A stretch of DNA of 64,000 nt from Cellulomonas hominis. Lineage in GTDB: Bacteria > Actinomycetota > Actinomycetes > Actinomycetales > Cellulomonadaceae. Of the stretch, positions 1 through 64,000 are shown in pieces (position 1 is the stretch's first letter; the number at the start of each line of letters is the position of its first letter). Location: assembly GCF_014201095.1 (NCBI RefSeq), contig NZ_JACHDN010000001.1, positions 620,001 through 684,000 on the forward strand. Reading direction: 5' to 3'. Below the pieces are notes generated by a model that ran no database searches, had not been told where the DNA came from, and saw nothing but the letters and a program-made list of their open reading frames with translations. Both the position numbers and the translations under genes were made by a program.

Positions 1-2
1 GG

Positions 3-359
3 GTGCTCGCGCTCGAGGCCCGCGTCTCCGGCCTGAACGCCCGGCTGTACGACCTGCTGCACGCGAGCCTCGGCATGCACTCCGAGCTCACCGGCATGAC
101 GTGGGAGGACGAGACCCGTCCCGCCGCCGAGCCGGCCGAGGAGGAGGACACCGACGAGTTCCACCTCGGGTTCGTCGTGAGCGTGCCCGCCGGCCCCGCC
201 GACCAGTCGATCGACGCCGTCCTCGGCATCGTCGACAACGGCGGCGCGGAGATCGTCGAGCGGCTCCTGGAGAGCGGCTACACCGTCGAGGGCTGGGGCG
301 CGTCCCGCGGGGCGCCGGTGACGTTCGACGACGACGGCGACGACCCGGAGGGCTCGTGA
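3..359 (+). CDS. Acidic hypothetical protein, 5' end cut by the window
   Basis: The frame is open from base 3, where a GTG happens to lie, and the true start may be upstream. The 118 visible residues begin with a leucine/alanine-rich helix-like segment. An acidic patch follows (PAEEEDTDE, about residues 44-52), then a compact domain ending in an Asp/Glu-rich tail. I do not recognise a family. It overlaps the epsilon-subunit gene by 3-4 nt (GTGA), so the two are probably co-translated. In actinobacteria the carboxylase beta subunit usually lies just upstream of the epsilon gene. This protein does not look like an AccD C-terminus, so it is an extra gene or sits between the two. Confidence 0.6.
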   Translation: MLALEARVSGLNARLYDLLHASLGMHSELTGMTWEDETRPAAEPAEEEDTDEFHLGFVVSVPAGPADQSIDAVLGIVDNGGAEIVERLLESGYTVEGWGASRGAPVTFDDDGDDPEGS

Positions 360-592
360 CCGCGCCGCAGGGGCCGTCCGCGGCGCACGTGCAGGTCGTG
401 CGCGGCACGCCGGACGACGTGGAGCTCGCCGCGCTCGTCGCCGGGCTGGTGGCCGCGGCCGGCGCCGGCGGGGACGAGCCGGACGGCGCGTGGTCCCCGC
501 GGGACGCCTGGTCCGACCGCGCGCGCACCGTCCGGGGCACGCAGAGCACCTGGCGGACCGGCCCGGACGCCTGGCGCCGCAGCCTGCGCTGA
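356..592 (+). CDS. accE: Acyl-CoA carboxylase epsilon subunit
   Basis: A 78-residue protein with the layout of the actinobacterial ACC epsilon family. It has an N-terminal VVRGTPDDVELAALVAG block (residues 14-30), a variable Gly/Ala spacer, then W-S plus a basic stretch and a terminal WRTGPDAWRRSLR. In mycobacteria and streptomycetes this subunit binds the AccA-AccD acetyl/propionyl-CoA carboxylase and stimulates it. The GTG start overlaps the stop of the preceding gene. The partner biotin-carrying subunit is encoded about 3.6 kb downstream, at 4215. Confidence 0.85.
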   Translation: MTAPQGPSAAHVQVVRGTPDDVELAALVAGLVAAAGAGGDEPDGAWSPRDAWSDRARTVRGTQSTWRTGPDAWRRSLR

Positions 593-642
593 CCCGCCGG
601 CCCGCGGCGGGGATCGGGACGAGCCGGCGGCCGCGGCGCGGG

Positions 643-648
643 TAGGGT
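643..648 (+). promoter_or_regulatory. -10 hexamer TAGGGT for the DUF885 gene
   Basis: TAGGGT lies 7 nt before the GTG at 656, so transcription would begin at or next to the start codon. No Shine-Dalgarno sequence is seen. This fits leaderless translation. Confidence 0.55.
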
Positions 649-655
649 CGGCCGG

Positions 656-2377
656 GTGAGCACCGCACCCACCCCCGACAGCCGCGCACCGGAGCGTGCC
701 GCGACCCCGATCGACGCCGTCGCCGACGCCTACGTCACGACGCTGGCGACCCTGAACCCGTTCGAGGCCACCGAGCTCGGCATCCCGGGTCACGACCACG
801 AGGTCACCGACCTGTCCCCCGCCGGGCACGAGGCCCGCGCCGAGGCCGCCCGCGCCACGCTGCGCGCCCTGGACGGCCTGGCCCCCGCCGACGAGGTGGA
901 CGAGGTCACCCTCGCGGCCATGCGGGAGCGCCTGGGCCTCGACGTCGAGCTGCACGAGTCCGGCGAGGTCCTCGCCGACCTCAACGTCATCGCCTCACCC
1001 GTGCAGGGCCTGCGGGACGTCTTCGACATCATGTCGACCGACGGCCCGGACGCCTGGTCCGCGATCGCGCAGCGCCTCGCCGGCCTGCCCTCCGCGGGCG
1101 CCGGCTACGTCGAGTCCCTGCGCCTGGCGGCGTCGAAGGGCCGCGTCCCGGCCGTCCGGCAGGTGCGCGAGGCCCTGGCCCAGGCCGAGGAGCTCGCGGA
1201 CCCGTCGACGTCCTTCTTCACCGGCTTCGTCACCGGCGCCGAGGCGAAGGCGGCCGTCGAGGCCGCGGGCGACGGGCTGCGCGCCGACCTCGAGCGCGGC
1301 GCGGAGGCCGCCCGGCAGACCTACGCCGAGCTCGTCACGTTCCTGCGCGACGAGCTCGCGCCGCAGGCGCCCGAGGCCGACGCCGCCGGGCGCGACCGGT
1401 ACGCCCTGTGGTCCCGGTACTTCCTGGGCGCGGCGGTCGACCTCGACGAGACGTACCAGTGGGGGCTCGAGGAGCTCGACCGCGTCGTCGCCGAGCAGGA
1501 GCGGGTCGCCGCGGAGATCGCCGGCCCCGGCGCGACCGTCGAGCAGGCCGTCGCCGCCCTCGACGCCGACCCGTCCCGCCGCCTGGAGGGCACGGAGGCG
1601 CTGCGCGCGTGGATGCAGGAGACCTCGGACGCCGCGGTCGCCGCCCTGGACGGCGTGCACTTCAGCATCCCGGACCCGATCCGCACCCTGGAGTGCCGGA
1701 TCGCACCGACGCAGAACGGCGGCATCTACTACACCGGCCCCTCGGACGACTTCAGCCGCCCGGGCCGCATGTGGTGGTCCGTGCCGCCGGAGGTCACGAC
1801 CTTCAACACCTGGCGCGAGAAGACGACCGTCTACCACGAGGGCGTCCCCGGCCACCACCTGCAGATCGGCCAGGCCGTGTACCAGCGGGCGACCCTGAAC
1901 TCCTGGCGCCGGCTCGCGTGCTGGGTGTCCGGGCACGGCGAGGGCTGGGCGCTGTACGCCGAGCGGCTCATGGCGGACCTCGGCTTCCTCGACGACCCGG
2001 GCGACCGGCTCGGCATGCTCGACGGGCAGCGGATGCGCGCCGCCCGCGTCGTGCTGGACCTGGGCGTGCACCTCGGCCTGCCGGCCCCCGAGCGCTGGGG
2101 CGGCGGCACCTGGGACGCCGACAAGGCCTGGGAGTTCCTGCGGGCCAACGTCAACATGCCCGAGCAGTTCGTCCGGTTCGAGCTGAACCGGTACCTCGGC
2201 TGGCCCGGGCAGGCGCCCGCCTACAAGATCGGGCAGCGCATCTGGGAGCAGGTGCGCGACGGCGCCGCGGCGTCCGCACAGGCCCGCGGCGAGGCGTTCG
2301 ACCTGCGCGAGTTCCACGCCCGCGCGCTCGGCATGGGCGCGCTGCCGCTCGACGTGCTGCGGGGCGCGCTGTCCTGA
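656..2377 (+). CDS. DUF885 family protein, probable metallopeptidase-like
   Basis: A 573-residue protein of the DUF885 family. Its conserved C-terminal half contains YHEGVPGHHLQ, with H394, E395 and H400 arranged like a widened HExxH zinc motif, and a downstream GHGEGWALYAERL segment (about residues 423-435). Members are thought to be zinc peptidase-like but most have no assigned substrate. There is no signal peptide, so it is probably cytosolic. It stands alone between the accE and VKOR genes. The GTG start is chosen because a TAGGGT hexamer precedes it by 7 nt. Confidence 0.85.
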   Translation: MSTAPTPDSRAPERAATPIDAVADAYVTTLATLNPFEATELGIPGHDHEVTDLSPAGHEARAEAARATLRALDGLAPADEVDEVTLAAMRERLGLDVELHESGEVLADLNVIASPVQGLRDVFDIMSTDGPDAWSAIAQRLAGLPSAGAGYVESLRLAASKGRVPAVRQVREALAQAEELADPSTSFFTGFVTGAEAKAAVEAAGDGLRADLERGAEAARQTYAELVTFLRDELAPQAPEADAAGRDRYALWSRYFLGAAVDLDETYQWGLEELDRVVAEQERVAAEIAGPGATVEQAVAALDADPSRRLEGTEALRAWMQETSDAAVAALDGVHFSIPDPIRTLECRIAPTQNGGIYYTGPSDDFSRPGRMWWSVPPEVTTFNTWREKTTVYHEGVPGHHLQIGQAVYQRATLNSWRRLACWVSGHGEGWALYAERLMADLGFLDDPGDRLGMLDGQRMRAARVVLDLGVHLGLPAPERWGGGTWDADKAWEFLRANVNMPEQFVRFELNRYLGWPGQAPAYKIGQRIWEQVRDGAAASAQARGEAFDLREFHARALGMGALPLDVLRGALS

Positions 2378-2395
2378 GACCGCGCCGCACCACGC

Positions 2396-2437
2396 ACGAC
2401 GGCCCCGGTCCCTCGCGAGAGGGTCCGGGGCCGTCGT
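2396..2437. terminator. Bidirectional hairpin between converging genes
   Basis: A perfect 13-bp stem (ACGACGGCCCCGG with its complement, 2396-2408 and 2425-2437) encloses a second 5-bp stem, CCCTC/GAGGG, capped by GCGA. It lies 18 nt after the DUF885 stop and 26 nt after the VKOR stop on the other strand. There is no U tract, as is usual in such GC-rich genomes. Confidence 0.75.
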
Positions 2438-2463
2438 CGTGCGCGGCGGGGTGCGCCGCCGCG

Positions 2464-3147
2464 TCAGGCGAGCAGCGAGGGCCCGTACTTGAGGACCACC
2501 ATCGCGGCGAACGCCACGAGCCACGCGGCCGTGACGTACCAGTCGGTGCCGGCGGCCACGAAGTCGCGGGCCCACTGCCCGGCGCGGCCCGGCAGGCGCA
2601 GGTGCCCGTCGCGGACGTTCCACCGGGTCAGCCCGGCCCACACGAGCGTCGTGGTCACCGTGATGAGCAGGCACCAGGGGCACAGCACCCGGATGACGAA
2701 GTACGACTCCAGGAACAACCAGTACGCGAACAGCAGGGCGATCGTGTACAGCGCCTGGGTGCCGAGCATGAACCAGCGGGGGAACCGCACGCCGCCGATC
2801 GCCGCGACCGAGATCGTGATGACCACGCACTCGAAGGCGATCCCCAGGAACGCGTTCGGGAACCCGAGCAGCTGCGCCTGCCACGTGCTCGCGACCGTCG
2901 AGCACGAGATGACCGAGGACAGGTCGCAGCCGAACGAGGCGTCCGGGTCCGCGGCGAGGTGCCACGCCTCGATCGACAGCACGAACGAGGTGTAGAGCCC
3001 GAGGACCCCGGACACGACCATCTCGATCGCCGTGCGCCGGCGCCACGCGCGCCGGGGCGGCGAGTCCGGGTCGGGGTCGACGGGGTCGGTCAGGTCGGTG
3101 GGCGTGGGCGCGACCGCGGCACCCTGCAGCTCCGTCACGCTGGTCAT
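2464..3147 (-). CDS. Vitamin K epoxide reductase (VKOR) family membrane protein
   Basis: A 227-residue integral membrane protein of the bacterial VKOR family. These proteins reoxidise a DsbA-like oxidase for extracytoplasmic disulfide formation, passing electrons to quinone. Both cysteine pairs are visible: C74 and C82 in GCDLSSVISC, and the CPWC active site at C156 and C159. About five hydrophobic segments follow a charged, proline-rich N-terminus of about 36 residues. The ATG at 3147 is chosen because the protein then begins at family length. A longer upstream frame runs antisense to maf and is not credible. No DsbA partner gene is in the window. Confidence 0.9.
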   Translation of the reverse strand: MTSVTELQGAAVAPTPTDLTDPVDPDPDSPPRRAWRRRTAIEMVVSGVLGLYTSFVLSIEAWHLAADPDASFGCDLSSVISCSTVASTWQAQLLGFPNAFLGIAFECVVITISVAAIGGVRFPRWFMLGTQALYTIALLFAYWLFLESYFVIRVLCPWCLLITVTTTLVWAGLTRWNVRDGHLRLPGRAGQWARDFVAAGTDWYVTAAWLVAFAAMVVLKYGPSLLA

Positions 3148-3207
3148 CGTGCCACCCTCCCCTGGACGTTCCCGGGACATCATCGGCATCCGGGGGGTGT
3201 GGCCACA

Positions 3208-3221
3208 GGGACGTACGTCCC
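3208..3221. promoter_or_regulatory. 14-bp palindrome between VKOR and maf
   Basis: GGGACGTACGTCCC is a perfect palindrome in the 114-bp divergent spacer. It lies 61 nt upstream of the VKOR start and 28 nt before the maf -10 hexamer. It is a plausible operator, but no regulator is identified. Confidence 0.35.
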
Positions 3222-3248
3222 CGGGGCGGCGAGCGGCGGACGTCCCCG

Positions 3249-3254
3249 TAGGCT
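3249..3254 (+). promoter_or_regulatory. -10 hexamer TAGGCT for maf
   Basis: TAGGCT ends 7 nt before the GTG of maf, consistent with a leaderless transcript. Confidence 0.5.
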
Positions 3255-3261
3255 CGCTGCC

Positions 3262-3873
3262 GTGACCTCCCTCGTGCTGGCCTCCGCGTCCCCCGCCCGG
3301 CTCGCGACCCTGCGGTCCGCCGGCATCGAGCCCCTCGTCGCGGTGTCCGCCGTCGACGAGCCGGCCGTCCTGGCCGCCGCGGGGGACGTCCCGCCGGCGG
3401 AGGCCGTGCTGCTGCTCGCGCGGGCGAAGGCCCGCGACGTGGCGCCGGCGCACCCGGGCGCGCTGGTGCTGGGCTGCGACTCGATGCTGGAACTCGACGG
3501 CGCGGTGCTGGGCAAGCCCGCCGACGCCGCGGACGCCGCGGACCGGTGGCGCGCCATGCGCGGGCGCGCGGGCCGGCTGCACACCGGGCACTGCCTGGTG
3601 GACGGCCGCGGCGGGCCGGCCGCCCCGGGCGAGGTCGGCGCCACGTCCACCACGGTGGTGCACTTCGCCGACCTCACCGACGAGGAGATCGCGGCGTACG
3701 TCGCCACGGGCGAGCCCCTGTGGGTCGCGGGCGCGTTCACGATCGACGGCCTGGGCGGCCCGTACGTCGAGCGCGTCGAGGGCGACCACCACGGCGTCGT
3801 CGGCCTGAGCCTGCCCCTGCTCCGCACCCTCCTCGCGCGGCGCGGCACCCCGATCCACACCCTCTGGGCCTGA
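3262..3873 (+). CDS. maf: Maf family nucleoside triphosphate pyrophosphatase
   Basis: A 203-residue Maf/YceF protein. The N-terminal LASASPAR (S8 and R13) is the phosphate-binding motif, D73 in GCDSM is the catalytic/metal position, and K85 lies in LGKP. The C-terminal AGAFTIDGLGG segment is also diagnostic. Family members hydrolyse non-canonical or modified dTTP/UTP/CTP-type nucleotides to the monophosphate plus pyrophosphate. In actinobacteria maf sits within the acyl-CoA carboxylase cluster, as here between accE and the biotin carboxylase gene. The GTG start follows a TAGGCT hexamer by 7 nt. Confidence 0.92.
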   Translation: MTSLVLASASPARLATLRSAGIEPLVAVSAVDEPAVLAAAGDVPPAEAVLLLARAKARDVAPAHPGALVLGCDSMLELDGAVLGKPADAADAADRWRAMRGRAGRLHTGHCLVDGRGGPAAPGEVGATSTTVVHFADLTDEEIAAYVATGEPLWVAGAFTIDGLGGPYVERVEGDHHGVVGLSLPLLRTLLARRGTPIHTLWA

Positions 3874-4203
3874 CCGCACGCACCGTCCGCGCACCCTCCG
3901 CGCGCCCGGGGCACCCCGCGCGCATCCGCGGCGCCTCGCGGCGCACCCCCTCGGCACCCGGCATGCCCCCTCGGCTCGCCGACCTCGTCGGCGGACCGTG
4001 CTCGGGTCCGGCGCAGGCGCCCCTCGGGGCACCGTCGGCGAGGTCGCGCGTTTGTCCCGTCCGGACAAGGCCGTCCGGGGCAGGCGGGCCGTCCGACGCC
4101 AGGGCGTTGCCGGAACCTCCAAGCCGCGAGCACGCCAGGTGGGCGGTTCCGCAATCTTGGCGGCGCGCCTCCCCGCGAGCGTGATCGCCGCCGCCCCTCG
4201 CGT
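3874..4203. other. Non-coding spacer upstream of the biotin carboxylase gene
   Basis: About 330 nt with no credible gene on either strand. It is C/G-rich and slightly repetitive near 3880-3990 (repeated CGCGC and GGCACCC blocks). It contains one small inverted repeat (4052-4068) and ends in the accA promoter. I see no RNA gene. Confidence 0.6.
4052..4068. repeat. Small inverted repeat TTGTCC-N5-GGACAA
   Basis: Six-bp arms at 4052-4057 and 4063-4068 lie about 140 nt upstream of the carboxylase -10. A related TTTGTCCGGAC stretch occurs near 54309, upstream of the VanW gene. It could be an operator, but chance is not excluded. Confidence 0.25.
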
Positions 4204-4209
4204 TACCGT
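4204..4209 (+). promoter_or_regulatory. -10 hexamer TACCGT for accA
   Basis: TACCGT ends 5 nt before the GTG at 4215. The spacing suggests a leaderless mRNA, and no ribosome binding site is apparent. Confidence 0.4.
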
Positions 4210-4214
4210 GAGCC

Positions 4215-6014
4215 GTGCCCCGCATCTCGAAGGTCCTCGTCGCGAACCGCGGCGAGATCGCCGTCCGCATCGCCCGCGCCTGCCGCGACGCCGGCATCGG
4301 CTCCGTCGCCGTCTACGCGGACCCCGACCGCGAGGCGCTGCACGTGCGCGTCGCGGACGAGGCGTACGCCCTGGACGGAGCCCGGGCGGCCGAGACCTAC
4401 CTCGACGTCGCGAAGCTGCTCGACGTGGCCCGCCGGTCCGGCGCGGACGCCGTGCACCCCGGATACGGGTTCCTGTCGGAGAACGCCGAGTTCGCCCAGG
4501 CGGTCATCGACGCCGGCCTGACGTGGGTCGGGCCGCCGCCGTCGGCGATCCGCGAGCTCGGCGACAAGGTCAGCGCCCGGCACATCGCTCAGCGCGCCGG
4601 CGCCCCGCTGGTGGCCGGCACCCCGGACCCGGTGTCCGGCGCGGCGGAGGTGCACGCGTTCGTCGCCGAGCACGGCCTGCCGGTGGCGATCAAGGCGGCG
4701 TTCGGCGGCGGCGGCCGCGGGCTCAAGGTCGCCCGCACCGAGGACGAGATCGACGAGCTGTACGACTCCGCGGTCCGCGAGGCGACGGCGGCGTTCGGCC
4801 GGGGCGAGTGCTTCGTCGAGCGGTACCTGGACCGCCCGCGGCACGTGGAGACGCAGTGCCTCGCGGACTCCCGCGGCACGGTCGTCGTCGTGTCCACCCG
4901 CGACTGCTCCCTGCAGCGCCGGCACCAGAAGCTGGTCGAGGAGGCCCCGGCGCCGTTCCTCACCGACGCGCAGCGCGCGCAGCTCGTCGACGCGTCGGTC
5001 GCCATCCTCCAGGAGGCCGGCTACGTCGGCGCGGGCACCTGCGAGTTCCTGGTCGCCGCCGACGGGACCATCTCGTTCCTCGAGGTGAACACCCGGCTCC
5101 AGGTGGAGCACCCGGTCTCCGAGGAGATCAGCGGCATCGACCTGGTGCGCGAGCAGCTCCGCATCGCGGCGGGCGAGCCGCTGGGCTACGACCACGTCGA
5201 GACCCGCGGGCACTCCTTCGAGTTCCGCCTGAACGGCGAGGACCCGGCCGCCGGGTTCCTGCCCGCCCCCGGCCGCATCACGACGCTGCGCTTCCCGGCA
5301 GGCCCGGGCGTCCGCGTGGACTCCGGCGTGGTCGAGGGCGACACGGTGTCCGGCGCGTTCGACTCGATGATCGCGAAGCTCGTCGTCACCGGCGCGACCC
5401 GGCAGCAGGCCGCCGAGCGCGCCCGCCGCGCGCTGGCCGAGCTCGAGATCGCCGGCATCCCGACCGTCGTGCCGTTCCACCGCGCGGTGATGGCCGAGCC
5501 GGCGTTCGTGCCGGCCGACCCGCAGCAGCCGTTCGCGGTGCACACCCGCTGGATCGAGACGGAGTTCGCGGACCGGCTCCCGGCCCTGACCGGCGCCCCC
5601 GCCGTCACCGCGCCGAGCGCCGACGAGGACGACGTGCCCACCGAGCTCGAGCGCGTCGTCGTCGAGGTCGGCGGCAAGCGCCTGGAGGTCGTGCTGCCCG
5701 CCGCCCTCGCGCTCCGCGCCGGCCGCGGCGGCCGCACCCCGGCAGGCCCCCGGCGCGCGGCGCCGCGCCGCTCCGGCACCCGGACGGTCGCCGCGTCGGG
5801 GAACACCCTGACCTCCCCCATGCAGGGCACCATCGTCAAGGTGGCCGTCGGCGAGGGCGACCGGGTGGCCGAGGGCGATCTCGTCGTCGTGCTCGAGGCC
5901 ATGAAGATGGAGCAGCCGCTGGTCGCGCACCGCGCGGGCACCGTGGCGTCGCTGTCCGCGGGCGTCGGCGGCATGGTCGCCGCCGGGTCCGCGATCTGCG
6001 AGATCGTCGACTGA
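4215..6014 (+). CDS. accA3: Acetyl/propionyl-CoA carboxylase alpha subunit (biotin carboxylase plus BCCP)
   Basis: A 599-residue fused biotin carboxylase and biotin carboxyl carrier protein, as in mycobacterial AccA3. The N-terminal carboxylase domain opens with [13 protein letters not shown]. The ATP-grasp glycine loop is K160[12 protein letters not shown], and [10 protein letters not shown] is near residue 295. The carrier domain occupies the last 70 or so residues, with the biotinylated K564 in EAMKMEQP, 35 residues from the end. It carboxylates biotin, and an AccD beta subunit (not in the window) transfers the carboxyl group to acyl-CoA for fatty-acid synthesis. Confidence 0.95.
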
Positions 6015-6024
6015 GGGCGCGCGG

Positions 6025-6525
6025 ATGACGGTCGGCCGCCCGCGGCACCCCGGCGACGGCTGGGTGGAGTGCCGCTGCGGGCGGCGGCACTGGGGGCTGT
6101 CGGGCGCGGCCGGTCTGCTGCTGGCGCGCCCCGCGGACGGCGCCGGCGCCGCGGCCGTCGTGCTGCAGCACCGCGCCCCGTGGAGCGACCAGGGCGGCAC
6201 CTGGGGGCTGCCCGGCGGTGCCCGGCACACCGGGGAGGACGCGCGGTCGGCGGCGCTGCGCGAGGCGGCGGAGGAGGCCGGCATCGACGCGGCGTCGGTC
6301 CGCGTCGTCGGGGAGCACGTGCTGGACCACGAGGACTGGTCGTACACGACGGTCGTCGCGGTGGCCGACGGGCCGGTCGACGCCCGGCCGACCGACGACG
6401 AGAGCCTGGCGATCGCCTGGGTCGCGCTGGACGACGTGCCGGCGCTGCCGCTGCTGCCCGCGTTCGCCGACGCGTGGCCGGCCCTGCGCGCGGGCCTGCC
6501 GGCCGAGGTCGAGCGCCCCGCCTGA
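6025..6525 (+). CDS. Nudix hydrolase
   Basis: A 166-residue protein with a full Nudix box at residues 65-87 (G65, E71, R79, E80, E83, E84, G86). It hydrolyses some nucleoside diphosphate linked to X; the substrate cannot be read from the sequence. The N-terminus WVECRCGRRHWG, with two cysteines and a histidine, recurs in actinobacterial relatives. The ATG lies 10 nt after the carboxylase stop, so the two are probably co-transcribed. Confidence 0.9.
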   Translation: MTVGRPRHPGDGWVECRCGRRHWGLSGAAGLLLARPADGAGAAAVVLQHRAPWSDQGGTWGLPGGARHTGEDARSAALREAAEEAGIDAASVRVVGEHVLDHEDWSYTTVVAVADGPVDARPTDDESLAIAWVALDDVPALPLLPAFADAWPALRAGLPAEVERPA

Positions 6526-6588
6526 CCTGCGGCACGGCCCGCGAACCCGGGGCTGTGGACCACCACCCGGACGCGCCGTCCCCGGCGG

Positions 6589-6594
6589 TAGGTT
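6589..6594 (+). promoter_or_regulatory. -10 hexamer TAGGTT for the EEP-domain gene
   Basis: TAGGTT ends 6 nt before the ATG at 6601, the spacing expected of a leaderless transcript. Confidence 0.5.
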
Positions 6595-6600
6595 GGCCGG

Positions 6601-8565
6601 ATGACCGTCCCGTCGCCCGCGCGCCCCGCCACGCCCGCCTCCGGGAGCCCGCTGCCGCCCGACGCCGGGACGGCGACCCGGGTGTCGCTGCTCGCCCTGG
6701 TGGCGGTGCTGACGACCGACGTGGTGCGCGCGTCCGGCCCGGTGCTCGACCGCGCGTTCACGGTCGGCACGCTCACCGTGGCCCTCACCGCGCTGGTCAC
6801 GTTCGCCGGCGCCGGCCTCGTCGCCGCGGTCGCGCTGCTGGCCACCGGACGGCGCGGCACCGGCACCGCCTCCGGGCGCACCGTGCTGGCGGCGGTCGTC
6901 GCCACCGGCGTCCTCCGGCTCGTGACCCAGGCCGTGCACGACGAGGCCCGGTTCGTCGCGGGGCTGGTCACCGCGGCCCTCGCGGTCGCGACGCTCGTGC
7001 TCACCGCGACCCTCGTCGCCGGGCGCCCCGGCGGCGGCCGGCAGGCGGCGCTCGGCCTCACGCTCGGCTCCGGCCTGTCGGCCGCGCTGCAGCTCGCGCT
7101 CGGCACGTGGGACCCGCTGTGGCGCGGGGGCGTCGCCGGGACGGTCGTCGCGGTGCTGCTCGTGGCGCTGCCGGTCGCGCTCGCCGTCGTCGCCCGCGCG
7201 GAGGGCGCCACCGGCCGGCCGCGCCGCACCTGGGTGCTCGGCCCCGCGCTGGCGCTCGTGCTCATGGTGCTCGCGAACCCGGCGTTCGCCGCGTCGCAGT
7301 CGGGGCTGCCGCTCATGGTCGCCGGCACCGCGAGCGTGCTCGCGTCCGCGCTGACCGTCTGGGTGCTGCTGGTCCCGCGGGTCCTCGTCCCCGCGGTCCG
7401 GGTGTGGGCCGCCGTGCTGCTGCCCGTGGCCGTGGCGGTCGGCCTGCTCGTGACCGGGGTCGCGTCGCTCGTCGCGATCGTCGCCGCGGAGGCCGCCGCC
7501 GGGGTCGTGCTCGCGGCCGCGCTGAGCACCCGACGCCCCGCGCCCCCGGGGATCCCGCGCACGGCGCTCGCGACCGGGGGCGTCGGCCTCGGGCTCGTGG
7601 CCGTGCTGCTCGTGTACCTGCTCGACTACGACGTCCCGCTGCCGGTCGACAACGCCTGGGTCGTGGTGCTCGCGGCCGCGCTGCTCGCCGTGGGCGGGCT
7701 GCGCTGGCGGACCCCGAGCGCGCCGGTCGCGCCGCGGGAGCCGGCGCCGCCGCTGCGCGCGAACGCCCTGCGGTTCCTCGTGCTGCCGTCGGTGGCGCTG
7801 CTGCTGGTGGGCTGGTGGGCCTCCGCCGCGGGGCCGGCGACCGCCACCACGGACCGGGCAGGCGACGCGCTCGTGGTCCTCGACTGGAACCTGCACTACG
7901 GCGTCGCCGCGGACACGGCCGTGGACCTCGAGCAGATCGCCCGGACGATCGAGTCCTCGGCGCCCGACGTCGTCCTGCTGCAGGAGGTCGCGCGCGGCTG
8001 GGTGCTGGGCGGCGGCACGGACATGGCCACCTGGCTCGGTCACCGGCTCGGCATGGAGGTGGCGTTCGCCCCCGCCGCGGACCGGCAGTTCGGCAACGCG
8101 ATCCTGTCCCGGACGCCGCTGCGGGACGTCGAGGTGATCCACCTGCCGTACGGCGCGGGCCCGCAGAGCCGGTCCGCGCTCACCGCGGTCGTCGACGGGC
8201 CGGACGGCGGGCCCGTGCGGGTCACGTCCGTGCACCTGCAGCACCGCGACGACAACACGACCACCCGCCTGCACCAGCTCGCGGCGCTGGACGCGGCCCT
8301 GCCGGACGACGGGCCGTCCGTGCTCGGCGGGGACCTCAACGCCGAGCCGGGCTCCCCCGAGCTCGAGGCCGTGGACGCCGCCGGCTGGACCAGCGCGCTC
8401 GACACCGCGGGCGACCCGGCCGCCCTCACGCACCCGAGTGACGACCCGGAGGTGCGCATCGACTGGCTGCTCGGGCGCGGCGTGACGTTCGCGGACGCCC
8501 ACGTGGGCACCGACGACTCCTCCGACCACCTGCCCGTCGTCACGCTGGTGCGCGCCGGGGGCTGA
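6601..8565 (+). CDS. Polytopic membrane protein with C-terminal endonuclease/exonuclease/phosphatase domain
   Basis: A 654-residue two-part protein. Residues 20 to about 410 hold roughly eleven hydrophobic helices with few charged residues. Residues 423-654 form an EEP domain with its signature residues: D428-W-N430, E462 in LLQEV, H in SVHLQHRDD, D578-L-N580 and S-D-H643. EEP domains are metal-dependent phosphodiesterases acting on nucleic acids, phospholipids or inositol phosphates; the substrate here is unknown. If the membrane topology is even, the catalytic domain would face outward. It converges on lpdA with a 3-nt gap. Confidence 0.85.
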   Translation: MTVPSPARPATPASGSPLPPDAGTATRVSLLALVAVLTTDVVRASGPVLDRAFTVGTLTVALTALVTFAGAGLVAAVALLATGRRGTGTASGRTVLAAVVATGVLRLVTQAVHDEARFVAGLVTAALAVATLVLTATLVAGRPGGGRQAALGLTLGSGLSAALQLALGTWDPLWRGGVAGTVVAVLLVALPVALAVVARAEGATGRPRRTWVLGPALALVLMVLANPAFAASQSGLPLMVAGTASVLASALTVWVLLVPRVLVPAVRVWAAVLLPVAVAVGLLVTGVASLVAIVAAEAAAGVVLAAALSTRRPAPPGIPRTALATGGVGLGLVAVLLVYLLDYDVPLPVDNAWVVVLAAALLAVGGLRWRTPSAPVAPREPAPPLRANALRFLVLPSVALLLVGWWASAAGPATATTDRAGDALVVLDWNLHYGVAADTAVDLEQIARTIESSAPDVVLLQEVARGWVLGGGTDMATWLGHRLGMEVAFAPAADRQFGNAILSRTPLRDVEVIHLPYGAGPQSRSALTAVVDGPDGGPVRVTSVHLQHRDDNTTTRLHQLAALDAALPDDGPSVLGGDLNAEPGSPELEAVDAAGWTSALDTAGDPAALTHPSDDPEVRIDWLLGRGVTFADAHVGTDDSSDHLPVVTLVRAGG

Positions 8566-8568
8566 CCG

Positions 8569-10104
8569 TCACTCGGTGTGGTGCAGCACCCGGGCGACCT
8601 CGGCGATGCTGCCCGACAGCGACGGGTACACCGTGAACGCGCTCGCCACGTCGTCGACCGTCAGGCCGTGCGCCACGGCCAGCGTGATCGGGAAGATCAG
8701 CTCGGACGCCCGCGGCGCCACCACCACCCCGCCGAGCACCGTGCCCGCCGTGGAGTGCGCGAACAGCTTGACGAAGCCGTCCCGGACGCCGAGCATCTTC
8801 GCCCGCGGGTTCCGGGCCAGCGGCAGCGTGTGGGTGACGAAGTGCGCGTCCCGCTCGACCAGCGCGCGCTCGCTGAGGCCCACGGTGGCGATCTCCGGGG
8901 CGGTGAAGATGTTCGCCGCGACCCCGCGCACCTTCAGCGGCGCGACCGCGTCGCCCAGTGCGTGCGACATCGCGATCCGGCCCTGCATCGCCGCGACGGA
9001 CGCCAGCGGCAGCACCCCGGTGACGTCGCCCGCCGCGTAGACGCCGCGCGCCGAGGTCCGGGACACCTTGTCCACCTCGATGTGCCCCGACGGCGTCGTC
9101 CGCACCCCCGCCTCCGCGAGCCCGAGGTCCGCCGTGCTGGGGATCGACCCGACGGCGAGCAGCACGTGCGAGCCGGTGATCTCCCGGCCGTCCGCCAGGG
9201 TCACCACGACCCCGTCGTCCGTGCGGCGGGCCGCCGTCGCCCGGGCCTGCCCGACCACCTCCATGCCGCGCGCCCGGAACACCTCCTCCAGCATCGTCGC
9301 GGCGTCGGCGTCCTCCCCCGGCAGCACCCGGTCGCGGCTGGACACGAGCACGACCTGCGACCCGAGGGACACGTAGGCCCCCGCGAACTCCGCGCCCGTG
9401 ACGCCCGAGCCGACCACGACGAGCCGCTCCGGGAGCTCCGCCAGGTGGTAGAGCTGCGTCCAGGTGAGGATCCGCTCGCCGTCCGGGCGGGCGTCCGGCA
9501 GCGTGCGGGGCGTCGCGCCGGTGGCCAGCAGCACCACGTCGGCGTCGAGCACCCGCTCGCCGTCGTCCCCGGTGACGACCACGCGCTCCGGCCCGTCGAG
9601 CCGGCCGTGCCCGATGACGACGCGGACGCCCTCCCGCTCGAGGCGGGTGCGGATGTCCTGCGACTGGGCCTGGGCCAGGTCCCGCACACGGGCGTTGACC
9701 GCGGCCATGTCCACGCTGTGCCGCCGGCGCCGGCCCGGGTCCCCGTCGGCGGACGGCGCCGCGTCGTCGGCCGGGGACGCGGGGATGTCCAGGCGGATGC
9801 CGAGGTCCGGGGCGCGCTCGGCGATCGTCATCCACTCCGCCGTCGCGATGAGCGTCTTGGACGGCACCACGTCCGTCAGCACGGCGGAGCCGCCGAGGCC
9901 CGCCCGCTCCACGACGGTGACGTCCGCGCCGAGCCGCCGGGCCACGAGCGCGGCCTCGTACCCGCCGGGGCCGCCGCCGACGACCACGACGCGCGGCGCG
10001 GGGCGGGCGTCGGCGCCCGGGGTCGGCGTCGGCTCCGGCCGGGTCGCGGGGGCCTCGGTCGCGGCGGGGTCGGCGGGCGCGGGCGTGGGGGTCGTCGGCG
10101 TCAC
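8569..10104 (-). CDS. lpdA: LpdA-type NAD(P)H quinone dehydrogenase
   Basis: A 511-residue flavoprotein disulfide reductase-like protein. After a Pro/Thr/Ala-rich leader of about 37 residues comes the FAD motif VVVGGGPGGYEAAL. Where dihydrolipoamide dehydrogenases carry the CxxxxC redox pair, this protein reads GGSAVLTDVVPSK, so both cysteines are absent. That is the known hallmark of the M. tuberculosis LpdA (Rv3303c) group, which reduces quinones rather than lipoamide. An NAD-binding VVVGSGVTGAEFAG motif and a C-terminal dimerisation domain follow. The GTG at 10104 is chosen at the edge of the non-coding spacer. Confidence 0.88.
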   Translation of the reverse strand: MTPTTPTPAPADPAATEAPATRPEPTPTPGADARPAPRVVVVGGGPGGYEAALVARRLGADVTVVERAGLGGSAVLTDVVPSKTLIATAEWMTIAERAPDLGIRLDIPASPADDAAPSADGDPGRRRRHSVDMAAVNARVRDLAQAQSQDIRTRLEREGVRVVIGHGRLDGPERVVVTGDDGERVLDADVVLLATGATPRTLPDARPDGERILTWTQLYHLAELPERLVVVGSGVTGAEFAGAYVSLGSQVVLVSSRDRVLPGEDADAATMLEEVFRARGMEVVGQARATAARRTDDGVVVTLADGREITGSHVLLAVGSIPSTADLGLAEAGVRTTPSGHIEVDKVSRTSARGVYAAGDVTGVLPLASVAAMQGRIAMSHALGDAVAPLKVRGVAANIFTAPEIATVGLSERALVERDAHFVTHTLPLARNPRAKMLGVRDGFVKLFAHSTAGTVLGGVVVAPRASELIFPITLAVAHGLTVDDVASAFTVYPSLSGSIAEVARVLHHTE

Positions 10105-10203
10105 GCCGCCATCTTCACCCCTGCGGGCCCGCGGCGCGCGCGCCGCACCGTGCGGGACCCGGGAGCGGTCGGTGCCCGCGGGAGTGCGCGACCGCCGACG
10201 TGA

Positions 10204-10243
10204 GTGCGTCCGCGCGAGCACACCCTCGCCCGCGCGGACGCAC
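10204..10243. repeat. 13-bp inverted repeat
   Basis: GTGCGTCCGCGCG (10204-10216) pairs perfectly with CGCGCGGACGCAC (10231-10243) around a 14-nt loop. No gene ends here, since the flanking genes diverge, so it is not an obvious terminator. It may be another dispersed palindrome. Confidence 0.6.
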
Positions 10244-10331
10244 CCTCGCCCCGAGCACCCCGCCCGTGACCAGCAGGCGGACGGGCCGTCTCGGCGCGGA
10301 GCGCGGCACGCCGCGGGACCGTACCCGCCGG

Positions 10332-10337
10332 TAGGCT
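10332..10337 (+). promoter_or_regulatory. -10 hexamer TAGGCT for punA
   Basis: TAGGCT lies 73 nt before the punA ATG, predicting a leader of about 65 nt that carries the AGGAGG ribosome binding site. A GTG 6 nt after the hexamer opens another frame, but nothing supports its use. Confidence 0.45.
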
Positions 10338-10410
10338 CGGCGGGTGCGTCCGGCCGTGCCCGGGGGCGCCAGACCACCCGCCGCAGCCGCCCCGCAGGAG
10401 GAGCACCCGC

Positions 10411-11241
10411 ATGGCCGACGACGCCCGCCTCGACGACCCCACCACCGACCCGCTGGCCGTCGCCGCCGACGCCGCCGCGTTCCTCGCGCAGGCGACCGGG
10501 GTGGAGAAGCACGACGTCGCGCTGGTCCTCGGCTCCGGCTGGGGCGGCGCCGCCGACCTGCTGGGCGAGACCGTCGCGGAGATCCCCGCGCCCGAGGTCC
10601 CCGGCTTCGCGGCCCCGGCGGTGGTCGGCCACGTCGGCACCATCCGCTCCATCCGGATCGCGGCGACCGGCAAGCACGCGCTCGTCCTCGGCTCGCGCAC
10701 CCACCTGTACGAGGGCAAGGGGGTGCGCCGCGTCGTGCACGGCGTCCGGACCGCCGCCGCCGCGGGGTGCTCGACGATCGTGCTGACCAACGGCTGCGGC
10801 GGCCTGGACCCGTCCTGGGGCCCCGGCACCCCGGTCCTCATCAAGGACCACATCAACCTCACGACGGTGTCTCCGCTCGAGGGCGCGACGTTCGTCGACC
10901 TGACCGACCTGTACGCCTCCCGGCTGCGCGACGTCGCGCACCAGGTGGACCCGAGCCTGGACGAGGGCGTGTACGTGCAGTTCCGCGGGCCGCACTACGA
11001 GACCCCGGCCGAGGTCGCGATGGCTGGCGTCATCGGCGGCAGCCTGGTCGGCATGTCCACGACCATCGAGGCCATCGCCGCCCGGCACGTCGGCATGGAG
11101 GTGCTCGGCATCTCGCTGGTGACCAACCTCGCGGCGGGCGTCGGCGACGAGCCGCTGTCGCACGAGGAGGTCCTCGAGGCCGGCCGCGCGGCCGGCCCGC
11201 GGATCAGCCGCCTGCTGGCGGACATCGTCGGCCGCATCTGA
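10411..11241 (+). CDS. punA: Purine nucleoside phosphorylase (trimeric PunA type)
   Basis: A 276-residue member of the low-mass trimeric PNP family. It carries GSGWGG near the N-terminus, RTHLYEG, TNGCGGL, FRGPHYETPAEV and GMSTTIEAIAARH, all conserved phosphate, nucleoside and base-binding elements. It cleaves inosine, guanosine and their deoxy forms with phosphate to give the base and (deoxy)ribose 1-phosphate. It has a strong AGGAGG site. A phosphosugar mutase gene follows 41 nt later, a logical partner for moving the phosphate from C1 to C5. Confidence 0.93.
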   Translation: MADDARLDDPTTDPLAVAADAAAFLAQATGVEKHDVALVLGSGWGGAADLLGETVAEIPAPEVPGFAAPAVVGHVGTIRSIRIAATGKHALVLGSRTHLYEGKGVRRVVHGVRTAAAAGCSTIVLTNGCGGLDPSWGPGTPVLIKDHINLTTVSPLEGATFVDLTDLYASRLRDVAHQVDPSLDEGVYVQFRGPHYETPAEVAMAGVIGGSLVGMSTTIEAIAARHVGMEVLGISLVTNLAAGVGDEPLSHEEVLEAGRAAGPRISRLLADIVGRI

Positions 11242-11282
11242 CGCGCGCCGAGCACGAGAACAGGACGAGGGAGCAGACCCGG

Positions 11283-13160
11283 ATGAGCGAGCAGCAGGCC
11301 GCCGAGACCCGGACCGGCGGCAGGCCGGCGCTGGCCGAGCAGGTGCGCACGTGGATCGCGGACGACCCGGACCCGACGACGGCCGCCGAGCTGTCGGCGC
11401 TGCTGGAGCGCGCCGAGGCCGACCTGCCCGACGCCGGCGACACCGTCACCCCCGAGCAGCGGCAGGCCGTCCTCGACGTGCAGGAGGCGCGCGACGACCT
11501 CGCCGACCGGTTCCAGGGGCTGCTGCAGTTCGGCACCGCCGGGCTGCGCGGCGCGATCGGCGGCGGCCCGCACCGGATGAACCGCGCGGTCGTCATCCGG
11601 GCCGCGTCGGGGCTCGGCGCGTACCTGCTCGGCGAGCTCGAGGGCGTCGACCCGGCCCCGCACGTCGTCGTGGGCCACGACGCCCGGCACGGCTCCGCGG
11701 ACTTCGCCCGGGACACCGCCGCGGTGCTGACGGCCGTCGGCATCCGGGTCACGATGCTCCCGCCGCAGCTGCCCACCCCGGTGCTCGCCTTCGCGGTGCG
11801 GCACCTCGACGCCGACGCGGGCGTCATGGTCACGGCCAGCCACAACCCGCCGCAGGACAACGGCTACAAGGTGTACCTCGGCGGCCGGGTGGTCACCGAC
11901 TCCGGCCAGGGCGCGCAGATCGTCCCGCCGATGGACGGGCACATCGCCGCCGAGATCGGCCACGTGCCCTCGGTCGCCGCCGTGCCGCGCGCCGCGGACG
12001 GCTGGGCCACGGCGGGCCCGGAGGTCGAGGACGCCTACGTCGCGCGGGTGCTGGGCCTCGCGGACGACTCCGCGGAGGCGCTCGCGGCCGCCGCGAACCT
12101 GCGCATCGTGCTCACCCCGATGCACGGCGTCGGCGGCGCGACCGCCCGCCGGGTGCTGGCCGCGGCCGGGTTCACCGACGTGCACGTCGTCGCCGAGCAG
12201 GCGGAGCCGGACCCCGACTTCCCGACGGTCGCGTTCCCGAACCCCGAGGAGCCCGGCGCGATCGACCTGGCCGTCGCGCTCGCCGCGCAGGTCGGGGCCG
12301 ACCTCGTCATCGCGCTCGACCCGGACGCCGACCGCTGCGGCGCCGCCGTCGTGGACCCCCGCGCCCGCACGCACGGCGGCCCCGGCGCCGCCGCGTCGGA
12401 CGGCTGGCGGATGCTGCACGGCGACGAGACCGGCGCCCTGCTCGGCAGCGTCGCCGCGGAGCGGTTCGGCACGCCCGGGACCGCCCCCGCGGACGACTCC
12501 CCCGTGCTCGCGAACTCCATCGTGTCGTCCCGGCTGCTCAGCCGGATCGCCGCGCACGCCGGCCTGCGGCACGCGCAGACGCTCACCGGGTTCAAGTGGA
12601 TCTCCCGGGTCGACGGCCTCGTGTTCGGCTACGAGGAGGCCCTCGGCTACTGCGTCGACCCCGCGCACGTCCGCGACAAGGACGGCATCTCGGCGGCGCT
12701 GACCCTCGCGGGCCTGGCCGCCCGGCTCAAGGTCGCCGGCCGCACCCCGGTCGACGTGCTCGACGACCTGGCCCGCCGGCACGGCCTGCACCTCACGGAC
12801 CAGCTCTCGGCGCGGTTCACCGACCTGTCGCAGATCCCGGAGACGATGCAGCGCCTGCGGGAGCACCCGCCGGTGCTGCTCGCCGGGTCGCCCGTCATGT
12901 CGGTCGTCGACCTGGCCGCCGGCTCCGACGCCGACCGCGGCGGCCTCCCGCCGACCGACGGCATCCGGCTGCTGTCCCAGGACGACACCCGGGTCATCGT
13001 GCGGCCGTCCGGCACCGAGCCGAAGGTGAAGTGCTACCTCGAGGTCGTCGTGCCGGTCGAGGAGCACGCGTCCGCGGAGACCGTGGGCGCCGCGCGGGCT
13101 GCCGCCCGGGACCGGCTGGACCGGGTGCGCGCGGACGTCGCGGCGGCGCTCGGGATCTAA
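11283..13160 (+). CDS. Phospho-sugar mutase (phosphomannomutase/phosphopentomutase-like)
   Basis: A 625-residue alpha-D-phosphohexomutase family enzyme. The phosphoserine loop is TASHNPP with S186 as the catalytic residue, DPDADRCG is the metal loop, GYEEALGY the sugar-binding loop, and RPSGTEPKVK near the C-terminus binds the substrate phosphate. Length and motifs match the long actinobacterial and Bacillus PgcA-like subgroup, which has phosphoglucomutase or phosphopentomutase activity. Placement directly after punA favours isomerising ribose or deoxyribose 1-phosphate to the 5-phosphate. That assignment is inference, and a role in hexose phosphate metabolism is possible. Confidence 0.88.
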   Translation: MSEQQAAETRTGGRPALAEQVRTWIADDPDPTTAAELSALLERAEADLPDAGDTVTPEQRQAVLDVQEARDDLADRFQGLLQFGTAGLRGAIGGGPHRMNRAVVIRAASGLGAYLLGELEGVDPAPHVVVGHDARHGSADFARDTAAVLTAVGIRVTMLPPQLPTPVLAFAVRHLDADAGVMVTASHNPPQDNGYKVYLGGRVVTDSGQGAQIVPPMDGHIAAEIGHVPSVAAVPRAADGWATAGPEVEDAYVARVLGLADDSAEALAAAANLRIVLTPMHGVGGATARRVLAAAGFTDVHVVAEQAEPDPDFPTVAFPNPEEPGAIDLAVALAAQVGADLVIALDPDADRCGAAVVDPRARTHGGPGAAASDGWRMLHGDETGALLGSVAAERFGTPGTAPADDSPVLANSIVSSRLLSRIAAHAGLRHAQTLTGFKWISRVDGLVFGYEEALGYCVDPAHVRDKDGISAALTLAGLAARLKVAGRTPVDVLDDLARRHGLHLTDQLSARFTDLSQIPETMQRLREHPPVLLAGSPVMSVVDLAAGSDADRGGLPPTDGIRLLSQDDTRVIVRPSGTEPKVKCYLEVVVPVEEHASAETVGAARAAARDRLDRVRADVAAALGI

Positions 13161-13186
13161 GGCCTCGGCGGCTCGTACTGGCGCAC

Positions 13187-13204
13187 TACGGCAGATCTGC
13201 CGTA
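13187..13204. promoter_or_regulatory. Perfect 18-bp palindrome, likely toxin-antitoxin operator
   Basis: TACGGCAGATCTGCCGTA is a perfect palindrome 45 nt upstream of the antitoxin ATG. It overlaps the likely -10 hexamer TAAGAT (13203-13208). Phd/YefM antitoxins repress their own operons through such palindromes, so this is the expected autoregulatory site. Confidence 0.65.
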
Positions 13205-13249
13205 AGATTCTCCGCATCAGCCGCCTGACCGAAACCCGAGGTCGAGCCC

Positions 13250-13543
13250 ATGCGCACCGACACGCGCGACATCGTCAGCGTCTCCGACGCCGCCAAGAAC
13301 TTCAGCCGCTACACCTCGGAGGTGTCCGAGGGCCGCAGCATCGTCATCGTGCGGAACAACGAGCCGACCGCCGCGCTCGTCCCGCTCGACCGCATGGACC
13401 GCATCGACCGGATCGACGAGCTGGAGGAGGACCTGCTGCTCTGGGGCCTGGCCCTCGCGCGCACCGTCACCGACTCCGGTGAGCGGCACGAGCTCGCCGA
13501 CGTCGCCGCCGAGTTCGGCGTGGACCTCGACGAGGACGAGTAG
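13250..13543 (+). CDS. Phd/YefM family antitoxin
   Basis: A 97-residue protein. Its N-terminal half has the Phd/YefM pattern: VSVSDAAKNFSRYTSEVSEG, then IVIVRNNEPTAALVPLDRMD. The C-terminal half is acidic and presumably wraps the toxin. It should bind the 18-bp palindrome upstream and neutralise the RelE/ParE-type toxin encoded 11 nt downstream. The repeated DRMDRIDRIDEL segment (about residues 47-58) is a short local repeat. Confidence 0.85.
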   Translation: MRTDTRDIVSVSDAAKNFSRYTSEVSEGRSIVIVRNNEPTAALVPLDRMDRIDRIDELEEDLLLWGLALARTVTDSGERHELADVAAEFGVDLDEDE

Positions 13544-13554
13544 GAGTCCGCGCG

Positions 13555-13926
13555 GTGGCCCGGGTCGTCCTCACCGACGAGGCGAAGGAGGACCTCCGCG
13601 ACCTCGACGGTTCGGCCCGTCGCCTGGTGCTGCGTGCTCTGCGCAAGCTGGAGGACTCCCCGGAGTCGCGTGGGGCCCCGCTCGGGAGCCGGCGGACCGG
13701 CAACCTCACGGGGTTCCGCAAGCTCGTCGTGGGCGACCGGCAGTACCGCGTCGTCTACCGCGTCGAGGAGGACGGCACCGTCTGCGTCATCTGGGTCATC
13801 GGCTCGCGGGTGGACGAGGAGTGCTACCGGCTCGCCATGGCCCGGCTCCAGACCCACGCCACCAGCGACCTCGCGCGCGAGATGACGTCGGCGCTCAGCG
13901 CCCTCTGGGAGGGCGGACGCCGCTGA
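13555..13926 (+). CDS. RelE/ParE superfamily toxin
   Basis: A 123-residue protein with the RelE/ParE fold pattern. It starts VVLTDEAKEDLRDLDGSARR, then has a basic central part with LTGFRKLVVGDRQYRVVYRV and IWVIGSRVDEECYRLA. RelE-type members cleave mRNA on the ribosome, while ParE-type members poison gyrase; which applies cannot be decided by eye. It is about 25 residues longer than typical, owing to a C-terminal helix. The GTG start follows the antitoxin stop by 11 nt, so the pair is an operon. Confidence 0.85.
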   Translation: MARVVLTDEAKEDLRDLDGSARRLVLRALRKLEDSPESRGAPLGSRRTGNLTGFRKLVVGDRQYRVVYRVEEDGTVCVIWVIGSRVDEECYRLAMARLQTHATSDLAREMTSALSALWEGGRR

Positions 13927-13939
13927 CCGCCGCAGACCC

Positions 13940-13971
13940 GGCCCGGCCCCCGCCGCTGCGGGTGCCGGGCC
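13940..13971. terminator. Hairpin between converging toxin and deoC genes
   Basis: GGCCCGGC (13940-13947) pairs with GCCGGGCC (13964-13971), with further C/G pairs inside. It sits 13 nt past the toxin stop and 25 nt past the deoC stop, so it can serve both strands. Confidence 0.65.
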
Positions 13972-13996
13972 GTCGCGCATGCTCCGGAGGCGGGTC

Positions 13997-14671
13997 TCAG
14001 TACCCGCCGTCCGCCTCGAACCCGCCGAGCACGGCCGCGGTCCCGGACAGCCCGAGCCGGGTCGCGCCGGCCTCGATCATCGCGAGCGCGTCGGCCGTCG
14101 TCCGGATGCCGCCCGACGCCTTGACGCCGAGGCGTCCGCCGACGGTCGCGGCCATGACCTCCACGGCGTGCACGGACGCGCCGCCCGCCGGGTGGAAGCC
14201 GGTGGAGGTCTTGACGAAGTCGGCGCCCGCGGCCTCGGCGGCGCGGCACACCTCGACGATCTCGTGGTCGCTCAGCGCGGCGGACTCGATGATGACCTTG
14301 AGCACGGTCGGCGCGGGCGCGGCGACGCGCACGGCGGCGATGTCGGCCTGCACGTCGGCGAACCGGCCCTCCTTGGCGGCGCCGACGTCGATGACCATGT
14401 CGACCTCGTCCGCGCCGTCCGCGACGGACCGGGCGGCCTCGGCGGCCTTGACGTCGCTGTGGTGCTTGCCGGACGGGAAGCCGCACACCGTGGCGACCTT
14501 GAGGCCGCGGGCGTCCAGCGGCAGGAACGACGGCGAGACGCACACGGAGTAGACGCCCAGCTCGGCGCCCTCCGCGATCAGCGCCTCGACGTCGGCCCGG
14601 GTGGCCTCCGGCTTCAGCAGCGTGTGGTCGACGAACTTCGCCAGTCCTGCGGCGTCCAACGAGGCGCTCAT
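13997..14671 (-). CDS. deoC: Deoxyribose-phosphate aldolase
   Basis: A 224-residue class I aldolase that cleaves 2-deoxyribose 5-phosphate into acetaldehyde and glyceraldehyde 3-phosphate. The Schiff-base lysine is K154 in DFVKTSTGF, and the assisting lysine is K184 in GVKASGGIR. The N-terminal [10 protein letters not shown] and DMVIDVGA are also conserved. The start ATG overlaps the adenosine deaminase stop (ATGA), so it is translationally coupled to add. It completes the deoxynucleoside degradation route encoded around it. Confidence 0.94.
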
Positions 14672-15759
14672 GCGCGGTGCCTTCCTGGTGCGGTGGGTGC
14701 GTGGCCGGGCAGGATCACCCGGTCGATGAGGTCGGTGCGCTCGTCCTCGTGCAGGAACGCGTGGCGCGCGGCGGTCACGGTGACCGTCCGCAGGTCGTCG
14801 GGCGTCCAGCCGGCCTCGGTGACGAGCAGGTGCAGCTCCCGGCTCAGGCCGGTGCGGGACTGCAGGCGGTTGTCGGTGTTGACGGTCACCGCGAAGCCGA
14901 GCCGCAGCAGCGCGGTGACGGGGTGCGCGGCGATCGACGGGGCGCCGCCGGTCTGCACGTTGGACGTCGGGCAGACCTCGAGCGCGATCCGCCGGTCCCG
15001 GACCCAGTGCGCGAGCCGGCCGAGCCGGTGCGTCCCGTCCGGGGAGGTCGTGACGTCGTCCATGACGCGGATGCCGTGGCCCAGGCGCAGGGCCCCGACG
15101 TCGACGGCGTCGTCCAGCGAGTCGCGGCCCGCGGCCTCGCCGGCGTGCACGGTCACCGGGAACCGGGCCTTGCGCAGCTGCGCGAACGCCGCGGCCATCG
15201 CCGTGGCGGGGAACCCGGACTCCGGGCCGGCGACGTCGAAGCCGACCACCCCCCGGTCCCGGTTGGCCAGCGCCAGGGCGGCGACCTCGTCGGCGCGGTC
15301 CGAGTCCCGCATGGCGCACAGGAGCAGCGCGGTCCGGATCGTCCGGCCGCCCGCGGCGGCCTCCGCCTCGCCCTCGGCCAGCCCCTCCCGGACGGCGTCC
15401 ACGGCCTGCTGGAGCGACAGCCCGCGCGCCTGGTGCAGCTCGGGCGCGAACCGCTCCTCGGCGTAGACGACGCCGTCCGCGGCGAGGTCGAGCACGGCCT
15501 CGCGGGCCACCCGGCGCAGCGCGTCGGCGGTCTGCATGACCCCGGCGGTGTGCACGAACGTCTCCAGGTACGCCTCGAGGCTGCCGGAGTCGGCGCGCTC
15601 GGCGAACCAGGCGGCCAGCGCCTCGGGGTCGGTCGTCGGGAGCTCGTGGCCGGCCTCGGCGGCGAGGTCCACGACGGTCGCCGGGCGCACGCCGCCGTCG
15701 AGGTGGTCGTGCAGGAGGACCTTCGGCAGCGCGACGATCTGCTCGAAGGTCACGGTCAT
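14668..15759 (-). CDS. add: Adenosine deaminase
   Basis: A 363-residue zinc hydrolase converting (deoxy)adenosine to (deoxy)inosine, which punA can then split. The motifs are all present: HDHLDGG (H17 and H19 are zinc ligands), VHAGEA with the catalytic glutamate, LGHGIR, and NTDNR with the zinc-ligand aspartate. It is the first gene of an add-deoC pair. The ATG follows a TACGGT hexamer by 6 nt, suggesting a leaderless message. Confidence 0.94.
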
Positions 15760-15765
15760 GCGCCC

Positions 15766-15771
15766 ACCGTA
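15766..15771 (-). promoter_or_regulatory. -10 hexamer TACGGT for add-deoC
   Basis: On the minus strand TACGGT ends 6 nt before the add ATG, matching the leaderless spacing seen repeatedly in this window. Confidence 0.4.
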
Positions 15772-15832
15772 CTGGGCCGTAGCCCCGGCCGTCGCATCCC
15801 GCGGCGGGGGCGGCTGCGGGCCGGGTGCCGGG

Positions 15833-16057
15833 TCAGGCGGGGTACTCCTCGGTCTCGTCCTCGGGCACCGGCGTGGCCTGCTCGGCGACGTCCCCCGGGT
15901 CGGCCTCCCCCGCGAGGTCCGGCCGCGGTTCGTCCGGGGTGTACGCGCCGTCGCGCGCGTCCCGGTCGTCGTCGGGCTCGACCTCGGGCAGGTCGGTCAG
16001 CGCGGGCTCGACCAGCCCGGCGTCCCGCCAGGTCCGGTCTCCGGGCACGGTGCTCAT
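15833..16057 (-). CDS. Small acidic hypothetical protein
   Basis: A 74-residue, strongly acidic protein (many Asp/Glu/Pro, few hydrophobics), probably disordered. I do not recognise a family. A good ribosome binding site (AGGAGG, 5 nt before the ATG) supports it as a real gene. It lies between add and the papain-like gene, all on the minus strand. Confidence 0.6.
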   Translation of the reverse strand: MSTVPGDRTWRDAGLVEPALTDLPEVEPDDDRDARDGAYTPDEPRPDLAGEADPGDVAEQATPVPEDETEEYPA

Positions 16058-16133
16058 GGCGCCTCCTGACGTCAGCTGCGGTACCCCTCCATCGTGGCCC
16101 CGCCGCGCGCGACCCGCCAGGGCACCCGGGCCG

Positions 16134-17087
16134 TCAGCGCCGCGGGACGGGCAGGAGCGCCCAGGTCAGGTGCGTCCAGTGCCCCAGCGCGGCCACGGGG
16201 CCGTCCGGGTGCCGCAGCGTCTCCCGCGAGACGCCGAGCACCGCGCCCGCGCCCGGCTCGTACACCCGGTACCCGCCGTCCGACCGGCCGACCGCGAGCA
16301 CGACGTGCCGGGGCACCGCCGCGGCGAGCCCGCCGCCGGTGTCGCCGCCGGAGTACAGCGGCACGGGGACGCCGCGGTCCAGGGCGTCGTCCACGCGCGC
16401 CAGCAGGTCGTCCACCTCTGCGGTGCGGGTGTCGTCCACCAGCACCGACCGGTACGCGACGCCGGGGAACCGCGCGAGCCGCGCCGCGCCCCACGGCGGC
16501 GTGCCGAGCGCCCGCGGCCACGGCAGCAGCCCGGCGAGGGCCCGGGCGGTGCTGCGCCGGTGCAGGGCGGCCTGCAGCAGACCCCAGCGGGCGGCCGCCG
16601 CCTCGTCCGCCGTCGCGGCGGCGTGCGCGGCCCGGCCGTCCGGGGTGCGGAACCACCCGGGGGCGTCCGGGTCCTCGGGGTGCCACGGGTCGGGCAGGTC
16701 CAGGCCGTCGAGCTCCGGCGGGCGGCTGCCGTCGGCCAGGTCCCCGGTGACCAGCCAGTACGCGAGGCGCGGGTCCCCCGCCGCGGCGAGCAGGCCCAGG
16801 ACGGCCGCGCCGCAGGTCGTGCCGTCCACCTGCCGGGCGGCGGCGGTGCCCCACCGGACCGGATGACCGGCGGGGACGTCCAGGGGCCGCACGACCTGCC
16901 GGCGGCGGCGGGGGTCGAGGCCGTCGAGCAGGGCCTCGGGCAGCGCCGCCGCGGGGCGGGCCGCCACGGACCGCGGACCCGTCCCGGCCGGGGCCGGGGC
17001 CGGTGCCGGGGTCGGGGTCGGGGCCGGGGGCACGGACCGCCCCAGCACGCTCCGCAGCACGGTCGTCAGCTGCCGTCCGCTCGCCAT
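16134..17087 (-). CDS. Papain/C39-like cysteine peptidase fold protein, function unknown
   Basis: A 317-residue protein. After a Pro/Ala-rich region (about residues 20-36), residues 78-97 read QVDGTTCGAAVLGLL. This Gln followed by a Cys-Gly at a helix start resembles the active-site entry of papain/C39-like peptidases. A later PRHVVLAVG supplies a histidine, and YRVYEPGAG follows where the third catalytic residue is usually found. There is no signal peptide or membrane helix. The ATG is chosen because GGAGGGAAGGG precedes it by 8 nt; the frame stays open far upstream but that part is antisense to deoA. Catalysis is inferred from the pattern only, and the family is not recognised. Confidence 0.6.
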   Translation of the reverse strand: MASGRQLTTVLRSVLGRSVPPAPTPTPAPAPAPAGTGPRSVAARPAAALPEALLDGLDPRRRRQVVRPLDVPAGHPVRWGTAAARQVDGTTCGAAVLGLLAAAGDPRLAYWLVTGDLADGSRPPELDGLDLPDPWHPEDPDAPGWFRTPDGRAAHAAATADEAAAARWGLLQAALHRRSTARALAGLLPWPRALGTPPWGAARLARFPGVAYRSVLVDDTRTAEVDDLLARVDDALDRGVPVPLYSGGDTGGGLAAAVPRHVVLAVGRSDGGYRVYEPGAGAVLGVSRETLRHPDGPVAALGHWTHLTWALLPVPRR

Positions 17088-17138
17088 GCCACCCGCCCTT
17101 CCCTCCGTGGATGCCGCCTCGCCCCGGTCGTCCCCGGG

Positions 17139-17202
17139 CGCCGAGAGTGCAGTAGATGCTGCCTCGCGGCGCCCGAGGGCGACAACTACGGCACTCTCGG
17201 CG
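17139..17202. repeat. Palindromic element A (family 1)
   Basis: A 64-nt imperfect palindrome. CGCCGAGAGTGC (17139-17150) and GCACTCTCGGCG (17191-17202) are perfect arms, with further GTAG/CTAC and CCTCG/CGAGG pairing inside. It is non-coding, between the papain-like gene and deoA. It aligns at roughly 77% by eye, in the same orientation and at equal length, with element B inside mshB (56114-56177). Confidence 0.75.
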
Positions 17203-17275
17203 GGTGGTCGGCGGGCGGGTGGTCGGCGGGCGGGTGGTCGGCGGGCGGGTGGTCGGCGGGCGGGCGGCCGGCGGG
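17203..17275. repeat. 15-bp tandem repeat
   Basis: Four exact copies of GGTGGTCGGCGGGCG (17203-17262) and a degenerate partial fifth copy directly abut element A, in the spacer after the deoA stop. Such arrays often vary in copy number between strains. Confidence 0.85.
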
Positions 17276-17287
17276 TGGTCGCGGCCG

Positions 17288-18579
<1,292 letters not shown>

Positions 18580-18583
<4 letters not shown>

Positions 18584-18987
18584 GACTGCGACTTCCTCTC
18601 GACCAGGTCCGCGGGCCCGAACGCGTCGGGCAGGACCTCGGTCATCGGCTTGATCCCGCTCACCGTGTCGACGAGCAGGTCCGGGCCGCCGTGCTCCCAC
18701 AGGAGCTGGCGGCACCGGCCGCACGGCATCAGGGCGTTGCCGTGGGCGTCCACGCAGGCGAACGCCACGAGGCGCCCGCCGCCGGACACGTGCAGGCCGG
18801 ACACCAGCGCGCACTCGGCGCACAGGGTCAGGCCGTAGGACGCGTTCTCGACGTTGCAGCCGGTCACGATGCGGCCGTCGTCCACCAGGGCGGCGACGCC
18901 CACGGGGAACTTCGAGTACGGCACGTACGCGCGGTGCATCACCTCGGTGGCCGCGGCGCGCAGGGCGTCCCAGTCGATCTCGGGCAT
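18580..18987 (-). CDS. cdd: Cytidine deaminase
   Basis: A 135-residue zinc enzyme of the tetrameric class. C56-A-E58 is the first zinc ligand with the catalytic glutamate, and P-C89-G-R-C92 gives the other two ligands. NVENASYGLTLCAECAL covers the substrate loop. It converts (deoxy)cytidine to (deoxy)uridine. AGGAG lies upstream of the ATG. It is separated from the importer genes by a strong hairpin, so its expression may be only partly coupled to them. Confidence 0.95.
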
Positions 18988-19036
18988 CCGGGGTACTCCT
19001 TCCGACGGGGGTCGCCCGTCCTGGTGCGGAGACGGA

Positions 19037-19071
19037 CCGGCCGCCGCCCGCGGTCTGCGGGCGGCGGCCGG
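19037..19071 (-). terminator. Strong hairpin after the importer permease
   Basis: A perfect 15-bp stem (CCGGCCGCCGCCCGC with its complement) and GGTCT loop lie 5 nt past the permease stop and 49 nt before the cdd ATG. It probably terminates or attenuates importer transcription ahead of cdd-deoA. Confidence 0.75.
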
Positions 19072-19076
19072 CGCGC

Positions 19077-20363
19077 TCACTTCACGTACGCGACGCCCTC
19101 CGCGGCGGGGGCCCGCACGCGGCCGACGAGGCCGGCCACGGCGAAGATGGTCACGACGTACGGGGTCATGAGCATGATCTGGCTCGGGATCGGCGTGCCG
19201 ATGATGCCCAGCACGACCTGCAGGTTGTCCGCGAAGCCGAACAGCAGGGCCGCGGCCAGGGCGCCCTTGGGGCTCCACCGGCCGAGGATCATCGCGGCGA
19301 GGGCGATGAAGCCCTTCCCGCCGGTCATCTCCTTGCCGAAGGCCAGGCCGTTCGCGACCGTGAAGAACGCGCCGCCGAGCCCGGCGACCGCGCCGCCGAG
19401 CAGGGTGTTGCGCAGCCGGGTGCGGTTGACCTTGATGCCGACGGTGTCCGCGGCCTTCGGGTGCTCGCCGACGGCCCGCAGGCGCAGGCCCCAGCGGCTG
19501 CGGAAGATCAGCACCTGCAGCACGATCACGACGATGTACATGATGTACACGAGCGCCGTCTGCCGGAACAGCACCGGGCCGATGACCGGGATGTCGGACA
19601 GCCCGGGGATCGCGATCGTCGGCAGGCGCGGCGGGGAGTTCAGCGTCCCCGCGTTGTCCTTGAGCACCGTGGAGAACAGGTAGCTCGTGATGCCGACGAC
19701 GAGCACGTTGAGCACGACGCCGACGATGATCTGGTCGACGACGTACTTGATCGCGAACGCCACCAGCAGCGCGGACACCAGCGCACCGGCGATCGGCGCG
19801 GCCACCAGGCCCATGTAGGCGCTCTGGGTCAGGGTCGCGACCACCGCGGCGAGGAACGCCCCGGCGAGCAGCTGGCCCTCGATGGCGATGTTGATGATGC
19901 CGGACCGCTCGCACAGCAGGCCGGCGAGGGCGCCGAACACCAGGGGCACCGCGAGGAACAGCGAGCCCTGCAGCAGCGAGGTCAGCGGGAGCGGCTGGGC
20001 CTTGCCCGCGACCGCCCAGGTGAGCAGCGCGAAGATCAGCGCGACCGAGTACACGGCCGGCAGCCAGATGCCGACCTTGCGGCGGGTGCGGGCGGCCTGG
20101 AAGCTCCACGCCGACAGCGCGAGCGCGACCAGGCAGAGCACGATCGCCGTGAGCTTGGACGGGACGGTGAACTCGAGGTTCTCGCCCGGCCAGAACATCG
20201 TGAAGGTCGTCTCGCGGCCCGAGGCCGGGAGGATGCCGAACAGCAGCAGCGCGAGCGCGGCCACGGAGGCGTAGCCGATCGGCGCCTTGTACGAGATCGG
20301 CGGCAGGGGCTTGCCCGCGGCGGACGCCGGGGCGGCCGGGGCGGTGGCGGTCACGGCGCTCAC
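19077..20363 (-). CDS. ABC nucleoside transporter permease (second subunit)
   Basis: A 428-residue polytopic permease of the BPD_transp_2 type (YufQ/NupC-like). About ten hydrophobic helices are visible. The conserved loops GALAGLLCERSGIINIAIEG and RAVGEHPKAADTVGI are typical of Bmp-linked nucleoside importers. The GTG start overlaps the stop of the first permease gene (GTGA). It forms the pore together with the upstream permease. Confidence 0.9.
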   Translation of the reverse strand: MSAVTATAPAAPASAAGKPLPPISYKAPIGYASVAALALLLFGILPASGRETTFTMFWPGENLEFTVPSKLTAIVLCLVALALSAWSFQAARTRRKVGIWLPAVYSVALIFALLTWAVAGKAQPLPLTSLLQGSLFLAVPLVFGALAGLLCERSGIINIAIEGQLLAGAFLAAVVATLTQSAYMGLVAAPIAGALVSALLVAFAIKYVVDQIIVGVVLNVLVVGITSYLFSTVLKDNAGTLNSPPRLPTIAIPGLSDIPVIGPVLFRQTALVYIMYIVVIVLQVLIFRSRWGLRLRAVGEHPKAADTVGIKVNRTRLRNTLLGGAVAGLGGAFFTVANGLAFGKEMTGGKGFIALAAMILGRWSPKGALAAALLFGFADNLQVVLGIIGTPIPSQIMLMTPYVVTIFAVAGLVGRVRAPAAEGVAYVK

Positions 20364-21645
20364 GCGGCGGCCTCCTTCACGACGGGTGCGGCGAGCTCGC
20401 CGGCGGGGGCGCCGGACGAGCCGCGCGGGGACGGGAGGCGGAACACCGCGCGCACCAGCGGGGGCGCCGCGATGAACAGCACGACGAGGGACTGCACGAC
20501 GAGCACGATGTCGATCGGCGTCCCCGTGCGGGCCTGCATCGCGAAGCCGCCGGCCCGCAGGGCGCCGAAGAGCAGACCCGCGAAGAACGTCCCGAGCGGC
20601 TTGGACCGGCCGAGCAGCGCGACCGTGATGGCGTCGAAGCCGAAGCTGGCGGCGACGCCCGCCGTCAGCACCTTCTCCGTGCCGAGCACCTGCGCCGACC
20701 CGGCGAGGCCCGCGAACGCACCAGCGACGACCATCACGAGGAAGTACATCCGGTTGACGTTGATGCCCGCGGTGCGCGCCGCGCTCGGGTTCGACCCGAC
20801 CGCGCGGAACGCGAAGCCGAGCGTCGACCGGTTCATGAGCCACCAGACGAACACCGCCGCGAGGATCGCGACGACGAAGCCGAGGTGCAGCCGGAACTGC
20901 GAGCCGAGGAGCAGCGGGTACAACGCCGACTCCTTGATCGGCGGCGACACCGGGTTGTTGCTCCCGCCGCGCTTGAACGCGCCCAGCGTCAGCAGGTAGC
21001 CGACGAGGTAGATCGCGATGTTGTTGAGCATGATCGTGACGATGACCTCGTTGGCGCCGGTCCGGGCCTTGAGGAAGCCGGCGATGCCGGCCCACAGGCC
21101 GCCGCCGATCGCCGCGCCGATGACGCCGAGCAGCAGGTGCAGGCCCGGGGGCAGCGACCACGCGAAGCCGATGTAGCCCGCGAAGATCGCGCCGAGGATG
21201 ATCTGGCCCTGCGCACCGATGTTGAACATGCCGGCCCGGAAGCCGATGCCGAGGCCGAGACCCGCGAGGATCAGCGGCACCGACCACGTCATGGTCTCGG
21301 TCAGCGGCCGGAACATCCGGGCCGCGGTCGAGGCGGTCGGGTCGAACACGGCGCCCTGGAACATCGCGACGTACGCGCTGGACACCGCGTCCCACGCGGC
21401 GGAGAAGAAGTCCGCCGGCCGGGCGAAGAAGTAGCCGGCCGCGTCCTGGACCTCGGCGTCGGCCGCGGCGATCAGGACGCCGGAGATGACCAGCGCCAGC
21501 ACGATCGCGGCGACGGTCACCAGCCAGGAGCTGGCCAGCATCTCGCGGAGCGCGCCCTGGGCGCGGGCCTCGAGGCCGTCGTCGCGCCGCTCGGGCGCGG
21601 GTGCCGTCGACCCGGTCGGCTTGTCGGGGGCGGGAGTCGCCTCGC

Positions 21646-21649
<4 letters not shown>
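20360..21649 (-). CDS. ABC nucleoside transporter permease (first subunit)
   Basis: A 429-residue polytopic permease (YufP/NupB-like). The signature is GIGFRAGMFNIGAQGQIILG, with GSNPSAARTAGINVNRMY later. The N-terminal 35 residues are charged and cytosolic. A GTGA overlap with the ATPase stop makes the ATPase, first permease and second permease a translationally chained unit. Confidence 0.9.
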
Positions 21650-23226
<1,577 letters not shown>

Positions 23227-23325
23227 GTGGGTCTGCTCCTTCGATCGTTCGTCGTGCGCACACTAGGGCAATTCAGGCGCCTTGTGAGCCCTGCATCACC
23301 CGCGCGCGCGTGCGGGAAACGCACG

Positions 23326-23362
23326 GGGGTGGCCGGGGCAGTCGTCCTGCCCGGGCCACCCC
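23326..23362 (-). terminator. Intercistronic hairpin after bmpA
   Basis: Sixteen-bp arms with one mismatch (23326-23341 and 23347-23362) and a 5-nt loop begin 14 nt past the bmpA stop. Such hairpins commonly stabilise binding-protein mRNA and reduce read-through to the less abundant membrane subunits. Confidence 0.75.
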
Positions 23363-23375
23363 TGGGTGCGGTGCG

Positions 23376-24467
23376 TCAGTTCTGGCTCGGGGACTCCACG
23401 ACCAGGTCACCGGAGATGATCTGCGCCTTGAGGTCCTCGACCGCGGTCTTGACCTCCTCCGGCACGACCGAGTCGAAGTCGTGGAACGGGGCGATGCCGA
23501 TGCCCTCGTTCTCCAGCGTGCCGACGTACGGGTCGGACGTGAAGTTGCCCTCCGAGGCCTCCTTGACCGTGTCGTACACGGCCTGGCCGATCTCCTTCAT
23601 GACCGAGGTCAGGACGATCGAGGAGTAGTCCGGGGCGGTGAGGAACCAGTCGGCGTCGACGCCCACGATGGAGACGTTGCCGGCCTCCTGCGCGGCGGCG
23701 GCGGCACCCAGGCCGACCGGGCCGGCGACGGGCATGATGACGTCCGCGCCCTGGTCGATGAAGCCCTTGGCCAGGTTCTGGCCGTTGGCCTGGTTCTCGA
23801 AGTCACCGGTGAAGGAGCCGGTCTGGGCCTCCTTGTCCCAGCCGAGGACCTTCACGTCCGTGCCGTTGTCCTCGTTGTACTTCGCGACGCCGTCGGCGAA
23901 GCCGTCCATGAAGATGGAGACCGACGGCAGCTGGATGCCGCCGAAGGTGGCGACGGTGCCGGTCTTCGAGGTGGCGGCGGCGACGTAGCCGGCCAGGTAC
24001 GCGGCCTCCTGCGTGTTGAACAGCAGCGGCTTGGCGTTGTCCAGGGTCACCGGGTTGAAGTCGGCGTCGCTGAACGCGGAGTCGATGAGCGCGAACTCGA
24101 TGTCGGGGTTCGCCTCGGCCGCGGCCTGGATCGGGTCCTCGAGCAGGAAGCCGACGCCGATGATGAGGTTGCAGTCCTGCTGGACCAGGGAGTCGATGTT
24201 CGGCGTGAAGTCGGTGTCGGAGCTCGACTCGACCTTCACCTCCTGGATGCCCAGCTCGTCCACCGCGCGGTCCAGGCCCTCGGCACCGGACTGGTTGAAG
24301 GACTTGTCCTCGAAGCCGCCCGAGTCGGACACCATGCAGGCCTTGAAGTCGGAGGTGCCGGTCCCGGCACCAGCCGTCTCGTCGGTCTCCTCCGGCGCGC
24401 TGCCGCAGGCGGCGAGGGCGAGCGCGACGGCCCCGCTGAGGGCGGCCACACGGATGATCTTCTTCAC
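23376..24467 (-). CDS. bmpA: BMP family nucleoside-binding lipoprotein
   Basis: A 363-residue exported lipoprotein. A signal peptide ends in the lipobox LALAAC (C21 lipidated), and a Gly/Thr/Glu-rich linker follows. The mature domain has the BMP pattern, with DSGGFEDKSFNQS near residues 48-60 and GTVATFGGIQLPSV later. PnrA/Med-type BMP proteins bind purine and pyrimidine nucleosides. It heads the importer operon. The Asp/Glu-rich surface is typical of exported actinobacterial binding proteins. Confidence 0.93.
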   Translation of the reverse strand: MKKIIRVAALSGAVALALAACGSAPEETDETAGAGTGTSDFKACMVSDSGGFEDKSFNQSGAEGLDRAVDELGIQEVKVESSSDTDFTPNIDSLVQQDCNLIIGVGFLLEDPIQAAAEANPDIEFALIDSAFSDADFNPVTLDNAKPLLFNTQEAAYLAGYVAAATSKTGTVATFGGIQLPSVSIFMDGFADGVAKYNEDNGTDVKVLGWDKEAQTGSFTGDFENQANGQNLAKGFIDQGADVIMPVAGPVGLGAAAAAQEAGNVSIVGVDADWFLTAPDYSSIVLTSVMKEIGQAVYDTVKEASEGNFTSDPYVGTLENEGIGIAPFHDFDSVVPEEVKTAVEDLKAQIISGDLVVESPSQN

Positions 24468-24568
24468 GCGACACTCCTGCTTCTCGTCGTCGACCGGTCC
24501 GGGGGACCGCCCGCGGCGCCCGCGTCGTTGCGCGCGGCACGGGTCGGTTCCGTCCGGTGTTCGGACCG

Positions 24569-24574
24569 ACCCTA
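24569..24574 (-). promoter_or_regulatory. Candidate -10 TAGGGT for the nucleoside importer
   Basis: TAGGGT on the minus strand lies 101 nt before the bmpA ATG, predicting a leader of about 95 nt. An imperfect palindrome, GGTA-N10-TACC, sits about 12 nt further upstream and could be an operator. No clear -35 is seen. Confidence 0.4.
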
Positions 24575-24669
24575 GCGAGGCCCAGGTATCGGCAGTGTTA
24601 CCGGGGCGTCACCTGGCGCCTTCGTTACGGACTTGGAACATTTGCCCGGTTGGCGGTCACCCGCCCGGC

Positions 24670-25872
24670 TCAGCCCCCGGGCGTCGCCCCGACGCGCAGC
24701 ACCGCCCGGGCGAGCAGCGCGGCACCCGCCGCGATCGCCTGCTCGTCGACGACCAGGTCGCCCTGGTGGATGTCGTAGGTCCGGCCGCCGGGCGTGCGGG
24801 TGCCCAGCCGGGCCATCGCGCCCGGCACCTTCGTCAGGTACCAGGCGAAGTCCTCGCCGCCGAGCGACTGCTCGGTCAGCTGCACCGACTCCTCGCCCAG
24901 CACGTCGCGGGCGGCGGCCTCGAGCACGGCGACGGCGCGCTCGTCGTTCTCCACCGGCGGGACGCCGCGCTGGTGCCGCACCTCGACCTCGACGCCGTAC
25001 GGCGCGACGACCTGCTCGACGGCCTCGTGCACCACCTGCGACGCCCGCTCCCACGCCCGCACGTCCAGGCACCGCAGCGTGCCCCGCACAGAGCCGGACG
25101 CCGGGATGGCGTTGTGCGCCGACCCGGCCTGCACCGCGCCCCACGTGAGGTTGACGCCGGACCGCGGGTCCAGCCGCCGGCCGAGCACCGCCGGCACCTG
25201 CGTGATGACCTGGCCGAGCGCGTACACGACGTCCTCGGTCAGGTGCGGGCGGGACGTGTGCCCGCCGGCGCCCGTGACGACGACCGTGATCTCGTCGGAC
25301 GCCGAGGTGATCGGGCCGATCCGCGTGCCGATGCGGCCGACGTCCACCTTCGGGTCGCAGTGCACGGCGAAGATGCGGCCGATGCCGTCCAGGGCGCCCG
25401 CGGCGATCACGTCGAGCGCGCCGCCGGGCTGCACCTCCTCCGCGGGCTGGAACACCAGCCGCACGCCGGTGGGCAGCTCGCCGGCCGCGTGCAGCTCGGC
25501 CAGCACCAGGCCGGCGCCGAGCAGGGCGGTGGTGTGCACGTCGTGGCCGCAGGCGTGCGCGACCCCGTGCACCGTCGAGGCGAACGGCAGCCCTGTGGTC
25601 TCCTGCACCGGCAGCGCGTCCATGTCGGCGCGCAGGGCGATGCGGCGGCGACCGGTCTCCACCGGGCTGGGGCCGATGTCGCAGGTCAGGCCCGTGCCGG
25701 GCAGCAGGCGGGGGCTGAGGCCCGCGAGCCGGAGGCGCTCGGCGACGATCCGGGTGGTGCGCTGCTCCGTGCGGCCGAGCTCGGGGTGCGCGTGGATGTC
25801 GCGGCGGATCTCCACGAGCTCGGGGTGCAGGGTGGCGACGAGCTGGGTCACCCGGGAGGCGTCGACGATCAC
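24670..25872 (-). CDS. M20 family amidohydrolase (peptidase/aminoacylase-like)
   Basis: A 400-residue M20D-type metallohydrolase. The motifs are RRDIHAHPELG, ALRADMDALP, HACGHDVHT, FQPAEEVQPGGAL and, near the C-terminus, SLGGEDFAWYL, with the expected metal ligands. Relatives hydrolyse N-acyl amino acids, hippurate or acetyl-diaminopimelate; the substrate is not decidable here. The GTG at 25872 is chosen because TAGGGT precedes it by 7 nt. It is not an evident member of the nucleoside operon. Confidence 0.9.
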   Translation of the reverse strand: MIVDASRVTQLVATLHPELVEIRRDIHAHPELGRTEQRTTRIVAERLRLAGLSPRLLPGTGLTCDIGPSPVETGRRRIALRADMDALPVQETTGLPFASTVHGVAHACGHDVHTTALLGAGLVLAELHAAGELPTGVRLVFQPAEEVQPGGALDVIAAGALDGIGRIFAVHCDPKVDVGRIGTRIGPITSASDEITVVVTGAGGHTSRPHLTEDVVYALGQVITQVPAVLGRRLDPRSGVNLTWGAVQAGSAHNAIPASGSVRGTLRCLDVRAWERASQVVHEAVEQVVAPYGVEVEVRHQRGVPPVENDERAVAVLEAAARDVLGEESVQLTEQSLGGEDFAWYLTKVPGAMARLGTRTPGGRTYDIHQGDLVVDEQAIAAGAALLARAVLRVGATPGG

Positions 25873-25879
25873 CCACCCG

Positions 25880-25885
25880 ACCCTA
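25880..25885 (-). promoter_or_regulatory. -10 hexamer TAGGGT for the amidohydrolase gene
   Basis: It ends 7 nt before the GTG at 25872. This leaderless spacing decided the choice among three possible valine starts. Confidence 0.5.
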
Positions 25886-25916
25886 GTCGTCGTCGCAGGT
25901 GCGGGGCGCGCGGTGC

Positions 25917-27056
25917 TCAGAGCAGGTCGTCGCGGCCCCGGTCCCGCCAGCCGTCGACCGACTGCTTGACGGCCTGCGCGTGGGCGGTCGTCGTGACCAG
26001 CAGCGCGTCGGGGGTGTCGACGACGACCGCGTCCGGCACGCCCAGCACCGTCACGGTCCGCCCGGCCGCCGGCACGACCAGCGCACCCGGGGCGGACAGC
26101 CGCAGCACCAGGGCGTCGTCGCCGAGCGTCCGCGCGCCGTCGGCGTCCACGGTGGGCAGCAGCGTCCCGAGCGAGGCGAAGTCGCCCACGTCGTCCCACG
26201 TGAACGCGCCGGGCACCACGGCGACCCCGCCGGCCGCGGCCACCGGCTCGGCGATCGCGTGGTCGATGGCGATCTTCGTCAGGCCCGGCCACACCTCGGC
26301 CAGCACGGCGTCCCGGCGCTCGGGGTCGTCCCAGGCGGCGGCGATCGTGCGCAGGCCGGCGGCCAGCGGCGGCAGCTGCTGCGCGAGGTGGTCGAGCAGC
26401 ACGCCCGCCTGCACGAGGAACATCCCGGCGTTCCACCGGTACTCCCCCGTCGCGAGGTAGGCCGCGGCGGTCTCGGCGTCCGGCTTCTCGGTGAACCCGG
26501 CGACGTGCCGGGCGCTCGGGGCGTCCGCGACGCCGAGCGGGTCCGCCGAGCGCACGTACCCGAACGCGGTCGACGGCTCGGTGGCGGTGATGCCGATGGT
26601 CACCACGTACCCGGCGCGCGCCGCGGCGACGCCCTCGGTGACCGCCGCCCAGAACCCGTCCAGGTCGGTGATGACGTGGTCGGCCGCGAACGACCCGAGC
26701 ACCGCGTCGGGCCCGTGCCGCTCCGCGAGGACCGCCGCGGCCAGGCCGATGGCGGCCATCGAGTCGCGCGGGGACGGCTCCGCGATGATCTGGTCCGCGC
26801 CGAGCTCGGGGAGCTGCGCGGCGACCGCCGGCGCGTGCCGCACGCCCGTCACGACGAGCACGCCCTCGGGGCCGGTGAGCGGGAGCAGCCGGTCGACCGT
26901 CCCCTGCAGCAGGGTGCGGCCGGTGCCGGTGAGGTCGTGCAGGAACTTCGGGGCGCCCTGACGGGACAGCGGCCACAGCCGGGTGCCGGCGCCGCCGGCG
27001 GGGACGACGGCGTGGAAGCCGGGGATCGCGGACGGCGCGGTGGCGGCGGCAGACAT
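25917..27056 (-). CDS. manC: Mannose-1-phosphate guanylyltransferase
   Basis: A 379-residue nucleotidyltransferase making GDP-mannose from GTP and mannose 1-phosphate. The N-terminal GGAGTRLWPLSR (residues 21-32) followed by PKF is the nucleotide-binding signature. FAADHVI and FTEKPDAETA are further family blocks. There is no C-terminal isomerase domain, so it is the short monofunctional form. GDP-mannose feeds mannosylation of lipids and proteins. It is divergent from sdhC. Confidence 0.93.
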   Translation of the reverse strand: MSAAATAPSAIPGFHAVVPAGGAGTRLWPLSRQGAPKFLHDLTGTGRTLLQGTVDRLLPLTGPEGVLVVTGVRHAPAVAAQLPELGADQIIAEPSPRDSMAAIGLAAAVLAERHGPDAVLGSFAADHVITDLDGFWAAVTEGVAAARAGYVVTIGITATEPSTAFGYVRSADPLGVADAPSARHVAGFTEKPDAETAAAYLATGEYRWNAGMFLVQAGVLLDHLAQQLPPLAAGLRTIAAAWDDPERRDAVLAEVWPGLTKIAIDHAIAEPVAAAGGVAVVPGAFTWDDVGDFASLGTLLPTVDADGARTLGDDALVLRLSAPGALVVPAAGRTVTVLGVPDAVVVDTPDALLVTTTAHAQAVKQSVDGWRDRGRDDLL

Positions 27057-27063
27057 GCCGGTC

Positions 27064-27069
27064 AGCGTA
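27064..27069 (-). promoter_or_regulatory. -10 hexamer TACGCT for manC
   Basis: TACGCT on the minus strand ends 7 nt before the manC ATG, the leaderless arrangement. Confidence 0.4.
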
Positions 27070-27151
27070 TCGGTGCGGACGCGGCGCCGCGGGTACCGGC
27101 GGTTCCCGACCGACCCCGCCCGCGAGCCAGGGACCTCCGTCCATGTCGCGG

Positions 27152-27167
27152 TGTGCGCTTGGTCACA
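27152..27167 (+). promoter_or_regulatory. Crp/GlxR-like site upstream of sdhC
   Basis: TGTGCGCTTGGTCACA matches the TGTGA-N6-TCACA consensus of cAMP receptor proteins with one mismatch. It is centred about 111 nt upstream of the sdhC GTG and roughly 68 nt upstream of the predicted transcription start. Confidence 0.5.
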
Positions 27168-27210
27168 GTCGGCCGGATCGGTTCCCTCCCACCGGGCCGG
27201 AGAGCGCACC

Positions 27211-27224
27211 ATCACTACAGTGAT
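27211..27224 (+). promoter_or_regulatory. Palindrome over the probable sdh -10
   Basis: ATCACT-AC-AGTGAT contains TACAGT (27216-27221), a plausible -10. A related palindrome, ACTGCAGT, lies at 27235-27242. The shared CACTxCAGT core suggests two operator half-copies bracketing the start site. No regulator is identified. Confidence 0.4.
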
Positions 27225-27270
27225 CTGACCGGACACTGCAGTCCCGCCCGAACTCGCCAGGAGGCATCCA

Positions 27271-27699
27271 GTGCCCACTGCGCCTGCCGAACCGCGCGCC
27301 GTCGCCCCCCGACCGGCCAAGAAGCGGACCCCCGGCGGCACCCTCTACCGCGGCCGCGAAGGCATGTGGTCCTGGGTCGCTCACCGGGTCACCGGCGTGC
27401 TCATCTTCTTCTTCCTGCTCGTGCACGTGCTCGACACGTCGCTCGTGCGGGTCTCCCCCGAGGCCTACGACGCCGTGATCGGCACGTACAAGAACCCGAT
27501 CATGGGGCTCGGCGAGGCCGGTCTCGTCGCCGCGATCGTGTTCCACGCCTTCAACGGCATCCGGATCATCCTCGTCGACTTCTGGTCCAAGGGGCCGAGG
27601 TACCAGCGCGTGATGCTCTGGGTGGTCGTCGGCCTGTTCGTCGTGACGATGGCGGGCTTCCTGCCGCGGCACCTCATGCACGTCTTCGGAGGCGAGTGA
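27271..27699 (+). CDS. sdhC: Succinate dehydrogenase cytochrome b556 subunit
   Basis: A 142-residue membrane anchor with three hydrophobic helices. WVAHRVTGVLIFF and the heme-ligand region around HAFNGIRIILVDF are family signatures. It binds heme b and quinone with SdhD and anchors SdhAB to the inner face of the membrane. AGGAGG lies upstream of the GTG. The stop overlaps the sdhD ATG by one base (TGATG). Confidence 0.92.
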   Translation: MPTAPAEPRAVAPRPAKKRTPGGTLYRGREGMWSWVAHRVTGVLIFFFLLVHVLDTSLVRVSPEAYDAVIGTYKNPIMGLGEAGLVAAIVFHAFNGIRIILVDFWSKGPRYQRVMLWVVVGLFVVTMAGFLPRHLMHVFGGE

Positions 27700-28151
27700 T
27701 GACGACGATCCCCGCCCCCCGCACCTCCGTCGGACGCGGCCCCGGCCGCCGCACCTCGCGCGGCAACTGGGAGCTGTACGGCTGGGTGTTCATGCGCGCG
27801 TCCGGCGTCGTGCTGCTCGTGCTGATCTTCGGCCACCTGTTCGTCAACCTCGTGGCCGGCGAGGGCATCTCCGCGATCGACTTCGGCTTCGTCGCCGGCA
27901 AGTGGGCGTCGCCGTTCTGGCAGATCTGGGACCTGCTCATGCTGTGGCTCGCGATGATCCACGGCACCAACGGCGTGCGGACGATCATCAACGACTACGC
28001 GGAGCGCGACGGCACCCGCCTGGTGCTCAAGCTCGCCCTGTACACGGCGTTCACGATCGTCGTGGTGCTCGGCACGCTCGTGATCTTCACGTTCGACCCG
28101 TGCCCCGCGAACTCGCCCGCGGACCTGCTGCCCTCCTTCTGCACGGCCTGA
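27699..28151 (+). CDS. sdhD: Succinate dehydrogenase hydrophobic membrane anchor subunit
   Basis: A 150-residue, three-helix anchor. A basic N-terminus precedes GWVFMRASGVVLLVLIFGH, and AMIHGTNGVRTIINDY carries the conserved histidine region. The ATG at 27699 overlaps the sdhC stop. An immediately upstream in-frame GTG (27696) is possible but would give an odd GTG-ATG tandem. It is the second of four genes in sdhCDAB. Confidence 0.92.
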   Translation: MTTIPAPRTSVGRGPGRRTSRGNWELYGWVFMRASGVVLLVLIFGHLFVNLVAGEGISAIDFGFVAGKWASPFWQIWDLLMLWLAMIHGTNGVRTIINDYAERDGTRLVLKLALYTAFTIVVVLGTLVIFTFDPCPANSPADLLPSFCTA

Positions 28152-28189
28152 CCCCCGCCTGAACCCCCCGACTGGAGGCATCGACCCCG

Positions 28190-30028
28190 ATGCAGACCCA
28201 CCAGTACGACGTCGTCATCGTCGGCGCCGGCGGCGCCGGGATGCGCGCCGCCCTCGAGTCCTCCGCGCGCACGCGCACGGCGGTGATCTCGAAGCTCTAC
28301 CCCACCCGCTCCCACACCGGCGCGGCCCAGGGCGGCATGTGCGCCGCGCTCGGCAACGTCGAGGACGACAACCCCGAGTGGCACACGTTCGACACCGTCA
28401 AGGGCGGCGACTACCTGGTCGACCAGGACGCCGCGACGATCATGGCGAACGAGGCCATCGACGCGGTGCTCGACCTGGAGCGCATGGGCCTGCCGTTCAA
28501 CCGCACGCCCGAGGGCCGGATCGACCAGCGCCGGTTCGGCGGCCACACCCGCAACCACGGCGAGGCCGCCGTGCGCCGGGCCTGCTACGCCGCCGACCGC
28601 ACGGGCCACATGATCCTGCAGACGCTGTACCAGCAGTGCGTGAAGAACGAGGTCGCGTTCTTCAACGAGTTCTACGTGCTCGACCTGCTGCTGACGCACG
28701 ACCTGACCGGCCGCGAGGTGCCGGACGGCGAGGACGTCGCGGTCTCCGGTGTCGTGGCGTACGAGCTCGCCACCGGCGAGATCCACATCTTCCGCGCCAA
28801 GTCCGTGGTCCTCGCGACCGGCGGCGCCGGCAAGATCTACAAGACCACCTCCAACGCGCACACCCTCACCGGCGACGGCATGGCCCTGGCCTACCGCCGC
28901 GGCCTGCCGCTGGAGGACATGGAGTTCTTCCAGTTCCACCCGACCGGCCTCGCGGGCCTGGGCATCCTGCTGTCCGAGGCCGCGCGCGGCGAGGGCGGCA
29001 TCCTCCGGAACGCCGACGGCGAGCGGTTCATGGAGCGGTACGCGCCCACCATCAAGGACCTCGCGCCGCGCGACATCGTCGCCCGGTCGATGGCCAACGA
29101 GGTGCGCGAGGGCCGCGGCGCCGGCCCGAACAAGGACTACGTGCTGCTCGACCTGACCCACCTCGACCCCGCGCACATCGACGCGAAGCTCCCGGACATC
29201 ACCGAGTTCGCGCGCACCTACCTCGGCATCGAGCCGTACACCGAGCCGGTGCCCGTCTACCCCACCGCGCACTACGCGATGGGCGGCGTGCCGACCAACG
29301 TCGAGGGCGAGGTGCTGCGCGACACGACGCACGTCGTCAAGGGCCTGTACGCGGCCGGCGAGGTCGCCTGCGTGTCGGTGCACGGCTCGAACCGGCTCGG
29401 CACCAACTCGCTGCTGGACATCAACGTCTTCGGCAAGCGGGCCGGCATCTCCGCCGCGGAGTACGCGCAGACCGCGCCGTGGGTCGACCTGCCGGAGGCC
29501 CCCGAGGCCGCCGTCGTCGAGCAGCTCGAGACCATGCGCAGCCGCCCCCAGGGCGAGCGCGTGTCCGACGTCCGCCGCGAGCTGCAGCAGACGATGGACA
29601 CCAACGCGCAGGTGTTCCGCACCGCCGAGTCCCTGCGGCAGGCGTTTCAGGACATCCAGATCCTGCAGGAGCGCTACTCGCGGGTGTCCGTCCAGGACAA
29701 GGGCCGGTCGTTCAACACCGACCTGATCGAGGCGCTCGAGCTCGGGTTCTTGCTCGACATCGCCGAGACCGTCGTCGTCGGGGCGCTCAACCGCCGCGAG
29801 TCCCGGGGCGGGCACTTCCGCGAGGACTACCCGAAGCGGGACGACGAGCACTTCATGGAGCACACGATGGCCTACCGGCGCGTCCCGGGCGTCCCGGTCG
29901 ACTCCCCCGCCGGCTCCGCACCGAAGGGCGAGGAGGTCCCGCCCCCCGGGCCGGGCCGCCCGGTCGTGCTCCTGGGCACCAAGCCCGTCGTGACCACCGT
30001 GTACCAGCCGATGGAGCGGAAGTACTGA
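28190..30028 (+). CDS. sdhA: Succinate dehydrogenase flavoprotein subunit
   Basis: A 612-residue flavoprotein oxidising succinate to fumarate in the TCA cycle. [15 protein letters not shown] (about residues 9-23) binds FAD, and H42 in [11 protein letters not shown] is the covalent flavin histidine. HYAMGG and [13 protein letters not shown] near residues 360-410 surround the active site. A Gly/Pro-rich stretch near residues 570-595 precedes the last residues. The sdhB start overlaps its stop. Confidence 0.97.
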
Positions 30029-30789
30029 TGACTGCTGTCGTGGACCGCGAGGCGACCCCGCAGGCCGGGGCGGTCCCCTCGTTCGACGTCACCCTGAAGA
30101 TCCGCCGGTACACGCCCGAGACCCACGGGGACGAGCCGTACTGGCAGGAGTTCACCGTCACCGCGCACGGCACCGACCGGCTGCTCGACGCCCTGCACAA
30201 GATCAAGTGGGAGCACGACGGGTCGCTGACCTTCCGGCGCTCCTGCGCGCACGGCGTCTGCGGCTCGGACGCCATGCGGATCAACGGCCGGAACCGGCTC
30301 GCGTGCAAGGCCCTGCTCAAGGACCTCAACCCCGACAAGCCGATCCTCGTCGAGCCCATCAAGGGGCTGCCGGTGATCAAGGACCTCGTCGTGGACATGG
30401 AGCCGTTCTTCGCCTCGTACCGCGAGATCATGCCGTTCCTCATCACCACCGGGCACGAGCCGTCCCGCGAGCGCCTGCAGTCCCCGGAGCAGCGGGCCCG
30501 GTTCGACGACACCACCAAGTGCATCCTGTGCGCCGCGTGCACGAGCTCGTGCCCGGTGTTCTGGACCGACGGCCAGTACTTCGGCCCGGCGGCGATCGTC
30601 AACGCGCACCGGTTCATCTTCGACAGCCGCGACGAGGGCGGGGCGCAGCGCCTGGAGATCCTCAACGACAAGGAGGGCGTCTGGCGCTGCCGGACCACCT
30701 TCAACTGCACCGAGGCGTGCCCCCGCGGCATCGAGGTCACGAAGGCGATCCAGGAGGTCAAGCGGGCGATGATCACCCGCGCCTTCTGA
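30028..30789 (+). CDS. sdhB: Succinate dehydrogenase iron-sulfur subunit
   Basis: A 253-residue protein carrying three clusters. The [2Fe-2S] ligands are C73, C78, D81 and C93, with Asp in the third position as in the E. coli enzyme. CILCAACTSSCP and CTEACPRG hold the [4Fe-4S] and [3Fe-4S] centres. It passes electrons from SdhA to the membrane subunits. A long palindromic element (D) starts 19 nt past its stop and can act as terminator. Confidence 0.97.
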   Translation: MTAVVDREATPQAGAVPSFDVTLKIRRYTPETHGDEPYWQEFTVTAHGTDRLLDALHKIKWEHDGSLTFRRSCAHGVCGSDAMRINGRNRLACKALLKDLNPDKPILVEPIKGLPVIKDLVVDMEPFFASYREIMPFLITTGHEPSRERLQSPEQRARFDDTTKCILCAACTSSCPVFWTDGQYFGPAAIVNAHRFIFDSRDEGGAQRLEILNDKEGVWRCRTTFNCTEACPRGIEVTKAIQEVKRAMITRAF

Positions 30790-30807
30790 CCCCGGGGGCC
30801 CGCCCCC

Positions 30808-30868
30808 GCAGAGTGGAAGGTTCGACCGGACTCGCCGTCGGCGTGTCTGCTCGAACCTTCCACTCTGC
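30808..30868. repeat. Palindromic element D (family 2), also a terminator
   Basis: A perfect 18-bp inverted repeat (30808-30825 and 30851-30868) with a partly paired centre containing GGCGTGTC. It lies between the converging sdhB and AbiEi/DUF559-like genes. It shares about 80% identity by eye with element E at 32027-32081, including non-paired positions, so it is a repeat copy and not just a hairpin. Confidence 0.85.
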
Positions 30869-30874
30869 GAGCCG

Positions 30875-31909
30875 TCAACCGGCCAGGCGCCAGGTCGCGC
30901 GCCGGCGGTGGGCCACGGCGCGGGTGTGGGCCGCGACCGCGCGGGTCTGCCAGCGGGCGCGGGCCTCCGCGGTGGCCAGGTCCGCCGACGTGGCGCGGAC
31001 GACCTCGAGTCCCGCTGCCTGCAGCCGCTCCTGACGAGCCGCGTCCGCGCTGTGGCGGTCCGCCGCCGCGTGGACGGCGCCGTCGTACTCCGCGACGAGG
31101 CCGCTCCCCTCGTCCAGGACGTCCACGCGGCCGATGAACCGACCGGCTCCGTCGAGGACCACGGCGTTGCACCGCGGAACCGGCAGGCCGGCGGCGAGCC
31201 AGACGAGACGCATCCGGGACTCCTGCGGCGACTCCACGCCGTCGGCCGACAGCGCGAGGGCCCGGCGCGCGGCCGCTACGCCGAGCCAGCCGCGCCGGCG
31301 GCGGATCAGGGCGTCGAGCTCGCCGGCGTCGAGCAGCCCCAGCACGCGCAGCCGGTCGAGCCCGACGACGGCGTCCTCCGCGCGTCCGAGCCGAGCCAGG
31401 TCGAACGCGGTCCGGAGCACCGACGTCACGGGCAGGCCCCCTGCGACCACCCGCTCCTCCGGCGCGACGCGGCTGCGCACGAGTCGGCGCCCGTGACCCG
31501 CGGCCAGCCGCACCTCGGGCGGCGCGAGGAGCAGCACCGGGAGATCGTCCCCGGGTCTGCCGTGCACCGGCACACCGTCGAACCACGGCTGCTCCTCCTG
31601 CCGGCGCCCGGCCCTGCCGCGTCGCCGTGCCGACCCGGACGCCGGCACGGACGCGAGCGCCGTCCGTTCGTGGACCCGCGCCGCGGCCCATCCACCCAGC
31701 GTCACCTCCTCCGGCACCCGCGCCATGGCGACCGCCGTCCGCACGTCCGGGTCCGTGACGTCCGCTCCGGCGACCACGTGCACCCCGCGTGCCGCGGGAA
31801 CGTACCCCGCCCGCACGTCGGCGAGCACGCCCTGCGCGCGGGCGTCGCGCGTGGCGAGCACGGCAGGCAGCACGGGGCCGGCGAGGCGGCCGTCGGACGA
31901 GGTCTCCAT
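30875..31909 (-). CDS. AbiEi-like/DUF559-type protein with PD-(D/E)XK endonuclease-like C-terminus
   Basis: A 344-residue protein. The first 170 or so residues resemble the winged-helix, AbiEi-like region found in many actinobacterial proteins. Residues 228-310 resemble DUF559/Vsr-like endonuclease folds: E230 in SPQES, D263 in GRVDVLD, then AEYDGAVH (E274, D276), and RQERLQAAGLEVVR. Function is unknown; a role in DNA processing or defence is possible but unproven. It is flanked on both sides by copies of one palindromic repeat (D and E), and it separates sdhB from the yihY-trpS group. Confidence 0.65.
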   Translation of the reverse strand: METSSDGRLAGPVLPAVLATRDARAQGVLADVRAGYVPAARGVHVVAGADVTDPDVRTAVAMARVPEEVTLGGWAAARVHERTALASVPASGSARRRGRAGRRQEEQPWFDGVPVHGRPGDDLPVLLLAPPEVRLAAGHGRRLVRSRVAPEERVVAGGLPVTSVLRTAFDLARLGRAEDAVVGLDRLRVLGLLDAGELDALIRRRRGWLGVAAARRALALSADGVESPQESRMRLVWLAAGLPVPRCNAVVLDGAGRFIGRVDVLDEGSGLVAEYDGAVHAAADRHSADAARQERLQAAGLEVVRATSADLATAEARARWQTRAVAAHTRAVAHRRRATWRLAG

Positions 31910-32026
31910 CACCCCACCCTCGACCGCCGGCCGCGGTCCCACCCAACCGAGCCGGCCCCCTTGGGGACGCCCACCGGCGTGTCGCAGACCCGGCGCGGCC
32001 CGCCCCGGGCCTGTGCCCCCGACACG

Positions 32027-32081
32027 CGGTGGAAGGTTCGGACGGACACACCGTTGGCGTGTCCGTCCCAACCTTCCACCG
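32027..32081. repeat. Palindromic element E (family 2), also a terminator
   Basis: Arms of 22 nt with one mismatch (32028-32049 and 32059-32080) around ACCGTTGGC. It begins 8 nt past the YihY stop on the minus strand. It lies in the same orientation as element D, about 1.2 kb away on the other side of the AbiEi/DUF559-like gene. Confidence 0.85.
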
Positions 32082-32088
32082 TGCGGAT

Positions 32089-33102
32089 TCAGGCTGGGGT
32101 GGGCTCCCGGGGTGGGGGGTCGGCGGTCCAGGCCGAGGCCAGGAGGACGATGCGGGCGATCAGGTTGACCCAGACCAGCAGCGTGACGATGACCGTGAAC
32201 GACTGGAGCACCGCGTTCTGCCCCGCGGAGCCCGTGACCACGGACGTGCCGAGGAACCGCACGGCACCGAGCCCGACGGCGGCCACGACCATCCCCTGCC
32301 GCAGGTCCCGCCACGCGGGGCGCTGCCCCGCCAGGACGACCACGATCAGCGCGAACGTCCCGGCGTCGACCAGGAACGCCGCCGCGAGGCCGACCACGCG
32401 CAGCACCGCGGACCCGACCGCCGAGCCGGACAGCCCGAGCGCGTCGAGCGCCCAGTCCGCGGCCGTGGTCGAGGCCAGCGTCAGGGTGGCGGACAGCAGG
32501 ATCGCGAGGCCGAGGCCGGCGAAGCCGCCGAGCTCCCGGAGCTTGCCGGAGACGACGTTCCCGCCCGGGCCGGCGTCGGCGAACATGGCGCGCACGGCAG
32601 TGCGCAGGGCCGCCATCGCGGAGATCGCGCTGACCAGCAGGACCACCGCCGCCACGGCCCCGGCGATCCCGACCCCGGTGCTGAGCACGAGGGTGTCCGG
32701 GTCCACGAGCCCGTCGGACCCCGCCCCGGTGTCGACGAGCCCCGGCAGGTTGGCGTTGATCGCGTCGAGGACCGACTGCCGGAGATCCTCGTTCTCGCCG
32801 AGGACCGCCATGAACACCGTGTACCCGATGGTCAGCCCCGCGAACAGGGAGAAGATGGTCGCGTACGCGATGCCGCCGGTGAGGACGCCCCCGCCCGCGG
32901 CGCCGAACCGCGCGTTCGCCCGTGCCGCGCGGGTCCGCTGCCACCACGCGAGCACGGCCTTGGCCCGGGCGACCACCCCGGCGAACCCGCCGGGGTACAC
33001 GCGGGCTCCGATGTCGGTGCGGTTGCCCGCAGCGAGGTCCTCGGTGGTGCTCACGCCGGCGTGCGCGCGCCCGGCTCCTCGCGGTTCGGCCGGGACTCCC
33101 AT
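32089..33102 (-). CDS. YihY/virulence factor BrkB family membrane protein
   Basis: A 337-residue protein with about six hydrophobic helices. The first follows GGGVLTGGIAYATIFSLFAGLTIGY (about residues 70-94), the usual YihY entry motif. Family members have no settled function; the old label ribonuclease BN is wrong for this family. The ATG at 33102 follows a TAGGGT hexamer by 6 nt. In actinobacteria the gene is often found near trpS, as here. Confidence 0.88.
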   Translation of the reverse strand: MGVPAEPRGAGRAHAGVSTTEDLAAGNRTDIGARVYPGGFAGVVARAKAVLAWWQRTRAARANARFGAAGGGVLTGGIAYATIFSLFAGLTIGYTVFMAVLGENEDLRQSVLDAINANLPGLVDTGAGSDGLVDPDTLVLSTGVGIAGAVAAVVLLVSAISAMAALRTAVRAMFADAGPGGNVVSGKLRELGGFAGLGLAILLSATLTLASTTAADWALDALGLSGSAVGSAVLRVVGLAAAFLVDAGTFALIVVVLAGQRPAWRDLRQGMVVAAVGLGAVRFLGTSVVTGSAGQNAVLQSFTVIVTLLVWVNLIARIVLLASAWTADPPPREPTPA

Positions 33103-33111
33103 GAGGCGACC

Positions 33112-35221
<2,110 letters not shown>

Positions 35222-35227
35222 CCGACC

Positions 35228-35233
35228 AGGCTA
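35228..35233 (-). promoter_or_regulatory. -10 hexamer TAGCCT for tatB
   Basis: It ends 6 nt before the GTG at 35221. A 12-bp palindrome, CCGCCCGGGCGG (35234-35245), lies just upstream. Confidence 0.4.
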
Positions 35234-35282
35234 CCGCCCGGGCGGTGCCCCTCCCACCGCCCTCAGGACCGCGTCCGGCGGC

Positions 35283-36712
<1,430 letters not shown>

Positions 36713-36716
<4 letters not shown>

Positions 36717-37783
36717 GGCAGGTGCACCGCGGCGGTCAGGGTGTCCCAGCCGCGGGTGAGCCGGGCGGGCAGGCCCGTGTCGAAGTCCCCGTCGGGGAAC
36801 TGCGCGACGACGGTCGCGACCTCGGGCCCGCTGCCGGCGGAGACGATCTCGACCACGGTGTCCCCCGACTGCCAGGCGGCGTGCCACGGCGCCGTGGACA
36901 GCACGTACACGGTGTGCCCGGCGAGGTCGATCCGGTCGGCGGCCGTGAGCGCGCCCGCGTCCAGGCGGCCGTGCTGCTCGGTGACGACGACGTCGCCCGA
37001 CGGCCCGGACAGGTCCACCTCGAGGGTGCTGCCGCCGTCCCGCTCGCGCACGGAGGTGACGCTCCAGCCGGCGGGGACCTCGGTCGGGCAGGTCCAGCCC
37101 TGCGTCCGCATCCAGTCCAGGTACTCCTGCGTGGACGCGCCGACGGCGGGCTCGCTCACCGTCGCCACGGGGACGGCCGCGGTGCCGGCGTCGCCGAGCA
37201 GCGACAGCGCCTCGGCGGAGGCCGTGGCGGGCGCGACCTCGGGGCGGTCGCCGAGCAGGAACAGGCCGACCGCGACCATGCCGAGGCCGGTGAGCGACCC
37301 GACGGCGGCGCGCAGCCGGCGCCGCCCCGTCCCGGTGCCGCCGAGCGCGGAGCCCGTCCCGAGCACCGATCCGGAGCCGAGAACGCCGCGCGAGCCCAGC
37401 ACGCCGGCGCCCTGACCGAGCAGGCCGCGGCCGCCCCCGAGCAGCCCGGCGAGCGACGCGCCCGGGTCGGCGACCGCGGCGGCGCGCGCCCCGGACGGCG
37501 GGACGAACGGGTCCATCGGGCGGCGCGGCGCGGTCCGGCCGGTGTCGGTGCGACCGGCGTCCGGCAGCCCGGCGCCGCCGAGCGCCAGCAGCCGCGCGGT
37601 CAGGTCACCGGCGGGCCGCACGTCGTCCACGTCGGACAGCACGCGACGCGCGGCGCGGGCGGCCGCGAGGTCGGTGGCGCAGCGGGCGCACCCCGTGACG
37701 TGCGCGAGCGCGCGCTCGGTCGCCGCCGGCCCCAGCTGGCCGTCGACGAGGGCGCTCACGCGGTCCCCGAGGTGCCCGTTCAT
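36713..37783 (-). CDS. rseA: Membrane-anchored anti-sigma-E factor with zinc-finger (ZAS) domain
   Basis: A 356-residue protein. The N-terminal HxxxCxxC zinc motif is H28, C32, C35 (AHVTGCARC), the hallmark of anti-ECF-sigma factors. A long Gly-rich repetitive stretch (about 115-152, [21 protein letters not shown]) precedes a membrane helix at about 158-177. A sizeable extracytoplasmic domain of about 175 residues follows. It should bind and hold SigE until envelope stress. The ATG overlaps the sigE stop. It is much longer than mycobacterial RseA because of the outer domain. Confidence 0.88.
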
Positions 37784-38361
37784 CGGACCCCCGCGGCGGC
37801 GGTCACCTCGTCGTGCGCGGCGCGCGCGGCGGCGGGGGCGCGGTGCTCCAGCGCCACCCGGAGCCGGGCCCGGGCGCGGTGGATGCGGGAGCGGACGGTG
37901 CCGAGCTTGATCCCCAGGGTGACGGCGATCTCCTCGTACGACAGCCCCTCGATGTCGCACAGCACGACGGCGGCGCGGTACTCCGGCGGCAGCTCGTCGA
38001 GCGCCTTCTGGATGTCGACGTCGAGGTTGCCGTGCTCGAACGCGCGCTCGGGACCGGCGTCGGACGCGGGGTACCGGTCGCCGTCCTCGCCCATCGCGTC
38101 CATCCGGATCCGCTGCTTGCGGCGCGCCTGGTCGAGGAACAGGTTGGTGGTGATGCGGTGCAGCCAGCCCTCGAAGGTGCCGGGCGTGTAGCTGGACAGC
38201 GAGCGGAACACCCGGACGAAGACCTCCTGCGTGAGGTCCTCGGCGTCGTGCCGGTTCCCCGTGAGGCGGTACGCCAGGCGGTAGACGCGCGCGGAGTGCT
38301 CCCGGACGATCGCCTCCCAGGTCGGGGGCTGCCAGTCCGGGTCGGGCACCGAGTTCGCCAT
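37780..38361 (-). CDS. sigE: ECF sigma factor, SigE type
   Basis: A 193-residue ECF sigma factor. Region 2 includes [20 protein letters not shown], and region 4 includes [23 protein letters not shown] then [12 protein letters not shown]. The ATG is chosen for its GAAGGA ribosome binding site 5 nt upstream. Gene order sigE-rseA-htrA-tatB, with an O-methyltransferase gene diverging upstream, matches M. tuberculosis Rv1221-Rv1224 and Rv1220c. A matching ECF promoter precedes it, so it probably activates itself. Confidence 0.93.
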
Positions 38362-38467
38362 CCAGGTCCTTCGTGTCGGGTGCCGCGGGCGCGGCGCGTG
38401 GTCCCAGGAGCACAGTGTCCCAGGGCGCGGGTCCCGGTGCGAACCGGTGCCACCCCTTCCTCCCCGC

Positions 38468-38494
38468 AACGCGCACAGACCCCGCCCAGTTCCC
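38468..38494 (-). promoter_or_regulatory. ECF (SigE-type) promoter of sigE
   Basis: On the minus strand GGGAACT (38488-38494) and CGTT (38468-38471) are separated by exactly 16 nt. This matches the published mycobacterial SigE consensus GGGAACY-N15-16-CGTT. It lies about 110-130 nt upstream of the sigE ATG, supporting autoregulation. Confidence 0.65.
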
Positions 38495-38555
38495 GCCGGG
38501 CGGGACCGGCCCGCGCGTCGCGGCCCGCCGCCCGTCCCCGGGCCGCGGCGCGCAC

Positions 38556-38561
38556 TAGGCT
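38556..38561 (+). promoter_or_regulatory. -10 hexamer TAGGCT for the O-methyltransferase gene
   Basis: TAGGCT ends 13 nt before the ATG at 38575, predicting a leader of only a few nucleotides. Confidence 0.45.
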
Positions 38562-38574
38562 GGCCTGCGCCGAC

Positions 38575-39237
38575 ATGCCGCATCTCGCGTCCGAGGAGGA
38601 CACCATCGCCACCGACAAGGCCGCCAGCTGGGTCTACGCGGAGGGCTTCGCCCCCGAGGACGACACCCTGCTGCGCGCGCGGGACCGCGCCGGGGAGCTC
38701 GGCTGCACCCCGGTCCAGCCCGGCACCGGGGCGGCGCTGACCGTGCTGGCCGCCGCGGCGCGCGCCCGGGCGGTCGTCGAGGTGGGCACGGGCGCGGGCG
38801 TCAGCGGGCTGCACCTGCTGCGCGGGATGCCGTCGGACGGCGTGCTGACCACGATCGACGTCGAGGTGGAGCACCAGCGCGCGGCCAAGCAGGCGTTCGC
38901 CGAGGAGGGCGTCCGGCCGGCCCGGACCCGCACCATCTCCGGCCGCGCGCTGGACGTGCTGCCGCGGCTCACCGACGGGGCGTACGACCTGGTGTTCGTG
39001 GACGCCGACATCGAGGGCTACCCCGCGTACGTCGAGCAGGCCGTCCGGCTGCTGCGCCCGGGCGGGGTGCTCGCGGTGGACGACGCGCTGTGGCACGACC
39101 GGGTGGCCGACCCCGCCCGGCGCGACGAGGCGACGACGATCGTCCGGGAGACCGGGCGGCGGGTGCGCGACGACGAGCGGCTGCTGCCGGCGCTGCTGCC
39201 CGTGGGCGACGGCCTGCTGGTGGCCGTCCGCCGCTGA
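38575..39237 (+). CDS. Class I SAM-dependent O-methyltransferase
   Basis: A 220-residue methyltransferase of the catechol/caffeoyl-CoA O-methyltransferase type. The SAM loop is [16 protein letters not shown], and [19 protein letters not shown] and [11 protein letters not shown] are family motifs with the metal-binding aspartates. The substrate is unknown. It diverges from sigE exactly as Rv1220c does from sigE in M. tuberculosis. Conservation of that arrangement suggests a link to the envelope-stress locus, but no functional proof is visible. Confidence 0.88.
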
Positions 39238-39265
39238 GCGGCGCCCCGCGGGGCCGCGCGGTGGC

Positions 39266-40873
39266 TCAGCGCAGCGACGCCAGGTAGCGCAGCAGCAGCC
39301 GCGCCCCGTACCCGGTGGCCCCCTCGGTGACCTCGTGCTTGTCCGCGGTCGCGCGCGCGGGCCCGGCGATGTCCAGGTGCGCCCACGTCCGGGCCCCGAC
39401 GAACTCCCGCAGGAACAGCGCGGCGGTGATGGACCCCGCGCCGTACTTCAGGTCCTGCGGCACGTGGCGCAGGTCGGCGACCCCCGACCGCACGGCGTCG
39501 CCGTAGTCCTCGACCAGCGGCATCGCCCACACCGGCTCGCCGGACTCGGCGGCCGCGGCCTCGAGGGCGGCGGTCAGGCGGGGGTCCGTGGCGTACAGGG
39601 CGGCGTGCTGCTTGCCGAGCCCGAGGCTCGCGGCGCCGGTGAGCGTCGCGACGTCGACGAGCACGTCCGGCTCGAGCGTGCCGTCCGCCCAGGCGAGCGC
39701 GTCCCCGAGGACCAGGCGGCCCTCGGCGTCGGTGTTCGCGATCTCGACGGTCCGCCCGCCCCACAGGGTGAGCACGTCGCCGGGCCGGTACGAGGCGGCC
39801 CCGACGTGGTTCTCCGCGAGCGGCAGCACGGCGGTCACCCGGTGCGGGACCTGCGCGGCGGCGGCACCGAGCACGGTTGCGAGCGCGACGGCGGCGCCGG
39901 CCATGTCGGTCTTCATCGGGACCATGGCCTCGCGCGGCTTGATGGACAGGCCGCCGGTGTCGTACGTGATGCCCTTGCCGACCACGACCACGTGCCGGGG
40001 GCGCCGGGCGCCCGCCTCGGCGGCCGGGGTGTAGGAGACGGTGACGAGCCGCGGCGCCGACGCCGAGCCGGCGCCGACGGCGAGGATGCCGCCGAAGCCC
40101 TGCGCGGCGAGCTCCCGCGGGCCGAGGACCTCGACGGCCAGGCCGGCCGCGCGGGCCAGCTCCGTGGCGCGGTCGGCGACCCAGGCGGGGTCCTTGATGC
40201 TGGAGGGTGTGTTCGCGAGGTCCCGGACCAGCCAGGTCGCGGTCGCGCCGCGCACGGCCTCGTCCAGCGCGGCCTGGGCGCGGACGCCGTCGCGGCCGAC
40301 GACCACGAGCTCCGCCGCCGGGCGGTCCTTCTCGGGCGCGGGTGCCCCGATGCGCTGGACGCGGTAGGCGGCCAGCAGGTAGCCCTCGGCGAACGCCCGG
40401 ACGGCGCGCGGGCCGTCGGCGCCGGGCTCGGTGGCCACGGTGGTGAGCACGCGGCGCAGGCCGCGGGTGGCCCGTGCGAGGGCGGCGCCGGCGCGGCGCA
40501 GGTCGTCGGGCGTGCCCGTGCCGACGCCGACGAGGACGAGCCGGCGCGGCAGCCCGTCCCAGGGCAGGGTGCCGCCGGCGCTGCCGACCGGGCGCGGCAG
40601 CAGCAGGGTCCAGGCCTCGCCCGGCGCGCCGGTCAGGCCGGCGCGCTCGGCGACCTCGGCCAGGTCGATGCCGTAGCGGGCGGCCGCGTCGGCCGTGCCG
40701 CGGCCGGGCTGCAGGTCGGTGTCGTCCGGGGCCGGCGGTGCGACCGGGACCGCCACCGCGTCGACGTCCGCCTCCAGCAGGAGGGACGAGGTCGCGAGGG
40801 AGCCCCCGGCCAGGGCGACCGCCGGCACCGGCCGGCCGATGCGCACCTCGGGGTGCGTCAGGGAACGTGCCAC
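39266..40873 (-). CDS. pepA: Leucyl aminopeptidase (M17)
   Basis: A 535-residue zinc/manganese aminopeptidase. The C-terminal catalytic domain has [26 protein letters not shown] and [14 protein letters not shown], supplying the metal-binding Lys, Asp and Glu residues. The N-terminal domain is variable. It removes N-terminal residues during peptide turnover. The GTG at 40873 is chosen because extending further would overlap the DUF3117 gene just upstream. It converges with the methyltransferase gene across a 28-nt gap that holds GCCCCGCGGGGC. Confidence 0.92.
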
Positions 40874-40895
40874 GTCGGAGCGAGCCCCCGGCGCG

Positions 40896-41063
40896 TCAGG
40901 AGACGACGGAGGTGAGGGCCTCGCCCAGCTCCTGCGCCTCGGTCGCGTTGAGCTCGACGACGAGTCGGCCACCGCCCTCGAGCGGGACCCGCATGACGAT
41001 GCCGCGGCCCTCCTTGGTCACCTCGAGCGGACCGTCACCAGTCCTCGGCTTCATCGCGGCCAT
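40896..41063 (-). CDS. DUF3117 domain protein
   Basis: A 55-residue protein read directly from the minus strand. It begins MAAMKPRTGDGPLEVTKEG and contains GIVMRVPLEGGGRLVVELN and ATEAQELGEAL. This is the highly conserved actinobacterial DUF3117 family (M. tuberculosis Rv1211), function unknown. AAGGAG precedes the ATG. It is shorter than usual gene-calling cut-offs and easily missed. It lies 22 nt before pepA on the same strand. Confidence 0.95.
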   Translation of the reverse strand: MAAMKPRTGDGPLEVTKEGRGIVMRVPLEGGGRLVVELNATEAQELGEALTSVVS

Positions 41064-41168
41064 GCGGGGCTCTCCTTCACGTCGGTGCGACCCGGGGTCC
41101 GAAGGCGCTGGTCCGCGGGGGGCGGGCGCGGCGCTGCCGGGTCTCGGGTCGGCGGATGTCCGTCGCTC

Positions 41169-41174
41169 AGTCTA
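41169..41174 (-). promoter_or_regulatory. Candidate -10 TAGACT for the DUF3117 gene
   Basis: TAGACT on the minus strand lies 105 nt before the DUF3117 ATG. It is the only TANNNT hexamer with an A/T-richer context in that spacer. Confidence 0.3.
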
Positions 41175-41198
41175 GTTCACCGAGGCGACAGCGTGGGT

Positions 41199-41242
41199 CG
41201 GGAGCGGGCCGGGAGCGGGCCGGGAGCGGGCCGGCAGCGGGT
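41199..41242. repeat. 11-bp tandem repeat
   Basis: Three exact copies of CGGGAGCGGGC (41199-41231) and one diverged copy lie in the spacer between the mannosyltransferase stop and the DUF3117 promoter. Copy number may vary between strains. Confidence 0.8.
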
Positions 41243-41273
41243 CCGCAGCGCGGCGCACCGCACCCCGTCGGGC

Positions 41274-42524
41274 TCACGGCGGCCACCCCGACGGCGGCAC
41301 CAGGCGCCAGATCCGCCACACCCAGACGACCTGGAGCGCGAGCATGAGCGCGACCACCGCGGCGGTCCACGCCCACCGCGCCCGGCGCGGCCCGGTGACC
41401 ACCCCCGCGGTCGCCGCGCCGAGCGGGTACGCCAGCAGCAGGAACCGCGCGAGGCTGCTCCCCGGCTCCACCGCGGCGGCCAGGTACAGCAGGTACGCGG
41501 CCGACCAGGCGTGCAGCTCCCGGCCCAGCCTCCAGGCCGACGGCACGACGAGGCACGCGACGACGAACGCCGCCGCCGCCAGCACCACGAGCGGCGCCGC
41601 GCCCCCGAACCAGAACTGCGGCACGTACGCCCAGCCGGCGAACGGCGCGGTGGTGCGCGCGCCCCGCCACGCCTCCTGGGTCTGCAGGTAGGCGTCGGGC
41701 ACCCCGGTCACCCAGGCGCACACCGCGAGCCAGACGAACCCGGAGGCGACCGCGGTGACCGCGAGCGCCCCGATGCCGACGAGGTCGCGGGCGGGCGGAC
41801 GCTCCCCCGCCGCCCGCCAGGTCCGCCACCGCACCAGGGCGTGCACCGCGACGACGACGGCCATGGGCAGCGCCACGGCCCGGGTGAAGCCGAGCGCCAG
41901 CACCGCGAGGCAGGCCCAGCCGTACCGGCGGGTGACGACGGCGAGCAGCGCGGCGGCGACCAGCAGCAGCGCGAGCGCCTCGGTGTACCCGACCTGGAGC
42001 ACCACCGACGTCGGGAACACCGACACCAGCAGCACGGTGGCGAGCGGCAGCCCGGGCCGGGCGGCGACCGCGCGGGGCGCGCCCCGGACGACCGAGCGGT
42101 GCACCAGCAGCATCGCGGCGGCACCGGCCAGCAGCGACACGGTCGGGGCGACCAGCGCCCAGGACCCGCCGGTCACCGCCATGACGCCGCGCACGAGCAG
42201 CGGGTACAGCGGGAAGAAGGCCCACTCGTTCTGCTGCACCAGGCCGTCGGCGCCGACCGGCAGCGTCGCGGGGTACCCGCCCTCGGCGATCCGCCGGTAC
42301 CAGGTCGCGTCCCACATCAGGCCCGTGTAGTCGGCGTACCCGGGCCGTGCGCCCGTCCAGCCGTTGGCCTCCTGCCGGGTCGCGACGACGAGCAGCACGA
42401 CGGCGGAGAACGCGCGCGCCGCCGCGTACACGGCCAGCACCTGCGCCCACCAGGGCCACGTCCGGGGGTCCAGCGGCCGGGCGGTCCCGCGAGCCGCGCC
42501 CGTCACGCGCGCGGCACCCGTCAC
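41274..42524 (-). CDS. Polytopic glycosyltransferase, PIG-V-like mannosyltransferase family
   Basis: A 416-residue membrane protein with about nine to ten helices. The early loop WDATWYRRIAEGGYP (about residues 72-86) is the conserved acidic/aromatic motif of actinobacterial mannosyltransferase-family proteins related to GPI mannosyltransferase 2. It probably uses a polyprenyl-phosphate sugar at the membrane outer face; acceptor and sugar are unknown. The GTG overlaps the folP-like stop (GTGA), making it the last gene of a LOG-folP-mannosyltransferase operon. The N-terminus repeats VTGAAR twice. Confidence 0.82.
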   Translation of the reverse strand: MTGAARVTGAARGTARPLDPRTWPWWAQVLAVYAAARAFSAVVLLVVATRQEANGWTGARPGYADYTGLMWDATWYRRIAEGGYPATLPVGADGLVQQNEWAFFPLYPLLVRGVMAVTGGSWALVAPTVSLLAGAAAMLLVHRSVVRGAPRAVAARPGLPLATVLLVSVFPTSVVLQVGYTEALALLLVAAALLAVVTRRYGWACLAVLALGFTRAVALPMAVVVAVHALVRWRTWRAAGERPPARDLVGIGALAVTAVASGFVWLAVCAWVTGVPDAYLQTQEAWRGARTTAPFAGWAYVPQFWFGGAAPLVVLAAAAFVVACLVVPSAWRLGRELHAWSAAYLLYLAAAVEPGSSLARFLLLAYPLGAATAGVVTGPRRARWAWTAAVVALMLALQVVWVWRIWRLVPPSGWPP

Positions 42525-43483
42525 GCGAGCCCCCGCACCGCGCGCGCCGGGGGCGCGTCCCCGCGCAGCGCGGCCACCATGTCGACGGTCCGCCGGGTCG
42601 CCCGCACGTCGTGCGCGCGGAACACCCGCGCGCCGGCCCAGGCGGCGACGGCGGTCGCGGCCAGCGTGCCCTCCAGCCGCTCCTCCGGCGGCAGGTCGAG
42701 GGTCTCGCCGACGAAGTCCTTGCGGGACAGCGCCACCAGCACCGGGTGGCCCAGCGCGGTCAGCGCGGCGGTCCGCCGCACCAGGTGCAGCGAGTGCCAG
42801 GTGTTCTTGCCGAAGTCGTGCGTCGGGTCGACGAGCACGCTCGCCGGGTGCACGCCCAGGCCGACGGCGCGGTCGGCGGCGGCCCGCAGGGTGGCCAGCA
42901 CGTCGAGCAGCACGCCGTCCCGCGGGTCCGCGCCGTCCGGGGCGTCGTCGGGCAGCGGGTAGCTCACCCGGAGCGGGTCGGTGCGCGGCGGCAACCCGCC
43001 CGTGTGCGAGCACACCACCCCGAGCCCGCGCTCGGCGGCGACCTCCACGAGGGCGGGGTCGTGCCCGGCCCAGGTGTCGTTCAGCAGGTCCGCGCCCGCG
43101 TCCGCCGCCGCCCGCGCGACCTCCGCGCGCCAGGTGTCCACGCTGACCAGCAGGTCCGGGTGCCGGCGCCGCACGCGCTCGACGAGCGGCACGACGCGGG
43201 CGATCTCCTCCGCGACCTCGACCCGCGGGCCCCGGCCGGCGCGCACGCCCCCGAGGTCCACCAGGTCCGCGCCCTCCTCCTCCGCGCGCGCCACCGCCGC
43301 ATCGGCCCCGGCGTCGTCGTAGCGGGCGGCGGCGTAGAAGGAGTCGGGCGTGCGGTTGACGACGCCCATGACGACCGGGTGCTCCGGCCCGAACCACCGG
43401 CCCCGGAGCAGCAGCGGCGCGCCCGCCGCGGGGACGCCGCGCGCGGGGACGGCGGGGTCGGCGCCGGCGGGGTCAGCGCCCAC
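42521..43483 (-). CDS. folP2: Dihydropteroate synthase-like protein, FolP2 group
   Basis: A 320-residue TIM-barrel protein of the pterin-binding family. Core motifs are altered: VVNRTPDSFY replaces the usual N-x-TPDSFSDGG, and VDLGGVRAGRGP replaces DIGGESTRPG. These changes match the mycobacterial FolP2 (Rv1207) group, which is reported to lack dihydropteroate synthase activity. True folate synthesis is therefore not assured. The GTG start overlaps the end of the LOG gene by 11 nt. Its neighbours also match the Rv1205-Rv1207 order. Confidence 0.85.
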   Translation of the reverse strand: MGADPAGADPAVPARGVPAAGAPLLLRGRWFGPEHPVVMGVVNRTPDSFYAAARYDDAGADAAVARAEEEGADLVDLGGVRAGRGPRVEVAEEIARVVPLVERVRRRHPDLLVSVDTWRAEVARAAADAGADLLNDTWAGHDPALVEVAAERGLGVVCSHTGGLPPRTDPLRVSYPLPDDAPDGADPRDGVLLDVLATLRAAADRAVGLGVHPASVLVDPTHDFGKNTWHSLHLVRRTAALTALGHPVLVALSRKDFVGETLDLPPEERLEGTLAATAVAAWAGARVFRAHDVRATRRTVDMVAALRGDAPPARAVRGLA

Positions 43484-44336
43484 CCGCGCCCGCCCGGCCC
43501 TCCTCGGCGGCCTCCGCCTCGACCTCCTGCTCGGCGACCTCCTGCGCCCGGGCGGCGGAGGCAGCGGCCTCGCGCTCGGCGGCCCGCAGCTCGACGCCCC
43601 GGTCGCGCACGATCCGCACGGCGTCCTCGGGGTCGTCGACCAGCCGGAGCAGCTCCAGGTCGGCCTCGCGGATCATGCCGCGCTCGAGCACCGGCCCGCG
43701 CAGCCAGTCGAGCATGCCGGTCCAGTAGTCCGAGCCGACGAGCACGATCGGGAACTCGGTGACCTTGTGCGTCTGCACCAGCGTCAGCGCCTCGAACAGC
43801 TCGTCGAACGTGCCGAAGCCGCCCGGCAGCACGATGAAGCCCTCGGCGTACTTGACGAACATCGTCTTGCGGGCGAAGAAGTAGCGGAAGTTCACGCCGA
43901 GGTCGACCCAGGGGTTCATGCCCTGCTCGAACGGCAGCTCGATGCCGAGCCCGACGGACAGGCCGCCCGCCTCCGACGCCCCCTTGTTGGCGGCGGACAT
44001 GATCCCCGGCCCGCCGCCGGTGATGACGGCGTACCCGGCCTCGGCGAGCCGGCGACCGACCTGCTCGCCGAGCGCGAAGTCGGGGTGCTCCGGCAGCGTC
44101 CGCGCGGAACCGAAGACGGAGACCGCGGGACCGAGCTCGGCCAGGGCGCCGAAGCCCTCGACGAACTCGCTCTGGATCCGCATGACGCGCCACGGGTCGC
44201 CGTGCAGCCAGTCCGCGCCGTCGCCGCCCGACAGCAGGCGCTGGTCCGACGTGGTCGCCGGGATCTGCCCGCGTCGCAGCAGGACCGGGCCCTTGCGGTA
44301 GCCGGAACCGGGTGCGGGAACGCCGTCGTCGCTCAT
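43473..44336 (-). CDS. LOG family protein (cytokinin riboside 5'-monophosphate phosphoribohydrolase-like)
   Basis: A 287-residue Rossmann-like protein with GGGPGIMSAANKGA (107-120) and PGGFGTFDELFE (171-182), the two LOG motifs. Family members hydrolyse N6-modified AMP or AMP to the base and ribose 5-phosphate; M. tuberculosis Rv1205 is the equivalent by position. The last 40 residues form a charged Ala/Glu helix. The ATG at 44336 is chosen because TAGAGT precedes it by 8 nt. Confidence 0.9.
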   Translation of the reverse strand: MSDDGVPAPGSGYRKGPVLLRRGQIPATTSDQRLLSGGDGADWLHGDPWRVMRIQSEFVEGFGALAELGPAVSVFGSARTLPEHPDFALGEQVGRRLAEAGYAVITGGGPGIMSAANKGASEAGGLSVGLGIELPFEQGMNPWVDLGVNFRYFFARKTMFVKYAEGFIVLPGGFGTFDELFEALTLVQTHKVTEFPIVLVGSDYWTGMLDWLRGPVLERGMIREADLELLRLVDDPEDAVRIVRDRGVELRAAEREAAASAARAQEVAEQEVEAEAAEEGRAGAGGR

Positions 44337-44344
44337 GGGAGCCG

Positions 44345-44350
44345 ACTCTA
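44345..44350 (-). promoter_or_regulatory. -10 hexamer TAGAGT for the LOG operon
   Basis: It ends 8 nt before the ATG at 44336, near-leaderless spacing. This decides between that ATG and an upstream in-frame start. Confidence 0.45.
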
Positions 44351-44408
44351 CGTGCGCCGGCCGTGGACGCACGGCGGGGCCCGGATGAACGCCGCGTGAC
44401 CAGCGGGC

Positions 44409-45503
44409 TCAGGCCGTCAGCCAGGCGCGGAGGGCGTCGTGGCACAGCGCGAGCTGGGCGACCGGCAGCCGCTCGTCGTCCTTGTGCGCGAGCAGCGGGT
44501 CGCCGGGGCCGAAGTTCACCGCCGGCACGCCGAGCGCGGAGAACCGGGCGACGTCCGTCCAGCCGTACTTGGGCGCCGGCGCCCCGCCCGTCACGCCGAG
44601 CACCGCGGCCGCGAACTCCGCGGCCGCCGGGTCGTCCAGGCCCGGTCGGGCGCCCGCGGCCGCGTCGGTGACGACGACCTCGAACCCGTCGAGCAGGTCC
44701 CGGACGTGCGCCTCGGCCTCGGCGACCGAGCGCGACGGGGCGAACCGGTAGTTCACGGTGACGACGCAGCGGTCCGGCACGACGTTGGTGGCGACGCCGC
44801 CGCTGATCAGCACGGCGTTCAGGCCCTCCCGGTACACGAGCCCGTCGACCTCGACCGAGGCGGGCTCGTACGCGGCGAGCCGGGCGAGGACCGGCGCGGC
44901 GCCGTGGATCGCGTTCACCCCGGTCCACGCCCGCGCCGAGTGCGCGGCCACGCCCGGCACCCGCACCTCCGCGCGCAGCGTCCCGTTGCAGCCGCCCTCG
45001 AGGCCCGCGTCGGTCGGCTCGCACAGCACGGCGAAGTCGGCGGCGAGCCACTCCGGGTGGGCGCGGGCGATCCGGCCGAGCCCGTTCAGCGCCGCGTCGA
45101 CCTCCTCGTGGTCGTAGAACACCCACGTCACGTCCCGGGTGGGCTCGGCCAGCGCCGCCGCGAGCGCGAGCTGCACCGCGACGCCGCCCTTCATGTCGAC
45201 GGTCCCCCGCCCCCACAGCACCGCGTCCGCGCCGTCGCCCTCGAGCCGGGACGGCAGGTTGTCCGCGACCGGGACGGTGTCCAGGTGCCCGGCGACGACG
45301 ACGCGCGACGCCCGGCCGAGGTGCGTGCGGGCGACCACCGCGTCCCCGTCGCGCAGCACCTCCAGGTGCGGGTACGCGCGCAGCGCGGCCTCCACCGCGT
45401 CCGCCAGCGCGGCCTCGGCGCCGCTCACGGAGGCGATGTCGCAGATCGCCGCGGTGAGGCTCGTGAGGTCGGCGGTCAGGTCCAGGGGGGTGGTCGTCGT
45501 CAC
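44409..45503 (-). CDS. dapE: Succinyl-diaminopimelate desuccinylase
   Basis: A 364-residue M20 metalloamidase. Metal and catalytic residues are H73 and D75 (GHLDTVP), D103 ([10 protein letters not shown]), the E133-E134 pair (DHEEV) and E162 (CEPTDAG). It releases succinate from N-succinyl-LL-diaminopimelate in lysine and cell-wall precursor synthesis. It diverges from dapD; the 59-bp spacer holds a -10 for each gene. The GTG start follows TAGGGT by 7 nt. Confidence 0.94.
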
Positions 45504-45510
45504 GGTCGCG

Positions 45511-45516
45511 ACCCTA
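45511..45516 (-). promoter_or_regulatory. -10 hexamer TAGGGT for dapE
   Basis: It ends 7 nt before the dapE GTG on the minus strand, in the dapE-dapD divergent spacer. The predicted transcript is leaderless. Confidence 0.55.
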
Positions 45517-45549
45517 CCCGCGCGCGCCCGGGTGCCCCGCGCGGCCCCC

Positions 45550-45555
45550 TAGGCT
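45550..45555 (+). promoter_or_regulatory. -10 hexamer TAGGCT for dapD
   Basis: It ends 7 nt before the dapD ATG. The intervening GGAGGG resembles a ribosome binding site but would lie at the very 5' end of the transcript. Confidence 0.5.
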
Positions 45556-45562
45556 GGAGGGC

Positions 45563-46516
45563 ATGAGCGACCGCACCGCCTGGGGCTGGGGCCTGGCCAC
45601 CGTGACCGACGCCGGCTCCGTCCTGGACACCTGGTACCCGCAGCCCGCCCTCGGCGACGTCCCGGACGCCGCCGAGTGCCCGGAGGACCTGGCCGCGCTG
45701 GTCCGCGCCGACGAGTCCCGCGGCGTGCGGACCGAGACGGTGCTCATCGTGGTGGACCTGGACGCCGAGCCGGTGGACACCGCCGACGCGTACCTGCGGC
45801 TGCACCTGCTGTCGCACCGCCTCGTGCTGCCGAACACGATCAACCTCGACGGCATCTTCGCCGCGCTGCCGAACGTCGTGTGGACCGACCGGGGCCCGTG
45901 CGCGGTCGACGGCTTCGAGACCACCCGCGCCCGGCTGCGCGCGGCGACCGGCCGGCCGGTGACCGTGCTCGGGGTCGACAAGTTCCCGCGGATGGTGGAC
46001 TACGTGCTGCCGTCCGGCGTGCGGGTCGCGGACGCCGACCGGGTCCGGCTCGGCGCGCACCTCGCGTCCGGGACCACCGTCATGCACGAGGGCTTCGTCA
46101 ACTTCAACGCCGGCACGCTCGGCACGTCGATGGTCGAGGGCCGGATCTCGCAGGGCGTCGTCGTCGGCGAGGGCTCGGACATCGGCGGCGGCGCGTCCAT
46201 CATGGGCACCCTGTCCGGCGGCGGCCGCGAGCGGGTGTCGATCGGCGAGCGGTCCCTGCTCGGCGCGAACGCCGGTCTCGGCATCCCGCTCGGCGACGAC
46301 TGCGTCGTCGAGGCGGGCCTCTACCTGACGGCCGGCACGAAGGTCGCCCTCGTCGGCCAGGCCGGCGAGGACGGCGCCCCGCGCGTCGTCAAGGCCCGCG
46401 AGCTCGCCGGGGCGGACGGCATCCTGTTCCGCCGCAACTCCCTCACGGGCGGCGTCGAGGCGGTGGCCCGCACCGGCACCGGCATCACGCTGAACGCGGC
46501 GCTGCACGCCAACTGA
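45563..46516 (+). CDS. dapD: Tetrahydrodipicolinate N-succinyltransferase
   Basis: A 317-residue actinobacterial-type DapD. The N-terminal domain leads into a left-handed beta-helix (about residues 150-260) with hexapeptide-like repeats such as [18 protein letters not shown] and [14 protein letters not shown]. It transfers succinyl from succinyl-CoA to tetrahydrodipicolinate, the step before DapC and DapE. All three enzymes are encoded in this window. The next gene starts 5 nt after its stop. Confidence 0.95.
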
Positions 46517-46521
46517 CCGCC

Positions 46522-47415
46522 ATGGCTCGGGGGTCCCGGCTCGGCTGCGCGGCGCTCACGGCGCTGGTGCTGCTGGCCGGGGCGGTCTCCGTGGTGGTGT
46601 GGGCGCTCGGCGGGTCGCGCCCGGACGCGGCTTCCCGCCGGTGCACCGCGACGGTCGACGGCACCGCGTGGGAGCTGTCCGCCGACCAGGCGGACAACGC
46701 CGCGCTGATCGCGCTGACCGCGGTCGAGCGCGGGCTCCCGGCGCGCGCCGCGACGATCGGGCTGGCGACCGCGCTGCAGGAGTCGCGGCTGATCAACATC
46801 GACTACGGCGACCGGGACTCGATCGGGCTGTTCCAGCAGCGGCCGTCGCAGGGCTGGGGCACGGTCGAGCAGATCATGGACCCGGTGTACTCGACCGGGA
46901 AGTTCTACGACGGGCTCGTGCGGGTCCCCGGGTACACCGAGCTCGAGGTGACCGAGGCCGCGCAGGCGGTGCAGCGGTCGGCGTTCCCGGAGGCCTACGC
47001 CCAGCACGAGCCCCGCTCGCGGGCGTGGGCGTCCGCGCTGACCGGCTGGTCCCCCGCCGCGGTGCACTGCGACCTCGACCCGGCGGCGGGCCCCGGGGAC
47101 CCGGACGTCGTGGTCGCCCGGGTGCAGCGCGACCTGGGCGGGACGGTGTCCGCGGCGGTGGACGGGTCCGCGGACGGCACCGGCGGCCCGGTCGTGCTGC
47201 TGGACACCGCCGGGCTGACCGCCGCCTCCGGCGGGGACGCCGACCGCAGCGGCTGGGCCGTCGCGCAGTGGGCCGTCGCCGCCGCGGAGGCGCTGGGCGC
47301 CGAGAGCGTCGAGGTCGGCGACGCCCGCTGGGAGCGCGGCGGCACCGGCTGGCAGGACGGCGCCCCCGCCCCGCTCCCCGCGGGCACGGTCGCCCTCACC
47401 CTCGCCGCCCCGTGA
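46522..47415 (+). CDS. Membrane-anchored lysozyme-like fold protein
   Basis: A 297-residue protein with an N-terminal membrane anchor (about 8-29). The next domain has ATALQESRLINIDYGDRDS and IGLFQQRPSQGWGT, a pattern shared with lytic transglycosylase/lysozyme-like actinobacterial proteins; E87 is the candidate acid. The last 120 residues are an Ala/Gly/Asp-rich domain I do not recognise. It would act on the outer face, plausibly on peptidoglycan. It is 5 nt after dapD and probably co-transcribed, linking wall precursor synthesis with wall remodelling. Confidence 0.75.
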   Translation: MARGSRLGCAALTALVLLAGAVSVVVWALGGSRPDAASRRCTATVDGTAWELSADQADNAALIALTAVERGLPARAATIGLATALQESRLINIDYGDRDSIGLFQQRPSQGWGTVEQIMDPVYSTGKFYDGLVRVPGYTELEVTEAAQAVQRSAFPEAYAQHEPRSRAWASALTGWSPAAVHCDLDPAAGPGDPDVVVARVQRDLGGTVSAAVDGSADGTGGPVVLLDTAGLTAASGGDADRSGWAVAQWAVAAAEALGAESVEVGDARWERGGTGWQDGAPAPLPAGTVALTLAAP

Positions 47416-47433
47416 AACCCGCGCCCCGCGCGG

Positions 47434-48351
47434 TCAGCTCAGGGCCGCGAAGGCCGTGATCTCCGCCCGGAGCTGCTCCGCGAGCTCCGCGAGGCCCGCG
47501 CCGTCGCCCCCGCCGGCCGCCGCGGCGACCGCGCCCACCTGCTCGGACATCCCGCCGATGATCTCGTCGATCCGCTCGATCGCCCGGCCCGCGTCCTCGG
47601 CGGCCGCCTGCGCGGCGACCACCTGGCGCGCGATGTCGTCGGACCGGCCCGCGGAGTCGTCGGCGAGCGTGCGGACCTCGTCGGCGACGACGGCGAACCC
47701 GCGCCCGGCCTCCCCGGCCCGCGCGGCCTCGATCGCGGCGTTCAGGGCGAGCAGCCGGGTGCGGGACGCGATGGTCTTGACCAGCCCGGCGGCCTCCTGG
47801 ATCTGCGCGGACGTGTCCGTCAGGCCCTGCACGGTGGTCCGGGAGTCGTGGGCGGCGGTCGTCGCGGACTGCGCCGCGGCGGCCAGCGTCGCGGCCGACG
47901 ACGTGAGGCCGTGCGCGGAGTCCGCGAGGCGCGCCGCGACGACGACCATCCGCTCGGCGAGGTCGGCGCGCTCGGCCTGGTCGCGCGCGGTCCGCGTCGC
48001 CGCGGACTCGAGCCCGGCGCGGGCGGCGTCGATCCGCACCGCGCCGTCCCGGAACGCCCCCGGCATGCCGCGGCGCAGGAACCGGCGGTGGAACCGCCCC
48101 TCTCCCGCGGCGGTCAGCGAGGCCTGGGACTCGCGCACGTAGGCGTCAACCAGGTCCGCGAGGCGGTTGAGCGAGACGCGGGCGCGCTGCACCGCCGGGT
48201 CGCCGTCGAGCACGGGGAGCCGGTCCTCGAGGTCGCCCTCGGCGACCCGGTCGCAGAACGCGGCGATCTGCTCCAGGGACGCCCGGGTGACGTCGTCCAC
48301 GACGGGGCCCTCCGCGGCGGGGGCGGCCGCGCGCCGCCGGAGCGGGCTCAC
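47434..48351 (-). CDS. Soluble methyl-accepting chemotaxis signalling protein
   Basis: A 305-residue protein with no membrane helix. A HAMP-like region (about 27-75) and a [20 protein letters not shown] linker (86-105) lead to a short signalling domain. Its hairpin tip reads [19 protein letters not shown] then [17 protein letters not shown] (about 200-235). It should couple to CheA/CheW. The GTG overlaps the stop of the PAS gene (GTGA), so the two probably form one split aerotaxis-like receptor. No che or flagellar genes are in the window. Confidence 0.88.
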
Positions 48352-48977
48352 CGCAGACCCCCGCGGCGGGCGGGCTCGTCCGCGGCGTCGTCGGCCGCGG
48401 CGAGCGACCAGACGAACTCGTCGTAGGTGGCCCCCGCGTCGGCCAGCGCCCCCTCCAGCGCCGCGGTCCCGGCCGCGATCGCGTCGGGGGTCCGGGACTC
48501 GGCGTCCTCGGCCGCGCGGATCCGCGCGTACAGGTCGCCCACGGTGCGCCGCGTGCCCGGCGGGACCCACCGCCGGTTCGAGTGGTAGCCCGTGATCGCG
48601 CCGCCGGGCCCGAACGACGGGGTGACGTGCGCGAGCACCCAGTAGTGCCCGCCGTCCGCCGCCAGGTTGAGCACGTACGCGAACAGCTCGCGGCCGGTCG
48701 GGATGACCTCCCACATGAGCTGGAAGACGGCCCGGGGCATCGCCGGGTGCCGGATGATGTTGTGCGGCGCGCCGACGATCTGGTGCTCCTCGTACCCCGC
48801 GACTCGCAGGAACACGTCGTTGGCGTACGTGATGATGCCCTTGGGGTCCGTCTTGGAGACGATGATCTCCTCGGGGCCGTAGGGCCGTTCGACGCCGGTG
48901 GGCACCACTGCGCGCCGCCCTCGCGCAGTCCCGTCCCGCCGGCTCGTCCCGCGCGACGCGGTCAGAGTGGGCGACAT
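48348..48977 (-). CDS. Aer-like PAS sensor protein
   Basis: A 209-residue protein whose residues 31-140 match the PAS domain of the aerotaxis receptor Aer: [19 protein letters not shown], then [17 protein letters not shown], then [14 protein letters not shown]. In Aer this domain binds FAD and reports redox or oxygen status. There is no membrane anchor or signalling domain; those functions seem supplied by the adjoining MCP gene. A shorter start at the GTG-GTG near 48905 is possible. The ATG at 48977 is kept because a promoter-like GCCGATCA ends 7 nt before it. Confidence 0.85.
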
Positions 48978-48984
48978 GCTCCGT

Positions 48985-48992
48985 TGATCGGC
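48985..48992 (-). promoter_or_regulatory. Sigma-28-like -10 GCCGATCA for the PAS/MCP pair
   Basis: GCCGATCA differs by one base from the GCCGATAA -10 of flagellar/chemotaxis sigma factors and ends 7 nt before the PAS ATG. No TAAA -35 is visible about 15 nt upstream, so support is weak. Confidence 0.25.
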
Positions 48993-49082
48993 CCGGTCCG
49001 CCCCGATCTGACCGGTTCGTCCGGGCCGGATGCCGGGGAAGCGATTGCCGTTTTTCGGGCGGCCGGAACCCTCAGGCCCGCG

Positions 49083-50381
<1,299 letters not shown>

Positions 50382-50484
50382 GGCGCTCCTCCTCGGGCGA
50401 TCAGCGGGGGTCGGACCTGGGTCCGGTCCGCGAGGTCGGCCGGCGGGCCGCAGCGGTGCGGACGCGCCAGGCGTCGGTGCCCTG

Positions 50485-50490
50485 ACGCTA
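50485..50490 (-). promoter_or_regulatory. Candidate -10 TAGCGT for gltA
   Basis: TAGCGT on the minus strand lies 104 nt before the gltA ATG. It places the Crp/GlxR-type site at roughly -65, a position typical for activation. Confidence 0.4.
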
Positions 50491-50535
50491 CTTCGCGTCC
50501 GCGCAGGCGACCACACCGGTGACCGCCTGTCGGGC

Positions 50536-50551
50536 TGTGACTCGGGTCACA
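50536..50551 (-). promoter_or_regulatory. Crp/GlxR-type operator upstream of gltA
   Basis: TGTGACTCGGGTCACA matches TGTGA-N6-TCACA in all ten fixed positions and extends to CTGTGAC/GTCACAG. It overlaps the dapC stop codon. In Corynebacterium glutamicum GlxR is known to bind the gltA promoter, which supports the assignment. Confidence 0.65.
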
Positions 50552-51704
50552 GGGCGCCGGCGGGCGTCAGCCGCCCGACCGCCGCGGCGATCCGTTCGTC
50601 GGTCGCGGTCAGGGCCACCCGGACGTGCCGCGGCGCCCCGTAGAACGCCCCCGGCGCCACGAGGATCCCGCGGTCCGCGAGCCGCCCGACGGTCGCCCAG
50701 CAGTCGTCGTCGCCCTCGGCCGGACGGGCCCACAGGTACAGGCCGGCCGCCGACCGGTCGACCACCAGCCCCGCCCCCGCGAGCGCGCCGAGCAGCGCCG
50801 CGCGCCGCGCGCGGTACCGCTCGCGCTGCTCCGCCACGTGCGCGTCGTCGCCCAGCGCCACGGTCATCGCGGCCTGCACCGGCGCGGGCACGATCATCCC
50901 GGCGTGCTTGCGGGTGGCGAGCAGGCCCGCCACGACCGCGGGGTCACCCGCGACGAACGCCGCCCGGTAGCCCGCGAGGTTCGACTGCTTGGACAGGGAG
51001 TACAGCGCCAGCAGCCCGGCGACGTCCCCGCCGGTGACCCGCGGGTCGAGCACGCTCGGCACGCCGGCGGACGCCCACGGCTCGTCCCACGCCAGCTCGG
51101 CGTAGCACTCGTCCGACGCCACGACGACCGGCCGGCCGCTGCGGGCCTGCGCCGCCCGCGCGGCCTCGACCACCGCGCGCAGCTCGTCGACGCCGAGCAC
51201 GCGGCCGTCCGGGTTGCCGGGCGAGTTCAGCCAGACCAGGCGGACGCGGTCGCCGTCCGGCCCGGACAGCAGCGCCACCGGGTCGTCGGTCGCGACCGGC
51301 TCCGCGCCGGCCAGGCGGGCGCCGACGTCGTAGGTCGGGTACGCCGCGGCGGGGTGCGCGACCAGGTCGCCCGCGCCCAGGCCCAGCAGGGCGGGGAGGA
51401 ACGCCACCATCTCCTTCGAGCCCACGGTCGGCAGCACGCCGGCCGGGTCGAGGTCCGGCACGCCGCGGCGGCGCGCGAACCACCCGGCCACGGCGGTGCG
51501 CAGCGCCGGGGTGCCCCAGGTCTGCGGGTAGCCGGGCGCGTCGGCGGCGTCCGCGAGGGCGCGGCGGAGCAGCTCCGGCGTCGGGTCCACGGGCGTGCCG
51601 ACGGACAGGTCGACGATGCCGCCCGGGTGCGACCGGGCGCGGTCGCCGTACGGGGTCAGCGTGTCCCAGGGGAAATCCGGCAGCGCGCCGGTCAGCAGGC
51701 CCAC
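50547..51704 (-). CDS. dapC: Succinyldiaminopimelate aminotransferase
   Basis: A 385-residue class I/II PLP aminotransferase. K239 in LYSLSKQSNLAGYR binds PLP, NSPGNPDG (160-167) and SDECYAEL are fold motifs, and the arginine near the C-terminus sits in PRHVRVAL. Actinobacterial DapC is characteristically encoded next to a 7Fe ferredoxin, as here, which supports DapC over other aminotransferases. It makes N-succinyl-LL-diaminopimelate for DapE. The start is 4 nt after the ferredoxin stop. Confidence 0.88.
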   Translation of the reverse strand: MGLLTGALPDFPWDTLTPYGDRARSHPGGIVDLSVGTPVDPTPELLRRALADAADAPGYPQTWGTPALRTAVAGWFARRRGVPDLDPAGVLPTVGSKEMVAFLPALLGLGAGDLVAHPAAAYPTYDVGARLAGAEPVATDDPVALLSGPDGDRVRLVWLNSPGNPDGRVLGVDELRAVVEAARAAQARSGRPVVVASDECYAELAWDEPWASAGVPSVLDPRVTGGDVAGLLALYSLSKQSNLAGYRAAFVAGDPAVVAGLLATRKHAGMIVPAPVQAAMTVALGDDAHVAEQRERYRARRAALLGALAGAGLVVDRSAAGLYLWARPAEGDDDCWATVGRLADRGILVAPGAFYGAPRHVRVALTATDERIAAAVGRLTPAGAL

Positions 51705-51708
51705 GCGC

Positions 51709-52035
51709 TCAGTCGCCGTGCACCTGGAGCGGCAGCGTGGCGATGATCGGGTGGTCCTTCTCGATCATCCCCAGCTTGGCCGCGCCGCCCGGCGACCCGA
51801 GGTCGTCGAAGAACTCGACGTTCGCCTTGTAGTACTCGCTCCACTGCTCGGGGACGTCGTCCTCGTAGTAGATCGCCTCGACCGGGCAGACCGGCTCGCA
51901 GGCGCCGCAGTCCACGCACTCGTCCGGGTGGATGTACAGGGACCGCTTGCCCTCGTAGATGCAGTCGACCGGACACTCCTCGATGCACGCCTTGTCCTTG
52001 ACGTCCACGCAGGGCTGGGCGATCACATACGTCAC
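51709..52035 (-). CDS. fdxA: Seven-iron ferredoxin
   Basis: A 108-residue ferredoxin with two cluster motifs. C9, C17, C21 and C25 lie in the first half and C40, C43, C46 and C50 in the second, consistent with [3Fe-4S] and [4Fe-4S] clusters. The C-terminal extension of about 55 residues is typical of the actinobacterial FdxA/FdxC type. It is a low-potential electron carrier in the cytosol; its partner is not evident. GGAGG precedes the GTG start. It is upstream of, and probably co-transcribed with, dapC. Confidence 0.95.
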   Translation of the reverse strand: MTYVIAQPCVDVKDKACIEECPVDCIYEGKRSLYIHPDECVDCGACEPVCPVEAIYYEDDVPEQWSEYYKANVEFFDDLGSPGGAAKLGMIEKDHPIIATLPLQVHGD

Positions 52036-52155
52036 GGTGCGTCCTCCACGCGCCCGGCCCGAGGGGGTCCGGCGCGGTCGCGGGTCTGGTCGAGATGGTC
52101 GTCCTAGTATCGCTCACCTGCGCACGCGCGGCGCAGCGACGAGACGGAGAGCACA

Positions 52156-52419
52156 GTGACCACGGACGACGCCGCGACTCCCCCGGCACCCTGGCGCGCC
52201 TGGTCCGCCGGGCAGCGCGTGGTCGTGCGGCGGCGGCTGCCCGCCGGGGAGCCGCAGCCCTACACGGACGTGCTGGGCGACCTGGTCGCGGTGGACGACG
52301 AGGGGGTCACCGTCCGCACGCGGCGCGCCGGCGACGTGCGTGTGCCGGGCGACGAGATCGCGATCGGCAAGGTCGTGCCGCCCGCGCCGCCGCGCCGCCC
52401 GCGCCGTCCGCAGGGGTGA
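52156..52419 (+). CDS. Small SH3-like domain protein
   Basis: An 87-residue protein. WSAGQRVVVRRRLPAG, YTDVLGDLVAVDDEGV and RVPGDEIAIGKVVPP resemble the N-terminal beta-barrel (SH3-like) domain of some actinobacterial GNAT acetyltransferases. The acetyltransferase domain is absent here. The function is unknown and binding to nucleic acid or protein is only a guess. It diverges from fdxA and converges on the VanW gene, 4 nt away. Confidence 0.65.
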   Translation: MTTDDAATPPAPWRAWSAGQRVVVRRRLPAGEPQPYTDVLGDLVAVDDEGVTVRTRRAGDVRVPGDEIAIGKVVPPAPPRRPRRPQG

Positions 52420-52423
52420 GCGG

Positions 52424-54214
52424 TCAGCCCGCGGGCGCGGCCGTGGCCGGGTCGGCCCCGCAGACCACGCGGTTCTGCGGCTTGTAGGTCCACGTGAACG
52501 GCTCGACCGAGACGACCTCGCCGTTGAGCTTGATCGTGCGGGTCACGGTGATCCGGAACCCGGGGTTGCCCGCGGACTGCGGCTCGCACGTCGGCGACTG
52601 CGAGTACACCGTGGTCGGCTGCACGACGTTGGTCTTCGGCCCGGACTCCGACGTGACCTCCCAGTACGGGGTGCCCCACAGCCGGACCCAGGTGCGGCCG
52701 TCCGCCACCCACGCCTGCACGAGCACGCCGGTCGGGGTGTTGTTCTTCCAGCGCATGTCGAGCGTGCCGGTGTAGATCGTCGCCTCGCGCCCCGCGGGGT
52801 ACCGCTGGAACCACTCGGAGTGCGGCTTGTGCTCGATGTCCTCCATGCCGGCCTCGTACGCGGCGTTGAACGTCGTGGTGGACAGCTGCGACAGGCCGCC
52901 GCCCCACGCGTCGGTGTGCTCGCCGCTGACGATCGCGCCCGCGGTGGTGAACCCGTGCGCGGCGTCGATCGGGCCGAGCGCCTCGGTGAGGCTGAACTCC
53001 TCGCCCGGGCGGACCAGCGTGCCGTTGATCGCCTCGGCGCCGGCGCGGATGTTCTGGGTGCGGCGCGGCTCGCTGGTCAGCGGCGTGGAGAACTCGGAGA
53101 TCGGCTGCACGATGCCGAGCGCCTGCAGGGCCTCGGTGGACTGCGCCGGGTCGGAGGCGACGAGCTCGACGGGCGCGGCGCGGGTGTCGGACACCGCCGC
53201 GGCGGCCACGGCCTGCGCCAGGGCGTCCGGGTCCAGCGTGGTGCCCGGGGTGCCCGGCACGATGACCGGGGCGCCGCTCGACAGGTCGAAGTACGCGTCC
53301 GAGGAGGACGTCAGCAGGTCGGTGGTCCGGGACAGCACGGCGTCGACGAGCACGGGGCCGTCCATCCGCAGCACCAGGTCGGAGGCCTCGGGCACGAACG
53401 ACGCTGCGGACACCAGCACGTCCACCGGCAGCTCGACCGTCTGGCCGGCGACCTCGACGCGCACGGGGGCGGAGGCCAGCGGGGTCGCCACGTCCTGCAG
53501 CGCGCGGTCGGTCTCCTCCTGGGTGATGTCCGGCTCGACGAACTCGGTGGCCAGCTCCAGGGGGCGGGCGGCCGTCAGCCAGCTCTCCTCGAGCGTGGCC
53601 CGCGCGGCGTCGACGTCCAGCGCCCAGCCGTCCACGGCGTCCACCGCGTGGGGGGCGCCGTCGGCGAACACCACCGAACCGTCCACCGGGGCGAGCGCGA
53701 GGGTGCCGGCGAGCGAGTCGACCGCCGCGCCCAGCGCGCCCTCGTCGACCTCCGTGACCGGGTCCTCGTCACCGCCGCCGACGATGTGCTGCCACAGCCG
53801 CTGCGGGCGCAGGTCGACGCCGGTCAGCCCGTCCACCGTGGCCGGGACGTCGAGCGTCAGGCCGGCGGTCGCGGGGTCGACCGAGCCGGTGATGTCCTGC
53901 GCCGTGACCGGCACGGGCTGGGCCGCGAGCTCGCCGAGCCCGTCGGTGAGGGCCTGCTCCGCGTCGGCGCTCGTCATGCCGCCCACGGCCACGCCGGCGA
54001 CGGTCGTGCCGCGCGGGACGCGGTCCGCCAGGGCGTACGCGGCGCCGACGTAGGCGCCGCCGAGCACGACGAGCACGGCGAGGACGATCAGCGTGACCCG
54101 GAGCCAGCGGCGGCGCGGGCGGTCCTCGTCGAACTCCTCGAGCGGCGACCAGGGCTCCGCGATCCCGTCGGGATCCACGACGGGCTCGGTGCCCTCCGCG
54201 CTGCCCTTGGCCAT
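52424..54214 (-). CDS. VanW family protein with YoaR-like peptidoglycan-binding domains
   Basis: A 596-residue membrane-anchored protein. A short acidic cytosolic tail precedes one helix (about 38-58). Two repeated domains resembling the YoaR/PG-binding type 4 family follow, each with a block like TVAGVAVGGMTSADAEQAL. The VanW domain is C-terminal: FSLTEALGPIDAAHGF, AIVSGEHTDAWGGGLSQ and STTTFNAAYEAGM. VanW is associated with glycopeptide resistance clusters, but these wider family members are common envelope proteins of unknown role. The ATG at 54214 is chosen because the -10 at 54268-54273 lies downstream of an alternative GTG at 54283. Confidence 0.85.
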   Translation of the reverse strand: MAKGSAEGTEPVVDPDGIAEPWSPLEEFDEDRPRRRWLRVTLIVLAVLVVLGGAYVGAAYALADRVPRGTTVAGVAVGGMTSADAEQALTDGLGELAAQPVPVTAQDITGSVDPATAGLTLDVPATVDGLTGVDLRPQRLWQHIVGGGDEDPVTEVDEGALGAAVDSLAGTLALAPVDGSVVFADGAPHAVDAVDGWALDVDAARATLEESWLTAARPLELATEFVEPDITQEETDRALQDVATPLASAPVRVEVAGQTVELPVDVLVSAASFVPEASDLVLRMDGPVLVDAVLSRTTDLLTSSSDAYFDLSSGAPVIVPGTPGTTLDPDALAQAVAAAAVSDTRAAPVELVASDPAQSTEALQALGIVQPISEFSTPLTSEPRRTQNIRAGAEAINGTLVRPGEEFSLTEALGPIDAAHGFTTAGAIVSGEHTDAWGGGLSQLSTTTFNAAYEAGMEDIEHKPHSEWFQRYPAGREATIYTGTLDMRWKNNTPTGVLVQAWVADGRTWVRLWGTPYWEVTSESGPKTNVVQPTTVYSQSPTCEPQSAGNPGFRITVTRTIKLNGEVVSVEPFTWTYKPQNRVVCGADPATAAPAG

Positions 54215-54267
54215 CCGGTTCCCCCTCGCGAGACCCGCGGCGCCCGGTTCGCACGCCGCAAGCGCTG

Positions 54268-54273
54268 ATTCTA
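54268..54273 (-). promoter_or_regulatory. -10 hexamer TAGAAT for the VanW gene
   Basis: TAGAAT on the minus strand lies 53 nt before the chosen ATG, leaving a leader of about 45 nt that contains GAGGGGGA as ribosome binding site. Confidence 0.5.
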
Positions 54274-54382
54274 CGGGCGCCACCGCGGGACACCGGCCCC
54301 GAGGTCCCGTTTGTCCGGACCTGCGAGATCACGATGTCGCAACGACGCGCCGACGCGGCGGGCCGGGCGCGCGCCGGTCGGG

Positions 54383-54922
54383 TCAGCGCAGCGGCCGCAA
54401 GCGGCGGCGGAGGTGGGCCAGGCTGCCGGACCCCGGGTTGCCCTCGCGGGACGTCAGCACCTCGCCGAGCACGACGTCGTGGTCCCCCGCGGGCACGATC
54501 CGGGCGGTCCGGCACTCGAACCACGCGGCCGCCCCGCGCACCCAGGCGGCGCCGGAGGCGGGGGTGCGGTCGTGCGGCACCCGGTCCAGCTGCCCGATGC
54601 TCGGGCGGCCCGGGGACGCGAGCCAGTCCGCGACGGGGGCCTGGTCGTCCGCGAGGACGCTGATCGCCCAGGTGTCCACGTCGTCCAGCGCCTCGCGGAG
54701 CCGGGCGTCCTGGTGCACGCAGAACAGCAGCATCGGCGGCTCGAGCGACACCGAGGTCAGCGCGGACGCCGTCATCGCGTGGTCCGTGCCGCGCCAGCGC
54801 ACCGCGACCACCGCGACGCCGGCGGGCAGCCGGCCCATCGCGGCCCGGAACGCGTCGGTGGCGGCCTGCCCGGTGTCGGGGACGCCGTCGCCGTACAGCG
54901 GGTCGACGGCCGGTCCGGTCAC
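54383..54922 (-). CDS. Flavin reductase family protein
   Basis: A 179-residue flavoprotein of the HpaC/DIM6-NTAB type. FRAAMGRLPAGVAVVAV, MTASALTSVSLEPPMLLFC and WFECRTARIVPAGDHDVVLGEV follow the family pattern. It reduces FMN or FAD with NAD(P)H, usually for a monooxygenase partner; none is adjacent. The GTG overlaps the stop of the upstream membrane protein gene (GTGA). Confidence 0.9.
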   Translation of the reverse strand: MTGPAVDPLYGDGVPDTGQAATDAFRAAMGRLPAGVAVVAVRWRGTDHAMTASALTSVSLEPPMLLFCVHQDARLREALDDVDTWAISVLADDQAPVADWLASPGRPSIGQLDRVPHDRTPASGAAWVRGAAAWFECRTARIVPAGDHDVVLGEVLTSREGNPGSGSLAHLRRRLRPLR

Positions 54923-55302
54923 GGGGTGCCCGGCCGCCGGCGCAGGGGCACGTCCGCGAACCACGCCCGCGGCGCGAGGGCGACCGCCACCGCGACCGCC
55001 AGGGAGCCGATCGCCCACACCCAGCCGATCGCGCCGCCCGCCGGCACCAGCACGTCGCCGCCGGGGCCGCGCCCGGACAGCACCTGCACGCTGAGGAACA
55101 GACCCACGAGCAGCGCGACCGACGCCACCCAGCCGCCGGAGGCGCGCACCGCGACCGAGGCGGCCAGGACGAGCAGCAGGCACACCACGACGCCCCACGG
55201 CGGGGTCGACCGGTGCAGCACCGTGCCGACCGAGCCGACGACCACGCCGAGCAGCAGGGCGCCCAGGGCGCGGAGGACCAGGCGGAGGGACAGGGTCGGC
55301 AC
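54919..55302 (-). CDS. Four-helix membrane protein, DUF6113-like
   Basis: A 127-residue protein made of four hydrophobic helices with basic ends. It resembles the small DUF6113-type membrane proteins found beside mshB in actinobacteria; the assignment rests on size, topology and neighbourhood. The function is unknown. The GTG start follows TAGCCT by 7 nt. It lies 10 nt past the mshB stop. Confidence 0.65.
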   Translation of the reverse strand: MPTLSLRLVLRALGALLLGVVVGSVGTVLHRSTPPWGVVVCLLLVLAASVAVRASGGWVASVALLVGLFLSVQVLSGRGPGGDVLVPAGGAIGWVWAIGSLAVAVAVALAPRAWFADVPLRRRPGTP

Positions 55303-55309
55303 GGGCGCC

Positions 55310-55315
55310 AGGCTA
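55310..55315 (-). promoter_or_regulatory. -10 hexamer TAGCCT for the DUF6113-like gene
   Basis: It ends 7 nt before the GTG at 55302 and overlaps the last codons of mshB. Confidence 0.4.
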
Positions 55316-56476
55316 CGTCCGGGGGCGCACGCGCGTCACGCCCGGCGGCAGCGGCAGCGGTCCCGCGGGCGCGTGCCCGGGCGCCCAGCGGTACCCCTCG
55401 GCCGGCAGCACGGGCGCGAGGACGAGGTTCGACAGCGCGTGGCAGGCGACCGCGGCCGGGTGGTCCAGCGGCGTGACCGCCTGCACCTGGGTCGCGTGCG
55501 CCCGCAGCGCGGCGAGCACCCGCTCCCGGACGGGCCGCGCGTCCACGGCGAGGTCGGGCTCCCCCGCGGCGGCGACCGACGGCAGCGGGCCGGCCGGGTC
55601 GGGCAGGGCGAGCGGCCCCTCGCGGGTGGCGCGGCGGTCACCGGACCCGGCGGCGAGCACCGCGCGGGCCGCCGGGTCCTCGGCGAGGGCGGCGTACCCG
55701 GCCCGCAGGGCGGCGGGCTCCTGCACGGCCCACGCCACCGCGGGCGCCCACGCGGGGTCGGGCGCGGGAGTCGTCGCCGCCGAGTGGAGCGAATCGCCGG
55801 ACACGCCCGGCGTGTCGTGGCGAGACCCTCCACTCGGTGCAGCGCCGGGCGCCCACGCGGGGTCCGCGGCGAGGGCGACCGCCCGCATCGTGACCTCGTG
55901 CGCGCGGACGTGGTCCGGGTGCCCGTAGCCGCCGCCCGGCTCGTACGTCACGACCAGGTCCGGCCGCCGGGCCCGCAGCAGCCCCGCGAGCCGTCCCGCG
56001 GCCTCGTCCAGCGGCACCCCCACGAAGGCCCGGGCCGGCACCTCGGCCGCCGCACCGGCCTGCCCGACCCCGACCCAGTCCATGCCCGAGTCCTCGTACG
56101 GCCCCGGATCCGGCACCGAGGGTGCGGACGATGCTGCTTCCGGCGCCCCGAGGCCCGCATCTGCTGCAGTCTCGGCGCCGCCCAGGGGCGGGAGCGTGTC
56201 GAGGAAGACCTGGTCCGCGCCCAGGGCGTGCACGGCCGCGGCCAGCTCGGTCTCCCGGTGGCGGGCCAGGGCGGGGCCGTCGCCCTCCAGCGACGCCAGC
56301 CGGGCCCCGATGACCTCGCCCCGCTCGCCGCGGGTGCAGGTCACGACCAGGGCCGGCAGCCCGGCCGCCGCCCACGTCGCGAGCAGCGCGCCCGACGTCA
56401 GCGTCTCGTCGTCCGGGTGCGCGTGCACCGCGAGCACGCCACCCGTGACGGGCGGCGTGCTCGCGGCGGGGGTCAC
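55313..56476 (-). CDS. mshB: Mycothiol biosynthesis deacetylase MshB, with two in-frame palindromic insertions
   Basis: A 387-residue zinc deacetylase that removes acetyl from GlcNAc-inositol in mycothiol synthesis. Metal ligands are H20 and D23 (HAHPDDE) and the H186-P-D-H189 motif (GYGHPDH). The M. tuberculosis enzyme has about 303 residues. Much of the excess here lies in residues about 100-121 and about 213-233, which are encoded by palindromic elements B and C. Both preserve the reading frame and are Ala/Ser/Pro/Gly-rich, so they probably form surface loops. Activity is plausible because all motifs are intact. Confidence 0.9.
   Translation of the reverse strand: MTPAASTPPVTGGVLAVHAHPDDETLTSGALLATWAAAGLPALVVTCTRGERGEVIGARLASLEGDGPALARHRETELAAAVHALGADQVFLDTLPPLGGAETAADAGLGAPEAASSAPSVPDPGPYEDSGMDWVGVGQAGAAAEVPARAFVGVPLDEAAGRLAGLLRARRPDLVVTYEPGGGYGHPDHVRAHEVTMRAVALAADPAWAPGAAPSGGSRHDTPGVSGDSLHSAATTPAPDPAWAPAVAWAVQEPAALRAGYAALAEDPAARAVLAAGSGDRRATREGPLALPDPAGPLPSVAAAGEPDLAVDARPVRERVLAALRAHATQVQAVTPLDHPAAVACHALSNLVLAPVLPAEGYRWAPGHAPAGPLPLPPGVTRVRPRT
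55741..55864. repeat. 19-bp direct repeats bracketing element C
   Basis: CGGGCGCCCACGCGGGGTC occurs at 55741-55759 and again at 55846-55864. The unit-to-unit distance is 105 nt (35 codons), so the mshB frame is kept. The protein shows the duplication as DPAWAP at residues 205-210 and 240-245. Confidence 0.85.
55780..55837. repeat. Palindromic element C (family 2) inside mshB
   Basis: A 58-nt palindrome. The outer arms are CCGAGTGGAG and CTCCACTCGG, with inner arms TCGCC/GGCGA and GACACGCC/GGCGTGTC and a one-base centre. It shares the GAGTGGA...CGGACACGCC...GGCGTGTC...TCCACTC frame with elements D and E. Confidence 0.8.
56114..56177. repeat. Palindromic element B (family 1) inside mshB
   Basis: A 64-nt element aligning over its whole length with element A (17139-17202), including GATGCTGC and GGCGCCC in the same places. 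The outer arms pair imperfectly (8 of 10), and inner arms GATGC/GCATC are intact. It encodes residues 100-121 of MshB. Confidence 0.75.
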
Positions 56477-56483
56477 GGGGCGC

Positions 56484-58433
<1,950 letters not shown>

Positions 58434-58561
58434 TCCGCGAGGGGTGGGAGATCAGAGGGCGCGACGACGTCGAGCGCCGATCGATTCTACCGGTTCCGGC
58501 CGCGGGCGTCCCTCGTGGCCGGCCGGACGGTGCCGGAGCGCGCCGGAGTGCTGGTCACGGG

Positions 58562-58612
58562 CGAGAGCCCGGCCCGGCGGCGCGGGTCGCGCGCACCGGG
58601 GCCGGGCTCTCG
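58562..58612 (-). terminator. Hairpin downstream of the opp ATPase gene
   Basis: A perfect 14-bp stem (58562-58575 and 58599-58612) with a 23-nt loop lies 14 nt past the ATPase stop. It should end the transporter transcript before the typA promoter region. Confidence 0.75.
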
Positions 58613-58625
58613 GCGTGCCGGACGG

Positions 58626-60458
58626 TCACGGGTGGGCGGTGCCGGTGCCCTCCGCCGCCTCGTGCTCGGCGATCGGGTCGCGCGACCCGGCCTCGGCGGC
58701 GTCGCGGGCGGCGAGCTCGGCCGCGGCCTGCTCGAGCAGCCGGTCGCGGGTCTCGCGCCGCGCCTTCTGCTCGGCCGGGTTCGGCACGGGGACCGCGGCG
58801 AGCAGGCGCCGGGTGTAGTCCTCGGTGGGGTGGTGCAGGATCTGCTCGCGCGGGCCGGACTCGACCAGCCGGCCCTTGCTCATCACGGCGATCCGGTTGG
58901 ACAGGATCTCCACGACCGCGAGGTCGTGGCTGATGAACAGGCACGCGAACCCGTACTCGCGCTGCAGCTCCTGGAAGAGCTCCAGCACGCGGGCCTGCAC
59001 CGACACGTCGAGCGCCGACGTGGGCTCGTCCGCGATGAGCAGCTTGGGCGACAGCGCGAGCGCCCGGGCGATGCCGACGCGCTGGCGCTGGCCGCCGGAC
59101 AGCTCGTGCGGGTAGCGGTTCCGCATGGCGCGCGGCAGCTCGACCTGGTCGAGGAGCGTCTCGACGCGGCGGGACAGCTCGGCGCCCTTCGCGATCTTGT
59201 GCAGCATGAGCGGCTCGCCGATCGACTCGCCGATCGGCAGGCGGGGGTTCAGCGAGGAGCCCGGGTCCTGGAACACGATCGACACGTCCTGGCGCACGGC
59301 GCGCAGGTCCTTCGCGGAGATCCCGGCCAGCTCGACGCCGTTGACCTTCATCGAGCCGCCGGCGACGGGCAGCAGGCCGACCGCGGCGCGCCCGACGGTC
59401 GTCTTGCCGGAGCCGGACTCGCCGACCAGGCCGACGACCTCGCCGCGGGCGATCGTGAGGTTGACGCCGTCGATGGCCCGGAACGCCGGGATCCGGCCGC
59501 GCGACGGGTACTCGAGCACGAGGTCGGTGGCCTCGAGCGCGAACCCGGTCGTCGTCGCGGCCGCCGCGGCCGCCGCCTCCTCGTGCTCGAGCACGTGCAC
59601 GTGCTCCGAGGAGCCCTTCGCGGCCAGCGAGGCCGACCCCAGGTGGGGCACCGCGTCGAGCAGCGCGATCGTGTACGGGTGGGACGGCGCGTTGAAGATC
59701 TGGTCGGCCGTGCCCTGCTCGACGACGCGGCCGTTCTTCATCACGATGACGCGGTCCGCGAGGTCCGCGACCACGCCCATGTCGTGGGTGATGAGGACGA
59801 TGCCCGAGTCGATGCGGTGCCGCAGGTCGCGCATCAGCTTGAGGATCTCGGCCTGCACCGTCACATCGAGCGCCGTCGTCGGCTCGTCGGCGATCAGCAG
59901 CTTCGGGTCGCAGGCGAGCGCCTGCGCGATCATGGCGCGCTGGCGCTGACCGCCCGACAGCTGGTGCGGGTACTTGTCGATCGACCGCTTCGGGTCGGGC
60001 AGGTCGACCAGGCGGAGCAGCTCGATCGCGCGCTCGCGCGCGGCCTTCGGGCCGATCTCCTGGTGCGCCCGCAGCGTCTCGACGATCTGGAACCCGATGG
60101 AGTACACGGGGTTCAGCGCCGTCATCGGCTCCTGGAAGATGACGGCGACGTCCTCGCCGCGCACCCGGGAGAGCTGCTTGTGCGAGAGGCCGAGCATCTC
60201 GCGGCCCTGCAGCTTCGCCGAGCCGCTCGAGCGGCCGTTCGGGGGCAGCAGGCCGATCAGCGACATCGACGACTGCGTCTTGCCGGAGCCGGACTCGCCG
60301 ACGATGGCGAGCACCTCGCCCGGGCGCACGTCGTAGGTGACGTCGATCGCGGCGGGGTACCACTCGCCGTCGACGAAGAACTCGACCGTGAGGTCCTTGA
60401 CCTCGAGGATCGGGTCCTTGACGGACGTGGTCGCCGTCGTGTGGGTGTCCGTGCTCAC
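58626..60458 (-). CDS. Fused oligopeptide ABC transporter ATPase (OppD-OppF)
   Basis: A 610-residue protein with two complete nucleotide-binding domains. Both Walker A sites are intact (GESGSGKTQ and GESGSGKTT), as are both signatures ([11 protein letters not shown] and [11 protein letters not shown]) and both Walker B sites ([12 protein letters not shown] and [12 protein letters not shown]). An Ala-rich linker of about 12 residues joins the halves. It energises peptide/nickel-type uptake. The GTG start has GGAAGGA upstream. It is cut off from oppBC by an oppositely oriented PH-domain gene. Confidence 0.94.
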
Positions 60459-60535
60459 CGCGGGGTTCCTTCCGTGCGGTCCGAGGCGGCGCCGGGGCGA
60501 TCGGCCCCGGTCCGGCCGTCTGGGACGATGTCCGC

Positions 60536-61144
60536 ATGCAGACGGACGTCGTGGAGTTCCGGCCGAGGTTCGGCCGCTGGCTGGTCGTGATGGTGGCGGC
60601 GGTCGCCGGCGCGGGCGCCGTCTCCGGCCTGGTGGAGGACCCCGCGCAGACCGTGCGCTACCTGCCCGTGCTGGCCCTCGTCGTCGTGCTGGTGTGGGCG
60701 GCGTACTGGCGTCCCGCCGTCGTGGTGAGCCCCGCGGGCGTCGAGATCCGCAACGTCACGCGGACGATCGAGATCCCGTGGCCGGCCGTCCAGGCGGTCA
60801 CGACGCAGTACGCCCTGACGCTGCAGACCGCTTACGGCACCTACGCGGCGTGGGCCGCGCCCGCGCCGAGCCGGACCCGCGTGAAGCTCGCCGCCCGCCC
60901 GGACGCCCGGAACCTGCCCGAGACGGCCTACCGCGACACGACCGTCGCGATCGGCGACCTGGCCAACACCGACTCCGGTCAGGCCGCCGCCCTGGTGCGG
61001 TACCGCTGGGAGGAGCTGCGGGACGCGGGCGCGCTCGACGACCCCCGCCTCGAGCGGCCGGCGCCGGTCGTGCGCTGGCACGGCCGGACGCTGGCCCTCG
61101 TCGGCGTGCTGGTGGTCGCCGGCGCGCTCGCGCCCCTGCTCTGA
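60536..61144 (+). CDS. Membrane protein with bacterial PH domain
   Basis: A 202-residue protein. Two helices (about 14-32 and 42-60) precede a PH-like domain with VVVSPAGVEIRNVTRTIEIPWPAVQAV, and a final helix lies at about 185-202. This layout fits actinobacterial PH-domain (bPH-type) proteins of unknown role. It is read against the flanking transporter genes, ending 4 nt from the oppC stop and starting 77 nt from the ATPase start. Confidence 0.82.
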   Translation: MQTDVVEFRPRFGRWLVVMVAAVAGAGAVSGLVEDPAQTVRYLPVLALVVVLVWAAYWRPAVVVSPAGVEIRNVTRTIEIPWPAVQAVTTQYALTLQTAYGTYAAWAAPAPSRTRVKLAARPDARNLPETAYRDTTVAIGDLANTDSGQAAALVRYRWEELRDAGALDDPRLERPAPVVRWHGRTLALVGVLVVAGALAPLL

Positions 61145-61148
61145 CACG

Positions 61149-62180
61149 TCAGGCCTTCGCCGCGGCCTGCGCCGCGCGGCGCTCCGCCTTGCGGTCGGCG
61201 CGCGCCAGGGCCCGGCGCGTGGGGATGCGCCGCTGCCGCGGGTCGAACGCGTCGCGCAGGCCGTCGCCGATGAAGTTGACGCACAGGGCGATGGTGATGA
61301 TGAACGCGCCCGGCCACCAGAACAGCCAGGGCCGGGTGGCGAAGGCGGTCTGGTACTCGGAGATGAGGTTGCCGAGGCTGACGTCCGGGAACGCGATGCC
61401 GAACCCGAGGTAGGACAGCGCGGTCTCGAGCAGGATCGCGGACGCCATGAGCAGCGTCGCGTTGACGATGATCACGCCGACCGAGTTCGGCAGGATGTGC
61501 TTGAACATGATCCGGCCGTTGCTGGCGCCGGCGACCCGGGCCGCGTCGACGAACTCCCGCTCGCGCAGCGACAGGAACTCGCCGCGCACGAGGCGGGCCA
61601 TCGACGTCCAGGTGATCGCGCTGAGCGCGAGGGCGAGCGCGATCGGGCTGGCGCCGCCGACCCAGCGGCCCAGGATGGCGCCGACCATGATCGTCGGGAT
61701 GGTGATGACCATGTCCGTGCCGCGCATGAGGATGTTGTCGAGCCGGCCCCGGAAGAACCCGGCGGCCGAGCCGACGAGGATGCCGATGGTCGTCGCGAGC
61801 AGGCCGATCGTGAACATGACCAGCAGGGACTGCTGCGTGCCGCGCATGACGAGCGCGAACACGTCCTTGCCGATGTTGTCCTGGCCGAACGGGTGCTCGC
61901 CGATGGTCAGGCCGCCGGAGAACGACAGGGTCGGGTGACCGCCGTTCACGATGGGGGCCTGGTCCAGGATCGTCCACTTCCACCAGCCGGGGATGGGGCC
62001 CCAGCCGATCGACGTGGTCGCGAGCAGGATGACGAAGATCAGCACCGCGGCGGAGATCATCGCGCCGCGGTGGCGCAGGAAGCGCCGCAGGACGATGCGC
62101 CCCTGGGAGAGCCCCTCGACCTCCTTGAGCTCGATCGCGTTCTCCACGGCGTCCGTGGTCGGGGTCTCGACGGAGGTCAT
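61149..62180 (-). CDS. oppC: Oligopeptide ABC transporter permease OppC
   Basis: A 343-residue permease of the DppC/OppC type. One N-terminal helix, an extracytoplasmic domain with GEHPFGQDNIGKDVFALVM, then five helices. The EAA loop for ATPase docking includes EREFVDAARVAGASNGRI. The C-terminal 30 residues are Ala/Arg/Lys-rich. The ATG overlaps the oppB stop (ATGA). Confidence 0.94.
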   Translation of the reverse strand: MTSVETPTTDAVENAIELKEVEGLSQGRIVLRRFLRHRGAMISAAVLIFVILLATTSIGWGPIPGWWKWTILDQAPIVNGGHPTLSFSGGLTIGEHPFGQDNIGKDVFALVMRGTQQSLLVMFTIGLLATTIGILVGSAAGFFRGRLDNILMRGTDMVITIPTIMVGAILGRWVGGASPIALALALSAITWTSMARLVRGEFLSLREREFVDAARVAGASNGRIMFKHILPNSVGVIIVNATLLMASAILLETALSYLGFGIAFPDVSLGNLISEYQTAFATRPWLFWWPGAFIITIALCVNFIGDGLRDAFDPRQRRIPTRRALARADRKAERRAAQAAAKA

Positions 62181-63763
62181 GCGTTCACCCGGATCCTGGG
62201 GTCGAGCGCCGCGTAGATCAGGTCCACGACGACGTTGGCCAGCACGAGCATCGTCCCGATCACGAGGAAGTAGCCCATGATCGGATTCGCGTCGGCGGTC
62301 TGCAGGGACTTGAGGAACAGCGTGCCCATGCCGCTCCACGAGAAGATCCGCTCGGTGATGATCGCGCCACCGAAGATGTACGCGATGTCGAGGGGCACGA
62401 TGGTCGCGAGCGGGATGAGCGCGTTGCGCAGCGCGTGCCGCACCGTGACCACGCGCTCCGGCAGACCCTTGGCCCGCGCGGTGCGGATGTAGTCCTGGTT
62501 CATCACCTCGAGCAGGCTGGACCGGGAGTACCGGGTGTACTGCGCGAACGAGATGAGCGTCAGCGCGATCGTCGGCAGCACGAGGTGCGTGAACGTGTCG
62601 AGCGTCGTGACCCAGTAGTCGCCGCTCAGGCCCGGCGTCTGCGAGCCGATGGTCGCGATCGGGCGCCCGTTGATCTGGGAGGCGTTCGAGTACGTCTGCC
62701 ACACCCGCATCACGCGGTCGACGAACATGAAGCCGCCGACGGCGAGCGCGACGAGGGCAGCGTTGCGCATCTGCGCCCGGCGGTCGGGACCGCCGACGAG
62801 CCAGCCGACCAGCAGGCCGACGGCGATCGCCGCGAGGCCCAGCAGGAAGATCATCGCCGTGCCGGTGACCGCCGCGAAGGCGTACTGCATCGGGTAGTAC
62901 AGCGCCACGCCGATGCCCACGGTGATGAGGGCGGCGGTGAGGGCGCGGCGGTCCCGCAGGCCCGAGGTCAGCGCGGTGAGGCCGACGGCGACGCTCGCGC
63001 CGAGCACGGCCACGCCGACGATCCCCAGGCTCGGGTCGAGCAGCCAGCCGGTCGCGGTGGCACCGAAGATGACCAGGCCGGTCGCGAGGGTCGAGACCCC
63101 GAAGGTCGTCAGACGCCGTCGTCTGTCGCCCCCGACCACCGCCTGCCAGATCAGGCCCGCGACGAGTGACAACCCGATGAGCACCGGTGTCGACACCGTC
63201 GGGTCGGCCAGGAAGTCGTTGAAGCCGATGGCGCCCCAGAGCTTGAGGAGCACGGCGACCCAGAAGGCCGGCAGCGAGTACAGGACGAACGAGAAGAACG
63301 TCACCGTGTAGTCGAAGCCGCTGTACTGGCGCAGCGCCGACGCGACGCCGACGACGATGCCGAGCACGACGGCGATGATCGTCGCGGTCGCGACCAGCTG
63401 CACCGACGAGGGGACGGCCACGGACAGCAGCCGCGTGACCTCCTGCTTGGTGACCCAGCTCTGGCCGAGGTCGCACTGCCCCACCACGCACCCGGCGGCG
63501 CCGCCGAGCCACTTGAAGTAGCGGATGACGGGCGGGGTGTCGAGGTCGAGGAGCTGGATGCGCGACTCGATCTGCTGCTGCTTGTTGGGCGCGGAGCTCG
63601 CGTACAGGTCCTCGAGGGGGTCGAGGGCGTAGGCGAGCAGCATGTAGACGATGAACGTCGCGCCGAGCAGGACGATCAGCGACCCGAGGAGCCGGCGGCC
63701 GAGGAACGCGATCATCGGCGCGCTGGGGAGCCGGCGCCGGGTGGTGACGGCGGCCGCCGTCAT
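62177..63763 (-). CDS. oppB: Oligopeptide ABC transporter permease OppB with a large internal membrane insertion
   Basis: A 528-residue permease. Residues 15-190 and 356-528 are a normal DppB/OppB protein, with the EAA loop QDYIRTARAKGLPERVV near 424-440. Between them, residues about 190-355 add some five to six hydrophobic helices that ordinary OppB proteins of 310-340 residues lack. Cysteines C92 and C97 lie in the first outer loop. The ATG at 63763 is chosen for its position before MIAFLGRRL; an upstream frame is open but basic and unlikely. Confidence 0.88.
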   Translation of the reverse strand: MTAAAVTTRRRLPSAPMIAFLGRRLLGSLIVLLGATFIVYMLLAYALDPLEDLYASSAPNKQQQIESRIQLLDLDTPPVIRYFKWLGGAAGCVVGQCDLGQSWVTKQEVTRLLSVAVPSSVQLVATATIIAVVLGIVVGVASALRQYSGFDYTVTFFSFVLYSLPAFWVAVLLKLWGAIGFNDFLADPTVSTPVLIGLSLVAGLIWQAVVGGDRRRRLTTFGVSTLATGLVIFGATATGWLLDPSLGIVGVAVLGASVAVGLTALTSGLRDRRALTAALITVGIGVALYYPMQYAFAAVTGTAMIFLLGLAAIAVGLLVGWLVGGPDRRAQMRNAALVALAVGGFMFVDRVMRVWQTYSNASQINGRPIATIGSQTPGLSGDYWVTTLDTFTHLVLPTIALTLISFAQYTRYSRSSLLEVMNQDYIRTARAKGLPERVVTVRHALRNALIPLATIVPLDIAYIFGGAIITERIFSWSGMGTLFLKSLQTADANPIMGYFLVIGTMLVLANVVVDLIYAALDPRIRVNA

Positions 63764-64000
63764 GACCGCGCCTGCCCGGGGGCGACGCGGAGTTCTGGGG
63801 TGACCATGGGGTCCGAACCTCACTGGAGTGGATGATGGCGACGAGAGTCTACGAGCGCGGCGGCGCCATCGGAAAAAACCGCGCGAACGGGACACGACCG
63901 GCACGTCGCGCGAGCGGCGCGGACGGCTTCCCGGGCACGAACCGGGGGTGCCACGGCGAACGCGGCACCCCCGGGTCGTGTCTGCTCAGGTGACGTCAGG
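63764..64000 (-). promoter_or_regulatory. Upstream region of oppB with hairpin
   Basis: No gene is visible. It should contain the oppB promoter on the minus strand; I see no confident hexamer. An 11-bp perfect hairpin (CCGGGGGTGCC 63942-63952, GGCACCCCCGG 63964-63974) probably terminates a minus-strand gene lying beyond the window, plausibly the peptide-binding protein. Confidence 0.5.

Follow-up and report, generated by a model that had tools for sequence, protein, structure and literature searches.

Copies of two short palindromic repeat families lie in frame within mshB of Cellulomonas hominis

How does a conserved enzyme gene come to contain palindromic DNA whose relatives lie mostly between genes? 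The question is raised by mshB, for the deacetylase of mycothiol synthesis, in a 64,000-nt stretch (the window; G000:C1:620001-684000) of the 4.49-Mb single-contig genome of Cellulomonas hominis (G000). An initial annotation of the window had described two in-frame palindromic insertions from two repeat families in this gene, and covariance models of the two families (here C and B) now place one member of each there (Table 1); the limits first given (55780–55837 and 56114–56177) were off by a few bases only. By the list of open reading frames, the mshB frame is unbroken across both elements. The product of the adjacent upstream gene is taken, by reading alone, to be TypA/BipA. Gene order around mshB, including this neighbour, is common to two relatives (G009 and G015), and the three mshB genes are therefore orthologous by position.

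Table 1. Features of the mshB locus and related elements (window positions unless marked as genome positions)
Feature	Position	Strand	Remarks
mshB, deacetylase of mycothiol synthesis	55313–56476	minus	387 aa, GTG start (ORF list)
Gene upstream of mshB	56484–58433	minus	7 nt from mshB (ORF list)
Element C in mshB	55777–55839		63-position palindrome, residues about 213–234; model R1, 78.3 bits (inflated, see text), E 5e-13
Segment without counterpart in P0002	55760–55864		105 nt, 35 residues; 55741–55845 equally valid
19-nt direct repeat beside C, copy 1	55741–55759		flank comparison
19-nt direct repeat beside C, copy 2	55846–55864		offset 105 from copy 1
Element B in mshB	56113–56180		68-position decayed palindrome, residues about 99–122; model R2, 72.3 bits (inflated, see text), E 3e-14
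Intergenic C copy, between convergent genes	30806–30869		genome 650806–650869; fold z −8.6 for 30808–30875
Intergenic C copy	32023–32086		genome 652023–652086; fold z −8.5 for 32024–32090
Intergenic B copy	17136–17203		genome 637136–637203; model R2
IS30-family element	genome (G000), about 478125–479290 (L058, L051)		others at L035/L292, L060, L045/L273

Relatives of both elements were found by BLAST before any model was built. Among the matches listed, the best non-self match of the mshB C copy had 92% identity over 63 nt (E 2e-18, genome 3496024–3496086), and that of the B copy 87% over 63 nt (E 7e-16, genome 3407307–3407369). At E ≤ 10, at least 69 matches were obtained with the C region (40 of 74 candidates scored) and at least 50 with the B region (40 of 82). 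Covariance models of 63 and 68 positions were made from 24 C and 17 B copies; both training sets included the mshB copies, whose own scores are inflated by this. With 150 candidates scored for each model, at least 134 C and 76 B strand matches were found in the genome at E ≤ 0.1, and merging of strands gave at least 67 C and at least 41 B places, a few weak ones included. Further genomic copies of both elements thus exist, and the non-coding relatives first noticed in the window, two of C and one of B, stand (Table 1).

Places were divided into coding and intergenic with our own codon-usage gene caller, which is unbenchmarked. Intergenic positions were assigned to 64 of the 67 C places (29 convergent, 21 + 9 tandem and 5 divergent) and to 37 of the 41 B places (15 convergent, 11 + 8 tandem, 2 divergent and 1 with one side unknown). 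The three C places overlapping gene models were mshB and two places near modelled gene ends, 2285339–2285402 (L251) and 174076–174139 (L233), which lie 13 and 17 codons from those ends and are not interior; these two copies may lengthen two proteins C-terminally. Three B places fell in gene models, namely mshB and two weak single-strand matches with ordinary coding scores (318379, E 0.012; 4404810, E 0.022), which were rejected as false, and a fourth, partial overlap was a half-element adjoining an IS30 copy. C and B are thus mostly intergenic, mainly adjoining the 3′ ends of genes, and among the places listed in this genome no gene other than mshB has a convincing copy deep in its interior.

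Some copies are clustered. Three B elements stand in a row between convergent genes (G000:C1:2879507-2879699, L270), and four C elements lie within a single gap between genes, about 1 kb long (G000:C1:573422-574047, L240). The intergenic B copy of the window is abutted by a tandem GC-rich repeat with 15-nt spacing (17197–17278). In the genus, at least 10 of 60 genomes matched C and at least 8 of 60 matched B (E ≤ 0.001, 15 candidates scored each, G000 included). Part of the relatives' matches, 48 B and 15 C places, was examined. Seven of these B places overlapped gene models, five of them mshB (G009, G015, G042, G055 and G063) and two at modelled gene ends; the single overlapping C place lay in a model whose 88 codons beyond C score −4 as coding.

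The C copy in mshB folds far better than shuffled sequences (z −6.0). A near-identical protein, P0002 (97% identity over 312 columns, insert sites excluded), lacks exactly 35 residues at the C site and reads LAADPAWAPAVAWAV there; it is known as protein, not as DNA. The corresponding 105-nt extra segment consists of palindrome C, flank and one copy of a 19-nt word. This 19-nt repeat is the longest among 67 C flank pairs, the next longest being 12 nt; a 12-nt flank repeat accompanies the C copy most closely related to that in mshB (3496025). Words of at least 11 nt were present in 1.5% of control flank pairs, and about one is therefore expected among 67 C pairs. Because P0002 lacks the segment and a 19-nt direct repeat flanks it, the C copy looks recent. 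In protein sequences, C-like peptides (RRDTPGVSG-like) fill the same loop in P0006, P0036 and P0009.

The B copy of the window did not fold better than chance (z −0.88, 36 of 200 shuffles as good), and is therefore described as a decayed palindrome, assigned to B by its likeness to the family. B-related palindromes occupy the same mshB loop in five relatives, G063 (77.6 bits), G009 (56.8), G055 (40.7), G042 (37.7) and G015 (37.4), and those of G042, G055 and G063 retain a long-hairpin fold. These five loci were fetched as mshB, and each also surfaced in genome-wide element searches, although the search that found the G042 copy used that copy as query. The B model gave no match in the mshB loci of G052, G017 and G014, and the loop is short in the DNA of these three and of G010 and G058. 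Since related palindromes fill this loop in five relatives and are missing from others, the B copy looks older than C. The gaps in orthologues that the initial annotation had proposed to look for are present: as far as listed, in 31 of 38 extracted proteins and further alignments, almost every row is without the C peptide, and distant rows have a short B loop. Neither of the two observations that the initial annotation had named as refuting was made.

Two forms of B were distinguished. One, common in G042 and G055 and without a match in G000 or G063, is the form that the mshB copies of G015, G042 and G055 match. The G042 mshB copy is 91% and 90% identical to copies in G015 and G055, versus at most 85% to the other scored copies of its own genome. 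Changes at the B site were counted on a tree built from 74 MshB rows after the insert columns had been taken out; a site was called filled at ≥ 28 residues and empty at ≤ 19, and four rows were left out. By this length rule, under which a filled site need not hold a palindrome, 41 rows were filled and 29 empty; the 70 proteins then require at least 15 changes (17 under a looser rule); two changes suffice on the 11 genomes in which the DNA was seen. P0037 differs from P0021 and P0039 in insert type and immediate flanks, while the backbones hardly diverge (end branches 0 to 0.015). A protein-only test for hidden palindromes gave p ≤ 0.05 for 1 of the 41 B-site inserts and 0.79 for the DNA-proven G042 hairpin, and is powerless either way.

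The translated product has the fold and conserved motifs of the MshB family. Its top three sequence matches in the PDB were M. tuberculosis MshB (4ewl, 1q7t and 1q74), which also matched best by fold, and the top eight fold matches of its predicted structure were MshB chains. At 387 aa, against 299 aa (4ewl) and 303 aa (1q74), it is indeed about 80 residues longer than the M. tuberculosis enzyme, as first noted, and the motifs around the inserts are intact: AHPDDE and GHPDH, which we take to be the metal motifs of MshB, are invariant in 46 aligned proteins. It missed the TIGR03445 cut-off (167.2 versus 224.35 bits); P0001, P0002, P0003, P0029 and P0070 scored 164, 187, 177, 199 and 227 bits, and with the C segment the score lies about 20 bits below that of P0002, which bears on annotation. 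In a structure model from a 46-row alignment (mean pLDDT 84), runs below 50 covered residues 1–4, 101–113 and most of 215–231; apart from the N-terminus, all fall inside the B and C segments, which are predicted to be disordered. Backbone dN/dS of mshB against seven relatives was 0.24–0.29 (Nei-Gojobori, own script; neighbouring genes 0.07–0.66), and the gene is under purifying selection. P0001, which represents a 99% cluster of 11 sequences and was the sole member examined, holds both inserts in frame with few substitutions.

REP sequences, short extragenic palindromes, are associated with a RAYT (Y1) transposase, a link also reflected in the title of PMC2817692. The corresponding domain, PF01797, had no match in G000, with positive controls in 6 of 14 genomes; this screen, which covered PF01797 only, removes the usual REP partner. 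The longest word shared by the two flanks averaged 6.8 nt over 67 C places versus 6.6 nt in swapped-flank controls, and 6.3 versus 5.9 nt for B, so target-site duplication as a family trait was not above control for either. Over the window and 84 fetched stretches of the genome, 1 of 118 matches to the C arm and 2 of 39 to the B arm were solitary, outside listed elements; one of the two B arms was the remaining half of an element split by IS30, and no parent element of C or B was found there. The 18-nt C arm had no exact match in viral contigs. An element of the IS30 family, about 1.2 kb long and encoding a 391-aa transposase (NF033563, 240 bits), is inserted in B hairpins at four places flanked by broken B half-palindromes (one end located at the fourth); these were found via the B halves and are not a census of the element. 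It uses B as a target, from which it does not follow that it moves B.

Our preferred reading, which we hold to be quite probable, is that mobile or copied REP-like hairpins were fixed in two tolerant loops of mshB and are translated, with the enzyme kept. Two short, apparently non-autonomous hairpin families (REP-like, 63–68 nt) would populate gene flanks, mainly 3′, in the Cellulomonas clade, and one member of each would now be fixed in mshB, in two of its loops where extra residues are tolerated. The B copy would have come earlier, related palindromes occupying the same loop of several species as a result of gain, loss or exchange of alleles. The C copy would be a recent addition of 105 nt by which the frame was preserved; a 19-nt direct repeat flanks it. 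Once translated, both may form disordered loops outside the folded core. The data on which this reading draws are the family resemblance, position and frame of the segments, the absence of C from P0002, the purifying selection and the low predicted order. A mobile or copying process would have inserted the segments, which may be near-neutral, and enzyme activity was presumably retained. It seems unlikely to us that mshB is a true hot spot, with two unrelated hairpin families entering the same two loops again and again in different species, either through some benefit of the hairpins there (as RNA or DNA) or through targeting of the gene.

Could the hairpins in mshB instead be kept for a function, terminator- or attenuator-like, tuning genes on the same strand as perhaps at gene ends? 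Their distribution is suggestive. In the fetched stretches, gaps of at least 80 nt with an element (n = 90) comprised 39 convergent, 27 + 17 tandem and 7 divergent, versus 8, 43 + 35 and 59 among those without one (n = 145), so that elements are enriched in convergent gaps (Fisher p 3e-12) and depleted in divergent ones (p 1e-8); the stretches were chosen for holding elements, and only the contrast between gap classes is meaningful. Pairing in B also appears to be maintained. In an alignment (A4, MAFFT) of 52 copies from six genomes (17 of 41 own and 35 of 48 relatives' places, the other 13 left out without a score rule), 87.3% of cells pair and double changes occur at 16 of 26 pairs (127 cells), with a covariation score of 0.250 versus 0.119 (sd 0.009) for shuffled and at most 0.085 for slid alignments, a result favoured by reading the structure from the same alignment. 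The long hairpins retained in mshB of G042, G055 and G063 point the same way. Yet arm homogenisation during copying could also yield the covariation, no T-rich tract was found in the 20 nt beyond either arm (7.5% and 8.6% T), much of the pairing is gone from the window B copy, and B-site occupancy varies between filled and empty rows; we regard such a function as improbable. For C (A1, 24 of 67 places) two double-change pairs were seen, a number reached by 30 of 500 shuffles, the copies being too alike to inform. An Rfam search of five loci returned only mir-4436 at 26.9 of 74 bits, which was taken as chance.

A different account of how the palindromes spread, by allele recombination between related strains after one or few insertions and not by repeated insertion, has more in its favour. 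It would explain the different inserts and flanks of P0037 and P0021/P0039, the two changes that suffice where DNA was seen, and the closeness of the G042 copy to copies in G015 and G055; against it, the C-free P0002 and the 19-nt direct repeat fit local insertion, and the C-like peptides of P0006, P0036 and P0009 share a loop in different surroundings. We consider it possible as the main route, though not the likelier one. Ordinary growth of low-complexity loops, with a coincidental resemblance to repeats, could be argued from the variation of both loops without a recognised element, e.g. in Promicromonospora (L093), in G036 (L069) and, at the C loop, in several Cellulomonas proteins among other relatives. 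A short duplicated peptide, TVQDDDTVQDDD, was seen before DSGM in the same MshB loop of P. thailandica (L093), and the site therefore tolerates length change beyond the genus. Coincidence is nevertheless hardly conceivable beside non-self BLAST E values of this order and the many further genomic places. Nor is mshB at all likely to be a decaying pseudogene gathering insertions: it does hold two insertions and scores below the TIGR03445 cut-off, but the insert-free P0029 falls below it too, and the intact frame, the invariant motifs, the low dN/dS and the in-frame inserts of P0001 speak against decay.

Among known systems, the preferred reading of inserted and translated hairpins has its nearest analogy in the Rickettsia palindromic elements, which two papers (PMC2229807, PMC10969869) describe as 105–146 bp long, inserted in frame in many reading frames of conserved protein genes and also intergenic. 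The initial annotation had drawn this parallel. It holds for palindromic repeats lying in frame in a conserved gene, and the mshB inserts may work like the Rickettsia elements; it fails for spread over many genes, since here mshB alone is convincing among at least 67 C and 41 B places. The units are also shorter (63 and 68 nt), although the C segment with its direct repeat measures 105 nt. Titles cited in PMC2229807 mention palindromic repeats with coding potential in Wolbachia and Methanocaldococcus jannaschii.

REP sequences are reported to be short, palindromic, repeated, near gene ends and rarely overlapping coding regions (PMC12306157), 21–65 bases long, and targets of insertion sequences (PMC1525189). 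A GTAG or CGTC tag at one end is a further mark of REP sequences. C and B, at or just above that length, resemble such extragenic hairpins in being short, multicopy, mostly extragenic and near gene ends, and B in being targeted by an insertion sequence, here of the IS30 family; they differ in the lack of a PF01797 match in G000 and in the translation of the mshB copies. Like bacterial MITEs and ERIC elements, for which in-frame fusion of intragenic copies is reported (PMC10969869), they are short inverted repeats without a gene of their own; unlike MITEs, the families show no general target-site duplication, the mshB C copy alone having its 19-nt repeat. A search of open-licence papers found none on palindromic elements in Cellulomonas or mshB.

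Rickettsia is the main known source of in-frame palindromic repeats (PMC2229807, PMC10969869), and mshB provides an actinobacterial case. It allows direct study of how an extragenic repeat turns into a protein loop, with P0002 lacking the newer insert and the other copies nearly all extragenic, in an enzyme whose M. tuberculosis homologue is structurally solved. If the hot-spot reading were true, mshB would be a natural system for extragenic palindromes becoming protein.
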